A stretch of DNA of 64,000 nt from Dactylonectria macrodidyma (lineage: Eukaryota > Ascomycota > Sordariomycetes > Hypocreales > Nectriaceae). The translations under genes were made by a program, and so were the position numbers. Each line of letters starts with the position of its first letter. Position 1 is the first letter of the stretch. The stretch is from positions 62,001 through 126,000 of the forward strand of contig JAGMUV010000056.1 of assembly GCA_020744425.1 (NCBI GenBank), given 5' to 3'. This document shows positions 1 to 64,000 of this stretch, in pieces. Under the pieces are notes generated by a model that was not told where the DNA came from, made no database searches, and was given only the letters and a program-made list of their open reading frames with translations.

Positions 1-4
1 TTTT

Positions 5-1537
5 ATGCCTAAATACATCTAAGAAGACCTTGAACTAGCCATTCAGGATGTGAGAAATGGCGTATTAATACGAAAAGCAGCCAGTCAGCGCGGAGTCCCC
101 AAATCAACCCTACAAAGCAAGATAAATAGCGTACCTAGCCGCAATAAAGCCCACGAATGGCGTCAGGTGCTTTCCAAATATCAGAAAGACCAGCTGACTG
201 ATTGGCTCATCTTTTAAGATAAGCTCGGCATGGCGTTGATGCATAGCCAGATCCGGAAGTTGGCGATTTCCTTGTTAGGCCAAAGCGGCACCAACTAACG
301 ACTCGGAAAACACTGGATGAAGGGCTTCTTGCGCCGCAACCCGCGAATAAAAACGCTCAAAGGAAAGGGAATCGACCGGAAAAGGATAAATGGAGCAAAT
401 CCGGCTGCTATTGGCGGGTTCTTTGATCTATTGGGCCAACCAGAGGTCGCATCGATCCCTCAACGCAACCATTGGCATCTTGACGAAATTGGAGTCTTCC
501 AAGGGCCCGGATCTAACGGGCTTGTGGTTGGCCAATCAGAGCTTCAATCAACGATTAAGAAACAGCCGCAAAACCTTAACTGGATATCTATTCTTGAGGT
601 TATTTCTGCAACGGGAAGGTGCCTTGACCCATTAGTCGTCTTTAAAGGCAAAGACGTCCAGCACTAATAGTTTCCTGAGGAATTGGACTTTCTGACCAAT
701 TGGAGATTTACATCATCTAAAAAGAGATGGACTAATAACGAAATTGGGCTTGCGTAGCTGCAGGAAGTCTTTCTTCTGGGCTCAAAGCCTGCCCAGGCCA
801 ATGAAAAGCGGCTTCTTATCCTAGATGGGCATAGATCATACATAACGCCTGATTTTATGCGTATTTGTGTGACCAATAGGGTCTATTTACTCTATTTACC
901 ACCTCACACAAGCCACGTTCTTTAGCCTCTTAATATATCAGTCTTTGGGCCACTTAAAGCTGCATATCGGGCTGCTTTACTGCTAGCCAATCCTATTACT
1001 GATGCCAGCCCAACTAAGAAGGAAGACTTTCTAAAATGCTATTTTCAGGCTAGGAAGAAGGCTATTACTACTCGAAATATCCGTTCGGGTTAGAAAGGAG
1101 CCGGGTTGTGGCCAATTAACATCTCAAAGCTAATGGGTAGTAAATTCGTTATTGAGGATCCTAAGAACTCAATTACGGTCCAATTAGGAGCCCCCATTTC
1201 TCCAAAGACGAATCAGAGGTCTGAAATCAGCCCTTTTACAACCCCTAAGACTTTGAGAGACGTTGCTTTATTAGTCCATTCTAAAAAGAAGGAACTTCTC
1301 AACAGCCCAACCACAAAGCAGCTATTTCAGGCTATTGACCGGGGTTATAATAACCTTCACTTACACAACGCCCAATTAGAAGACAGAATTCTAGTCTAAG
1401 ACCGAAATTCAAGCCAATCAAAGGCTAAGAAGAGAGAAAGGGTTTATAAAGACCCAAATAAGGAATTTTCTAACATCCAGAATGTCAAGAGGGCAAGAAG
1501 GCGAATAAAAACGCCTGAGGTTGAAGATTCAGAATAG
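5..1537 (+). pseudogene. Fot1/pogo-type (Tc1/mariner superfamily) DDE transposase, RIP-like decay
   Basis: A single reading frame runs from the ATG at 5 to a TAG at 1535 with no frameshift but nine internal stops. In order I see a psq-like helix-turn-helix (residues about 5-50), a CENP-B-type DNA-binding region (about 55-110, ending KGFLRRNP), and a DDE_1 catalytic domain: WHLDEIGVF (first D, near 470-500), LLILDGHRSY (second D, near 818-845) and LPPHTSHVL followed by NISVFGPLKAAYR. The stops (TAA/TAG) sit where relatives have Gln or Trp, so each is explained by one C-to-T change on one strand, as expected from repeat-induced point mutation. The family cuts and pastes into TA sites. The left end lies outside the window; the right terminal repeat is probably near 1690-1750 but I could not pair it. 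Non-functional as read. Confidence 0.88.
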
Positions 1538-3341
1538 CTCGTTTTTCCTTTGTGTTTATTGGCTAGTTTTTTGATATTTAGAAAATTCATTAGTTATTTT
1601 ATAAAAAATCGGTTGAAATGGACCAATTAGACCTCTTGGTTGTTATTTTATATGTAAGTGAAGTTGAATGAGGATTTTGGTCATTGTATAAGTGGGGCGT
1701 CCAGCTAAGCCCCTGGTCATCTAACGGGTGCGCTGACTTATAGTGGACTGAGTTTCAAGGTGAATATTTTCAATATATAGCCTAATGGAGGCTTACTGGA
1801 AAAGAAGTAAATCGTATGCTGTTGCAGCATATGGCCTGCCACTTAATCGTCTTCGGCGTCTTGCAGACATCATCTCTCTGAACACGCTGAGTACTAATAC
1901 TATAAGGACTAAATCGTTCTTTAGTATAGTGAGAAAAACGGTGATAGGCGACGTATGGTACTCTAGAGAGGCCGCAAGATCAGGAGCAGTCTATTTTACT
2001 TTTCGGGACGCTACTCCTTGGTCTTAGTTGATGTAGGAGGAATAACTACTAAGAATGCAAGGATGAGCGGAAGTAGGTTGCTTCCTGGTCAGACAGTCGC
2101 ATTTTAGAATGAAGAAATAAAATGAAACAAATTGGAAATTAAAACGATATGAAGCAATGCGAAATAAGAATAGTAGTCTGAGTAAAATTGAGCGAGGAAA
2201 AGGAAGACGGATTCTTGATGGCAGAGTAGGGGGAAGACTAAGATTTGAGTCAACTCCGATGAGCAATCGAAGAAGAGGTAATGCATGTGTCCGCCCCACG
2301 TGCACGGCCGGATTAACTCTCATGCTGACTGGGCTGAATGAACCTGGGGGGCGGCATTTTGCTGAATATGTTGTTAAGATACCTGGAACTTCAATGCACA
2401 TGCAGCACACGCTGAGGTGCCTTTGGTAGGTGGGGGGCCTGTATCCTCCAGCCCGAAGAGCCAACTGGGCGGAAGGCCATCAGCGGGCCGATACTAGGTT
2501 CGTACACGCCGTCTCCGAAAGAGATTCAACCAGCTCAGTCAAGTTACTCGCGCGGTTTTTTACGTCTGTGGGGGGATCCAGGCAAAGTCGTTGGGTTAAG
2601 GTCCGGGTCAGACGATGGTTCGGTACCACAGGGTGTTGTTGCTGGCGTTAACGCAGAAATGGATGTCGTAACTAATGCCGGGGCGATCGCCGGAGCCATC
2701 GCCGGGGTCAACACAGAAGTCGCAAACCAAGTTCTAGCTATTATTTTGTGTAGCTTGTCAACAAGATGGCTGCTGGCACCGTTTTCATCGGGATTGAGAT
2801 GTGGTGTGTCGGGGCTGAGGGCCCACTAGCTAGAATGGCCCGGAATTTTAATTGGCCGACCAATCTGAGTGCCGGTCTTGATAAAGCTATCGATAAGGAT
2901 AACTGGAGTTGGTCTGAGATAAAAGGCAGAGACAACTCGGACACAGATAGCAATCAATCATGTTCTTGCCCACCTTTTATTTTTGAATTATTAAATTGTT
3001 TTTGATGTCATTATGATGAGATTTATTTGATCAACTGGAATATCTGACTTATTTTCTAGCCAGACGCTTGATTGCAGCTCTGGCCTTCTTTTTGCCTGTT
3101 TTGTTTTGCGAGTCTTGTCCATCCTCGCTCTGCTACGCATCCCGCCTACCCTACGGCATCCGTCACTTCGGGTGGTGTCCCTCTTGTCCCCCTGCCCAAC
3201 ACAGTGGATTAATGTAATTGACAGAAGCTTGCAAGACCTATCTTGTCGTAAGTAATTAGAATTATTAAGGGTCAGGGTCTAAGAAACCTCCATAGCCTGA
3301 TGCAGGTCTTCGCATTAAATAATCCCTTCTAGTTATCATTC
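1538..3341. other. Gene-poor stretch, nothing recognised
   Basis: The first 200 bases are the probable 3' untranslated part and terminal repeat of the Fot1-like element. Short open frames on both strands (for example 1785-2027 on plus) show no family motif and overlap one another, so I regard them as chance. A small GC-rich local repeat built on 'gccggagccatcgccgggg' lies near 2677-2710. Confidence 0.4.
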
Positions 3342-3563
3342 TTACAAGCCGAACACTCTATCTAGTCTGCGTTCAGGAAAGATATATAACAAGAATGCAA
3401 CGGCTTCTGGGCCTTGTCGTAGAATGATTGCATTGTGTTCATTAAACCAGGTAAGGATGGTAAGCGTGTCACGTTCCTGGATCCTGTCGATGCTCGATGA
3501 TCTCCTGGCGTTTCTCTCGAGTCTCTCGAGGAGATCACAAAGCAATCTGAAGGGAAATGGCAT
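3342..3563 (-). pseudogene. N-terminal fragment of an ATP-dependent DNA ligase-like protein
   Basis: A 73-residue open frame starts with MPFPFRLLCDLLERLE and ends with FPERRLDRVFGL before a TAA. The pattern MPF-F-x-x-(L/V)CDLL-x-x-LE followed by a 'LFPE-KR-DRV' segment is what I recall for the N-terminal domain of fungal ATP-dependent DNA ligase family proteins. The adenylation core (KxDG motif) is absent downstream, so only the first exon-sized piece survives. Identification is from memory of the family signature; no search was possible. It sits alone in decayed DNA and is probably a relic of a duplicated gene. Confidence 0.45.
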
Positions 3564-3779
3564 GTTGAAAAATATGGTAACGAGAGGAGTGAAGGGGTAA
3601 GCACCAGCTCTCACAGCGTGCACGAACGTGGAGGGGGGTTTTACATCTGACTTTCATTTAGGAGTCGGTCAGCTACTTATATGGCTGGTTCAGGCACACT
3701 ACTCGTTGATGATTCGCAGGACCCTCTCCAGGCAACCCAGCTTGATTCTTATCCTAGCCACTGGCAGTGGGCACCACGA

Positions 3780-4175
3780 CGAATCATGACATGGCGATGC
3801 TTAAGGTGCTGCTGCATGCAAGCTGGTCTGACATCCCTGGGCGTATGACACCATCCAGACATATCACCGACCCCTGAACCGGCTGAACCAGCTATCTTCA
3901 CCCCATGATTCCTACCACACCTCGCTTGGCATGATTATGTCAGCGTTGCCCCGGCCCGTCGGTCTCTCCGTGCTGTTGGTCCGCCAGACCGGCACGACAA
4001 GAGTCAGTCTTGTGATCATTGATCTATGCCTCAGCTCTGGCGACCTCCTTTGGCCATCTGCCGGTCAAGGGTGGGAGCTGCTGATGGTGAGGCACACTCT
4101 CTACTCCACACCTCCCCAACATCCAGTTTACACCAACACCCCCAGGGACAGATACTATGAGAACCAGTGACTATT
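3780..4175. repeat. Dispersed repeat, copy 1
   Basis: This block is clearly related, in the same order and orientation, to 41905-42415. Shared strings include 'gatcatgacatggcgatgct', 'tgacatccctgggcgta', 'atgattcctaccacacct', 'gatctatgcctcagctctgg' and 'ctctctactccacacctccc'. No coding frame is conserved between the copies. It is probably a decayed transposon or a non-coding element; type unknown. Confidence 0.75.
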
Positions 4176-4428
4176 GCTACGTCGAGGCTGGTGTGACAGT
4201 ATTTATCAAAGCAATTCTTCCTAAGACCATGCACGCGACTCATCTTCCTTCATCAAGGCTACCATTTGGTGACCGCTCACTGAACCTGTTTCGTTGCCGG
4301 GCGGGCTGCCTGGTCGCTCCGAAGATTGACCGTCTATTAATGTATCATTCCGTAGCCTGTGCTGTTTCATCGTATATCTGTGTTGGTCTCCCTAAGTATC
4401 TGCCACTGGACCATATGACTAGAAAAAC

Positions 4429-4638
4429 CTACCCTGTAGGAGGCCAAGCCGGTGGTGGCTCAGATTTCTTGCCGCCTTCGCGTTGTTGCTGGGCAAGTTC
4501 ACGCCGCATCTTGATGTCCTCTTTCAATAACACCATCTGCTCGTCAAACTCCGCTTGACACTTATCGTAGTCCACGCCGGCTTTTTTCGGGTATTTTCCA
4601 GTCTGTGGCTCCATCTGGTTGTCAAACTCCCCTTGCAA
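4429..4638 (-). CDS. Short hypothetical ORF with a charged coiled-coil segment
   Basis: A 69-residue frame holds a Glu/Lys/Gln-rich helical stretch (DYDKCQAEFDEQMVLLKEDI) and a Pro-rich end. Composition looks protein-like, resembling the C-terminal tails of some fungal transposases. There is no recognisable domain and no intron evidence. It may be the remnant of a larger transposon gene; could equally be chance. Confidence 0.2.
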   Translation of the reverse strand: MQGEFDNQMEPQTGKYPKKAGVDYDKCQAEFDEQMVLLKEDIKMRRELAQQQREGGKKSEPPPAWPPTG

Positions 4639-4639
4639 T

Positions 4640-6893
4640 GTTATCTAGAACCGAGAGCCGGGATAAGTCGAAATGTGGAAGAAATTGTGGTCGTGTTCTG
4701 AAATTGGGGGAGAATGCGAGGGTTATCCACCTCGCACCGGTTTGCATCGGCTGGGTCCGGGACTTGCCGAGGAGTGACCCTGGTCCGCCGCTAAACTATG
4801 TAAAAAAGTATTACGGCTAAGTTAAACGTAATTGGTTAAAGTTCTCTCTCCACCTCCCTTCGCCCAATAGGCTGTAGACATAAAGTTCCCGCCGGCGCTA
4901 AAGGGCCACAGGACGGCTCGACGTCAAGTCTGCGTTACAAACCTTAAATGCAGGGACCGAAATCATGCTCTCTGGTTGGGCGGTGGATGCTTAGCCATGG
5001 AGTAATAAAAATAATAACATACAGGGATCAGGGCAAAAGCGCAATTACATGTTCCGTTCCTCCGTCCATCTGTGCATTCCCTTGTAGTGTCTTCTCCTTC
5101 GGATGTAGGGACAATCTTGAGATCAGTCTTGTAGACAGTCAAAGACCCAACATCCATTTTTGACCTTTGATAAAACTGGACATTTGACAAAACTGGGATT
5201 TTGGTAGCCACGCCAACTTGAAAGCTTGAAGATGAAGATTGGGCAAGAAACTCCGTGTCCCTGTCCGTCTTTGACCGGCCATTGAAGGCAGCTGACCCAT
5301 CAAGTCCTTCCTGCAATTCGATTGATACTGCATCAACTCCGCGAACAGTACGAATTCCATCCGTGGAGATTCTGTCCTGTTATATGCGGACATGAGGCTT
5401 TTAATTGGAACGCTTCCTTGTTGTGCTGTCTCAAGGTCACCAAAAGTGCTGTTAGAGACGATACCACCGTGTCGTTGTCTGGCAATTTTCCCTATCAAGT
5501 CTGCCATTGACATCTCAATCTTGAGCTTGACTATGTAGGCGAAGGGATGAAATTGCATATAACTGAATTCATCGTCAGGAGTGTTTCCCAGTATCTACTC
5601 CGCTTCTCCTCGTCGCAAAAGTTTGTCGGTTCATGGACTAGTGCCACCCAATCCGTTGCCCATGTACACGTTTTGTCCCTCGCCGACAGCGAAATGATAG
5701 AGCCCCGTCAGCCGGGTTCCGCTGATAAGGCGCGCCGGATGTTAGGGGCCGGTTCGGTATCGATTGCACACAAGCCCTATCGACGCGTCCATCTCGGTAA
5801 GCCTTCTACTATGTATTTCATCTAACAAAAGCAGTATCTTGCTGTGATTTATTGTGTTATGATGGACCGCAGCCGTTGGCTCAATCCCAAAGTAGTTATG
5901 CACTGTTCCCAGCCAATTATTGCGAATTATTGCGAAATGCACAAAAGTGTTGCTGCCCGCAACTTAGCCACGCCACAGCCTCGTCAGGCATTCAACTAAG
6001 CACCGCCCAGAGATCGCCTCCCTCATCCACCCTTCGATTCTTGGACACCTTAAACGACCAGGATTTACAAGGTGACCGATGTGGAGGTGTCTTGGCGAGT
6101 CCGCGTCTGCGGCTCTTCGCCGTCCCTGAATGTCCATCCTGACTGGTTCTGCGAGGTCATTTCCTGCATATTTTGAGATATTTCGACTTGCCTCGCACGA
6201 AATGGACGTAATCTGGGTAAGTCTCCAAGGGTTCCTTAAACCCGACGCAAACGCCTGATGCTCAATTATTTGGAAGAGCGCGCCTGACTTGGGCTGATAG
6301 GCACTGCTTGTTCACCTCGACTCCATCTTGGGGCTTGTTACAGCAAGAGGTATGAGGTAAGCCACAGCAAAAGTCCGCCTTGGAAAACTAATAGCCTGCG
6401 CCTTCAGGTCAATGTTTAATGCTTGAGGGGTAGGTAACGGCGAGGCTTCCTGGCCACGGTGCTGAACTTCTGGGTTAGCCGCACTGTGCTTGTCCACTAA
6501 CTAGGGAGCCACCAGACACTCAAGCTGGTGATTTGGAGGGGTGCACTAAGGCAGAGCATGAGAGCCAGCAATCCGTAGTTCCGATGAGCTTTCTTTTGCG
6601 AAGTTGTTGAGGTGGCGGTGGCAGCGCCAACTGGTGGTGGCAGTGCGTGCATGGGCCTGACCGCGACCGCGACTCCATCCCTAGCTGCTCGGAGCGCCCT
6701 CGATCGTCTCTCTCCCTCCTCTTCCTTCAATGCCCAAATACGAATCGGTTGAAAAACAGTCAGTTACGATATCGCCCTTCATCGGACGCCTTTCAGTAAG
6801 TCATTTCCCCATATCTACCTCTACCCCTACCGACGCTTACACCCCGAGCAAAGTTGCGCTTTTGAATCATAACTAGATCGACATCTTGCCGAG
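4640..6893. other. Gene-poor stretch, nothing recognised
   Basis: Overlapping short frames occur on both strands (minus 4963-5558, plus 5852-6142, minus 6312-6730). None carries a motif I recognise. The final 300 bases may hold the promoter of the NLR-like gene starting at 6894. Confidence 0.35.
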
Positions 6894-9800
6894 ATGGATG
6901 GGAGACGACCTTGGCACGAAGACCTAAGCCTTCTGGCCCTCATTGCGGTCTTTACCCTCTTGACGTGCTCTTGGATTCTCGGCAGACGGACACCACAGGC
7001 ATCCAAATCCGCGGCCCCAGAGAGCGAGCCACAAAGAGATGACAGAACATTCCGCGTCCGCGGTGTGCCCCTCGACTGGGACGCCGGCCGGTTAAAATCC
7101 TTCCTAGCGGACCCCGAAAGTTCTGCTGGCCCCACGGTCAAGTCCCTCGCCCACGACATTGACGGTCGTTCCAGCACAGCTACGGTCACCTTCCAGAAGT
7201 CTCCGGCCAATCAGACCTGGTCCATTCCGCTGTCCAGGCCGGCCAGCAATCAGCCCGCGACCGATACCTCACGCTTGACGATGGCTTCCTTGGCATTACG
7301 ACCCTCTACACCCAGCATCCAGACGATCATAAAGTCGAGTGAGTAGATCCGTCGGAGCAGATCGCGCATGCTGATTGCCTTAGTGTTGTTGCATTATCCG
7401 GCCTCGGCGGACACGCCTTCGGTTCGTTCAAAGAGAGGGGAGGGGACTACATGTGGTTACGAGACTCTCTCCCGTACGACATCATCCGGGCGGACACCGA
7501 TGATCCAATGGCACGGGTGATGATCTACGGCTACGAATCGAAGGTTGCACAGAGCGAAAGCATGCAGAACTTGGAGGACCTCGCAACATCATTTCACAAC
7601 AGCTTGCTCGCACTGGCTAGCGCTCCGACGACTAAACCGATCATCCTCATTGCCCACAGCTTGGGAGGGCTGATCATCAAACAGGTGGGCTCCTCAATAT
7701 GTTCATCCTATCTGCCGAATCCTAACGCGCATGACAGGCCCTGATCTCACTATCGAGGTCGAGGAATGAGGACGCCGTGAAGCTTGTTCGAGCAGTATAT
7801 GGAATCGTGTTCTTCGGAGTTCCACACGACGGCATGGACATCAGCTCGCTTATCCCGATGGTCAACAATGGGCCGAACCGCTTCCTTGTCGAGTCGATCG
7901 GCAGTATCAATTCGCAGATACTTAGTATTCAACAACGGGAGTTCCACACGGCGTTGGGTGGCGAGGGCGACTCTGAGGTTTTCTGCTTCTACGAAATGGT
8001 CGAGTCGCCCACAGCGCAAAAAGTATACTCGTCTGCTGCTTGCTGCTCATCGATACAGACCTGCTAATAGAAAACAGGATGAATATGGCAACTGGGCGAT
8101 GACCGGACCGGCCGCAGTCCTTGTCACGAAGTCTTCTGCTACACATTGCCGTTCGTGGGAAGACGGCCCGGAGCACATATGTGCCGTCGCCCGCACGCAC
8201 TCTAACATGGTCAAATTTAGGCCTCGGGACCACGAGTACGACAAGGCTCGTGAGAGGCTCAAGGGACTTGCTCGACGGGCGCTCTCAGCACGCCGTGGGA
8301 CCCAAGCCTCGAACGCCAAGTGTATGTAACATATGGTACCATTGCAGCCCGTACTGAAAGAGTATAGTTCTCGTCCCATATAATCAAAACCCGGACTTCG
8401 TCGGGAGATCCGGAATTCTCGAGGATCTCGAGCGGCAACTTGGGTGCGGTCAGCGCCAGGGGGCTGTTAAGTCGCGATCAAGAGTGTCGCTATACGGCCT
8501 TGGCGGCGTTGGGTATCTTCCCCTCTCGCCAAGACAGTAGTACAAAGTCTAATGCATTGCAGGAAAACTCAGATTGCACTGGCCTATGTCTACTGGCTCC
8601 AAGAAATGTGTCCTGATGTGTCTGTTTTCTGGGTTCATGCAAGCAATGCAGAGCGGTTCCGCCAGGCTTATTCTTCAATCGCGCAAGAATGCGGCATCCC
8701 TGGATACGACGACCCCAAAGCCGATGTCTTATCACTCGTCAAGACCTGGCTAGAGAAAACCTACCGGAGTCGATGGCTCATGGTTATCGATAATGCCGAC
8801 GACACACAGCTCTTCTTCCTGTCACAACAAGAGCGGGACGATACCAATCCATCAAATATCGCAACCAAAGCAGAAGGCAGCCTAGGTCGCTACATACCCG
8901 AGTGCAGCCACGGATCAATTCTTATCACGAGCAGGAACAAGCAGACAGCTTCGAGGCTAGCTCCGGGAAAGAGTCTAATCGAGGTCGGGAAAATGACGGA
9001 GCATGAGGCAGACCAGCTCGTGCGCGCGATACTGGAGGATGACGAAATCTCTTCTGAAGAGACATCGCTCCTCGCGACCCGGCTGGAACATCTGCCGCTT
9101 GCCCTCGTGCAGGCGACAGCATTCATCCAAGAAAATACCATATCGATCGGCGAATACATTCAGCTCTTGGACGAGAGTGACTCTGCACTAGTCGATCGTC
9201 TGAGCGAACCATTCGAAGCAGTAGGGAGAGATTCGGACACGCCGCACGCAGTCACGGCAACATGGATCATTTCGTTCGAGCAGATCGAGCGACGACATGC
9301 CTTCGCGAGCGATATCTTATCGCTGATCAGTCTTCTTGATCGCCAGGCCATCCCGAAAGATTTCGCGGCTGATTACTGCCACCGAACACTGCCCAAAGAG
9401 TCGGAGATAAGTGAGGCAGCAGAACTCACCAAAGCCCTAGGCACGCTGAAGGCGTTTTCCTTCATCTCGAAGGGGAAAGATCAGACTGTGGACATGCATC
9501 GGCTAGTTCAACTGGTGACGCGTAAATGGCTCGTCATCAAGAGTAGGATGGCCGAATTCGCCCAGCATGCTCTCGAGATCGTATCGGCTGCCTACCCGTA
9601 CGGTCGATTCGAGAGCCGGGAGATATGTCTTAGATACCTACCGCATGCTCATGCTGTACTCGAGAACAACGGAACTGGGTCGAGGATTGAAAATATTGCA
9701 AGGGCATCTCTTTTGCACTGTGTGGCCGGCCATTTCCTTTATCAAGGGCAATGGAAGGACGCCTGTCACATTTCGGGATATCGGATTTTGCAGCTATGAC

Positions 9801-10746
9801 AACAGTCAAGCTTTCTGCTCTTCATCATAAGGTTCCACAGCCACTTTCCTCGTCACTGGCCTCGTCATCAGCTTCGTCACAAGCTATGATCAGGAGGACA
9901 GCTAGATAAAGTCAAATAGTCCGTAGCATCCGGACCCTCTTGGCTGTCCGAGGTCATCATCAGTCTCTTCATCTATAAGACTGACCCAAAGACCCTCATT
10001 AGATAGGAAGAATAGCAAGAGCTTCTCACACACATGATCACTTCCATCTCCTAGATGCAACAACGCCGAGCAGCACCTCATTCAAACAGTAAAGTTACAG
10101 GGAGAGATTCTAGGAGAGGATGATGCGGACACGTTGGCCAGCATGGGTAACCTAGCGTCGGCATACAGGAACCAAGGCCAATGGAAGGAGGCGGAAAAAT
10201 TAGAGGTGCAAGTGATGGAAATGAGGAAGAAGGTGCTGGGAGAGGAGCGTCCCGATACGCTAACCAGCATGAGCAATCTGGCGGTGACATATTCGAACCA
10301 GGGGCGATGGGAGGAGGCAGAAGAGCTCGAGGCGCGGGTGATGGAGATGAGTAAGTGACGTGAGACATCAGAGCAGGCACGTGTTAAGACCTCTTCAGAG
10401 GTAACAGAAAAAGTAATGCCTGATTCCACAGAACCCGAGGTCGAAGGGATTGGCACCGGGGTGGCATATTGTCGACGGATCGATACAACTGAGAGAAGGA
10501 CATTGGACCCGGAAACGGAAAAGTCACTACGTTGTCTCAATAAACCGAGAACAACAAGGAGGATGGGACTGGACGAAAATCGGGTGGATTCTCGGAATCG
10601 GCTTCTTTCCTCCTAGCTTGCTGTTCGGCATTCTCTGGGGAATTTTGAAGCAAGATATCCAGGGTGCGTTCGGAGTAGCAAGTTGGTGGATGGCGGGAGC
10701 CACGATTGTCGTTGGAATTGTTGGAACTAGCACATGGACAATGTGA
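6894..10746 (+). pseudogene. Membrane-anchored alpha/beta-hydrolase-NB-ARC-TPR (NLR-like) gene, disrupted
   Basis: Start ATG 6894 gives MDGRRPWHEDL and a hydrophobic helix (residues about 11-30). Introns fit at 7339-7383, 7685-7737, 8023-8077, 8322-8367 and 8513-8562, each with a good donor, CTAAC-like branch and AG. The hydrolase/lipase-like domain shows IILIAHSLGGLIIKQ (GxSxG nucleophile elbow) and GIVFFGVPHDGMD. NB-ARC motifs: P-loop GGVGKTQIALAY (split by the last intron), WLMVIDNADD (Walker B), GSILITSRNK, LEHLPLALVQ and MHRLVQLVTRKW (MHD-like). TPR units (GQWKEAEKLEVQV..., GRWEEAEELEARV...) lie at 10082-10350, and two hydrophobic helices at about 10590-10745 could be a C-terminal anchor. 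Damage: a one-base frame break near 7255 and about 300 bp of unrelated sequence from about 9760 to 10080 cutting the TPR region. Fungal NLRs of this type are linked to non-self recognition. Confidence 0.8.
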
Positions 10747-11137
10747 GTGTCCGTCATGGCTGCCAAAATACACGTAACTTATTAGCTTATCCTTCGATGC
10801 ACATGCATTCTTTGTACCAAACTGGAGATCTAAGCTCAGATGACAGAGTCAGTTGCGTTGGGTCTCTAGGGTTTTTGTGTCTTGATCTATTGAACCAAAT
10901 ATAACGTGCATGATAATCGAGTAAAACAGACAAGCGAGCGATACAGTCAATTTTACGTTGAGACAGAGGCTGACGTCTGCGGATAAATAAATATTGCTTG
11001 TCGGATGGCTCCTGTTTCCTGGCCGTCCGATTTCGGTCGCGAGCGGAGAGCGGTTGTTCCAATTCGACCCCGAGCGAAGGGAGAAGTTAGGGTTGACTTC
11101 GACGACGTAATGCCAATACGGTCGAGGAATGGAATAA
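10747..11137. other. Intergenic, no gene recognised
   Basis: This is the left flank of the copia element. It does not continue the Helitron sequence found on the element's right side, which matters for how the element came to lie here. Confidence 0.4.
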
Positions 11138-11388
11138 TGTTGCATCTGATAGGAAGGGTGCATTGTGATGTAAGTAGAAGCTCTTGATTTCTATCTAACT
11201 GAGGGCTCGCGGCAGACCTATTTGTAGGTTGCCCTCATAGCTATGATAAGGTTCTCGGTAGACCGGATCCCAAGGGATCCGGGTCTTCGAGACCGGCTTG
11301 TTAGGAAGCCGGGTCTTTGAGACCGGTTTATTAGAGATCCGAGCCTTTGAGACTTTATCTTCAGTCTCAACAGTTGATAGATGTGACA
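11138..11388 (-). repeat. 3' LTR of the copia element
   Basis: It starts TGTTGCATCTG and ends GATGTGACA in plus-strand reading. It reads base-for-base the same as 16653-16903. An internal direct repeat built on 'gggtctt(c/t)gagaccgg' occurs twice. Confidence 0.93.
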
Positions 11389-11535
11389 TACCCCCCCAGG
11401 TTGAATGGGGATTCAAACTGAATAGATAGGAAATATAGGAAAATGGCCCTTGTTGGAAGGACGGTTGTTGCGTAGGCTAGGAAAATAGGGATAGGAAATT
11501 GAAGGAAAAGACTGATAGAAGGAAATCGGGCTCTG

Positions 11536-14500
11536 CTAGCCCTCGTCATCTGTCTCGATCTGTGTCTCGATTAGACTCCTGATATCAATAAGTCCTAGCT
11601 GTCTGACGAAGAGTTCGAATTTCTGACCAGGCAGGGGCTTGGTCAGACCGTCTGCTAGCATCTCTGCTGTTTTCGTGTATTTGACTTGAAATAATCCATT
11701 GAAGTAGGACTGCCGGGCCCAACAGCTGTGGATATCAACGTGCCGTAGGGCTGTTCGGATCCGCGGGATCTGCAGAGTGATGAGCCGGATCGTCTGTTGG
11801 TTGTCACACTGAATGACTAGCTGTTGGTCTAGCTGAAGGTCTAGCTGTTGGAATAGCCGTTGGGTAGCTAGGGCTTCCTTAGCTGTGTGTGTGAAAGCAA
11901 GGAGCTCTGCTTCTGTAGATGAAGTTGTAACTGTATCCTGTTTCCCGGCTTTCCAGCTAATAGGTCCGCCGAACAGAGTCATGATCATCCCTTGGGACGA
12001 TTTCCGGGTCTTCGGGTCGTCTGCGAAGGCTGCGTCTGATGCAACTAGGAATTCGAGGTCCTGATCCGTCTGATCGGCCGGGCCCGGGGCGGCTGCTGAT
12101 CCGGCTGCTGATCCGGCTATTGGAATTGCGATTTGAATGATCGGTATTTGAGAGCTTTGACCGCTGAATTGGATAGCTAGATATCGGGTTGCGTAGAGGT
12201 AGATGATGACCCTATCTGCGATCCGGTGATGGTCTTCCGTTGGATTGAGTAAGTGTTCTGCTAGCCGGGCTGCGGCCTTAGCTACGTCAGGCCGGCTGAT
12301 GACTGCGATGTAGTTGATCGATCCGACTTTCTGCTGGAATAGGATCACCTGGTCCTGCTGGGCTTGATACGGGTTTTTCCGTAGGTCGTTGGTTGGTAGA
12401 GGGTTTCCTTTGAAATCGTCGGTTAGCTTGACCTTAAAGCGGGCAGCTGTTTTCTCGATGTATGAGTCCTGACAGAGCCACAGCTTCTTAGCTAGCTTAT
12501 CCCTTAGAATTCGGATCCCTAGGAACCAGGAAAGGTCCCCAAGGTCCTGCATCTGATACCGCTGTTTGAGCCTATTGATCAGGGTCTCAGCAGCTAGCTG
12601 ATCCTTTGTTCGATATAGCAAGACGATATCGTCAACGTAGAAGAAGACGGTCAGCCAGCTGTTGTTGCAGATACAAGGGTCTTCTGCACACTGCTGCAGA
12701 CCTAGCTGCTGGAAGGTCTGAAGGAGGTCTCGTTGCCACAGTAAGGGTGATCTGCGTAGCCCGTATAGGGCCTTTCGTAGCCGTAGACTCCATCCGTGCC
12801 GTTTGAATCCATCCGGGCAGCGGATGTAGACTTCTTCGTCTAGTGGGCTGTTGGTGAAGGCGTTGATTGCGTCTAGCTGCCTAGCCTCTAGCTGGAATTT
12901 AGCTGCTATAGCCATAAGGACCCGGAAGGACCTTCCTGCTAAGGTTGCTGCATAGGTCTCTTTGTCGTCAAGGGGCTGAAGATCCCCTCGGACACAGAGC
13001 CGGGCCTTGAACTTCGTAAGGAACCCATGCTTATCCGTCTTGTATTTAAAGACCCAGGTCGTCGGGATAGGGGTCTTTTTGGCCTGTTCGGATAGAACAG
13101 CCTCAAAGGTCCCTTGACCCCACAGGTCTCTCATCTGGATCTCGCAGGCCTGCTTGAATTGGCGGCCAAAGGGGTGATTTTCTAGCTCTTTGAAAGTCCT
13201 AGGTTCCGGCGGAAGGTTCCGTCTGTGGAGCTTTTCTTCCCTTCCGTTGAAGAAGCTGCTGAAAAAGCTAGCCTTTCGGATTGGATCGATAGCTGGTTCG
13301 TCTGCTGGGCCGGTTCCTTGGCCCCTGATGCGGTCTGAGGCTCGAGACGCAGCAGGCCACGGTCTTCGCGGTCCTCGTGGGCCCCCTCGTCTAGCCGGCT
13401 CTGACGTCTGTGTCGGCTCCGGGCTAGGTTGCCTGCTAGTTGGGCTGCCGGGCTGTTCCGGCGGCGTAGAAAATGGAGGATCCGGGCTTTCGGATGGCGG
13501 TGCCGTTGTCTGTGGGGTCGGAAGATAGGGATCTTCGTCATCGTCGTCGTCAGAGTCCTTGTCTTCCTGCTCGTTGAGATCTAGATCTTGGAACGCTAGG
13601 TCTTCCGGATCCGGGCTGCCCGGACTGTCCGGATTAGCTAGATCGGGTGTGGCTTCGGTACGGTCCGTAGCGTCGTCCGGGTCCGTGTCTTCGGGTCCGT
13701 CTGACCTATCGAGGTCATGTTGATCGGGCTGTTCGTGCTGATCAGGGTCATCGAGGGCTACCTCGATCGTTGACCTGATTTCCTCGTCTTCATCACTATC
13801 GCTGTCAATGTGGGCTGGAAGCAGGAACCGCACCCTAGGCTGTCGAATTGGCTGAGGGATTGGGTGGTTCTTAGGATCATAGAAGGTTTTCTCGTCGAAT
13901 GTGACGTCCCTGACCCTCCGGACCTCTGACCTTTCCGGGATCCAGATCCTGAAGATGTTGTTCGAATCGTATCCAACTAGGTAGCCGATTTCTGCGTGGG
14001 CGGCTGTCTTTAGGTCCCGTTTTTGAGTGCTCTTCAAAGCTTCCGTAGTCATTGGATAGGCCCGGCAGCCGAAGGCCCTAAGGTGCGTTAGATCCGGCTG
14101 TCTGGAGACGAATCCGGTGTCCTTTCCTTGGTCTTGAAGCCAGGAAATTAGCAGCCCTAAGGGGGTCTTCCAGTCTCGGGCCTGTTGGGGCGATCTGTTA
14201 TATAGGAAGACAGCTGTTTTCCAACCCTCGGACCAGAGATCGGGCGGCAGGTTAGACCCTAGTAACATAGACCTGTTCTTAGGAGCTATTACCCCCCCAG
14301 ATCGTTCGGCAGGGCCGTTCTGAGCCGGGTTGTGAGGGCTCGAGGGTTCGTCCTCGATCCCTTCGTCAGTCATCCAATTGATCGATCGGATGCCTAGGGC
14401 CCTGTCGTTGTCCCTATGGATCCGGCAGATCCGGAGCCCGTATTGTGTCCGGATGTAGGATACGAAGGCCTGTAGGGCCCCTAGGACTGAATCCTGTGTC

Positions 14501-16470
14501 TGATCGGATAGAAGATAGATGTGGATTAGGCCTGTGTATTCATCTTTGATCAGCAAGGCAGCCTGTTTTCCGTCATAGCTTGTGTGGAAGCTAAAGAGGT
14601 CGATGTAGACCCTCCAATAGGGTCTCGGAGCTATTGTCTGCGGGCTTCGTCGGGAGACCTGTCTGCTAGCCTTGGCAAGGGAGCAGGCTTCGCAGTCTAT
14701 TGCGATAGGTCCCTTGATACGGACCCCTAGGGTCTGATCCGTAAGATGTTCAAGAGCCCGGGCGTTCAAGTGGCCTAGACGTTGGTGCCAGAGGATGGAT
14801 TCGGCTGTCTGAGGCGCCCTAGGGTCTTTGGAAGAGGCTGCGGCTGCTGCTAGCAGGCCCGTTGGTCTGCCTTGGTCGGCAGAGGCTGCGGCGGCTGCTG
14901 TGGCCGAGATCGGTCTGACCTCGTTGAATTCGATGACTTGTTGGCGATGGTACCGTCGGGTATAGAAGATAGTCTCTATCCCTTGGAAGACGGCCCCTGT
15001 TTTCGGGTTCCAGTTGTATCCGGCTAGGATCATAAGATCTAGCGAGACAACGTTCGTGTGGAAACCCGGGATATAGGCTGCCCGTCTGAGCTGGAAGAGC
15101 CCGTCTTCAAGCCGTAGGTTGACCTGACCGTAGCCTAGGATTTGCAGCTCGGATCCGCCTGCAAAGATAGGCTCGGGGTTCCTAGAGGGCTGATAGGATG
15201 AAAAGCGTAAGAGGTTATTACAGATGTGTGTGTCTGACCCGGAATCAAGGATAAAGGAGTCCCTGAGCGGATAAACCCTCCCTGGAACGGTTATGACGGA
15301 AGCCGTAGATAGGATCGTTAGAGCCGGCTGCTGTTCCGGTTGCCGACCTAGCTGCTGACCTTGCTGTTGGTCCGGCGGCTGTGTGGTCTGAAGGGAAAGG
15401 CCGGCAAAGGAGCTGCCCTTGATGTAGCCTTCATCCCTGTTGTCTGTAGTGGCCTTTGGGGCCCCTGGCTGGGTATCCCTAGGCTTCTGTCTCTGCAGAG
15501 CTCGATCTACCCGTTGTTTCGTAGCAGGGTCTTCGAGCTGTTGATTGATCTGGAATTCTATGTCTTGGTTAGGCTTCCATCCGGCCGGGCGGATAGAAGT
15601 AACTAGGTAAGGGCATTTTGAATAGAAATGCTGTTTGCCACAGAGGCAGGGGGTCTTTGGTCCCTCGGATCCGTTAGATCCGGCAGGCTTAGAAGAGCCG
15701 GTTTTCTGGAACGTGGAAAAGGACCCTTTCGGTGCCTTCGTCTCTGTAGCCTGTTTTTCGAACAGCTCGCTGATCTCAATACCGTCCGGGATCTTAGCTT
15801 CCCAGTCTTTCTTGCCCTTTGATGCCTTATATTGGATCTTATTCATCCAGATATCGGCGAAGGTGAGGTCCATCGGTCTGACAGCTTCTAGGAAGTCTAG
15901 GGTTGGTCTGAGACCCTTGGAGTCAGGAAGGCCTAGATTACGGGCTTCCGTAAGGACCTTCTGCCAGCTTGTGACCCAGTCCTTAGTCTTAGTCCGGCCG
16001 GGCCCCTTGAGGGCTGTTCGATATCGGTCAAGGACTTCTCTTTCATGGAACCAGGTAGCTGGCTGGATCCGGGCCCGTAGGAGGGCTAGTTCCTTTGCAA
16101 CGTCATCTTCATCGTCGATGACATCTCGATAGTTGCCGACGGTCAGGATGATCCGGTCTTGGATAGCGGATAGGGCCTTTTGGCGTTTTTCGTAGATTCG
16201 GACGTTTTCGAGATACTGTTTCTCAAGGCCATTAAGGTCAATCCTTTGGTCTGGGGTCAGCTCAGACAGCCTAGTCGCATCAGGCTTGATGTCTGCAGCT
16301 GTAGGAAAGACCGGTCGGGCTAGGGACTTCTTGTTTTCCTTAAAAGGGTCAATGAAGTCCCAGACGTCCTTCGTAGTAGCCGATTTCCGGATGCTGGCTA
16401 TCCAGTGTTTCCAATCACTAGGCCCGTTGAGCTTGGCCCAGGAAGAGGCTTCCGTATCAGCAACGCCCAT
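11536..16470 (-). CDS. Copia Gag-Pol polyprotein (Gag, zinc knuckle, protease, integrase, RT, RNase H)
   Basis: A 1644-residue single frame without stops. Gag occupies about 1-370, with a short Cys/His cluster CLCGKQHFYSKC near 275. The aspartic protease site is FILDSGSDTHIC near 408. The GAG-pre-integrase HHCC motif runs from WHQRLGHLNA (about 557) to CEACSLAKA (about 600). The integrase core shows YIDLFSF, HRDNDRALG and an HNPAQNGPAER glutamate region (about 620-730). A long acidic, Pro-rich linker (about 900-1080) precedes reverse transcriptase (WVFKYKTDKHG about 1137; FFYVDDIVLLY about 1278). RNase H follows with VASDAAFADD (about 1477) and TSSTEAELLA. The order integrase before RT defines Ty1/copia. 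No frameshift separates Gag and Pol. It copies itself through virus-like particles. All domains look intact, so it could be active. Confidence 0.95.
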   Translation of the reverse strand: MGVADTEASSWAKLNGPSDWKHWIASIRKSATTKDVWDFIDPFKENKKSLARPVFPTAADIKPDATRLSELTPDQRIDLNGLEKQYLENVRIYEKRQKALSAIQDRIILTVGNYRDVIDDEDDVAKELALLRARIQPATWFHEREVLDRYRTALKGPGRTKTKDWVTSWQKVLTEARNLGLPDSKGLRPTLDFLEAVRPMDLTFADIWMNKIQYKASKGKKDWEAKIPDGIEISELFEKQATETKAPKGSFSTFQKTGSSKPAGSNGSEGPKTPCLCGKQHFYSKCPYLVTSIRPAGWKPNQDIEFQINQQLEDPATKQRVDRALQRQKPRDTQPGAPKATTDNRDEGYIKGSSFAGLSLQTTQPPDQQQGQQLGRQPEQQPALTILSTASVITVPGRVYPLRDSFILDSGSDTHICNNLLRFSSYQPSRNPEPIFAGGSELQILGYGQVNLRLEDGLFQLRRAAYIPGFHTNVVSLDLMILAGYNWNPKTGAVFQGIETIFYTRRYHRQQVIEFNEVRPISATAAAAASADQGRPTGLLAAAAASSKDPRAPQTAESILWHQRLGHLNARALEHLTDQTLGVRIKGPIAIDCEACSLAKASRQVSRRSPQTIAPRPYWRVYIDLFSFHTSYDGKQAALLIKDEYTGLIHIYLLSDQTQDSVLGALQAFVSYIRTQYGLRICRIHRDNDRALGIRSINWMTDEGIEDEPSSPHNPAQNGPAERSGGVIAPKNRSMLLGSNLPPDLWSEGWKTAVFLYNRSPQQARDWKTPLGLLISWLQDQGKDTGFVSRQPDLTHLRAFGCRAYPMTTEALKSTQKRDLKTAAHAEIGYLVGYDSNNIFRIWIPERSEVRRVRDVTFDEKTFYDPKNHPIPQPIRQPRVRFLLPAHIDSDSDEDEEIRSTIEVALDDPDQHEQPDQHDLDRSDGPEDTDPDDATDRTEATPDLANPDSPGSPDPEDLAFQDLDLNEQEDKDSDDDDDEDPYLPTPQTTAPPSESPDPPFSTPPEQPGSPTSRQPSPEPTQTSEPARRGGPRGPRRPWPAASRASDRIRGQGTGPADEPAIDPIRKASFFSSFFNGREEKLHRRNLPPEPRTFKELENHPFGRQFKQACEIQMRDLWGQGTFEAVLSEQAKKTPIPTTWVFKYKTDKHGFLTKFKARLCVRGDLQPLDDKETYAATLAGRSFRVLMAIAAKFQLEARQLDAINAFTNSPLDEEVYIRCPDGFKRHGWSLRLRKALYGLRRSPLLWQRDLLQTFQQLGLQQCAEDPCICNNSWLTVFFYVDDIVLLYRTKDQLAAETLINRLKQRYQMQDLGDLSWFLGIRILRDKLAKKLWLCQDSYIEKTAARFKVKLTDDFKGNPLPTNDLRKNPYQAQQDQVILFQQKVGSINYIAVISRPDVAKAAARLAEHLLNPTEDHHRIADRVIIYLYATRYLAIQFSGQSSQIPIIQIAIPIAGSAAGSAAAPGPADQTDQDLEFLVASDAAFADDPKTRKSSQGMIMTLFGGPISWKAGKQDTVTTSSTEAELLAFTHTAKEALATQRLFQQLDLQLDQQLVIQCDNQQTIRLITLQIPRIRTALRHVDIHSCWARQSYFNGLFQVKYTKTAEMLADGLTKPLPGQKFELFVRQLGLIDIRSLIETQIETDDEG

Positions 16471-16640
16471 CGCGATAGATGACTGCGAGCAACAGCGGAA
16501 GTTGATAACCTAGTTTGGAAGGACTAGCTTGAAGAAGCTAGGTTGCAAGCCTAGGCTAGGAAGGAAGGGAGATAGGTTTGATAAGGGTCTGATGATACAG
16601 CTTGATCAAAGAATATCGTCCGCTTCAGCTATAGGCAAAC

Positions 16641-16652
16641 CGGGCTCATAAC
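16641..16652 (-). promoter_or_regulatory. Primer-binding site, half-tRNA type (initiator Met)
   Basis: The 12 bases inside the 5' LTR read 'cgggctcataac' on plus. 'GGGCTCATAAC' matches the anticodon arm (CAT) of initiator tRNA-Met rather than its 3' end. Drosophila copia and some fungal Ty1/copia elements are known to be primed by such an internal tRNA-iMet half. The tRNA match is from memory. Confidence 0.6.
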
Positions 16653-16903
16653 TGTTGCATCTGATAGGAAGGGTGCATTGTGATGTAAGTAGAAGCTCTT
16701 GATTTCTATCTAACTGAGGGCTCGCGGCAGACCTATTTGTAGGTTGCCCTCATAGCTATGATAAGGTTCTCGGTAGACCGGATCCCAAGGGATCCGGGTC
16801 TTCGAGACCGGCTTGTTAGGAAGCCGGGTCTTTGAGACCGGTTTATTAGAGATCCGAGCCTTTGAGACTTTATCTTCAGTCTCAACAGTTGATAGATGTG
16901 ACA
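16653..16903 (-). repeat. 5' LTR of the copia element
   Basis: 251 bp, TG...CA, identical by eye to 11138-11388. It is immediately followed by the Helitron remnant at 16904. Confidence 0.93.
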
Positions 16904-19900
16904 GCCTAACATAAGGGGTCCAATTGTAATTAATATTAATATCTCAGCGGCCGAGGATGTTAATATCCTCTTCCTCCAGTGGGCGGTTAGGTAGCATGCG
17001 GGCGAGTTCGTGCCAGTCCTCCTCCGCAATAGGCTCCTCATAGATCTTAAGCTCAAATTCATCCTCCTCTACTATTAATTCATCTATAGCTGGCTCCCCA
17101 TAATGATCATCTGCATAAGTATCGTAGTGCTGTCTGCAGTGCATATACGCAGCCGTAAAAGAATCGAACCGCTGCCCGCCCATAACGAGCAACTCTTCTA
17201 GAGAGCGATGTAGATGAACTATTATCAATTTAATACAGCAGAAGTCATTAAACTGGGAAGAGGCCCCTATAGACTTATATTGAGGGAAGTAAGACAGGAC
17301 TCTCTTCTTCGCTTAAGCAGCGAGTCTCCTCTACGTATTAAGATTGTACGATTGCAGGTATTCGAAATAGGTTATATCCTCATGCTGGTCCTTTCTCTCT
17401 AGATATTTCCTGTAGCTGCCGATGGCCTCTTTGACATCTCTGTTCATATAATACGAACGTGCCTGTTGCTCTAACGGACGGCAGTCCACGGTAATAACCA
17501 TACGGGTGCCTTCTTGTAGTAGAATGTTAAGCAGCAGATGGGAAATCTCCTATGCCGAGTAATCTCTCTCGGCAATCAGCTTGTTCATTAGGCGAGAGGA
17601 GAAGGATAACAGGGGCTGAACGTGCGATGTGTGAGGCAAGACCTGGTCTGCAAGCCTGGCGAAAGACTCGGTCTTCTTCTTAGATTTACTGCAATACTTC
17701 GCAGCGTATGTAATAACCGCCTGTAAGCTAGTGTAAGGAGATATGTCGATATTGGCTAGCCAGCCCAGGATAATCACAGGATTGAAGTTATTCATAAGGC
17801 TGTCATTCCAGGCCGCCTCAAAGACATAGTACGACCTGCCTTCCTTCCTGATCACTGTGGCCAGCTCCCGCAAGGCACGAGGGAAGTCAAAACGACACTC
17901 CCTCTCTGGATTGGTAACGTTGGCTGCCTCGATATCCGCAGCAGCACCTACCATGTCCCTCGCTAGATTACCGGTTCTCTTCCTTACGCACAAGCAGTAC
18001 GTAGTATTGCACTTGTAGCGCTAGTAACGGTTGACGATTTATGAGAGCCGCAGGAATATCATCTCTATGCTCAGGGGATCCACGCTCAGGGGATTACCCT
18101 CACCCTAAGGCATAGTCCTACTCAGCTCAGGGTTAATAGTAGTAATGTAAAATCCCTATGTGCGTATGAATATATCACGAGCCGCTTCGTCCTCCATATC
18201 GGCTCCTGGACAATTATCCATCTAGTATAGGCCGTGGTTGTATGGGCTACTACGGCCTTGCTATTCGGATTGATCCTAGTAATCTGTAATGCTGAACTTC
18301 TTACTTAGTATAATATCCTGAAAGATTGTGTATTAGTAGTAGAAGTGGAAAGCAGTAATATAAGGGTTCTGCTATAATAGGCAGCGCAATAAAGCCATTC
18401 TCTCTGGCTTAGTAGCGGCTAGCCAGTTGTCATACTGGGGCATATGCTAGTAGAGACTCTACTAGTGTAAATCTGCTAGGCTAAACGTAATGAATGTACT
18501 AAAATAACCAAGGTTATAAGCATAGGCCTTAAGGTCCTGCCTCTTTTTATTCTAGAATAGACGCATACTACGAATAGAAACTGCATGCCTTATAATTAAG
18601 TTAATCAGCGCCTGCGCCTCGGGGTCCTCGCTATGTTCGAGCGCCTGAATTAGTTACTCTCGCATGAGCGGCTGATGCCTCCTATCATGTTACTTCACGA
18701 AGAATCTAGACCGTGAACGTGCCTATAACCGCATTAGTATGTTAAAGGCGATGAAGCGGAAGGTCGAGTGGTGTGCAAAACGCCCGTCATGCTAGCGCAT
18801 CGCATGCTCAATATAATCCTTATAATCAATAGAGCGTAAATCAAGGTTTAACAAAGTCAGCTCTACCGTCAGGAAAGAGGCAGGGAAACGCCAAGGAGAG
18901 TAAGGCATAAGAGCGATTAAACTTATTAATAGGTATGTATTATATATTCAGGAGCCGTAGCTCGTGTTATGCCTACGCCTAGAAGCTTGTGGAAAGCCCT
19001 AAATCAGCTTCTAATTCTCTAGCGAGAACAGACTGCAGAGCATCGAGCTCTGTGTCCTTAGCTAATAGGTCTGGCACTACAGCCTCATCCTCCAGGTCAG
19101 GCTCTGCCTCCTGATCTTCCTCAGGTCTAACATCCGCAGCCTCCACCTAACTCTGGAGGATGGCATCCAGGACATTGCCATCTTAGAGCAATTAATTCAG
19201 CCTCTCTTCGTTAATAACGATGCATCGATAGCCAGGATGATGGCGGCGGAGGTAGTCTAACCATATGATAACCGGCTGGCGGCGGACACAGAACTGGCGA
19301 GTGAATTGCCAGCTAAGAATTGCATAGGACGACGTATTAGCAGGACGTAGCAATACAATGTTCAACTCCTGCGGCAGAAGCGGGAGCTGGTTATACACTA
19401 GGCCAACCTTACGGAGAAAGTGAACTACGTGCCCCCGATACTTGTACTGCTGCCCTCGCATAAGCATAATGTTTACGTAGACGTGAACACGAGCAATCAA
19501 AGACTCTTCGGTAGGCGTAAGCTGGGGCAACCGGGCCGGTACAGGGCTAAAGTCGAGCTGATTATCCGCAGAGAAGAAATACGGCTCGTTAGGGCGGCGT
19601 TTCTCATCTTTTTAATAATAACGCGCACAAATGCCATCGCAATCGATCTTCATCTAGAACCAACACTCCTAGCATCGACCGCAAAACTGCATTTAGTCAT
19701 TATCCAGCTTTGTCCAGAACTCGCGGAGGATTGCTTTATCGCGACCAGTCAAGGCACAAGCCTCAAGGTCGCCATTCCACACCGGATCTTACGCATAAAA
19801 GACCGCCGATTCTTCAGGTGGAATTATCACTGGACTCCGAATACGCCGTGGCGGCATCGAAGATCGAGTTTGCCTTTGAGATTTTCTTGGCCGCCCTCCT

Positions 19901-20050
19901 ATACTAGGGGCAGGACTATGGCGACCACGCCTTAGCTGTGCGGAAGGCTGCCGCAAGCGATGGCGAAGAGGGCTCCCATCCACGCAATCATTATCGTCGT
20001 TCTCGTCTTCGTCCCCTAGATCAGAATCAGACTCTACCCTAATTGTTTGA
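16904..20050 (-). pseudogene. Helitron Rep-helicase remnant, truncated at the copia boundary
   Basis: Read on minus, the N-terminal part is at 19192-19590 (KRRPNEPYFF..., then LPQLTPTEESLIARVHVYVN, RGQQYKYRGHVVHFLR, ELNIVLLRPAN, WLDYLRRHHPGY). These are signatures of the conserved N-terminal region of fungal Helitron proteins. The post-Rep region lies at 17400-17993 (NDSLMNNFNPVIILGWLANI, TYAAKYCSK, SRLMNKLIAERDYSA), and the linker before the PIF1-type helicase at 16944-17228 (EEDWHELARMLPNR, INILGR). The stretch 18000-19190 is full of stops. The helicase Walker A region, expected to the left of 16904, is absent, so the element stops exactly at the copia LTR. Non-functional. Confidence 0.8.
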
Positions 20051-20293
20051 GGTACCTCCGTGGTCGAGCAGGTGAAAGCAGCAAGTTGAAATAGTCATCG
20101 GCGTCAATATCAGATTCAGAGAACTGTCCCCTGTCATCCCCTTCCTTGATTATCCCATCCCTATCTAGAAACCCACTCGGTCGTAGTTAATCTTAACTCC
20201 TATCCACGTTCCGTGGTTAGCTTAAACAAACTACTGGGGCCACAGAACAAGGATACCTTCTCCAGGGCCCTCAAAATCTTCCAAGACGCCAAG

Positions 20294-21025
20294 TTAAGAT
20301 ATTGTGGGAGTCAGTGACACAGTCTCCCCTGCACGGCGTCGTGACGATGGTCGCGCTGGATAACAGCCAGCTTGGCCCTCGCCCCAAGCCTTCGAGGAAT
20401 CATCTTGCGAGTCCTTCCCCCCCTTGTGGAACCTGGTGGCCAAGTAAGAGTAATCCACACCAGGTGTGCTGCTTCGAAGAGTAGATGGATCAGAATGTGA
20501 GACGAGTGGATGGGTCGTTGGCTGCACAGGCGGTGACGGAGCTAGAGCCCGGAAGAGCCGCGAGCTTTGTTGGGTTAGTGGAATTGGCGTCCCTAGCACT
20601 ACGTGCGGCTGGCTAATTGACTCTCTGAATAAACTCCTAGCTGTATGAAGTTGCCGTAGCTTCTCTGGCGATGTAGGCTGGGTTCCGGATCTCTCGTTGG
20701 GAGGCAATAGGCCAGCATCTCCTTCGGTTCTCTTCGTAGCAGGTCTGCCAGGTGAGGATGGACTAAGTGCAATGTTCCGAAGCGTCTGGAGCACGACTTT
20801 AGATCTATAATGCTTCATTTGATGAGGGTTAAGAGACTTATAAACGAGGAAGGCAGAACTTACATGAGAAACGCGCTGGTTACGGCAGTCTATGCATTGC
20901 TTAGTTTGCCCAGCAGACTGCCTCTTTGCTGTGAAGGCACTCTCCGGTCTCTCCTCCCCACAACGAGCACAAACAACGAAGAGTAAATCAGTAGAGAGCT
21001 CTTGGGGGTGGAGACCGAAATCCAT
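20294..21025 (-). CDS. Hypothetical protein with a CxxC...CxxC zinc-ribbon-like motif
   Basis: A 243-residue frame begins MDFGLHPQELSTDLLF and carries CARCGEERPESAFTAKR followed by CIDCRNQR, a four-Cys pattern expected to bind zinc. The rest is Ser/Pro-rich and low complexity. A 51-nt in-frame segment (20813-20863) has a GTAAGT donor, a CTTAAC branch-like site and an AAG acceptor, so it may be an intron that leaves the frame open. Similar short zinc motifs occur near the start of some fungal Helitron proteins, and this frame lies directly upstream of the Helitron remnant on the same strand, so it may be its 5' exon. Function unknown. Confidence 0.45.
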   Translation of the reverse strand: MDFGLHPQELSTDLLFVVCARCGEERPESAFTAKRQSAGQTKQCIDCRNQRVSHVSSAFLVYKSLNPHQMKHYRSKVVLQTLRNIALSPSSPGRPATKRTEGDAGLLPPNERSGTQPTSPEKLRQLHTARSLFRESISQPHVVLGTPIPLTQQSSRLFRALAPSPPVQPTTHPLVSHSDPSTLRSSTPGVDYSYLATRFHKGGKDSQDDSSKAWGEGQAGCYPARPSSRRRAGETVSLTPTIS

Positions 21026-21101
21026 TACTCAATCAACAAGGCCATATCGAGACCTGTCGAATTGGGGAGATGAATTGAACGCGTGGTACTGGTACAGTAC
21101 T

Positions 21102-22010
21102 ATGCAACGAGCAGGAAGGGCGGGGTCGAGGCCAGCTGAAGATCACTCACACACTTCGGCTGGAGCATTGTCGCAACGAATGTGGCTTAGTGCTCTGTGT
21201 CACTCCAGCTTCTACGTGGACAAATAAACGGCTAAGTTTAATGTTCAGCTCCGGCGGGTCGCCGCCACGCCAATCGTTCGGCTAGGCTTTTCTCGTGCTG
21301 GCTATCTCGTTAGAGCGAATATGAGTGGGTGTAGTCGGGTCAGCAGGACAGCCCGACGCTACAGACCATATCATGCCCCTCCAATGAGGTGGACTGTTGG
21401 GACTCGATCAAAAGGAGCGTGCGGCTGCAGCCGTATTCCGCACACACAGCTAGCTCATCGTATCGATCGCTAGAGCGGGAATAGGTAGGCCGGCAAGCCA
21501 CTTTGTATCCCCGGGTTGCTCCAGCCAAACATTTCTACCCGCTTGGTCGAGCAAACAGGTCAAAACGCACCGCGGCCAATCATCCTGCCGAATGCAAGAG
21601 GTGGAGCAGGAGCGGCGGGAAACGTGAAATGTTCTGGGCGAAATCCGTACCGAGTCCAATAATAGTATCCGACTCTTAAGGAACGACCTACCCAACAGCT
21701 TCTTTGTCCGCAGTGATCCGGCGAAGCCACCCCTCCTCGACCGCGAGCGGGTACTTGCAGGTGAATCAGCACATCTCGCCCAATAATCATCATTCTCATG
21801 CGCGTGCTACGGCAGGTTGGTATACACGTGTCACCAATCATGCCTGACTGTCGGCTCATGGACCAAGGGACTTGCCGCCGCGTATCCTGCCAAATATGAT
21901 CTGGTTTAGCATTAGGTCGAGTAGTTGCGCCATGCCATAATTTCTAACAAATCGTGCCCAATCCACCGCAGACAGCAGCCTTCAGCCATGTCAATTCAGG
22001 GACTTCCAGC
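21102..22010 (+). repeat. Left arm of a large imperfect inverted repeat
   Basis: It matches the reverse complement of about 23905-25139 in collinear blocks: the outer 'atgcaacgagcaggaaggg', 'cattcgttgcgac' (RC), the palindromic 'gcggctgcagccg', 'ggccaatcatcctgccgaat', 'tgctacggcagg' and 'caatccaccgcagac'. Homology ends abruptly at the outer edge (21101/25140). Arms are diverged and the right arm has extra segments. Confidence 0.8.
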
Positions 22011-22807
22011 TGCTCCTCGATGTTCGGCCAGTTGCGACTGGAGACGATCCACTTGACACAAGGAGATTCAGATGACTTCTTGACAATCAAGTCGAGAAGT
22101 TCCGGCAGATTCGCCACGCATTCGTCGAGCGCGTCGATGATCAAGAAGGTGCTCTTTAACTTCGGATCTTGCAGAATGTTTGCAAAGATCTCGGCCAAGG
22201 CCACCCATGCATTCACGTCATCGAAGAGGCCTTTGCCCGCGTGGTCATACTTTTTCCGTACGTGCGGGATGAGCGATGGCTGCTGGGCGACAATGAGGTA
22301 GATGAGGCCGCGCAGCACAGCCGTTGCGTTGTTGATGCGCGAGTCGGTGCCCTGGCAGAAGAAGTATGACAAGAGGTTCGTGGTCTCCTTCCTCAACTCG
22401 TTGATAATGCCGCAGAGCAACATGGTCTTGCCCTTGCCAGGATCGCCCTTAATCCAGAGCAGCCGGCTCTGTTCGTCGTTGCGCCATTGTTGGAAATTGG
22501 CGTTGTTGAGAATCCAGCAATACGAGTCTTCTAGCGGGCCGCCCTTGGTCTTCTCGATGCGCGTCTTGTCGCGGGGATCGGTCGATCACAAGTCTGCTAG
22601 GCAGCGGTCTTCTGTTCCGTAGATGTTGTTACCGATTTGGACGCGACTACCCCTGTCGGCGGTGATAGTGTTGGCTGCATTCAAAATGGTCTCATCTCTG
22701 AGACCTGAGCAAAATGCTCCAGGAACTGCATAACGATTAGACTCAGATGGAGCAATCCACTCTAGTACTGACATGGAGCAGGGGTCCTCAGTCTTGTGGG
22801 GAGGCAA
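21944..22807 (-). pseudogene. NACHT NTPase (NLR) fragment
   Basis: Read on minus from 22807: NAANTITADRGSRVQIGNNI, then YGTEDRCLADL, a TGA stop, STDPRDKTRIEKTKGG, LEDSYCWILNNANFQQWR, LLWIKGDPGKGKTMLLCGI (Walker A), TFLIIDALDECVANLPELL (Walker B, DALDEC) and KWIVSSRNWPNIEEQLE (sensor). These are the standard NACHT motifs of fungal STAND proteins. The TGA replaces the Arg usual in 'CLADLR', a CGA-to-TGA change of RIP type. The frame ends shortly after the sensor (AVCGGLGTIC), inside the inverted-repeat arm, so winged-helix and repeat domains are missing. Non-functional. Confidence 0.8.
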
Positions 22808-23389
22808 GTTTAGGACTTGGCCGATGACTTCAGCATGAAGGTCAGGACTCTCATGACATCACAAGTCCAAGGAAATCAGCTTGCGGCGAAATATGATGGA
22901 TGCGACAGCAAAGTCAGACGGCCAGCCGTAAACTTGTTCGCGTGCGTGACACGGCTGCAGACGAGGCGCGTAGCCTACCAATTATCAGCGCCATCTTGTG
23001 ACGGATGCCGCCCGGGACGGCTCAGCGAAAGATGGCTTGGGCAATTCGAAGACGATGCTTGAGGCTCCTTGGGGGCCCCCTCATCTTCATAGAGGACACA
23101 TCAAGCCTTGCATTCATTTAAATCGAAAATGCATTAATAGCAGTTGGTTAAGAAAGTAAAATGGCCATCGAATGTCAATGACAGATGTAGATTCAATTCT
23201 GATGCTCCTACCTCCACCTCTAACTCGCCCTAGTGGGGTCTGCAGAGCAATATGGTAAGAACACAGGGACGTCGAAGTCTGAAAAGGGCATTATTCGGTG
23301 GACATCTTAAGAAATTGCATGCATCTAACTTAACGATATGGTTAATGGTAACCTAGCTAACGTTATTCTTGGGCCTAGCTTCTTGACGG
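22808..23389. other. Spacer inside the inverted repeat, nothing recognised
   Basis: No gene seen. The part from about 23100 is AT-rich and looks mutated. Confidence 0.35.
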
Positions 23390-23449
23390 CATGAAGAATG
23401 AACACCATGGTTACCGAGGGGTACTGCATGGTAATAACCGTGATCAATA

Positions 23450-23743
23450 TTAATGGGCAGGGAATGAAGTCAAAATTTCCGGAAATTCAGTATGGAGTTG
23501 GCTGATCGTCTCAACCTGTTTTCGATACGATCCCAGATGCTCCTTATCTGCCGACGAAGCGTTGGGCCCAGGGATGATACTAATGTCGATTTGCGGATGG
23601 ACATCGCGACGGTGAGTGATCTGAGTTGCGTACCGGGTACAGAGCTCTTGGCCACGGGGAAAGGGGATACCCATCAAACTCTCCAGCAGGTCGAGCTCCT
23701 TCTCGACGCAGGCGCACATGAGGACTCGCGGCGGCCAAGTCAC
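23450..23743 (-). pseudogene. Dynamin-family GTPase fragment lacking its P-loop
   Basis: The frame reads LDLLESLMGIPFPRGQELC, TRYATQITHRRD, IDISIIPGPNASSADKEHL and QLHTEFPEILTS. This matches the region just after the G1 motif of fungal dynamin-like GTPases (LLE-x-L-x-G-(I/L)-PFPR-x-x-x-LCTR-(F/Y)-ATQI). The G1/P-loop GxxxxGKS that should precede LLES is replaced by unrelated residues, and the DxPG motif is not present, so no nucleotide binding is expected. It is a relic of a dynamin-like gene, adjacent to the right inverted-repeat arm. Confidence 0.7.
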
Positions 23744-23904
23744 CGAACTCCGTGCGGTACGACGTGGGCAAGAGCGACATGAGCTGGATGGAGAATGGGG
23801 AACTCTGTTAGCGGAATTGTTAGCTGGAACGGGTCAGCGACGGAGAACACAAACGGCGAATACTCGACGCTGCGGCCTTCCAATTCGGCTCCGTTTGGAG
23901 AATT

Positions 23905-25139
23905 GCCAGCCATCTCCAGGCTGACGAGAGGCGGGTCCCTGGATTGGCGCGATCAGAGACTGCCGTCTGCGGTGGATTGGACACGACACGGTGCAAACAC
24001 TCGCGGTCCACGAGCCAGCAGTCAGACATGATTGGTGAAGGGTGTGACATCGACCTGCCGTAGCACACGAGAACGGTGTTAATTGGGCGAGAGCTGATTC
24101 GCCTGCAAGTACGCGCTTGCCGTTGAGGGACGCCCAGTCACGTTTGCCGCCCCTCCCTTTCCGCCTCTTGTATTCGGCAGGATGATTGGCCACAGAGTGC
24201 TTTGACCTGGTGGCCAGACCGAGAAATGGTTGGCTGGAGGAAGGTGGCGTCGCCAAGTGGCTTTCCAGCCCAGCCTAATCCCGCTCCAGTGATCGACACG
24301 GCGCTTCACTGCCTCCGCCGAATGCGGCTGCAGCCGCATGCCCCCTTTGATCGACCGCACAACAGCTCATCTCATTGGAGGAGCCAATGAAGCATTGTAG
24401 CTCGGGCTGACTTCGTAACAGCCGAAAGGCACTTATCTGCTATCTTGAATGGCTAAATCTGGAGGATGCGGAAGCTGTGGCGCAGCCCGGAAATGTAAGG
24501 ATTGTCGATGCGGACCGTCTCAAGGGTTGTATCTCAATAAGACCGGATGATTTGGACAACATCTGTGCATGGGAGACTTTGCTCCGGATTCGTATCCCAT
24601 AGCTCAATGGATATTGAATAGTGTGGAAAGCTCAAGCTTCACTTTATAAGAACGCGCCTGCTGCCGACGTCATATCCTGCCTACAGGACGGTCATGGCGG
24701 GGAAGATTCAAGCAAGCGAAGACATATGACGACTGCTGGATAACAGACCTTAGCTACAGCACAGTATTGTATGTGCATCCTCCAACGAGACCCAAGATGA
24801 GGGCGACAGGATTGGGATTCAGCCGGTACGGGCAAAGCCAGGCCGAACAGGGCATGGACGCCTGTTGAATTGACGTGGCGGGTGAGGTGCTGGAGCTGAA
24901 CATTACCACAGTAGCCGTCTATTCGTCCACGCAGAAGCTGGAGTGACACAGAGCGCTAAGCCACATTCGTTGCGACAATGCCCCAGTTTGGAAGGGTTGA
25001 ATCCTTACCCAAGCTGGAAAGGTGACAGACACAACAGAACATCGGTGTGTTACATGAAGGGGCAGACGCCGCAGCCGCTGACAAAAGATGGCTTGTGACC
25101 TTCAGCTGACCTCGACCCCGCCCTTCCTGCTCGTTGCAT
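23905..25139 (-). repeat. Right arm of the large imperfect inverted repeat
   Basis: Reverse-complement partner of 21102-22010. It contains additional segments relative to the left arm, notably around 24420-24700 and 24990-25090. A copy of the C-terminal NACHT fragment (reading ...TAVCGGLDT on plus) is recognisable near 23950-23990. Confidence 0.75.
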
Positions 25140-25456
25140 CTCTTCGCCCAGTTTTCCTTTTGCTTCCGCACGACGCTCTGATAACCCGTTCGATCCGCCT
25201 AGGAAGCCTTGTCGATAGCGAACGAAGGCCATACGTCGCTCGCAAAATATCCCCAACTCTCATCTTTGTGGCAGAGTACCAGCCAGGGACCTCCGCATCG
25301 CTAGCTCAGACGTCACAAGCCTCCTCCCCTAGCACTCTTCGAGAATCGCAGCTAAGACGTACGAACCCTCATGAATGAGTAGTTGTATAACAACTCACAA
25401 TGATCGCAGGCAACCGAATCATTTCCCGACCCCCGTCAACCCGGACCTCGATAGAG

Positions 25457-28400
25457 ATGGATCCCCTTAGCGTTATTGCGTCTACAATCGCTGCCGTTCA
25501 AGCCATCTCTTCGACATATAAGACGATCCAACACCTAAGAGGCCTTCCGAATGAGTTTAATGAAGTGAGCCGGAACCTCCCTCTCGCGCAAGACACTCTA
25601 GGTCTGGCCCGTGATCGGCTCCAAGGTCTGGACCTGGATGATTCATCCAAAGAGGCCCTCCAGCCTGTGGTCAGTGGCTGCGAAGAGAAGGCCAAAATGC
25701 TACAAGACATCTTTGAGAAAGTTGAAAAAGGGGCGAAGAGTGCGAAGGACGGATTCGTGCTCGACTTCTATCGCACCTCTCTGCTCCGCTTGGGCAAAGC
25801 ACACCGAGTGGAGACCCTGATGCGGGGCATCTTGAAGGGCTTGGATGCATTGGCTACCAATCAGTTGTTCAAGACGGCAACCCAGAGCCAGATGGCCCAG
25901 CTGAAGGAGGCGATTGATCAGCTGTCGAATGTGGAGTCATCCGTGCCAGACTCGGATTTCGAGAGTGGGACAAACTCTCAGCATATCGCCTCTGGGGGAA
26001 CGGGCTATCAGTCTAACATTACTGGCCAAGATCATAAGATCGCCTCTGGCAGTGGCCATCTGAATATTGTCTCTGGAAGTGGGCACACTATGAACTTCGG
26101 TACGAAATGACAAATTGATAGCTATATTCATTACTAATAGACTAACTTTTCTTGCTCTGAAGTTCATTCTAATGAAGATGACAAGACTCGGAGTCATATC
26201 CTCCAGACCCTCCATACCTCACCGTATCTGGATAGAAAAAACAGGAATCCAGATCGGGTCCCAGGGACGTGTGAGTGGTTCGTAGATCACCGCAACTTTC
26301 AGCAATGGCGAGACAACAAATCAAGAATGCTCTGGGTGTCTGCAAATCCCGGGTCTGGAAAGTCTGTCTTAGCAAAATATCTAGTGGACTCTGAGCTTCA
26401 GACTACGAAATCCAGAACGACCTGCTATTTCTTCTTTAAGGACGACTTCGAGGATCAGAGGAGCGCCAAAAGCGCTCTCAGCTGCATCCTACATCAGCTC
26501 TTCACACAAAGAGAGGACCTATTCTCTGACAAGATTGTCAAGCGGTTCGAAGCGTATAAAGCACATCTTACCAGCTCGCTTGATGAACTCTGGGACGTCC
26601 TGCTTATAACTTCACAGGACAAGAATGCTGGCGAGTTAGTCTGCATCCTTGACGCATTCGACGAATGCGAAGACCAAGAGCAGCTCAAGCTTGCCCACGC
26701 CCTGCGCAAATTCTATAACCCGGAGAGTGACACAAAGAATAACGTCAACTTGAAGTTTCTCGTAACAAGTCGGCCCTACGATAAAATCGGACGGGGCTTC
26801 CAGCCTCTCAATGTTCCGGGGCTGCCTGTCATCCGCCTGAAGGGGGAAAGCGACACGGAGATATCGAAGATTGCCCAAGAGATCGATGTCTATATAGAAC
26901 ATAAGGTTTCGCGGATCCGAGCTGACCTATATCTCAAACCGGACGAGGAACAGCTGCTCCTGCAAGAGCTCCGGCGTGTTCCTAACCAGACATATCTATG
27001 GGTTTATCTCACCCTAGAGTTAATCGAAAGCGACATTAATATCGATAAGACTAAGATACGCGAGGTCACTTCCTCACTCCCACGAACCGTCGATGCCGTG
27101 TACGAGAGGATTCTAGCTAAGAGTAGTAATCCCGAAGAAGCCAAGAAACTCCTACATATTATCGTCGCGGCAGCACGGCCCTTGACTCTGGTAGAAATGG
27201 ACCTCGCGTTAGCTCTTCAAGAAAATCACAAGTCCTATAAAGACCTGGATGGCAGGCCAGAAGAGCGCTTCAGCAGGTATGTCAGAGACCTCTGCGGCCT
27301 CTTCGTAACCATCACAGACTCGAAGATCTATCTCCTTCACCAGACCGCGAAAGAATTCTTGGTCCAGAAACACGATCCGGATCCTCGAGGGGATCACGAC
27401 AATCAGCGCATATGGAAACACTCACTCCAGCCACCAGAGTCCCATCGCATTCTTTGCCAGATCTGTATCCAGTACCTGCTCTTTACTGAGTTTAAGACCC
27501 ACCCTCTAGATGAAAATCTAGACGAAAATCTAGACGAGAAAGTATCCCACTACCTTCGCGATCACGTCTTCCTTGACTACTCTGCTACAAACTGGGCTGC
27601 CCACTTCCGACAATCGGGTGAAGACAATGCAATCATAAAATCACTGCGACGAATCTGTGATGCGAATTCAAACTGTTGTCTGACTTGGTTCAGGATCTAC
27701 TGGGTGCGCACACACACAGGCTTTCCTCAGGATTTCACGACCCTCATGATTGCCTCATATTTCGGACTTGAGCAAATTGTAAAGCTTCAACTTGATACAG
27801 ACGAGGTTGAAGTGGATTCCATAGATGGCACTTATCGGCGTTCGGCGCTCTCTTGGGCTTCAGAGAACGGGTTTGACTGTGTCGTGAAGCTGCTGATCAA
27901 GCGTCCAAAGACTGGCTCCTCCGCCAAACCATCGTTACCGATCAAGCGTCCAAAGACTGGCTCCTCCGCCAAACCATCGTTGCCGAAAGGCGCGGAAGTG
28001 GACGCAAGAGATAGATATGGTCGAACGCCGCTATCATACGCCGCTTGGAATGGTCACATGGCCATCGTACAACGGCTGGTCAAGGCGGGGGCCTGCGTCG
28101 AGTCAAAGGATGAAATTGGAGGGACGCCAATATCCTATGCCATTTGCAGTGGACATGAGGATGTAGCCAGCCGACTAATGAAGGGAGGCCATGTCGACTC
28201 AGTGGACAAGATTAGTCAGGAACTACTCTTGTCCGCTGCCAAGAAGGGAGACGAGGCAGTCGTAAAGCAACTGCTCGACAATGGCGCCGCTACAGAGGTG
28301 GTGGATAGCACTGGCCGGACGCCGCTGTCGTATGCTGCCGAAGGCGGGCACGTGGCCGTTGCGCGGCTGTTGCTAGACAAAGGGGCCGACGTAAATACGA

Positions 28401-30375
28401 AGGAGAGTGCAGACCACACCCCATTAGCTCGCGCGGTCGACAACGGGTCCACGGATATTATCGAGATACTGCTTAAAGGGGGCGCGAAAGTGGAGTGCTC
28501 ATTCATATCCCCTGTGAGTAATCCTGCACTGACCTCGTAGTCGGATCGATAATTAACGGTCTTCTCTCTAGCCGTCGCAGACCGTGAGTGAACCCGATAC
28601 GCTCTGATTTCTCTATTGATGACTAACATCGGCACCTTTGGCTGTTGTAGGATGTGAGTGAACATGATCCGCTCTGATTCCTCTATCGATGACTGATACC
28701 ACCTCCTTTAGCTGTTGCAGCAAGTAAGTGAACGCGATCCGCTCTGATCTCTATCGATGGCTAACACTACTGCCTTTGGCTATTGCAGCCAGTAAGTGAA
28801 CACGATCCGCTCTGATCTCTATCAATGACTGACACAGCTGCCTTTTGCTATTGTAGTTTGTAAGTGAACATGACCCGCTCTGATCTCTATCGATGGCTAA
28901 TACTACTGCCTTTGGCTATTGCAGCGAGTAAGTGAACACGATCCGCTCTGATCTCTATCAATTACTTACACAGCTGCCTTTGGCTATTGTAGTTTGTAAG
29001 TGAATATGATCTGCTCTGGTCTCTATCGATGCTAATACAGCCACCTTTGGCTGTTGTAGTCCGTAAGTAAATATAATCCGCTCTAATCTCTATTGATTGC
29101 TGACACTACCGCTTTTGGCGGTTATAGATTGTAAGTGAACATGATCCGCTCTGATCTCTATTAATGACTGATGCTGCTGCTCTTGGTTATTGTAGGAGGT
29201 AGGTGAACATGATCCGCTCTGATCTCTATCGATGGCTAACACTACTGCCTTTGGCTATTGCAGCGAGTAAGTGAACACGATCCGCTCTGATCTCTATCAA
29301 TGACTGACACAGCCGCCTTTGGCTGTTACAGCAAGTAAGTGAACATGATCCGCTCTGATCTTTATTGAAAGCTGATACAGCCGCCTTTGGCTATTGTAGT
29401 TTGTAAGTGAATATGATCTGCTCTAATCTCAATCGATAGCTAATATCACCGCCTTTGGCTGTTGTAGATTGTAAGTGAACATAATCCGCTCTGATCTCGA
29501 TCGATGGCTGACACAGCCGCCTTTAACTTTTATAGGAGGTAGGTGAACATGATCCGCTCTGATCTCTATCGATGGCTGACACAGCTGCTTTTGGCTATTG
29601 TAGTTTGTAAGTGAACATGATCCGCTCTGATCTCGATCGATGGCTGACACATCTGCTTTTGGCTATTGTAGTTTGTAAGTAAATATAATCTGCTCTAATC
29701 TCTATCGATGGCTAAAACCGCTGCCTTTGGCTGTAATAGATTGTAAGTGAACGTAATCCGCTCTGATCTCGATCGATGGCTAACACTACTGCCTTTGGCT
29801 GTTGCAGTCAGTAAGTGAACATGATCCGCTCTGATCTCTATTGATGGCTGATACTGCTGCTTTTGGCTATTGTAGAATGTAAGTGAACATGATCCGCTCT
29901 GATCTCTATCGATGGCTGACACAGCCGCCTTTGGCTGTTGCAGCGAGTAAGTGAACATGATCCGCTCTGATTTCTCTATCGATGACTGACATCGTCGCTT
30001 TTGGCTGTTGTAGCGTGTAAGCGAACAGTCCAAACTTGAGATCATCTGGTTTTGTGCAATTCATGCGCTAATGTTGTCCTCTTTTCTATTCTAGCGTGTG
30101 AGTGAACCCGATCGAATCTGAATTGATTTCTTTACTAACACGATCGTCAGTCGCCGCTATTGCGGGCAGTGGAGAATGAAAACCGTAGCGTGGTAGAGCT
30201 ACTACTCAAGTATGGTGCTCGGCCGGATTCCCTTGGCGATAGCCCTTGCACTTGCACGCCACTGTTTTTGGCAAAATTGCTTCGTAGCCGCACCATCGTC
30301 CAGATGCTGGAATCTCCTGTGCGACCTCGTAAGGCCATCGAAATTAGCACGGCCGAACGATGCTCCGTCTGCTAA
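25457..30375 (+). CDS. SesA-NACHT-ankyrin NLR with a one-codon microexon array
   Basis: Start chosen at MDPLSVIASTIAAVQAIS (25457), the usual SesA/NACHT_N start; an upstream in-frame ATG at 25400 exists. Exon 1 is 25457-26099; the intron 26100-26162 is required because the frame otherwise stops at 26108; exon 2 is 26163-28513. SesA covers residues 1 to about 150, then a Gly/Ser/His-rich linker (about 180-212). NACHT: ANPGSGKSVLAKYL (about 276), LVCILDAFDECED (about 375) and LKFLVTSRPYD. Ankyrin repeats run from about 740 (RSALSWASENG, RTPLSYAAWNGH, RTPLSYAAEGGH, HTPLARAVDNG). Exon 2 ends phase 0 in mid-ankyrin; the domain resumes at 30151 (SPLLRAVENENRSVVELLL). The 1637 nt between are 24 intron-like units and 23 triplets. 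Length is about 1072 residues with no triplets and about 1095 with all. Likely a cytosolic STAND sensor; ligand unknown. Confidence 0.85.
27896..27985 (+). repeat. Perfect-period 45-bp tandem duplication in the ankyrin region
   Basis: Two 45-bp units (27896-27940 and 27941-27985) each encode IKRPKTGSSAKPSLP and differ by one base near the end. The duplication is in frame and lengthens a loop between two ankyrin repeats. Confidence 0.9.
28514..30150 (+). repeat. Tandem array of 24 intron-like units separated by 23 exact 3-nt exons
   Basis: Triplets start at 28581, 28651, 28721, 28789, 28857, 28925, 28993, 29060, 29128, then every 68 nt to 29944, then 30014 and 30095. Intron-like units are mostly exactly 65 nt (range among internal units 64-78; last 53). 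Each begins GTAAGT, GTGAGT, GTAGGT or GTAAGC, usually followed by GAAC, carries CTAAC/CTGAC/CTGAT/CTAAT-type branch sites about 25 nt from the end, and closes with TTTGGCTATTGTAG or a variant. All 24 donors and 24 acceptors are intact. Triplets: TTT five times, CGA and ATT three times each, CAA, GAG and CGT twice each, and ACC, GAT, CCA, TCC, TCA and AAT once; none is a stop. The first intron may instead end at 28571, giving a 12-nt first exon. Either way all frames are kept. Confidence 0.92.
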
Positions 30376-30882
30376 CAGTAGATCAAGTCCACTGATCCAA
30401 CCGCGACTGCCTGGCAAGCCTAGCAGCGAGGCCAACCACGCCGCTCTCGAGGTGGGGCGGCGATGGAGTTCTTATGCTCTATTCGATTGCTTCGGCGTAA
30501 GAAGTCAAGCAACATGTGAGTTTTCTAGCCACAAACACGCCATTTGACGTAGCGATTATGATGCTAATCGATGTTAAAGGCGCCGAGGAAGCCATACTTA
30601 CCAGGAAGACGCTGCTGGATTTTTTTTGTCACGCCAAGCCTTACCCGTCGCCATAGAGAGGGCCCGGAGGGGAGCTATCTTTAAAAGGGGCTTACGTTGG
30701 CACCAGTTGCTCGCTCTAATTAGATAAAAGTATACACTCGCCCAATGACGGACTGACATTGAATAGGTTGGAAGGAAGCGATGGGGTCAATGTAGGAGAT
30801 GATAAGGCGAGAACTGTTGATTCTATTGCTTGATCCTCGTGGCATGTAGAGTTAATCTGAAGTGCCTGACCGAACTGACGTG
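30376..30882. other. Intergenic, nothing recognised
   Basis: Downstream flank of the SesA-NACHT-ankyrin gene. Plus-strand frames through here are short and carry no motif. A run of eight T occurs near 30620. Confidence 0.35.
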
Positions 30883-31493
30883 TCAAGCAAGAACAACGTC
30901 CAACCCACGTGCTCTGATTCTCTCCCTGAGTAGCGGACTCAGTAGCCTCTCATCCACCCAAGTGTCCACCTTCTGGGGGCGGCCATGCCAATGCAACAGA
31001 TATTGACGCCTCCCGGCTCTTGGTCGAGTTGCCAAAACGTCCACCCCGGCATCAAAACCTGGATACGCTGCCTCAAATTTACTGAGCATCTGTTTGTCCA
31101 GAAATTGTTTCCTTGGCTTCCAGGTAGCGGGCCAGTGGTCGTGGTAACACCAGGCCACTCTACCAAGAAGATGTGCTTCCCTCACCGAGCAAGCTAGCAA
31201 TCCATCTGGTGAACGTCGGCGTCATGATTTGTGTCATCTGGCTGGCTGGGCTGTCCAAGTATGCTCTCCGTGGGCATCTCAGATCGCTCTCTTCTGGCTC
31301 TAAGTCTCGGATGCTGGATTTTCTTCCATGATCTGTGGCGTTTTGTTGCCGGTTGATCTTGGGAAGCATGTGTTTTACACGCAATGGCCCAAGGAAACTG
31401 TAGTTGGAACGCCGCTGTGCCATTGTCTCGGACGCACTTGAGGACGGCATCGGAAAGTGGCCATTCCTCGTAGCTTGCGATGGCAGGATGCAT
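30883..31493 (-). pseudogene. Relic encoding a chromodomain-like segment
   Basis: Two minus-strand frames lie end to end. The upstream one has YEEWPLSDAVLKCV and FQLQFPWAIA. The downstream one ends with RQYLLHWHGRPQKVDTWVDE, which fits the chromodomain pattern (QYLV-W-G-P...TW...E), and LLSPLLRERI. Chromodomains occur at the C-terminus of many gypsy-type integrases and in some fungal chromatin proteins. The 'EEWPLSDAVLKRV' motif recurs in fungal hypothetical proteins as I remember them. Frames are shifted relative to each other, so it is probably broken. The parent family is uncertain. Confidence 0.4.
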
Positions 31494-31499
31494 AGGCCC

Positions 31500-31565
31500 C
31501 TTAGAACTTCATGATTGTCGACTTGCCAACACCTGGCTTGCCACTAGTTCGATATCTTTGAAAGA
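31500..31565 (-). pseudogene. Isolated NACHT P-loop relic
   Basis: Minus-strand reading gives SGKPGVGKSTIMKF followed by TAA. This is the Walker A segment typical of fungal NACHT proteins (SGKPGSGKSTLMKF). Nothing else of the domain is visible around it. Confidence 0.5.
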
Positions 31566-32242
31566 GGGGTTTCGGCTTTCGATTTTGTTTGGCAATCACC
31601 ACCGCAAGCTACGGCTTATGACGTAAAATGCAATCAAATGTAATGAGGGAACCGCAGGCGAGTCTTTGAGCCAGGTCATGATTAAGCTTTCCGCCATTCG
31701 ATATCTCGGACGTGAGAATGACGCGATGCCATCGTGAAGTTCATTATATCTAAGGACGAGTGCCCGGCATGAACCTCTTCATTTTGGCTTAAACATGCTA
31801 ATCATAAGATACATCCTAACGGACCAAGTACCTATAACATGCCTACAGCTCTGATTGAGCGCCTGGATAGTAGTTGTTGAGGCCGTATGACTAAGATGGT
31901 CCGATCTGCTAGTGGCTGGGATGTGGATACTATGTAAGGAGCTGTGCTCCTTACAGACATATGTAACTTAGACCTTTCAACATAACCTGCAACCTTTTTG
32001 CTTCATCAGTAGTTTCCTCCATAAACGTCATCTGTGCCATTACATTTCAAGTTGCCCCTCAACCCCCGCTTTTGATGACGCGGCGATGATCAGTGGGGTC
32101 AGCTGCACTGGTTAGTCTAGGTCACCTAATTACCCGATAGCCAGCCCCAGTTGAAGCGTTGCAGAATTGGACTGAGCCTGGGCGATGGACAAAACGAAAC
32201 CATTACTACAATGCTCTACCTTGACGCCTTAGGGCTGAAGGC
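31566..32242. other. Intergenic, nothing recognised
   Basis: AT-rich in the middle. The last 200 bases may contain the promoter of the deaminase-like gene at 32243. Confidence 0.35.
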
Positions 32243-33303
32243 ATGGCGCTCGAAGTAACCGGAAATGCTCAGAACCCCTTTATTCAAGTTGCGGTTCTCC
32301 TTCACATGCTCGACCCCGTCCGTGGTGAGCCCATAGCGCATAGCCTCGATCGAGATCCTAACGAAATCGAAACCCCGCGAGAACGTCTTCTCAAACGAAA
32401 GTTTCTTGAATCTTTCGCCCTCATTTGCGCGATACGAAAAGACGGCGATACAGTTTCCGCAGCATGTATGGAAGAGGGAATGCCGGAGGGAACAGTTGTT
32501 CGCGTAGCAAGCAACCATGGCGTTTCAGAGTCAACCTTGCAGGGGCTCCGGAACTTGATGGATATTTTGAATAATGTTGCCAGCGGAAGTGAGTAAGGAT
32601 TGATATCAGGCCCGTTGCTCTTGGTGACCTTATATGCTACAGCGTTCAATCCGTCCGCCGGAGAAAGCGAGGTTCTTACTAGGATCATCCAACTGGATAT
32701 TGCGAAAATTCGGTCATATCTAAAAGAACTCCGCAGTGTTAATGACATTCATGAGGAATCTGTTATCGGCCTAGAGTCAAGGATGGCAGGTTCGACGTGC
32801 TCTCCCAGTAACCAGTCCCCGTTCGAGACATTCGCGAAATGGTTTGCAAATATTCTTGCGATAAAAGCCCTGCCTGCGGACTCCACTCCCGAGAGCCTTG
32901 TTGATCACATTCTCTGGGCCCTGGAGGCTAAACGGACCCACTTGACGTGCCTGAGGACCGCCTTCTCTGCAGACAAACACAATTTACCCCGGTGGATCTA
33001 CGCCATCTTCAAGTTAGGGAGATACGCAATTGCTGCAAGAGCATTGCTCCAACTCGCTTCGGAGGTCCCTTCTCTGTTTAGCCCAATGCTTGCGGAGCCC
33101 GTAACTGCCCCCGCAAGAACACAGTTCGGCTTTTCACAAGGCGAAATGCCTCTCACTTATGTTCTGCGCAGAATCGTTGGCAGTCGCGAAGAGGAATATG
33201 TCTCTCGCCTAGCTCGTGTCTGGAACGTGCCGGACCCAGAGACCCATTTCCGCAATGCATGCTCCCTGAATTTATCTGTCCACGCCGAGGTGCAGCTTAT
33301 CAC
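32243..33303 (+). pseudogene. OTT_1508-like deaminase-domain gene, cut by a Helitron fragment
   Basis: Exon 1 is 32243-32588 (MALEVTGNAQNPFIQVAVLL...), a 54-nt intron lies at 32589-32642, and exon 2 runs from 32643 (FNPSAGESEVLTRIIQL...). The protein is mainly helical and ends with LNLSVHAEVQLIT. The HAE motif at the end of a long helical region is the first zinc-binding motif of the fungal OTT_1508-like deaminase family; the second motif (CxxC) should follow but is replaced at about 33303 by Helitron sequence in the opposite orientation. The remaining frame adds only 13 foreign residues before a stop. Without its second zinc motif it cannot be a working deaminase. Family assignment is from the motif and overall pattern. 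Confidence 0.6.
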
Positions 33304-34430
33304 GGTCGGGTGCTGGACGTCACGTTCGACAGGATCTGACACCTGACGACTCGGCACGTCAGATTCACGAAGCTGCCGAAGGACGTCGGCGGCGAGGACG
33401 ATGCGTTTCCGCATTGGCGCATCCAGTTTGGTAGCGTAGTTCGTGATGTAAAACACCATGGCCAGGCCCTTGGTCCTCGTCAAGATCATCGAGATGTCGT
33501 GGTTGTGGTGGAGACCGACCGCCATGGCTTTGTTATACCGGTTAACCAGCGGGTGGTTTCGCCGGACCTTGAGCAGGCCCTCCTCCGAGAATCCTGTCTC
33601 GTCGACGATCTTCCAAGGCGCTTTGAACCGACAAGCTGTCCGTCTGTACTTATCCGCACCCTGTTCAGCAAGTCCCTTTAGAGAATACTTGAGACAGGTG
33701 TATGTGTGGGAGTGTACCTGGCAACAGTACGCGATGAAGTTAGACTCGTCGTCGAAAGACGCGGTGAGAGACTCGGTGCTGCTCATCATCTCCTCAACCG
33801 GGTGGATTGGCTTCCTCTCCTGTCGGACAACCTTTCCAGCCGTCTCGTTTAGGCACTCATGAAAGACCGAGTCCACGTACCGAGTCACTTGGGCGCGGTA
33901 CTCTTCCGCTTCAAGGTCGGCCAGGTCGTCAATCAGGGACGGCAACTGCATGTTGCCGTGCAACCAGAGGAGTCCATGCAAGTGCAGGCTGCCTCGATCG
34001 TTCGTCTCCACCGTTGCGTAGTAATGACTGACCTTGCCAAAAGCCGATTCTTGGCCTGTTCTGACGTATCTTTCGAAGAACAGAGAGACTTCTCTGTGGA
34101 AGAAGATGGCGGAGCTGACCGGATCCATGGTACTGAGGGCGATTCTGTCGTATCTCCCACGAAGATCGGCTAATAGGCTCCTTGCGGTGTCGTAATCGTG
34201 GAGCCTGTGGATGGAGAGCCACATTTTCACCGGGTTGTTGATGTCGTTGGGGCTAATGGTAAACCAAATCAAGGGCATGCCCGTCCAAATGTCAAGTGCT
34301 TGTACCTTCCTCCGCATGAGTATACTACGGCATGCGCCTGTTGTGAAATGTCTTTGAGCCGTGGCGATGTTTAACTGGACCTGACTACGCCCACACACTT
34401 TGTGTATACTATGTTTAATCACCTTAATAA
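33304..34430 (-). pseudogene. Helitron Rep (HUH endonuclease) domain fragment
   Basis: The minus-strand frame reads GACRSILMRRKVQALDIWTG, PLIWFTISPNDINNPVKMWL, then ETNDRGSLHLHGLLWLHGN (HUH motif, two His around a hydrophobic residue), HSHTYTCLKYSLKG (candidate catalytic Tyr region), and KGLAMVFYITNYATKLDAPM. This is the Helitron_like_N/Rep domain that nicks DNA for rolling-circle transposition. It is open for about 370 residues and well preserved, but lacks the N-terminal part (decays past 34430) and the whole helicase. The left boundary lies inside the deaminase gene without a CTRR end, so it is a truncation, not a natural terminus. Confidence 0.85.
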
Positions 34431-34574
34431 GGGGTATATACCTAATATGTAACTATAAGTATCATTGATTTGTGTTGAATTGAAGCTTTTATGACATGAT
34501 GTAATTGGTAGGGTTGGGAGTCGACCTTGCGAAACATTATGGTTACCGCAAAATTGTATAGTAGCGAAGCATCA

Positions 34575-34691
34575 ACCCAATTGCCAAGTTTTAGTCCCGG
34601 GCCTGGAATACTGGAGGCAGAGGACGGCGACTTTGGCAGACAGGTCGATGATTGCGATGACGCTTGCAGCGAGCCCCACAGCATCGGCCAT
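34575..34691 (-). pseudogene. N-terminal relic of a fungal STAND/ankyrin protein
   Basis: From the minus-strand ATG at 34691: MADAVGLAASVIAIIDLSA followed by KVAVLCLQYS. This is the common start of a fungal NLR N-terminal helical domain (MAE-(A/V)-(L/I)-GLAASI-(I/V)-A-(I/V)-(I/V)-DLSAKV). The frame then degenerates. Only the first exon-like piece is left. Confidence 0.5.
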
Positions 34692-34699
34692 GGTACGCG

Positions 34700-35863
34700 A
34701 TAACGCACTGATGGTCAGGGAGGGAGTTTCGCTGAAGTCAAGTTCGCGCTTTAACAGCCCGAGTGATGAAGGAGGGGATCTAGCAACGGTACTAAGGTGA
34801 GTGCCCGACGAGGCTGTACCGTGGCTGAGTTACGGCTTAGACTTCCGCCGAAGAGGCAGAAGCGCTTTTGTGCATTTCGCAATGATTGGCCCGACACAGT
34901 ACATCGCTATTTTAGGAGAGAGGCAACGGCTGATAGTGAAAATGAGCACAAGAATATGTTCTATGGAGGCGCTTGCTCCCGTCGATATCTGCGGTCAGCA
35001 GTCTCCTGGCGCTGCTGTGGAGCATAGCGCGTCGCGGACGCGTTGGGTCGCTTACTACTTCGTGGGCGGCTAGAGGGTGTGGCACGCGTAGGACGATCGT
35101 CAGAGCCTGTCCCAGATTAGTGGGCACGGGACGGGTCGCTCGGCCCTGGGCTCTTACTGGCTACCAATCAGCCACGAAGTGTTCGGCATTCCAAGAGTGT
35201 ACTGAGAAGGTAACCAGCTGAAATCTAAGTAAAGCTATAATAGCGGTAGTCTGCAGATCTCAACATAGGAGGGGCCATGATAAATTGTATCCACCACCAT
35301 AACCACTAGCAGCCGGGAGTCCAAGCCATCCTAGAACAGAGAGCACAAGGTGTCTTCAAACGCATGCGCCAGATGAAACACCAGGCATCCGTTTAGACGA
35401 AGCATCATATATGAACAACTAACCTCTGGTCTGTTCTTGCATACTTGAAGTCCACTATTGTCCTCTTGGTCGATGTACCTGCCCCCCGCAGACCAAAGCT
35501 TGAACCTTTACTAGCGCCCAAGGATATCCGTCCCGTAAGACGCGACGCGGTTCACCCGCGTCTGTCACCACCTCAGCCACGTGGCTGAAATTCCGCTCAG
35601 AACTCGGCAGACGTTGGCTGGGTCTCTACGGTTCCCCTCCCACTCACTCTCTCAGGCCAACAGACAGAGAGTCAGCCCCCGTGCGGCTGACACCGCGTTG
35701 CCTCAGCGGCAGTCCTTAGCACATGACCATCGCCTGGGTCCTCCATACCCGATGCTGGTGACGATCTCCAACTAAGCTTTCGGACAACTACGAGCACGAC
35801 GGAGATCATTCTGCCTTTCTGCCTCGCCAAATCCACTAACGCTGGACCGCTCACCGCAACACC
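34700..35863. other. Intergenic and promoter region of the patatin NLR
   Basis: No gene recognised. Bases 35250-35863 directly precede the start codon at 35864 and presumably hold the promoter and 5' leader. Confidence 0.4.
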
Positions 35864-38800
35864 ATGCCCGGCAATGACATTCGCTTACTTGCCCTCGACG
35901 GCGGCGGAGTCCGCGGCCTGTCCTCGCTGATGATTCTACAAAATCTCATGAGTACCATCGACTCCGACTCCCCGCCTAAGCCATGCGATTACTTCGACAT
36001 GATCTGCGGCACCAGCACCGGCGGCCTGATCGCTATCATGCTGGGGCGCCTGAGGATGACGGTTGACGAATGCATCACTGCATACACATCCTTGTCCGAC
36101 AAGGTGTTCGAGAAGAAGAGCCACAGGGTCAAGATCAACGGCCAGTTACAGGGCAGATTTGATACTGTGGCGCTGGAGCAGGCAGTCAAGCAGATCCTGG
36201 TGGACAATGGCCACAGCGAAGACGCGCTTCTTAAAGATCCCTCCAAAACAGCTTGCAAAGTGTGAGTTTCTGACTCCCTCATTTCCTTACGGCAGGGCTA
36301 ACCGACAAGCTTCGTGTGCGCGACGAGCAAAGAAACCGGAGACACGGTGTGCCTAACGAGCTACCGTCCCCGCGGACTGGCTCACCTATATGACTCAACC
36401 AAGATATGGCAAGCCTGTCGGGCGACATCTGCTGCGACCACCTTCTTCGATCCAATCGCCATTGGGCCCTTTCAAGAGCAGTTCGTTGACGGTGCCCTGG
36501 GAGCGAATAACCCCGTATACTCGCTTTGGAACCAGGCGCAGGATGTCTGGGCTGACCAGCTGCGGGGCAGTCTTCGGTGCCTGGTGTCGATCGGTACGGG
36601 CGTGCCCGCCTTGACGCCCGTGCGTGATGATGTCCTAGGCATCGGGGCCACCTTGAAGAAGCTCGCGACAGAAACAGAGACGACGGCGGAGCAGTTTCGC
36701 CGCGATAAATCCAGCCTCGACGACGAAGGCCGCTACTATCGCTTCAATGTCGCCCGCGGTCTCGAGGATGTCGGCCTGGAAGAGTCGAGGAAGCAGCGCG
36801 AGATTGCGGCGGCGACCGGACGTTACGTCGCGTCACAGGACGTGTTTAGACAGATGAAGGAATGCGCAAATGGCCTTGCGAGGAAGCACTGTTAGTTAAT
36901 CCTAGTCGCTGCAAGTTCCTATATTACGTTCCCACCTCCCGTCGCAGTGTCGCTAATCCATCGTCGCAAGACTTCGGGTCCTATAAGACACCCTTCAGCC
37001 TGGACGGTGTACCCGCGTCGAGCAACTTCGTCGACAGGCCGTCCGATACCGCCGATCTGGAGAAATACCTTCTCCCCCGCCGATCGCATTCCCGACAGAC
37101 AAGGAAGGTCTTCGTGCTGCACGGACTCGGCGGCGTCGGAAAGACACAGCTAGCCATCGATTTCGCTCGGCATCACCAGGCTACGTTCAGCTCGGTCTTC
37201 TGGCTTGACGGCAGGTCGGAGGACCGCCTCAGAGGGAGCATTGCCGGCTGCGTCAACCGGATCCCCAAAGGGCAAATTCTCAGCACAGGCCAGAACCAGT
37301 CCGAGGCTCACGGCAAGGACGATCTCGATGCCGCCGTCGCGAGCGTGATGGAGTGGCTTGCGCGGCCTGACAACGGCGACTGGCTGTTGATATTCGACAA
37401 TGTCGACCAAGACCACGAGCAAGGCGGCGTGACAGGCGCATACGATCTGAGACGCTACCTGCCCGGCGATCACGGGGCAATACTGGTCACGACGCGGCTT
37501 TCGCGCCTTGCGCAGCTAGGCGAGTCCAGGCGGTTGGCCAAGGTTGATTTAAGTCTTAGCAGGATTATTTTTGGGAAATGGTATGGCGGCGAACTCGGTG
37601 AGTCTTGGTGGCCTCGCACGTCAACTGCAATATGATGTAATCTTACCTCGTGCCAGGCTCGGACTGTGATCAGCTCCTCGAGTTGCTAGATGGCCTACCC
37701 CTGGCGCTGGCGCAAGCCGCCTCGTACCTCCGGGAAAAGGGGATCGACGTAACGACGTACGTGCAGATATACAAACACCAGTGGGACGAGCTGATGGGTT
37801 CCCGCGATGCATCGAGCCGCCCACTTCTAGATTACGAGCAGGGAAGCATTGCAACGACGTGGATGGTTTCGTTCAAGGAGATTGAGAAAAAAAGCACCGA
37901 TGCCGCCAGTCTGTTGCGACTCTGGGCCTTTCTTGACAACAAGCAGCTGTGGCACGGTCTACTTGGAGCGGCGGGAAGGGCAGACCGGTGGCCCGCTTGG
38001 CTCAGGGAGATGGCTCGCAAAGAAGTGCGATTCCTGGACTCTATTGGCCTGCTACTCCGGTACTCGATGGTCGAAACCCAGGAAGGATCGACAGGCAGCT
38101 ACTCCATGCACCCGGTGGTGCACAGGTGGGCGTCGTTCCTGGATGGCGACCAGCAGAAACACGAGTCGGCAAGGCTGGCGCTCGTGGTGGTTGGTTCCTC
38201 GGTGCTGACGCGAGAATCGAAGGAGTATTGGGTCTTCCAGCAGAAGCTTCTCCCGCACGCGGAGAGGTGCGCAGAATGGATGCGAGAGGCACTCTCGGAC
38301 GCGGGTGTTTGGTATATTGGCGATGAACTGGTGATGTTCTCGTTACATATGCTAGGGATCCTCTACTCAGATCAAGGCAAGTTCAAGGAGGCAGAGGAGA
38401 TGTATGAGCGGGCGCTAGAAGGCAAAGAGAAGGCGCTTGGACCTCATCATCCATCGACTCTCAACACAGTCAACAGCTTAGGTCTTCTCTACTCAGACCA
38501 AGGCAAGTTCAAGAAGGCAGAGGAGATGTATGAGCGGGCGCTAGATGGCTACGAGAAGGCGCTTGGACCTCATCATACATCGACTCTCGACACAGTCCAC
38601 AACTTGGGTCTCCTCTACAAGGACCAAGGCAAGTTCAAGGAGGCAGAGGAGATGTATGAGCGAGCGCTAGAAGGCAAGGAGAAGGCGCTTGGACCTCATC
38701 GCACATCGACTCTCGACACGGTCAACAACTTGGGAAACCTCTACTCGGACCAAGGCCAGATCAAGGAGGCGGAGGAGATGTATGAGCGGGCGCTAGAAGG

Positions 38801-40307
38801 CTACGAGAAGGCGCTTGGACCTTATCACACATCGACTCTCAGTACAGTCAACAACTTAGGAAACCTCTACAACCACCAAGGCAAGTTCAAGGAGGCAGAG
38901 GAGATGTATGAGCGGGCGCTAGAAGGCAAGGAGGAGGCGCTTGGACCTCATCATACATCGACTCTCGACACGGTCCACAACTTGGGGAGCCTCTACAACC
39001 ACCAAGGCAAGTTCAAGGAAGCAGAGGAGATGTATAGGCGAGCGCTAGAAGGCAAGGAGAAGGCGCTTGGACCTCATCATACATCGACTCTTAGAACAGT
39101 CAACAACTTGGGAAACCTCTACAACCACCAAGGCAAGTTCAAGGAGGCAGAGGAGATGTATGAGCGGGCGCTAGAAGGCAATGAGGAGGCGCTTGGACCT
39201 TATCACATATTGACTCTTAACACGGTCCACAACTTGGGGATCCTCTACAACCACCAAGGCAAGTTCAAGGAGGCAGAGGAGATGTATGAGCGAGCGCTAG
39301 AAGGCAAGGAGAAGGCGCTTGGACCTCATCACACATCGACTCTCAGTACAGTCAACAACTTGGGAAACCTCTACTCAGACCAAGGTAAGTTCAAAGAGGC
39401 AGAGGAGATGTATGAGCAGGCGCTAGAAGGCAGAGAGAAGGCGCTTGGACCTCATCACACATCGACTCTTGACTCAGTTCACTGCTTAGGAATCCTCTAT
39501 AAGGACCAAGGCAAGTTCAAGAAGGCGGAGGAGATGTATGATCGGGCACTAGAAGGCTACGAGAAGGCGCTTGGACCTCATCATACATCGACTCTCGACA
39601 CAGTCAACAACTTGGGGATCCTCTACTCAGACCAAGGCAAGTTCAAGGAGGCGGAGGAGATGTATGAGCGGGCGCTAGAAGGCAAGGAGGAGGCACTTGG
39701 ACCTCACCATACATCGACTCTCGACACGGTCAACAACTTAGGAAGCCTCTACTCAGACCAAGGCCAGATCAAGGAGGCGGAGGAGATGTATGGGCGAGCG
39801 CTAGAAGGCAGCGAGAAGGCGCTTGGACCTCATCATATATCGACTCTTAGTACAGTCAATAACTTAGGAAACCTCTACTCGGACCAAGGCAAGTTCAAGG
39901 AGGCGGAGGAGATGTATAAGCGGGCGCTAGAAGGCAAGGAGGAGGCGCTTGGACCTCACCATACATCGACTCTCGACACAGTCAACAACTTAGGTCTCCT
40001 CTATAAGGACCAAGGCAAGTTCAAAGAGGCAGAGGAGATGTATGAGCGGGCGCTAGAAGGCAGAGAGAAGGCACTTGGACCTTATCACACATCGACTCTG
40101 GACTCAGTTCACTGCTTAGGAATCCTCTACTCAGACCAAGGCAAGTTCAAGAAGGCGGAGGAGATGTATGATCGGGCACTACATGGTTTCCAAACAGCCC
40201 TGGGACCCAACCATCCCAAATCATCTATGGTAATGCGCAACATAGAATCTTTACAAGGCATCTGCTCTCTTCAAGGCAGAGCTGCACATCCTGGTAGATT
40301 AGATTGA
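35864..40307 (+). CDS. Patatin-like phospholipase-NB-ARC-TPR NLR, intact
   Basis: Exons 35864-36261, 36310-36894, 36948-37597 and 37657-40307 join in frame to 1427 residues. The second donor is GTTAAT at 36895, chosen because it avoids an in-frame TAG and restores phase. The patatin domain has the oxyanion loop ALDGGGVRGLSS (residue about 10), nucleophile elbow GTSTGG (Ser about 51) and the catalytic Asp in VDGALGANNP (about 193). NB-ARC: LHGLGGVGKTQLAIDF (about 385), WLLIFDNVDQD (Walker B), GAILVTTRLS, LDGLPLALAQAASYL and MHPVVHRW (MHD-like). Then 15 TPRs of exactly 42 residues (about 777-1406). Patatin-NLRs in fungi are implicated in incompatibility and regulated cell death, with the lipase as effector and the TPR array as sensor; here that is inferred. 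All catalytic residues are present and no break is seen. Confidence 0.93.
38352..40241 (+). repeat. Fifteen tandem 126-bp TPR-coding units
   Basis: Unit starts are exactly 126 bp apart from 38352 to 40116 with no indel. Each encodes LGxLYxxQGKFKEAEEMYER followed by ALEGxEKALGPHHTSTLxTV and two more residues. Differences concentrate at a few codons: residue 3 (Ile, Leu, Asn, Ser), residues 6-7 (Ser-Asp, Lys-Asp, Asn-His), the residue after ALEG (Lys, Tyr, Asn, Arg, Ser), the residue after STL (Asp, Ser, Asn, Arg), and the last two. Confidence 0.97.
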
Positions 40308-40959
40308 GGTTGAACAAGCACTGAGAAATGAGACCGGGGCTACCAGACTTTTCTAGAGATTGTCATTGAATAGCTCCATACAAAAGCCCATAGAGATCTT
40401 GATTATGTCTTATCAATTCCCCTGCTTGTACGCAAACGGATGTTTTTCTTCTCCGTGTGGTTTTACTGTAGTGAGGCAGACGTTCCCAGCCCAGCTTCGA
40501 CGCTCTCCCTGCCTGCCCTGTCCGTATCACCCTGCATATCCGTTTCTGTCTCCGTCCCAAGGATCTCTTTCAAGTCTTCTATAATATGTAGAAAGCTATG
40601 TCCGAACTCCGACAGAGCCTTAAGACGGTCTGCGTTGGTAGAACGCGTTGCTCCCACTGGTATTGCCCTGTGGTCTTGATGAATTATCAAGGGCGATTGG
40701 GAGAGCGAGATCTTTCACAGCCTAGCCTTAAGCCTAACTAGGAACTTTCTCAGGAACTTTTTCAAAGGAACTTTCTCAATAGGTGAAGATTTCCATTTAA
40801 AGATACCGGTACATAAAGCTTAGAAACGTCCCCCGAGTAATATAATAAAGTAATAACGTAATGGTGGAATCTAACATGCCATACCTATATGAGGTACAGA
40901 CATGTAGGACAGAGTTGGTCTTGGTTACGTAACTTCTTGTCAAAACATCTAGTTGTTCT
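40308..40959. other. Intergenic; one possible short minus-strand ORF
   Basis: A minus frame at 40463-40690 (ADRLKALSEFGHSFLHIIED...) has protein-like, helical composition but no known motif. It could be a fragment of a larger lost gene. Confidence 0.3.
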
Positions 40960-41633
40960 TCAAGATGTGTTTTCCTGGCTCGCCTCTACTCGCTTCCTGT
41001 TCTGCTCCTCCAAAAGTCCCAGTTGTTCCCGGAAGAGCTGGAGCGCCTTTTGTATCCCTGGTGTAACCGGCCGCCCCGACGCAGTTCTCGAGGTGTTGCC
41101 ATCCCTTTTCGACCCCTTTGACTGTTTCTTTTGGATCTTTCCTGACTTTTGAGGCTCCTTGGCAGATTGAGTTGACTTTCTCGCATTGCGCCTTCCCCGA
41201 GGCTTCTGAGTTGGGCTGGTGCCACGACCAGGCCCTCGAAGGGACTCGAATTGGAGAGCTGAAGGAAAATCTTCATAACTCGTGGGGCTGTTCATTTCAG
41301 TTAGAGTCTCAGGGTCTTCACCGTTTGGAAAGAACTCAGACCCCCATCCTTTCTCGCTAGAACAGTCACCCCTAGGAGACTGATGGTGACAGGTATTGCC
41401 CTGAGCATGAACGACATGGCCTGCACTTTCGGTCAGAAGCGTTCTCGTAAAAGCCCAGTAGAAAACCAACCTGAACTATCTTCACCGCCAGGAACGACGG
41501 GATTTAGACCGGTGGGAGTGTTCGTCGGAAGACTAGTATTGTGCTTTTCGAGAGGCATGTGTTTCGAGGTGATTTGCTCCCTCTCAGGATGCTCGTACAG
41601 AGAAGGGCTGTCGCCCAGAATAGGCGAAGACAT
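40960..41633 (-). CDS. Hypothetical basic, low-complexity protein (two exons)
   Basis: The ATG at 41633 gives MSSPILGDSPSLYEHPEREQ. A 50-nt intron (41421-41470, donor GTTGGT, branch-like CTGAC, acceptor GCAG) joins SSG to HVVHAQGN in frame, and the second exon ends at 40960; total about 207 residues. The C-terminal half is rich in Lys/Arg/Gln/Ser, suggesting a nuclear or nucleic-acid-binding protein, and ends in a short helical segment (IQKALQLFREQLGLLEEQNR). No known domain. The clean intron supports a real gene. It lies between the patatin NLR and a dispersed repeat. Confidence 0.5.
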
Positions 41634-41904
41634 TTGTAAGTATAAAACCCAGAAGATGAAGTCTAGGAGACGGTAGGGTGGGAGGATTTAGAAGAAATGG
41701 GGAGACACCGTGAATTTGTGTTCTCCTGGGTCGAGCTAAGCCCAGGAACAAAGCCCCCGAGTCAAGCAGGGCAGCCTGCACGAAGCCGGTGTGTCACACA
41801 TGTGATGGCGTGAACCCGGAAGGAGGTTGCTTTAGCCTGGCTACATAGCCATGCCCAACCAGGCAGCATAGAGATACAAAGAGGGATATTTGCTACTTGC
41901 GGAA

Positions 41905-42720
41905 AGGATCATGACATGGCGATGCTACTTGATATAATGAGGTAGCCCCCGCAAGATGGTCAAGCCTCCTCGCACAGCCATTTTGTTTTGCATCCTGAGC
42001 CCGTTGATGACGACATCTTCACCACTTCAGGGGCTGCTGTATCCAAGCCGGTCTGACATCCCTGGGCGTAGGTTAGTATCCGCATCTATCACCGACCCCT
42101 GAGTCGGCTAACCAGCTGAAAGATTCTTCACCCCCCATGATTCCTACCACACCTCTGATTCCTATCACACCTCGCTTGGATGACCATGTCGGCGTTGCCC
42201 TGAACCGTAGGTCTCTCCGTGGTGTTGGTCTGCCAGATCGGCACGACAAGGGCAGGTTTTGCGATCATTGATCTATGCCTCAGCTCTGGCGGCCTCCTTT
42301 AACCATTCTGCCTGTCAAGGGTGGGAGCAGCTGATAGTAAGATACACTCTCTACTCCACACCTCCCCAGCATGCAGTGTAGACCAACACCCCCATGGACA
42401 GATAACACGAGTGCTCTGCAAGGTAAAAGGGGCTTGGACCCCAACCTTCCAGAGTTTATGGAAGAATAGGGGCAATGATTTCTTGGGAACTTTCCCTGTT
42501 CCCTCGGCAAGCTCTTAGAGCAAAGTCCGAAGCGGCAGCTGTTGCATGCCCCAGCTAACAGACACCGCAGCACCACCTCGGAGAAGTGGCCCATAACGAT
42601 CGTACGCCATTGTGCGACTAACGGGTCCTCATGTAAGACCTTGTTGCAGGCTTTTGGATCCGCTGAGGGCTGAGTCCGGCCAGACTGCCCGAATGTTCCC
42701 CAAAACTATACGAGAAGTCT
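41905..42720. repeat. Dispersed repeat, copy 2
   Basis: Same-order relative of 3780-4175, longer on the right. The segment 42655-42715 ('cgctgagggctgagtccggccagactgcccgaatg') also matches 44583-44640 of copy 3. Confidence 0.7.
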
Positions 42721-42920
42721 CGTCGCTGAAACCTGCTTCGTCAGCGGCAAAAACTCTCTTTGTAATCCTGAGATGGGCGAGACATTTTCGGGACATAATG
42801 CGAAGGCACAGTCACCTTGGGAATAGCTTTGGTCTGGGTTATACTTTAATAGAAATGAAGAAGTTGAATGCAGTTTAGAGATATGTCCATACATAGCCGA
42901 TTTGTAGTAATATATTCATA

Positions 42921-43130
42921 TTATATCTCCTCTCCTCTATGCTGACGGCGGATTAGTCCAGCCTGATAAATTGCCCACACGCAAGCTATATTAAACTCCT
43001 TATTATATGTATCCAATTCATCTTGTGACAAAGAAACCATCTCCTCCACCGATAGCATGTTAATGTCACCGTCAGAGTCTAGGAATCTCCATGAAAACTT
43101 CCCGATCACTCCAGTGACGGCTTCGTTCAT
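42921..43130 (-). CDS. Short hypothetical ORF, probably part of a decayed gene
   Basis: A 69-residue frame: IGKFSWRFLDSDGDINMLSV followed by EEMVSLSQDELDTYNKEF. Composition is protein-like. Further minus-strand fragments lie upstream at 43232-43466 and 43484-43966, so these may be exons or pieces of one gene. No family recognised. Confidence 0.25.
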   Translation of the reverse strand: MNEAVTGVIGKFSWRFLDSDGDINMLSVEEMVSLSQDELDTYNKEFNIACVWAIYQAGLIRRQHRGEEI

Positions 43131-44194
43131 GTCTAGTTTATCTATGCAAATAGTTAACCTAGCTCAGTGTCTATTGCGGAGAGCACACAAACTTGTCCGT
43201 GCCATTTTGGGTGGAGGCTGGCGTTTCCTTGTCACAGCGCGGGATCGCGATCTTCGTAGAGCCTGGATGGTCTCGGCATTCGACTAAGCCTCACTCGCTT
43301 TCCACGTCGGCGTCCTAATTCGTTTTGAAACTCTAACAGAGATGCTGGTCGGCTGTCTTGAGCTTGCAGATGCAGGATCCAGTTGCGGTTGATGGAGTTG
43401 CGATTCTGACCGCATCTCTGTGAATTCCACCACTGATCCAACTTCTCTCTCTTGAGGATGATCCATAATATCTAGACTTCAGTTTAGTAAAGTCCTATCC
43501 GAGTCCATTTAACACTTACCTTTCTATCGGCTGTCGGATCACTTGCCAACTCAATATAATTCTCCGTAATGTTAAAGGTACCCGACAGATCTTGAGGGGA
43601 ACTCGGCGATAGCTGGGTGGAGGTTTGTAGACAAGGGACAATGGGGTACCAAGAAATGGAGTTTGAGGTTAAGAGATGGGGAAAAGGAGAAGGTACAAGT
43701 GTCCATTTAAGTAATCTAACGGAGAACTTTACGCTGGAAATCCCGTAGCCACTGTGTCGAGAAGGTTCGAATGTTGATTCACCCACCTCTACATCCCCTA
43801 AATGAAGAGGAAGCCAACAGTTAGGCCTCCCACCAACCCAATATCCACCGACTCTCCTTCCATCACATTCAATACACCCCTGACCCCAACCTCTAGTATT
43901 CGTTCTCTTACTGAGAGGCCCTCTATTATTGGTAGCGACAGGGCTAATTGTCACCGACCGGCGCATCCTGAGACAGACTCCTCCTCAAAATGCACCTCAT
44001 GTATGCACGGATCAAACCCACACCGTAGAGTTCTCGGGGCTGTGTACCACCCTTGGATCCTAAGCAAGGGTTTAGTTGACTAGAATCATCTTCTTCGGCT
44101 TTCGACATAGTTCCTGGAGGTACTTGGCTGGTGAAGAGGTGGTCTCGATGGCTGAGCCGTTGATGTGAGCTGAGAACGAGACCCATACCCCCTT

Positions 44195-44645
44195 GATTCT
44201 TCTGAGTGCCACCCCTCGCTTGGCATGATCATGCCAGTGTTCTCAGTCTCTCCATGACGTGATCTGACTGACGTGTTGAGGCATAATTCCTCATTCTCAA
44301 GTCTGCCTTGCCTATACTTGTGCAGGTACATCGAGTGATACCAGCTCTAGACAATAAGTTAAGCACATATGGGGGTATGGGATCCAGCTGTTGAGTAGCA
44401 TGACTCCCTGAAGTTTCCCTATGCAGGAGGTGGCCCTTTCCCCTCGACATACTCATAGTAGCCACTCTGCAATGTCTTAGCCAATATCTACCATGGAACT
44501 ACCCCGGAGGAGTGTTCTATGACGATCTTAGCAGCCATATGTAACTAACAAGTGATCATACACGGATTATTAAAGGACTATGGATCGGCTGACGGCTGAG
44601 TTCTGCCTGACTGTCCGAATGCTCTACGAAAAGGTCACATACCTG
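44195..44645. repeat. Dispersed repeat, copy 3 (diverged)
   Basis: It shares 'cacccctcgcttggcatgat' with copy 1 and 'ctgagttctgcctgactgtccgaatg' with copy 2 (near identical). More decayed than the other two copies. Confidence 0.55.
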
Positions 44646-45069
44646 GTGTGTGATTCCTTGATGATCTTCCCCCAATGCTGAATCTCGTCATAGATGGTGA
44701 TACCGGTAACGACTTACATGGTTAATGGTCCTCTTTAACCTTGACGCGAGAGGGGTCTGTCTGGTGGAATGAGCGTGACAACGGTGCATGGACGAGAACT
44801 ACCTAACGATACACCACGAGACTACAGAACTTGGTAACAGGGGCTATTGACCTTAGTAAATGCCGCAAGATCACATCTCCACCACTCTGCATTACGATAC
44901 ACCTCCCATACAAAGATCAACGAAACCTAGATATAGGCTTAAGGGGGGCGTTGCTGAAAATAGAAGGACATGCAGCCAGTTTGATCTCTATTTATACCTC
45001 TGGTATCTCCCAAATGTTCTATCGTGACTGAACAATGGCTGTATTATTATAACCTTAACTTTTATCACG

Positions 45070-45849
45070 ATGAGTCTCACACATTTTGTATCGACCGCGT
45101 TGACCACAGCATTCGTCCTCAATGCCGTAGCGAATTTATCAACATCTATCAAGGTCATCCTGCGATATCGAAACACTCAACGGAGCCGTCGAGGGACAGG
45201 CTCAGTTTCCGTGATCCATACATCTTTATCTACAAGATACCCTCGTGCATTCACGGCGGTAGTGATAACGCATTGCCTGATTGCTACCAGTTCCGCACTT
45301 GCATTCGCAGTTCTGATACAAGAACGTGGAGATCCCTGGTCAACATACCTGAGCTCTTCCATCATCGTTCCAAGCATGACTAGAGAAGTAAGTGCATACC
45401 CTGGCTCGGGATCAATTCTAACGATCGAAAGAGCTTGTGTGTCGGCGGCTCTTAGAGCGCAGGACAGTGTGCATTTGCTCCGTGGCCCCTAGCATTTCTC
45501 CCAGCAACCACTGGGGTGCCATTTATCATCAGCACCATCCTAACTTCCCAAAGCTCAGTGTTCAATGAACTCTCAGCAGACATCGGCCATTACTTTCCGG
45601 TACTAGATGGTGCTAGAATGGATGCTCATTGCATCATGCACCTCACGCCAGTTTACGAAAATCAAGACCGTCATGCTGATTGAAACGTTGGCCATGATAG
45701 CCAGTGCTATGGCTTTGAGAACGGAGTCAGCGACAAGCAGGCACTTGGTACGTACTGAGCTTCCAGGCGAGACTAAACTTACACTGGTAGATTCTTTCGA
45801 ATGTTTTTGGAGCCCAAGACTTTCTCGTCTGCCTCATACCTGTCATTGA
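45070..45849 (+). pseudogene. Broken integral-membrane protein gene
   Basis: Frame one begins MSLTHFVSTALTTAFVLNAV and holds two hydrophobic segments (residues about 5-25 and about 58-80). A GTAAGT donor at 45388 with a CTAAC branch and AG near 45433 gives the continuation LVCRRLLERRTVC. After that, protein-like text moves through two more frames (FNELSADIGHYFPVLDGARM, then VLEWMLIASCTSRQFTKIKT with a hydrophobic MLIETLAMIASAMAL). The shifts look like indels in a once-continuous multi-span membrane protein. Function unknown. Confidence 0.35.
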
Positions 45850-47092
45850 AAAGTTATGGACGAAGAGTTTCAGACGGGGGCCCACCTTCGCCCTGCTACC
45901 ACGACTTCTGCGAACGCCGAGACCTAGAGCATCTTCGCCAGGGGGATCAAGCCAGATCCAGCTTCGGGACATCACCGTTACAAGCAGGGATGGCTGAGAT
46001 GCATTATCTCGTGGTCTGCTCCAGGAAGGATACAAGAAGAGTCCTAGTCTGGAGTTCAGAATTGACTCAGACCGTCTGCTGGACCGGCACAGGTGAACTC
46101 CGAGTTTCCCGAACATGTGGGTTCAAATCGCATAGCTCATGTTGTTCCTAGCCAGAGCTCTAGCTTACAGTCAGATGAAGACACGGAGATATCATCTCAG
46201 GGGCGACGCGGTCGGTGGGGTTAGTTGATGTCGATGTTGGTGCATAGGAGTGAGCATAGGTCCCGTAGGGGCGCACATTCGCTACGAGGCTCGCGGCGAG
46301 GATGGTATTGGTGAGCTTCGTGGGCGAGATTAGCGGGAGTATAGATTCTCAGATTCCGCGGGGTGTTCGTGCCGATATCTTTGACAAATACACCTCATTC
46401 TGGGTGAAAAGTGTGTCGTACCAAGTCCGGGAAAGTGCAATATGTACAGCACCATCCCTGCTCTGGCCTCAAGTTCCATGACGTTGGAAGACCTAATCTG
46501 GTCCCTCCATCCTGGTCACTTCATTAATGAGTCCATCCAGAATACGATTCTGAAATAAAAAGCGGCCAGCAGAAACTATCGACAAAACCTCGCTTGGGAA
46601 ATTTTGCTGGCAGGGTCCATGCAAGGACCTCGAAAAAATCCCAGCTTGGGAGTATGTAAGTTAGTGAAATCGCTAGTCATTTTAGGACACTTGACAATGA
46701 GGCGAAAAGCTGGACTAGGTATTTTCTTGTGTGACGGTGTAAATTGGACCTCGGCATGCCCTGTATTCTCTTTTCTGACGGCGGACTAAAACGGCCCTCG
46801 GCCTACCTGTCTAAAGCAGCTCCCGTGCTGAGTGCGATTTGCGACCAATCAATCCGTTCTGTGACGGGAGCGTCTGGAGTGCTGGACCCAGGGTGGGGTC
46901 GATACGTAACTAGGACGCACGGGGCAGGCCACAGGGACTATCAACGCGTCTACGCGCCTGCCCGCTTTCTCTCTTTCCTCTTCATGGTAGTATTCTCGCA
47001 ATACAGTGGCATTACCTCTTGAGTTGATCTCATCTGGCCCGTGACAAATATCCTGTCTTAGTCATCGGATGTGAGATTGGCCAAGAAACCCC
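45850..47092. other. Intergenic, nothing recognised
   Basis: Only short overlapping frames without motifs. The right end adjoins the PiggyBac terminal repeat. Confidence 0.35.
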
Positions 47093-49255
47093 TCATCCTT
47101 TTGAGTAGCATAAGCCTCCACCTCCCCCTCAGACAGGGGGGTCTAGCCAACCAAAGAGCGTCAAATCAAAGGTACATCGATTCCTTCCTATTCTGGGTGG
47201 TGCCAGAGGTACCAGCAATTCCCCTCTCTACATAAAGCTACATTACACTCCTGACAACGCCATCGTGACTGCGGCGCCCTTCGGCTGTTCCCACTTACAG
47301 CAGACAACGGAGCCTTCCTTTTGCGCTTACGTGTCCGACCCATTTGACAGCCCTTATAAGCAAGGCATTCTGATTTCCCTTTGCGGACTAGATTATGCTG
47401 TGAGATAGGCGTAAATTCGTCTCCCGTTCGAAACCTCTTCCGAGACTTCCGTCTCTGAGGCATAGGTCTTGATGAGGCTGTAGACAAGCTGCTGCCGCCA
47501 TTCAAACTGACTGTCCCATTAGCTTCCATTGTGGCTGGCCTCTTTTCTGTAAAAGGAAGCTATTCACAAGGGCTATTTCTAGCAAAAAGTCCCAAGCTAG
47601 GGCTTTCCAACCGCCCCTACGGATACGGCGGTTAGGGCTCCAATAAGACCGTAGCTGGTCACCGCGGTCTACAGCGTTCATCTCGTCATTGTAGGTAGCA
47701 GCGATAGATGGGATAGAAATCTCTTTCACCTGGCTACCAGCAAAAAAACGCTGTATTGGCCGTGCTCGAATTTTGTCTGTTGTCGGCTTCTTCCGTAGGC
47801 GGACGCTTCTTTCATCGCCGGAAAACACAGTTGATAAGAATAGCACGAGAGCGTTGTCTTTCCATGCGATCTGATTGACCTAGCAGAAGACAAATTAGTA
47901 AGGGAAATATAGCTAACTGTGTCCTAGTGACTGACCCTATTATCTACCGTAGGGACAGCCTTAAGGATATTAAATTCGAGGCTGCCGTCAGCTGTGTTAT
48001 CCTTCTCTTTCAGCTTGACTAGGGATGTGTGTAAGCCACAGTTACAGCGGGCTGTGCCTGTGGCTCCGTGACCTAGCTGACGGAGCTGGCGAAAGAGGTC
48101 ATTAGAAGAGAATAGGTTATCGAGAAAGACGTGATATGTGGATTCCGGCAGCAGATTTACTAGGGCAACAACCACGGCTTGGGTTGGGTTCAGATAGGCT
48201 GTCTTCCTCTCTCGTATCTGCCGCCGGCTTCGCCGTAGCTGTGTTCCTTGCCGCAGCCGTCGAGCCGGCCGGACCCCTACGGGCCCGAACTTCCGGCCCG
48301 GCCTATGCCAAATCCACCGCAAAAAATAGCCCCTTTGGGCCACAGCCCACATTTTGAAGCCCGTTGGTATCGGTTTATTAGGGACATGTGTTGTCTCATG
48401 AGACCGGCCGAGGAAGCGGACCATACACTCATCCACAGCGATTGATGTGCCCGGGATGTAGAAAACGGTAGACATATGCTGTATGTGGTCAGACCAGGCG
48501 TTAACCCGGCCGAAGATCCTGCCGTAGAAGGTCACATCGGGGTTCGTATCAATAGTTGCGTGGTCAAAGAGACGGAGATGCCGTGATATTAGCTGAAAAC
48601 GCCGTAAAGGCATCCATTTGATGATTGGATGCGTAGCACATATCTTCCCTGGCCCAGAAGCCTTCCAATAGTCCTTCATCTTCGGTTCCTTATGAATTCG
48701 CATATATATCAAGATTGCAATCCATATGTAGATTTCTGGGGAAGAGATTGGCGTCCATTCAAGCAGTCGTGACTGCGGCTTTAACCTGCGGCTTCCGGCC
48801 TCGTGCTACTGCAATAGGTAACTAACCCAGCTATTAGTATAGCCGACCCAGCTTTCTACTAGGAAAATAGGTAGGAATTCCTGGAATAGCAATAGCGGCT
48901 CTTGGGGCAAAGCTGTGATCGTAGGGGCCCGGCTTGGACCTAGGTCCATCGGCTCAAAGTTGTAGCCGCGGTCCGGAACCGGCTTTTCTATTGGCCGGCA
49001 GGTGTTATCAGCAGCTTGCTCGCGGCGGCTATTATTAACACGAATAAAGCGATTATCATCATAGGCGTTGACTGCCTCGCTGCTGTTGAGAATCCATGGG
49101 AATGTAAAGAACGTGTTGTATGACGAAATGTGTGGTGTTGATTCTGACCCCGTGGTCACTCCTTGTACCTTAGCTATCGCAAGGGTGATATGGGGCTAGC
49201 CAAGGGGGTGGAGGCTTATGCCACTCAAAGGGATAGGAAAAGAGGGGGCCGGAGG
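47093..49255 (-). mobile_element. PiggyBac-type DNA transposon
   Basis: Imperfect inverted termini: 'gagtagcataagcctccacctccc' begins near 47112 on the left, and its counterpart 'gagtggcataagcctccaccccc' is read on the opposite strand near 49205-49230. The transposase gene lies between them on minus. I did not find a flanking TTAA duplication, so the exact ends remain open. Confidence 0.75.
47188..49159 (-). pseudogene. PiggyBac transposase (DDE_Tnp_1_7), one stop and a C-terminal frame break
   Basis: The N-terminus starts at 49159 (MTTGSESTPHISSYNTFF). A TAG interrupts after WVSYLLQ near 48810 where CAG is plausible. The catalytic core shows MKDYWKASGPGKICATHPII, SIAVDECMVRFLGRSHET (first Asp), STYHVFLDNLFSSNDLF (second Asp) and, after a 56-nt intron (47880-47935), NQIAWKDNALVLFLSTVF and TYNDEMNAVDRGDQLRSYW (third Asp region). 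The C-terminal Cys-rich domain (CLAYKGCQMG..., RCQECNVALCREGNCWYLWH) is in another frame from 47529, so a shift lies near 47520. Such transposases excise precisely at TTAA. With two lesions it is probably inactive, but it is much less decayed than the Fot1 copy. Confidence 0.88.
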
Positions 49256-49966
49256 ATCCTAGACACACATCAATACAATCATCGTCTTTGGGCTCCACTG
49301 GATTAGTCCCTATCATCCTGATCATCCTAGCCGTATTGGATCCATCAGGATGTACAGGGACTCAGAGCGGGGACTTGACGCAAGCAAGAACATACACACA
49401 CCCAATCAGATGCCACACACGATAAGAGCTCGTGACACTGGGGCTACGCTCTCACACTACTTCTCTTCACAATCACTCATTTGTAAATAGCTTCACTGAT
49501 GAGATTTCGTAGTTGATAATGGATGAAATGCCAGTATTCTAACGATATTATGATGCTCACATGATCGCCTGGCATAGAAATCCATGGAAGGCGTTGGAAG
49601 GAGCGCACGGCCACGGAAAGTTAAGGACAGGTGTCCTGTCCGCGTTGGTTGAGAGCGATCGTTGAAGCGGCAAGGCAGACACATCCCTTGCAAGCATTTG
49701 AATCCTTCAACACTATCCCCTGAAAGGCAATAGCCGAGACGAAAATCATACCACCTGTCAGCGCTTGGAATTCAGCAGACTCGAGACATTTCTGCAATCA
49801 CAACACATAATAAGTAAATGGTCCGCGTAACACTTATTAGGCACCAATTTAATCCTCGAATTTCTGAGAATATTTAACATCAGCTGTCTCTGGTTCATCA
49901 CCCTTATTACTCAACACCTTCTCAAGACAAAACAACCTCAATACAAATCCCAGACCGCTTTCAACA
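49256..49966. other. Intergenic and promoter of the KNH1-like gene
   Basis: No gene recognised. The last 120 bases are AC/T-rich, as in fungal 5' leaders. Confidence 0.4.
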
Positions 49967-50413
49967 ATGCAGACCAAGGCCTTCATCACCGCTCTTCTCG
50001 CTGCGCTTCCCGCCATCCAAGCCTTCAAGTTCACAGGCCCCGATCCCTCCAAAGTCCTCAACATCAGCAAGGAGATCACCATCACTTGGAGCGGTGGCGT
50101 CCCCGATAATCTCCCACACAAGCTTGATTTCGGCTGGCATTGTGAGCCTGACCAGCTCAATACTCTCGAATCAGATATCAGCCAAATGCGGGATGACATC
50201 TATCTGTCCGACGGCGAGTACAAGATCAAATTCGGCGACAACTTCCACCGCATGCTTGACGAATTTGCCGACAAACTAGCTAAAGACAAGCTGTTCACTT
50301 TCCAGGCTATCTTCAATGATCGAACAGATGACCGTGTTGTTTACTGGAGCCAGAACTATACTCTTACTGGTCTGGACAAGGGAGCTAGTTCGGAGCCTGA
50401 GGTAGAGCTATAG
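49967..50413 (+). CDS. Small secreted KNH1/Ser-Thr-rich-GPI-family-like protein
   Basis: 148 residues, one exon. MQTKAFITALLAALPAIQA is a signal peptide, cleaved about residue 19. The mature start FKFTGPDPSKVLNISKEITI then TWS fits the Kre9/Knh1 N-terminal Ig-like domain (PF10342-type: 'P...(G)x-x-(V/I)-TW'). Possible N-glycosylation sites are NIS and NYT. Members are extracellular or wall-attached and some act in beta-1,6-glucan assembly; here there is no Ser/Thr-rich tail or GPI signal, so it is more likely soluble. Family assignment is moderate; secretion is confident. Confidence 0.75.
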   Translation: MQTKAFITALLAALPAIQAFKFTGPDPSKVLNISKEITITWSGGVPDNLPHKLDFGWHCEPDQLNTLESDISQMRDDIYLSDGEYKIKFGDNFHRMLDEFADKLAKDKLFTFQAIFNDRTDDRVVYWSQNYTLTGLDKGASSEPEVEL

Positions 50414-50934
50414 GGAAATGATATATTGGTCTTGAGGCTGGTGTCGACGAGTTGCAATGCCATAGGTCTTTCGCTACGATTGTTTCTTTCATAGTGGAAA
50501 GTCAGGCTTTTGCTTCTATAGAAATGAAGTAGTTAGTTTGGAAATGTCTTGACAGGCGAATTACGAGTTATAAAAAGTCATTTGTATTAAGTTTGATTAT
50601 CAAGCTATTATCAGCCCCTATGAACTACTAGGTAAATATCTATATATCAAACTATATAAGCTCCCAACTCTTCTCTAAGTATTAGACGCTAATTGAGTAG
50701 AGGAAGTCTCAAGCCTTATGTCATTTAACTGTTACTCGTAGTGTTATCGCGAGTGTTGGTATAGTTAGCCTAGTCCTTGTCTTTGACCAAATTTACCCTA
50801 TTTACAATTCTTTCGACTGCTTGAATCTTAGTGCTAACCTATTTTAGTGAGTGGTAACGGAATCGTCATTAAGAAGAAAGGAGAACTATAGCCACAGGAA
50901 TAATAGGTTGCTTTTTACTATAAATAAGCCAGAT
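50414..50934. other. AT-rich decayed intergenic DNA
   Basis: Strongly AT-rich with many TA steps from about 50560, consistent with RIP-mutated repeat sequence. No coding frame. Confidence 0.45.
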
Positions 50935-50941
50935 TTACTTA

Positions 50942-52400
50942 CAGACTAGATCAGCTTTTGCCACCGACGCCGGGATCCCGTAGCGCCGCTCTCTGGGGCC
51001 TAGGAGGGTCAGGGTAGGTCTCCACTCTCGGCATGCTACGGTTATCACGAAAGGGCTAATGGAGGAACGAACCAAGCAAGACACAGATCGCGCTAGACTA
51101 CGCGTATCGACGATGCGACGCCGACGACGACTGCTGCGTCTTCTGGGTGCACGCCGATAACGAAGGGACTTTTTTGGCCGATTATAAGACGATCGGCAAG
51201 AAGCTCGGGGTCGACGCGCGGCTTGACGGGTCAGACCTGCTTGATGCGGTACGCAACGAGATCGAAGCTCGATCGAAATGGATAATGATTCTTGACAACG
51301 CGGATGACTTGAGGTTGTTCGGAGTTGGTCAACAAGCAAAAGCAGAAGAAATGAGCGAGCATCAGAACCAGAACCTCCACAAATACGTGCCTTGCACATC
51401 ACAAGGGACGGTGCTATGGACGAGTCGAGACGCGCACATTCTTGGCCCCCTTGTTAAATCTCGTCGCGGCATCAAAGTGCGGTCAATGGCGATGAACGAG
51501 GCAACAACACTTCTTGCGAGGACCCGAGATGAGCCATCGACTGCAGAAGAGGCATTGGGAGAGACAGGAGTGGATGCTCTGCTGGAAGAGCTACAACGTC
51601 TCCCGCTAGCGATCTCGCAAGCCGGGGCATATATGCGGCGCATGTCGATGACGGCCGAGCAGTACCTGAGCCTCCTCAGACAAGGCAAGACTCGATGGGA
51701 GGTGCTGAAGGTGAGCGACGCTGACCGACATCGACGGCCCGAGGTATCGAACAGCGTGCTTGAGACGTGGAGGGTCTCCACAGAGCGGATCCGAGCGGAG
51801 AGCGAGATGTCTTACCAGATATTGCACGTGATTGCATATGTGGACAGTCAAGACATACCGCACAAGCAAGTAGCAGAGGTGGCTCGTCGATATGATGAAG
51901 ACGATGAAGACTCAACCAGGCAAGCCTCGGAGCTTGAGGACCTGGAGGCTGTCGCACGACTGAAAGAGTTTTCTTTCCTCAGCCTGCGTGAGACAGAGGA
52001 TAGTGGCCGAAGGTATGAGATGCACAAGCTTGTGCAAGAGGCTATACGATATAGGCTGAGGGTGAGAAGCTCTGCAGCGACGACCGTTGGCAAGGCATCA
52101 GGAGTAAATAACGGGCCAAAAGAGGATGAGGCATTCTACAGTGGCAGGGCGCTGCAGGTAGTGGATGACCTCTTCCCGTCATCGGAACCTGCTGCATGGG
52201 CACGATGCGAGCGCTACCTGACGCATGCCATTCGAGTAGGGGAGTGGGTGGAGGTAGGCGAGACAGAGACGGAGACAGCAAACTTACTTCAGAGAGTATC
52301 ATACTTTCTGTACGAGCGATCGATGGAGAGAGAAGGAGCCGGTAGACAGTCGCGCTTGGGGTCTCCGGCGGGAGAGAGAGAGAGAGAGAGATGTATTTAA
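50942..52400 (+). pseudogene. NB-ARC NLR fragment, N- and C-terminally truncated
   Basis: From LLPPTPGSRSAALWGLGGSG a 63-nt intron (51014-51076) joins to KTQIALDYAYRRC, forming an intact P-loop GLGGSGKTQ. Then CCVFWVHADNEGTFLADY, WIMILDNADDLRLF (Walker B), GTVLWTSRDA, LQRLPLAISQAGAYM and YEMHKLVQEAIRY (MHD-like) follow in one frame to about 52330. No effector domain precedes it: upstream DNA is AT-rich. No repeat domain follows: the frame runs into a (GA)n tract and the 3' end of a LINE. The core is well preserved, so truncation is probably recent. Confidence 0.85.
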
Positions 52401-53460
52401 CGCCAAGGGAGCGCAAGGCGCTCCAGCCTCCCAGGGGGCATGTGGCGTGCAGGAGACTATCTAACAGCTAAACAGTAAGCAGCTAAGCTAGCAGCAGCTA
52501 TAGGATATCCTGCACTTCTGGCCTAGTAGCTAGGAGAGTTTCGATCCGCACCCGTGGGCTCCTTCATTCGAGCTCGTGTTCGGTCTAGGAAAGCTGTCAT
52601 AGTGGTCTTGAAGTCAGGGCCTGAGGTCGTTGAGAAAGCTCTCAGAGGGGCTGCTAGGGCAGCTAGCATAGATGGAGGGGGTCTGCCGACTTAGGTCTTG
52701 AGAGACGGTGGGCAAATTGTCTTGAAGAACCCAGTGGTCTTCAGGAAGGCCGCGTAATCCTGAGGGCTAGCTATCAAGCGTAGCCAGTAGTCCCTTGGGT
52801 TCTTGGGCTTGGGCTTGAAGACCGGCCACTGCTGCTGCAGCTGCTTGGTCTTTCGACAATAGATGAGATGTTCCGGGGCCCTCAGTCCTCCGCAGGAACA
52901 GGGTTTGTTATCTTTATGTTGGAACCGGCGATGATACCAGTCGAAGTCGCCGTGCCCTGACCTTGCGGCCAGCAGGTTGTGTAGTGTTGGGCGGGGGAGG
53001 TCAAGTTCCTTCGGGCAGGCTAGGGAGGCTGCCAGACCTAGGTCTCGATATTCTCGGCAGGCAGGGGCTGTTGTTACCCACCAGTCTGAGAATTGGGTTC
53101 TGATCTTTCGCTTTCTTAGGCCGCCGATTCCTGCTAGTGTAGGCGGCGCCACCTGTCTTCCGGAAGCGCGGCTCCTGCTTTGCTAGCTGGTCGGCCTTTT
53201 CATTTCCTTTGATATCCTGATGCCCTGGGACCCAATAGACCTGGACCCGGGCTGTGGCAGCCATCTGCTGGAAGTCTAGGAAGGCCTCTTGCGAGCTTGC
53301 CGGGGCTTGTCCTAGCAGCCCTTGGATAACTGATGTGTTGTCGATGCATACGTGGATTTGTGTGTTTGGGCTGGCTGATTGCTGATCAACCGGTATATAG
53401 GAACGCAGATCTAAGCGCCATTCTTTCCATCTGCGGGCATCGAGTATGACCTTGACTTTA
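52375..53460 (-). mobile_element. 5'-truncated Tad1-like LINE (RNase H and 3' end)
   Basis: Minus reading has HVCIDNTSVIQGLLGQ and VQVYWVPGHQDIKGNEKADQ (RNase H, Asp and HQ...N-AD motifs) near 53230-53400. A C-terminal zinc-like segment follows: ARSGHGDFDWYHRRFQHKD then PCSCGGLRAPEHLIYCRKTK. This is the end of a fungal non-LTR element ORF2. Reverse transcriptase and endonuclease are missing, as in 5'-truncated insertions. The 3' end, after about 300 nt of untranslated sequence, meets a (CT)n/(GA)n tract at 52374-52391, possibly its tail. One frame change separates the RNase H part (53001-53264) from the last part (52691-53152). Confidence 0.8.
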
Positions 53461-55591
53461 TATATCGATATGAAATTTAGGCTATACTATAGCGAGGATA
53501 CTATGCATTCCCTGCTGCAATTAGTCCTACCTGGCGACACAACGTTCGGATCCACACCCCACCCCAACCTGCACCAAGGAAGCGCGATGAGCAGACGGAG
53601 CCGATTGCTTAGCAAGCGCTGCAATCCTCGGGAAGGTCGTCGAGAACCATCCTTAGAAACCTCTCGCCCCTACCCTGTCAGTATCTCGACAGTATATTAG
53701 CATGGGGGTGTCGCAATGAAGCCTGTCTCCGAATTTGCTCGTAGAGTCCACGACCTTCCTCCTTATGTGGTAACTTGGCGTGACTTTCGAGCGATCGCTG
53801 GGGAGTTCGAAACGTGCTCCCGTCACATCGTCATTCGAATCTTGTGATGGGCTAAAAAGGATCCTCCCCTGGGCCAGTAGCCCTGAAAAGAGTAAGGGCA
53901 ATTGATAGGGACGCATCACGAATTGATAGTGGCGCATCCGCCTTAGGGACAATGACGCGCCCGACGAGTCCGACGCGTTGTGTCACTTGGGAGGGGCTAC
54001 AAACGTGGAAAGACGATCCCTAGGCATGTCCAGTCTTGGGCGCACTAATAGTGAGACTATTAGTCTGCGACCCTCGCACTGGACTATTAGTCTGGACTAC
54101 AGTGTGGACTAATAGTGCTCTTAATGGTCCACACTATTAGGAGCCCTGCTCAGGGTTTAGCTAGTATCATGGGATCTTGTGTCGCAATTTCTGATGGATC
54201 TGGATCGTAGGATAAGAGCTCTTGATTTTCTTTTCTCTCTAACGACTGAAAAGAGGTCGGTTTCTTATACATAAGGTCAATAGGGCCGCCAGGGCCGTTG
54301 TGTTGAAGAACTTGCTTTTTGGGAGACAGAAAGTAGCTGATACCAACCTCTGACTGGAAGACTGGAAGCTCGGACCTCCGGGCAACGTGTCTGAACAGCC
54401 AGTCTGACTAGCTGGAAGACCTTCATTCTGGTTTGATCAATTGTATGACGTTTTGGTCTGTTGGATGTGACATCTTGTTCTGCATCATATATCCTCGACA
54501 TTTATTCAGCGGCTTACTAATCGTCCCAAGGGGGTAAAAATAATGATCTGGATCGGTTCTGGATATCCAGGAGGCAGCATGCCTTCGCCTCTGGACTGGA
54601 TAGGAGCAGCCCTCGGATCCAGCTCCAATCCAATCCAATAAGATGACTGACGGAGGGACAAGAGATGGTGTAAGAGACGTTGAATTTGGTATCATTATAG
54701 TGAATGGAGACGGGGGGGTTGGAGTTGAAGACTCCATAGCAATATGTCAGACAATTGGCCAAGACGATCGAGGAGGGAGGAAACGCAAAACGATGGCACC
54801 AATCTAATTGAGTGAGAATTATCTAAGGAGCAAGAACTTAATGAGAAGATACACTGAGTGGTACAGCTCTTTTATACACAAATAAAAGTATTGCCTTCTA
54901 GGCAGCTGCCATAGTGGGGCAGGCCTGATATGCGACACCTGTTGAGATCCGTCGTTTAACGGATCAATGGCTATTCCGGTCCATTCGTGGCTGGGATGTG
55001 GATGTCTTCTTGTCAATAGCTTCCGATGGTTAGCGCTAGTCTTTTTCTCCTTTAATCAAGACAACATGCTCATTTCAACAACACCATAGCATACAAGCAG
55101 GTCGTTATGGACTTGATTGTTTTATGCGAGGGGAAAAATCAGCTGTTCTCAGGGGTGCATTCCGTACTGAATGTTCTAACTGCATTAGTCCAAGATTCAG
55201 TGATCCCGGCCTATTTACAGCCCGACCGGTCCAGACCATCAAGACCGGTCAGACCATGGTCTTGAGAAATCCTCAGACCAGACCAAGACCAAGTCAGACT
55301 GGACCATTCCGATCCATGACTTCAACCCCGTCTCATTGACCGGGTCGTGATAATTGGAGTGAGAATGATGGATAGAATGATGGATAGATTGGATAGATTG
55401 GATAGAGATTGGATAGAACATAGGGGTAAGCGTTGGCCAAAGCCAAGGAATGCCACCGGTCAGCCTGCTGCCCTCGTGCCCAACTCGAAGTCAACGACAT
55501 GCGATACCGATGCTGACAGACAAACTTGGCCCTTTTATTATTATCATCATCCTCATCCTCATCAGCATCAGCACCAACATCCGCATTGGCC
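53461..55591. other. Intergenic, no gene recognised
   Basis: Contains a cluster of short palindromic words ('actattagtc'/'gactaatagt') at about 54040-54145, a 'ggatagatt' microrepeat at 55370-55415, and a TCA/TCC-rich microsatellite at 55535-55580. Minus-strand frames such as 54423-54762 show no motif. Confidence 0.4.
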
Positions 55592-56944
55592 TTAGACACA
55601 CCAGCGTTCAACATGCACGCCCTGGACGCGGTCGAGAACCTCAAAGTCTAGGCCGTCTTGGCGAAACGCGATGATGACCATGTCGAACTTCTGCTCCAAC
55701 GACTCCACGGTCCAGTCGCTTTCAGCCAGCCGGGCGATCTGAGGCACCGCCTCTTGCTTCACCAACGGATCCGCCCAGGCGACGTCGACCTTGGTTGTCA
55801 GCACCAGGCTCTTGGCCAGCTCCAGCCCGGGGGAGTTGGCCAGATGCGACTGCCCGCGCTTAAAGCCCATGCCCACGACGAGCACCCGCGGCCGCACTCC
55901 ATCGCGTGCCTCCGCGTATAGGCAGTCGACGGCGCGCTGTGCGACAGCCGCGGGACGTGTCATCATCTTCTCCGATGCCGCCTGGAGGAGCGGGAAAGGG
56001 CTGTTGGAGAGCAGATACCAAGGATTGACTGGGATGCAGTGTCCACCGACGCCGAGGCCCGGCGAGAAGGGTATATAGCCAAAGGGCTTGGTGGATGCAG
56101 CGCTGCAAACCTCAAACGGGTCGATGTTATGCCCGAGGCAAGCATCGGCCATCTCGTTGGCATAGGCGATGCAGACCATTCGCTGACAGTTCTCGTACAG
56201 CTTCATCATCTCAGCAACCTCAGGTCGCGAGACGGGAACCACCTTGTCAAAGCACTGGGAATAGAGTCTGGTGATGGCATCAAGTGAGCCTGGGGCAACA
56301 TCGTCCAGACCAGAGACGACCTTGGGAATGGCATGGGCAGGCGGTTCAACTCGGCCGGGATCGACGCGCTCTGGAGACATGCCGGCAAAGTATCCGCGCT
56401 CTTTGGCGAGCGGTCCAAGTAGCTCCCGGGTCATGCCAACCGCCACGGAACTCTCGACCACGACGGTCGCACCTCGTCGGGCATAGAGACCAAGGGCAGA
56501 CACTGCACTCTGGAGGTATGACGAATCAATGGTCTTGTCCGGGAGCAATAGCGTTGGCACCGAAATCAGGAAGTGGGTGGCTTCAGCCAGGTCGCAGGCC
56601 TTGGATGTGAATCGCGCTCTGCTGGCTGCGTCCTGCTTTTGTGCCAATTGCTGGGTTCTAGCTTCTGATACATCGAACCCAAGTACATTATAATTATTGG
56701 AGAAGACGCTCACAAGGTGCTCGCCAACATAGCCAACGCCAATGACGGCGACGAGCGGTTCCGTGTTCTTGTCGATGGAGCCTAGGACTGGCTGAGGGAA
56801 TGGATCTTCTGTCTCTGAGATCTCGCTGGGAGTAGTGATATCGTAGTATCCTTGATCAGAGAAGCTCCATGGCTTGGAGTCAGCATTACGAGAGATTAAG
56901 GGAAGCCCCTGAGTAAGGAGACTTTGGGAGAGGAGTTGGGTCAT
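55592..56944 (-). CDS. UDP-sugar 6-dehydrogenase (WbpA/UDP-GlcNAc-dehydrogenase-like)
   Basis: 450 residues, one exon. The NAD-binding Rossmann motif is VAVIGVGYVGEHLV (about 66). The UDP-glucose/GDP-mannose dehydrogenase hallmarks follow: MSPERVDPGRVEPPAHAIPK, the central helix EMMKLYENCQRMVCIAYANE, and the catalytic Cys in GLGVGGHCIPVNPWYLL (Cys about 302), then VLVVGMGFKRG in the C-terminal domain. It oxidises the C6 of a UDP-hexose to a uronic acid using two NAD. The 'SPERVDPG...KPFGYIPFSPGLGVGGHCIP' wording resembles UDP-N-acetylhexosamine dehydrogenases more than UDP-glucose dehydrogenase; the substrate is inferred. About 60 extra residues precede the Rossmann fold. Chitin-related genes are the next neighbours. 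Confidence 0.92.
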   Translation of the reverse strand: MTQLLSQSLLTQGLPLISRNADSKPWSFSDQGYYDITTPSEISETEDPFPQPVLGSIDKNTEPLVAVIGVGYVGEHLVSVFSNNYNVLGFDVSEARTQQLAQKQDAASRARFTSKACDLAEATHFLISVPTLLLPDKTIDSSYLQSAVSALGLYARRGATVVVESSVAVGMTRELLGPLAKERGYFAGMSPERVDPGRVEPPAHAIPKVVSGLDDVAPGSLDAITRLYSQCFDKVVPVSRPEVAEMMKLYENCQRMVCIAYANEMADACLGHNIDPFEVCSAASTKPFGYIPFSPGLGVGGHCIPVNPWYLLSNSPFPLLQAASEKMMTRPAAVAQRAVDCLYAEARDGVRPRVLVVGMGFKRGQSHLANSPGLELAKSLVLTTKVDVAWADPLVKQEAVPQIARLAESDWTVESLEQKFDMVIIAFRQDGLDFEVLDRVQGVHVERWCV

Positions 56945-58572
56945 GATTGAAACGATTGACGAAGGTCTATTAACGAACGAGAGGTGAGCGGTGCTCGGAA
57001 TTCAACGGGGCCCCAGGGCAAGATATCCAAAGACCGAGGAGCTGACGAGGGGCTAGTGACTTGACGGGGGGCGCAGTTACGCAGTGATTACTTCCAGAGA
57101 TCACAATATAGCCCAGAGACGGGGAGCGACTTCTTGCGTGATGGGCAGCCTCGCCAGGTCGAGTAGAAGGAGTGTGATGATCCGACGCCACGAATTCTCC
57201 ATACTATCTCAACAACACTGATCGCCAGGGGTGTTGACAGTGGGTCCCGCTCGTAGATCTGCGACAGGGATCTGTGCCAAGGTACTTGGATCGAGCCGAC
57301 TGGCTGGGAAAAGCCTGAATCTAGCCGAACGATGTTAGTGTACAAGCTCCATGTACCATGTACTGGTGCATGGTTCGGCCGCAAGCCTCCCTCTCCACGG
57401 CACCGTCCCTTCATCTCGGCCGGCCGCACGTGGACGGGAATATGCTTACTTCATTAGTATTGCCTAGGACGAAAATTCAGGAACGGGGCATTGTGCGGGC
57501 GCCTCTGTCATAAAATGGCGTCCAACTGCAGTTACTGATCCTAGCCACTGAGGAGTTTATCGCAGCCACCACCTCCTCGGTAAGCATGATATTTGGCAGA
57601 TCCAGGGATCGGAATTAATACGGTTGGGTTGTCGCGGCCGTTCGCGCCGGAACACCGAAAGTGGCTGGTAGCACAGCAACAAATGGAGATGTTACGTCAA
57701 CGTGGTGTCATGCTAAGCAGGAGAGATGTCATTGCCCCTTTCTCTAACATGCATCTCCCGCCCAGAGGATCATAGAATTTTCCGCGCGATGCTGATGGGG
57801 AAAACTCGAGCCGTGGCGGCCTTCCAGGTCGGCCTGCGAGGTGTGACTGGGGTGGGTGCCATTGCCCGTGCATGGACGTGCGCAGCTCAAGCTAGGCGTT
57901 CTCAGTGCAGGATGCCACACAACAAAAAAAAAAAAAGTGGGATCAAGCAACCTCCGACGGATGCTCAGCTCCGCAGTGAGCTGGTCAAGGGCCGCCAACT
58001 GTATGGTTGGGATGCAAAGTGCATGCTATATTTGTTTTTGTGATGTGATGGATCTATCGATGCTAATGAGTGGACTAAGGTGACATACCTTCACACCCCC
58101 TCCCGCGCCCCCCCTTGCTCGCAGCTCATAGCCACCGCGTCAGCTCAGACGCGATGGCCAATGCAGCAGGCTGACGAGGCCTTTCGCGCATTGATCCCAG
58201 GCGGATAATAAAATCAATAGTCAAGTCCACAACGGAATTCAGCATGGCCTCTGGAGACTAGGTGAGAAAACCGAAAATGGCTAGTTATTGTTAGCCACAA
58301 GCGCCCGGATTCCGAGACCCCAGACCGCCAGGCCAACATAGAAGCCTTGGCTGTTGATTTTCTCGTGTTCAGGCTAGGTGGCCCATACCACTGGCTCCCT
58401 TGGTGATTTTATTCTCCATCAGCTCGAGCGTTATGCATGTTAGTGTACCTATGTAAATAGAGTCTCTGTCCTCCATCCAGCATTGCCGGTGCTCTCCCTA
58501 CCACTCGTCCTTCCCCACCATTCGTTTTTTACTTGAAGTTGCTTCACGCTTTCTCACAAAGTTCACGTCAAG
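56945..58572. other. Shared upstream region of two divergent genes
   Basis: Divergent spacer between the dehydrogenase (minus) and the chitin deacetylase (plus). No gene recognised. An A12 run is at 57925-57936. Bases 58420-58572 are CT-rich as in fungal 5' leaders. Confidence 0.5.
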
Positions 58573-60332
58573 ATGAAGGCCGTCATGTCCACTACTCTTG
58601 CTTTCTTTTTGCTCAATGCCGGTGCGGCCCTCGCGGGTCCAGCCATGGCTGGGTTTCTTAGCCCGAGAAACGCTATTCTGCAAGCGCGTGCTGTCGGGAA
58701 CGAGTGTGGTGTTGGGATCGGATCATGTGACCCAGGCTCCTGCTGCTCGGGGAGCGGCAACTGTGGTACGACGGAGGACTACTGCGATGGATCGAGTTGC
58801 CAGTTGGATTACAGCGACTCCTGTGACACTTTGTAAGGCTCTCCGGGATCTAGGGAAGGCAGAGATGCGGCGCAGTAGCTAACATCTAGAACGCAGCATC
58901 GGCCCTGGCGGGACGAGCACCGAGAGCATTGCCCGGCCCAAGATCGGCGATGTTCCCTACGGTATGTTTTATAACCCCAATGATGCGATGCCTTCCATCA
59001 CAGATGACTAACAGCACAATGACAGGCAGCCTCATCACGACTTGCACCGAGCCTGGCATGATCGCGCTCACATTTGATGACGGCCCGTACACTTACACCA
59101 CTGAGATCTTGGATGTCTTGGAGGAGTACGACGTCAAGGCGACCTTCCTGATTACCGGAAACAACAGGGGCAAGGGTCACATTGATGACTCTTCCTTGGA
59201 CTGGCCTGGCGTGCTTCGTCGCATGTATGCCGCCGGTCATCACATTGCCAGCCACACGTGGACTCATCGCGACCTTAACAAGGTCAACAGCACCATCAAG
59301 AGGACGGAGATGATTTACAATGAGATGGCTCTCCGCAACATCTTCGGGTGGATCCCCACTTACATGCGACCTCCTTACCTGGAGTGCAGCGCAAGCTCGG
59401 GCTGCCAGTCTGTGATGAACGAGCTCGGCTACCACGTCATCAGCACTAATCTTGACACCAAGGATTGGAAGTATGGCTCTTCCGAGTTGATCCAGAATGC
59501 TAAGGATCGATACTCTGCCGGCGTGTCGAGTGATGCTGACAGCAACTCGTACATTGTCCTGGCCCACGACGTGCACGAGCAGACCGTCACGAACCTGACT
59601 GCTTATATGATTAAGACGGCCCAGGACCGCGGATACAAGCTTGTGACGGTCGGCGAGTGCCTTGGTGACCCCGCGGAGAACTGGTATCGCAGTGCTCCGA
59701 GTGGCACGGCTAGTCCAACTAGCATTCCCAGCGCCGGCGCCTCGTCGACCAGATCGCCATCTTCCAGCTCTGCCACGTCGACGAGCGGAATTGTGATTTC
59801 GCCCAACCAGCAGTGTGGCGGCAACACGGGCTACACCTGCATTGGCTCGGGCTTCGGCAACTGCTGCTCCTACTACGGCTACTGGTAAGTCTTGTCGAGG
59901 GTGGATGATTCAACCTCGTGCATGCACATGTTGCCTGCTCCCCACATCCTACCCTGCTGTTGTAACCTGGAGGCCAAACTAACGGCTTTCTTTTCTTTTC
60001 AGTGGCTCGAAGAGTACTCACTGCGGCACTGGTTGCGACACCGACTTTGGTGAGTGCAACCCAACTTCAGAGGATGTCACCGACACGGCCAACGGCCTCT
60101 GCGGATCAGCATTTGACGCCACCTGCGCCAACTATGGCACCAAGACCTGCTGCTCGCAGTATGGCTTCTGGTAAGCACCATTCCCCCGTATGCTTGGTGG
60201 CTGAGATCGCAATCGGTGACGTTCCGAACTCCGTTCAAACGGCAGTGCGCTAACTGACGATCTCTCTGTAGCGGTAGCAGTACTGCTCACTGTGGGGCTG
60301 GCTGCCAGAGCGGCTATGGAACCTGTAACTGA
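58573..60332 (+). CDS. Chitin deacetylase, CE4 domain with three CBM18 chitin-binding modules
   Basis: Exons 58573-58832, 58897-58961, 59026-59884, 60003-60170 and 60272-60332 join in frame to 470 residues. A signal peptide (MKAVMSTTLAFFLLNAGAALA) leads to one CBM18 (NECGVGIGSCDPGSCCSGSG). The NodB/CE4 deacetylase follows with metal and catalytic motifs TFDDGPYTYT, SHTWTHRDL, MRPPYLE and LAHDVHEQ. A Ser/Thr/Pro-rich linker (about 360-385) then leads to two CBM18 modules (QQCGGNTGYTCIGSGFGNCC..., GLCGSAFDATCANYGTKTCC...). The last two introns fall inside the two C-terminal CBM18 modules, each just before a Cys codon's last base. The enzyme removes acetyl groups from chitin in the wall, giving chitosan, and is secreted. 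All CE4 residues are present. Confidence 0.95.
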
Positions 60333-62290
60333 GACGCGGGATCGTGTTAGGGCCCTAGTGCGTACGTCAAGCCCTCTTTAGATTCCTTTCTCCGGGACGG
60401 GCAGGGCTTGCGGGAGCCGGTGTGGCGCCACCCGCACTTCGGGGGTCACGGAAACGGAACTGGGGGCAACTTTTGTCTCTCATTAGCCTTAGCCCGCAAG
60501 TCGCAACCGACTACTATAGCGCGTTGGCCAGTCCAATTTTAGTTTAATGCCATAGGCTTTATGCTTAATGTTTCGTTTCAGATATATCACTCGCTTAAGC
60601 TGGCTGCGAGCCTCCGATGCTCCATCGCGGCTCCATCGAGCCTCGATTTTGTACTCCGACCGATCCTTGCTGGCTTCCCCACTTCTCGGACTTCCCCAGC
60701 CAGCAGAAATGCCGTCAAGATCCTGGTCTGGCGGCCGCTCCTTGGGGGCGCGCGGGGGCTCCCCGGCGGGTCGCGGGCGGTGGGTTGACGGTCGTTGGTG
60801 TTGAGAAGCGCTTGGATGCGCTCACGTTCCGCCTAGGCTGCGTGTCGCGTACTGGTGTACATGTACATGCTCGACACGAACCCCTTCGCATGCTCCTGCA
60901 AGGCCCACGGACCGATCCTGATGTTGAGCAAATTGATCTGCGCGCGGGACGCCATGAAGCGCACAGGCCTGGTAGTAGTAGACTTCGGTGAGGTTGGGCC
61001 TCATCAAAATTTGGGCTTTGGCCGCGTTCGTTGCTTTGCAAAATGTAACTTAGAGGCGAGGACGAACCCGGGGTGGAAATATTGAATAGCGGGTAAGCAC
61101 TAACACGACTAACTGTCCCCGTCGTGGACCAACAAGAACCTAGTGTCCAGCCAGGCTGCTTGCTGTTTCCGTGACAATCCCTCGTATTTCGGTGAATTTT
61201 CCAGGCCCAAAAAGTGTTCGTCGGCAGATGGACATGAGATCCGGATGTGCGGTCAAAATAATCGACCTTGGGACGGTGTTGGATCCCGTACACGTTGCCC
61301 GGACCACAGTGGTGATTTGAGCCTGGGATACCTCGCTGTCCGCCATCCTACGCATCCATCCATGTAGGATGCGAATTGTATGGACCCGCTGAATAAACCC
61401 ATGCCATCCAACGGACTGAATCATCTCATACCCCATACCTGTCCGCACCGAAGCCGCGAAGGAGAGTGGCAAAGATGGCTGACGGCAGGCGTTAAACAGC
61501 GGCTGAGAGGAAGGGGCGTGTGTGATTCTTTTGGCGGCATCGTCCATCTCACCATATCCCCAAGGGCATACTATTTTACCCCATGGCGCGAGGGACAGCA
61601 GTATGCAGCATTAGCCCCAGTGAGGCCCCTTCTGGCTGGCTGGCTGGGGAGAACGGAGCTGAGGGTTCGTATTAGGCGGCCGAGAGATGGGGTGTGATGG
61701 ATGCGCTGTCGTGCTTTGTGCCGGGGCCATCTCGAAGGGGGCACTTGGCCTGAAGCCGGCGCAATGGCTCTCGTTGAGGTGTCCCGAGCGGGGACCTGGG
61801 TGTATTGCAAGGACCTGGCCTTGCAGGATCTCGAGCACGTCGAAGTCTTCTGGTTGCCGGGGCCGTCGCCTTGCTCCGCGGTCCCAGATCCTGCTATAGC
61901 TTCGCTCTCCCCCGGCTTCCCTTCCCTTCTCTCCTGGCCTTCCCTTGCTGCTCAACCCCCATCACTCGCTCGAGTTTGATCCCCATCTGGCCCCAGGGAA
62001 TCCCTTCCCTCAGTCGTATATTGCGACCCTACCCATCGTTGCTACTGTCGTTCCGATCTTCTGTCGTTGTTGTCGTCGTTTGTTTCTTGTTGTGTCCGGT
62101 TCTGTCTCACGCACACAACATCCCACTCGCTTCGTCGACGTCCGACGTCCTGTCACCTGCTTCAGCATAGCTATCCGTTGCTGTGCTCTGTAAGGGCCTG
62201 GACCTCACCCAGCGGAGCTGTTTATGTCTCTGGGAGGCGCATCTTCGTCCACCTCAACACCTCGACCACCTGGCCGGTGCCATCGTCGCA
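60333..62290. other. Intergenic; 5' region of the chitin synthase gene
   Basis: No gene recognised between the deacetylase stop and the synthase ATG. From about 61900 to 62120 the plus strand is rich in CT (for example 'ctctcccccggcttcccttc'), typical of promoters and leaders of well-expressed fungal genes. Short frames there are likely chance or upstream ORFs. Confidence 0.5.
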
Positions 62291-64000
62291 ATGAATACTC
62301 CTCGCCTACCAACCCCCAATGAGGAGTCGGCTGCATCCTCCTCTGAACGGGATAATAGGATGGACCGCAATGGCCCTCCTGTTTCCTACAACCAGCCTGC
62401 CCAGCATCAACTGCCACTCAGTGGCCACACCTCCCAAGACTCAGTGAATATCCCCGTCTCTTTCCCAAATCTCAGCATCAGTGCGGTGTCACGAGCCATC
62501 GCTAACACTGTCCCAGTTCGTGATTCGGGGTATCAATGGCAGCTTCGCGCCGGGGGCGCAGACGCCGCGCTCGGGCGTCACCCACCTCTCCTGGTTGTCG
62601 CAGGTTGTCGACTCGAACATGTCCTTCACGTCCTCGGTCCAACAAGAAGAAGCCAAGCTGCGATGGGACTCGGACGAGGAGCTCAAAAAGATGTCCAAGG
62701 AAGTGCTCCGCCTCCAGAAATGGGCTCTCATCTCCGGTCTCGTCATGCTCAATGGCGCCCTCATTTACGTCGGATACATGTATAGCGAGGTGTACTACTT
62801 ATTCCTGGTCCTCCTCAGCTCCAACACGATGCTCCAGGCCTTGATGTGTATCTGCATCGTGCTACACTGGTTCGTCACCCATGTGCTCCTGTTCTGGTGG
62901 CACCCCAAGGAGAACATCCCCGATGAGCCGGAGAAGATGGTTATGTTGCTGCCTTGCTACAACGAGACGTATGAGGAGCTGACCCGCTCGCTCAACTCGT
63001 TGATCGCCCAAAAGAACATTAGCAACCACCCCCGAGTCATCTTCATCGTCGTTGACGGCAATGTCCGTGGCCCTGGCATGGAGAAAACCACCCAGGACTA
63101 CCTCCTTGAAGATATCCTAGAGCCTGGCCCATCTCGGTTCTTCGAAAACGGATATCGTGCTCGCGACGGCCTGTTCATGCCCGTCAAGACCCAGACCGGA
63201 CTCTATAAGGGCATTCCGTACGTCTTCGTCGGCAAGCGGTACAACCAGGGTAAGCGCGACAGTCTGTGTTTCGCTCGTTCGTTCCTGTACCACTTTAAGC
63301 AGCGCTCCGAGAACATCGTCACCATGTTCAACAACGAGCTCTTTGAGTACCTCGGCAACAACTTCGTCCAGGGTGGCGTTGACAACATCGACTACCTCTG
63401 CGGCATGGACGCCGACACCGTATTCGATGACTACTGTGTCTGGGAGATGCTCAGGGAGGTCCGGAAGAACCCCAAGGTCGTCGGTGTGTGTGGCCACGTC
63501 TGCGTCGACTACGACGGCCACAACTGGGGCTGGTGGTCGCTATATCAGTCTGTCGAGTACTCCCAAACCCAAGGTCTCCGTCGCATGTTCCAGTCGCGTA
63601 TCACCGGCAAGGTCAATTGTCTCCCTGGTTGCTGTCAGCTTATTCGCGTCGACGAGGCCACGTTCGGTGATTCCGTACTCCGCGAGCGATTTGGTTACTG
63701 CCCCAAGCCTAATGACGTCATGACCCAGCACATCATGGGCAACTACTCCGAGGACAGCATCCATGCGTCCATCATCTTCAGTCTCTTCCCTGCCAAGCAG
63801 ACGGCGCAGGCCCTTCGTGCAAAGGCCTTCACCATCGTCCCTCAAACCTGGAAGGTGTTCCTGTCGCAGCGAAAGCGTTGGGCCTTAGGTAGTATTTCGA
63901 ACGAGTTCGTCATGATTTTCCGACCGGGTATCATCCTCATCGAGCGGTTGCAAAGCATCATCACCGTCATCACCTGGGCCATCACACCCTTCATCATCGC
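62291..64000 (+). CDS. Chitin synthase-like GT2 glycosyltransferase (3' end outside the window)
   Basis: Exon 1 is 62291-62443 (MNTPRLPTPNEESAASSSER...). An intron 62444-62516 (GTGAAT donor, CTAAC branch, CCAG) leads to FVIRGINGSFAPGAQTPRSG, open to the window end (about 545 residues seen). Two N-terminal membrane segments (WALISGLVMLNGALIYVGYM; YYLFLVLLSSNTMLQALMCI) precede the GT2 domain: MVMLLPCYNETYEEL, IFIVVDGNVRG, YLCGMDADTVFDD (metal-binding DAD), LPGCCQLIRVDE and LSQRKRWALGS (QxxRW). It polymerises UDP-GlcNAc, or a related UDP-sugar, across the plasma membrane. It lacks a myosin motor in the seen part. The QRKRWALGS wording and short N-terminus suggest one of the divergent chitin synthase classes (VI/VII-like); the class is not certain. 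Confidence 0.9.

Follow-up and report, generated by a model that had tools for sequence, protein, structure and literature searches.

A gene of the ascomycete Dactylonectria macrodidyma that encodes a receptor of SesA-NACHT-ANK architecture, as assigned with Pfam, is interrupted by 24 GT...AG introns which follow one another at intervals of exactly one codon. The array is probably a real gene structure, from which the introns would be removed individually, leaving up to 23 codons to form a variable ankyrin loop. The window analysed comprises 64,000 nucleotides, to which all coordinates without a prefix refer, and the window array is designated C52 where it is compared with other loci. The gene and the array are made up of the following features.

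25454..26107, forward strand: exon region with SesA, an N-terminal NLR domain (Pfam PF17107, E=4.3e-37)
26327..28513, forward strand: exon region with NPHP3_N/NACHT-type NTPase, GPIID_WHD and ankyrin repeats (Pfam, ORF, P0001), an open frame counted from its first ATG
28514..30150, forward strand: the array, 24 introns and 23 one-codon exons (GT...AG parse, TRF, in-locus exon-length scan)
28514..28580, forward strand: intron 1, outside the repeat family and common to the C15 paralogue; alternative acceptor at 28571
28581..28583, forward strand: one-codon exon 1, ACC (Thr); the C15 paralogue also has Thr (ACG)
28584..30013, forward strand: introns 2-22, the tandem family, 64-67 nt, with signal columns invariant in 71/71 core units of C52 and C15
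28651..29946, forward strand: one-codon exons 2-21
Exons 2-8, forward strand, first bases at 28651, 28721, 28789, 28857, 28925, 28993 and 29060
Exons 9-15, forward strand, first bases at 29128, 29196, 29264, 29332, 29400, 29468 and 29536
Exons 16-21, forward strand, first bases at 29604, 29672, 29740, 29808, 29876 and 29944
30014..30016, forward strand: one-codon exon 22, CGT
30017..30094, forward strand: intron 23, 78 nt, outside the repeat family and resembling intron 52 of C15
30095..30097, forward strand: one-codon exon 23, CGT (Arg), the identical codon in the C15 paralogue
30098..30150, forward strand: intron 24, 53 nt, resembling intron 53 of C15
30151..30375, forward strand: last exon, SPLLRAVENENRSVVELLLKYGARPD..., ankyrin repeat, with the TAA stop at 30373

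When intervals of 3 nt are demanded, the stretch is tiled end to end with no remainder and no stop codon among the exons, and TRF gives a period of 68. The introns measure 65 nt in 17 cases, 67 nt in four, and 64, 78 and 53 nt in one case each. Their donors are GTAAGT (17), GTGAGT (4), GTAGGT (2) and GTAAGC (1), and their acceptors TAG (15) and CAG (9). Codons 1-12 are ACC GAT CAA CCA TTT CGA TTT TCC ATT GAG CGA CAA and codons 13-23 are TTT ATT GAG TTT TTT ATT TCA AAT CGA CGT CGT, which together spell the peptide TDQPFRFSIERQFIEFFISNRRR. A scan of exon lengths from 0 to 12 nt inside the locus recovered a chain of 23 at 3 nt and at most two at any other length, with at most one at spacings of 0-2 nt. 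Some units contain a second AG upstream, and part of the array could therefore have shorter introns and longer exons; in intron 1, the acceptor at 28571 instead of 28580 would give a first exon of 12 nt. The preliminary description of this DNA had proposed 24 intron-like units with 23 one-codon exons, a reading confirmed by the parse and the repeat period. Its further view of an expanded intron/microexon array in an NLR-type gene agrees with the anatomy and the domains, and its suggestion that the array could add 0 to 23 residues is supported by the arrangement of the exons.

The host gene corresponds to EDB81DRAFT_769315 (P0001) of D. macrodidyma, with a match of 100%. It combines a NACHT-type NTPase with ankyrin repeats (NPHP3_N, E=9e-32; Ank_2, E=3.8e-39), and the NACHT model itself scores 23.4 bits, under its cut-off of 26.7. 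The coding sequence before the array ends ...GGAKVECSFISP at 28513 in phase 0. Both flanking exons had been described as phase 0 and as ankyrin sequence of one protein, which Pfam and the match to P0001 bear out. The array is flanked by ...GAKVECSFISP and SPLLRAVENENRSVVELLLKYGA..., and the ankyrin consensus together with a Trichoderma ceciliae model (P0021) would place it in the loop between two ankyrin repeats. P0021, a model whose exon structure is not visible, joins YSFTIF directly to SPLLRAVEN with no insert. The public protein P0001 can be accommodated by 23 introns in the array stretch with 14 one-codon exons, in a solution that was obtained with wide intron limits and a minimum-intron search and need not equal the deposited gene model; for some of the units this solution uses an upstream AG, among them the acceptor at 28571. 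A protein search for sequences sharing the C-terminal part of the array returned only the gene itself and one mussel ankyrin protein (E=5e-4). Among 120 homologue models scanned, 12 show the array site, and six of these end by reading into what appears to be intron 1. The six (P0003, P0006, P0008, P0009, P0010 and P0014) have a similar, VSNxxLTSQLNR-like tail. Intron 1 (28514-28580) thus seems to be old and conserved, and in the species of these models either arrays follow as well or retention of intron 1 is itself used. The Ilyonectria robusta model P0004 reads YSFLLP and then SKSEVPRSTGCGSS..., a run that could consist of one-codon exons joined by the annotator.

A whole-genome DNA search with one unit gave 65 matches, a lower bound, at only two loci of D. 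macrodidyma, namely the window array and the following one.

C15:742490-746186, minus strand: paralogous array with 53 GT...AG introns, 52 one-codon exons and no stops

The C15 array occupies the same site in a paralogous gene, which is an NLR gene according to the precomputed domains of P0005, and its one-codon exons spell TASPVPSEYEQYRELEKQLESRYPYYSYLPPESKRSYKESLKQSYEELSVGR. The last exon and last intron of the window gene are likewise confined to these two loci in the genome search. The outer introns (the first and the last two) and the terminal residues T and R match between the loci, and the inner units have been turned over. In the exon-length scan of C15, 52 exons are chained at 3 nt and eight at 7 nt, the latter probably through donors shifted by 4 nt. 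The 3-nt exon length fits all 75 exons of the two arrays, whereas intron length varies. The C15 exons use 13 codon types only, and units 36 and 44, as well as 37 and 45, are identical in both intron and codon.

Similar strings have been found elsewhere in the genome. The pattern GTAAGT-branch site-AG-3 nt-GTRAGT had 104 matches against 10 for a reversed control (100 of the 104 were listed, the other four being units of the window array), and the pattern starting with GTGAGT had 20 against 11; with a 6-nt exon, the same pattern had five against seven. From the 124 matches of both 3-nt scans, whose reversed controls total 21, 113 belong to eight string loci and the other 11 lie isolated. The scans use set donor words, and strings with other donor words may escape them. 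Six of the strings lie beyond the two NLR arrays and are built of other introns.

C8:455625-458685 (L038): 29 one-codon exons under a strict donor rule, 43 under a relaxed one; HET gene
C1:3248090-3249487 (L036): 15 one-codon exons strict, 20 relaxed; HET gene
C2:1716835-1717418 (L037): seven one-codon exons strict, nine relaxed; HET gene
C24:372490-372860 (L039): four one-codon exons in about five 70-nt units
C11 (L040): seven one-codon exons; HET gene with Pkinase upstream
C45 (L041): seven one-codon exons, six from the chain parse and the seventh read separately; HET gene with Pkinase upstream

None of the 165 one-codon exons at the eight loci, by the relaxed figures, is a stop; the probability of this is 0.0004 under independent uniform codons, and the copies are not independent. 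Chain ends may include chance extensions. There are some exceptions to the standard structure: C8, C1 and C2 each contain one intron that lacks a standard branch site, C8 has in addition a single GC donor, and one interval in C24 measures 9 nt, unless a poor donor is accepted, in which case it measures 3 nt. In C2, a HET domain was detected in one of two stop-free pieces searched, the frame being otherwise broken. Three ORFs searched at C24 contained no NLR or HET domain, and a hAT dimerisation match lies nearby. According to Pfam and precomputed domains, seven of the eight loci are NLR or HET genes, a count in which the gene content of the genome is not factored. Four of the 11 isolated matches were inspected, and three of them, at C32:41691, C23:4470080 and C23:1267397, do not form strings. 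The fourth, at C12:525133, is a candidate for a single 3-nt exon in a gene that by its motif is presumably a cation exchanger; it was set aside, as one longer intron explains it equally well.

The best evidence for translation comes from a kinase-HET gene, C45. The introns of the two kinase-HET genes, C11 and C45, judged by eye, resemble neither each other nor the tandem families. The string reads R-D-Y-G-L-T-N in C11 and N-E-Y-R-F-T-P in C45; both are bounded by T(N/E)R and L(D/N)D.W.Y, and C45 continues LNDNW. The residues NEYRFTP were read from the C45 DNA before the homologue results, and were included in the homologue query. A model from Bimuria novae-zelandiae (P0157, exon structure not visible) contains NEYRFTP-LDDNWKY without a gap, with the same residues at the same place as in C45. 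Related runs are present in P0152 (EEYRFEP-LDDDWEY), P0153 (EEYRYTP-LDDKWKY) and P0161 (DEYKYTP-LDDRWTY), each uninterrupted. Among the 120 matches listed of 791, 50 models, including the one deposited for C45 itself, bear the anchor, and four of these 50 match the motif. The remaining anchor-bearing models differ at the motif position, which may reflect either annotation failure or a real difference. The deposited model of C45 (P0122) has N-E-Y-T, four of the seven residues. These agreements constitute strong evidence that the one-codon exons of the C45 gene are joined and translated. For the window array, translation is supported by analogy, and since its codons are not conserved, their translation has to be derived from other genes. 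The one-codon exons of the kinase-HET gene look conserved rather than variable, and diversification therefore cannot explain that case.

In the tandem arrays, the splice signals are fixed and the codons change. The array introns look like U2 introns, with a GT donor, a YTRAY branch site, a YAG acceptor and a length of 50-80 nt. GT donors and YAG acceptors are present in all 77 introns of C52 and C15. No variation occurs among the 71 core units of both arrays in any of the eight signal columns (GT, G5, T6, branch T and A, AG), whereas of the 57 other intron columns six are invariant, a distribution with a chance of C(14,8)/C(65,8) = 6e-7; a minisatellite lacking splice function does not account for such a pattern. 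Entropy at the three exon positions amounts to 1.91/1.90/1.55 in C52 and 1.94/1.72/0.96 in C15, with intron means of 0.44 and 0.46. Divergence was compared between each unit and its nearest neighbour, picked on the other columns, in C52, C15, C8 and C1, with C2, C24, C11 and C45 left out. In C52 the exon diverged by 0.40 against an intron-triplet mean of 0.135 and a maximum of 0.333, and in C15 by 0.395 against 0.118 and 0.252, ranking first of 56 triplets in both. The C8 exon (38 of 43 units) diverged by 0.57 against a mean of 0.105 and a maximum of 0.377, first of 63. In C1 (18 of 20 units) the exon was not the fastest triplet, with 0.389 against an intron mean of 0.258 and a maximum of 0.5. 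A raw exon/flank ratio of 14 in the closest pairs was discarded as overstated, because the pairs had been picked on their flanks; the fairer test gives about three times the mean intron triplet. The absence of stops is a weak test, with a chance of 0.25 in C52 and 0.01 in C15, or 0.50 and 0.65 when distinct codons are counted once. The flanks of units that share a codon resemble one another slightly more than those of other units (permutation P 0.022 in C52 and 0.0005 in C15), and this resemblance, together with the 13 codon types of C15, indicates that part of the codon pattern is due to duplication and not to new mutation. Splice signals that never vary, next to a codon that is the most variable triplet in C52 and C15, point to individually spliced introns and a variable insert.

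The codons might, however, be translated and serve no function, the array having grown by unequal crossing-over and being tolerated through splicing and a permissive loop. Loops between ankyrin repeats are generally known to accept insertions, duplication appears as a main source of change in the limited codon set and identical units of C15, and the C1 exon does not outpace its introns. This explanation has some weight, but it is doubtful, for relaxed constraint alone does not predict a codon divergence above every intron triplet in C52, C15 and C8, and the concentration of strings in recognition-type genes, with the reservation on gene content given above, also speaks against it.

In the preferred reading of individually removed introns and a variable ankyrin loop, each of the 24 introns would have a donor, a branch site and an acceptor of its own by which it is recognised, and would be removed singly. 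Spliceosome footprints are such that neighbouring introns with a spacing of 3 nt cannot be bound simultaneously. An acceptor and the next donor would not be occupied together at this distance, so stepwise removal is the simplest route, and it would run intron after intron, probably 5' first, as the RNA emerges. Dozens of successive splicing steps would have to be efficient. Full splicing would insert up to 23 single residues into the loop between two ankyrin repeats, within the presumed ligand-sensing part of the receptor. Since the exons are single codons, all in phase 0, skipping would shorten the peptide and keep the frame, the resulting ankyrin loop having 0 to 23 extra residues, whereas a retained intron would introduce a stop or a frameshift. 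Tandem duplication of the intron and codon unit would let the array gain or lose length, and since intron signals are kept while the codon diverges, the locus might work as a peptide loop variable in both length and sequence. The sensing role and positive selection are elements of the model that we infer, as are the splicing order and the extent of skipping. As a more tentative extension, which we hold to be possible but short of probable, strings of one-codon exons may be a general device of ascomycete NLR and HET recognition genes, a receptor loop with one residue per exon and homogenised introns. Unit gain, codon mutation and frame-safe skipping would then vary a binding loop both heritably and through splicing, with an effect comparable to that of a hypervariable loop, and the conserved kinase-HET string would represent a fixed form.

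The many introns could instead act as a brake on expression, keeping a potentially lethal receptor low or conditional by means of stops and mRNA decay, with the codons being incidental. HET and NLR proteins trigger cell death, and retention gives an in-frame stop for 23 of the 24 introns of the window array and all 53 of C15. The conserved look of the kinase-HET exons, to which diversification does not apply, is also in keeping with a brake. It is nevertheless an unlikely explanation, as it predicts neither exons of exactly one codon nor fast codon change.

Removal of the whole array as one long intron, from the first donor to the last acceptor, was considered as well; a minisatellite would have grown inside an intron, and the inner sites would hardly be used. 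An ankyrin loop free of the array equals that of T. ceciliae P0021 in length (CSFISP/SPLL versus YSFTIF/SPLL), and it is the outer introns that are alike between the paralogues while the inner ones have been turned over. Yet the inner GT, branch and AG columns are the ones without variation in 71 units whose other columns vary, the 3-nt exon holds throughout both arrays despite varying intron length, six other strings in the genome have the same architecture, and the kinase-HET string matches the residues of relatives. A single long intron is accordingly considered improbable, and individual removal remains preferred.

Invasion by an introner, in which copies of a mobile intron would have entered an ordinary exon at one codon boundary after another, would explain near-identical introns between different codons. 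Fungal introner-like elements are near-identical short introns, present in many copies and dispersed over many genes, according to the accessible text of two papers (PMC4457414, PMC9860276). The D. macrodidyma units share the near identity, short length and high copy number, but they stand in tandem at one site of two paralogues, the 65 matches (a lower bound) falling at these two loci instead of being dispersed. Units identical in intron and codon indicate duplication of whole units, and no resemblance between the introns of C11 and those of C45 is apparent by eye, so that an introner origin is very improbable. Stwintrons of ascomycetes are nested introns excised by consecutive splicing at one position, as described in the available part of PMC12403724. 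Consecutive reactions at one intron position would be common to both systems; in a stwintron, as there described, the donor of another intron is split, whereas the window units are complete introns 3 nt apart, with chains at 0-2 nt of at most one, and the array is thus not a stwintron. An assembly artefact is scarcely credible, since, hard as long tandem arrays are to assemble, the units differ from one another, the arrays lie on two separate contigs and no exon at the eight loci is a stop.

The closest known system is found in truffles, where NACHT-ANK/NLR genes with codon-sized or 3-bp exons that are alternatively spliced are mentioned in the accessible text of four papers (PMC4986451, PMC10197012, PMC3689799, PMC9815663), three of which speak of multiple, tens or dozens of mini-exons. 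The statement in the preliminary description that no equivalent had been described is thus mistaken. As far as these texts go, the nank genes of Tuber melanosporum are likewise NACHT-ANK receptor genes, and their codon-sized exons, which number from tens to dozens, are credited with diversifying the C-terminal recognition region. Tens of 3-bp exons are also present here, 23 in the window and 52 in C15, with the structure read from DNA. Tuber belongs to another class of Ascomycota than Dactylonectria. The source cited by all four papers for the 3-bp exons of T. melanosporum is Iotti et al. 2012. Unlike Tuber nank as described in the text available, the D. macrodidyma units form tandem arrays with 68-70-bp units and up to 53 introns, and strings are also present in HET genes. 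Alternative splicing has been reported there for the Tuber mini-exons, whereas the D. macrodidyma arrays are known from DNA alone. In Drosophila homothorax, an alternatively spliced 3-bp micro-exon has been described, in the part of the paper available (PMC7392893). As presented there, it is one exon in an animal gene with no array, unlike the D. macrodidyma strings. Micro-exon genes of schistosomes contain many small symmetric exons that can be skipped with no loss of frame, a likeness to the present arrays; they differ in their longer exons, long introns and secreted proteins, and we know of no one-codon tandem arrays among them. The accessible part of PMC11121469 states that functional microexons had not been described before in filamentous fungi, and its introduction cites earlier fungal microexon work, including that of Iotti. 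In the literature searched on microexons, heterokaryon incompatibility, truffle genes, introners and stwintrons, which was available in part and mostly outside subscription papers, no HET-gene strings or comparable tandem arrays were found. As far as this search extends, the other fungal class, the tandem amplification, the presence in HET genes and the conserved seven-exon string are new with respect to the truffle case, as are codons that outpace their introns in three of the four arrays tested.

Should the introns be removed singly, the spliceosome would process up to 53 of them in succession across gaps of 3 nt, which would put both intron definition and sequential splicing to a severe test. 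Should the codon variation be under selection, the strings would provide a compact way of receptor diversification without the machinery of immune cells, in both NLR and HET genes. The public model of the C15 gene (P0005) includes two one-codon exons and then stops inside an intron, and as the models of both NLR array genes, P0001 and P0005, capture the arrays only partly, mis-annotation of such strings is suggested and may be frequent in fungal recognition genes.

Other repeats are present in the window. At 36862-40307 on the forward strand lies a second NLR-like gene, with an ORF containing a P-loop-like stretch, GGVGKTQ, recognised by eye, followed by an 885-aa ORF with near-identical 42-aa TPR-like repeats; these correspond to a TRF array at 38353-40181 with a period of 126 and 14.5 copies. 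The same pair of repeats with a 30-bp period occurs at 11260-11353 and 16775-16868, 5.5 kb apart and with identical TRF scores and consensus, which suggests a duplicated segment.
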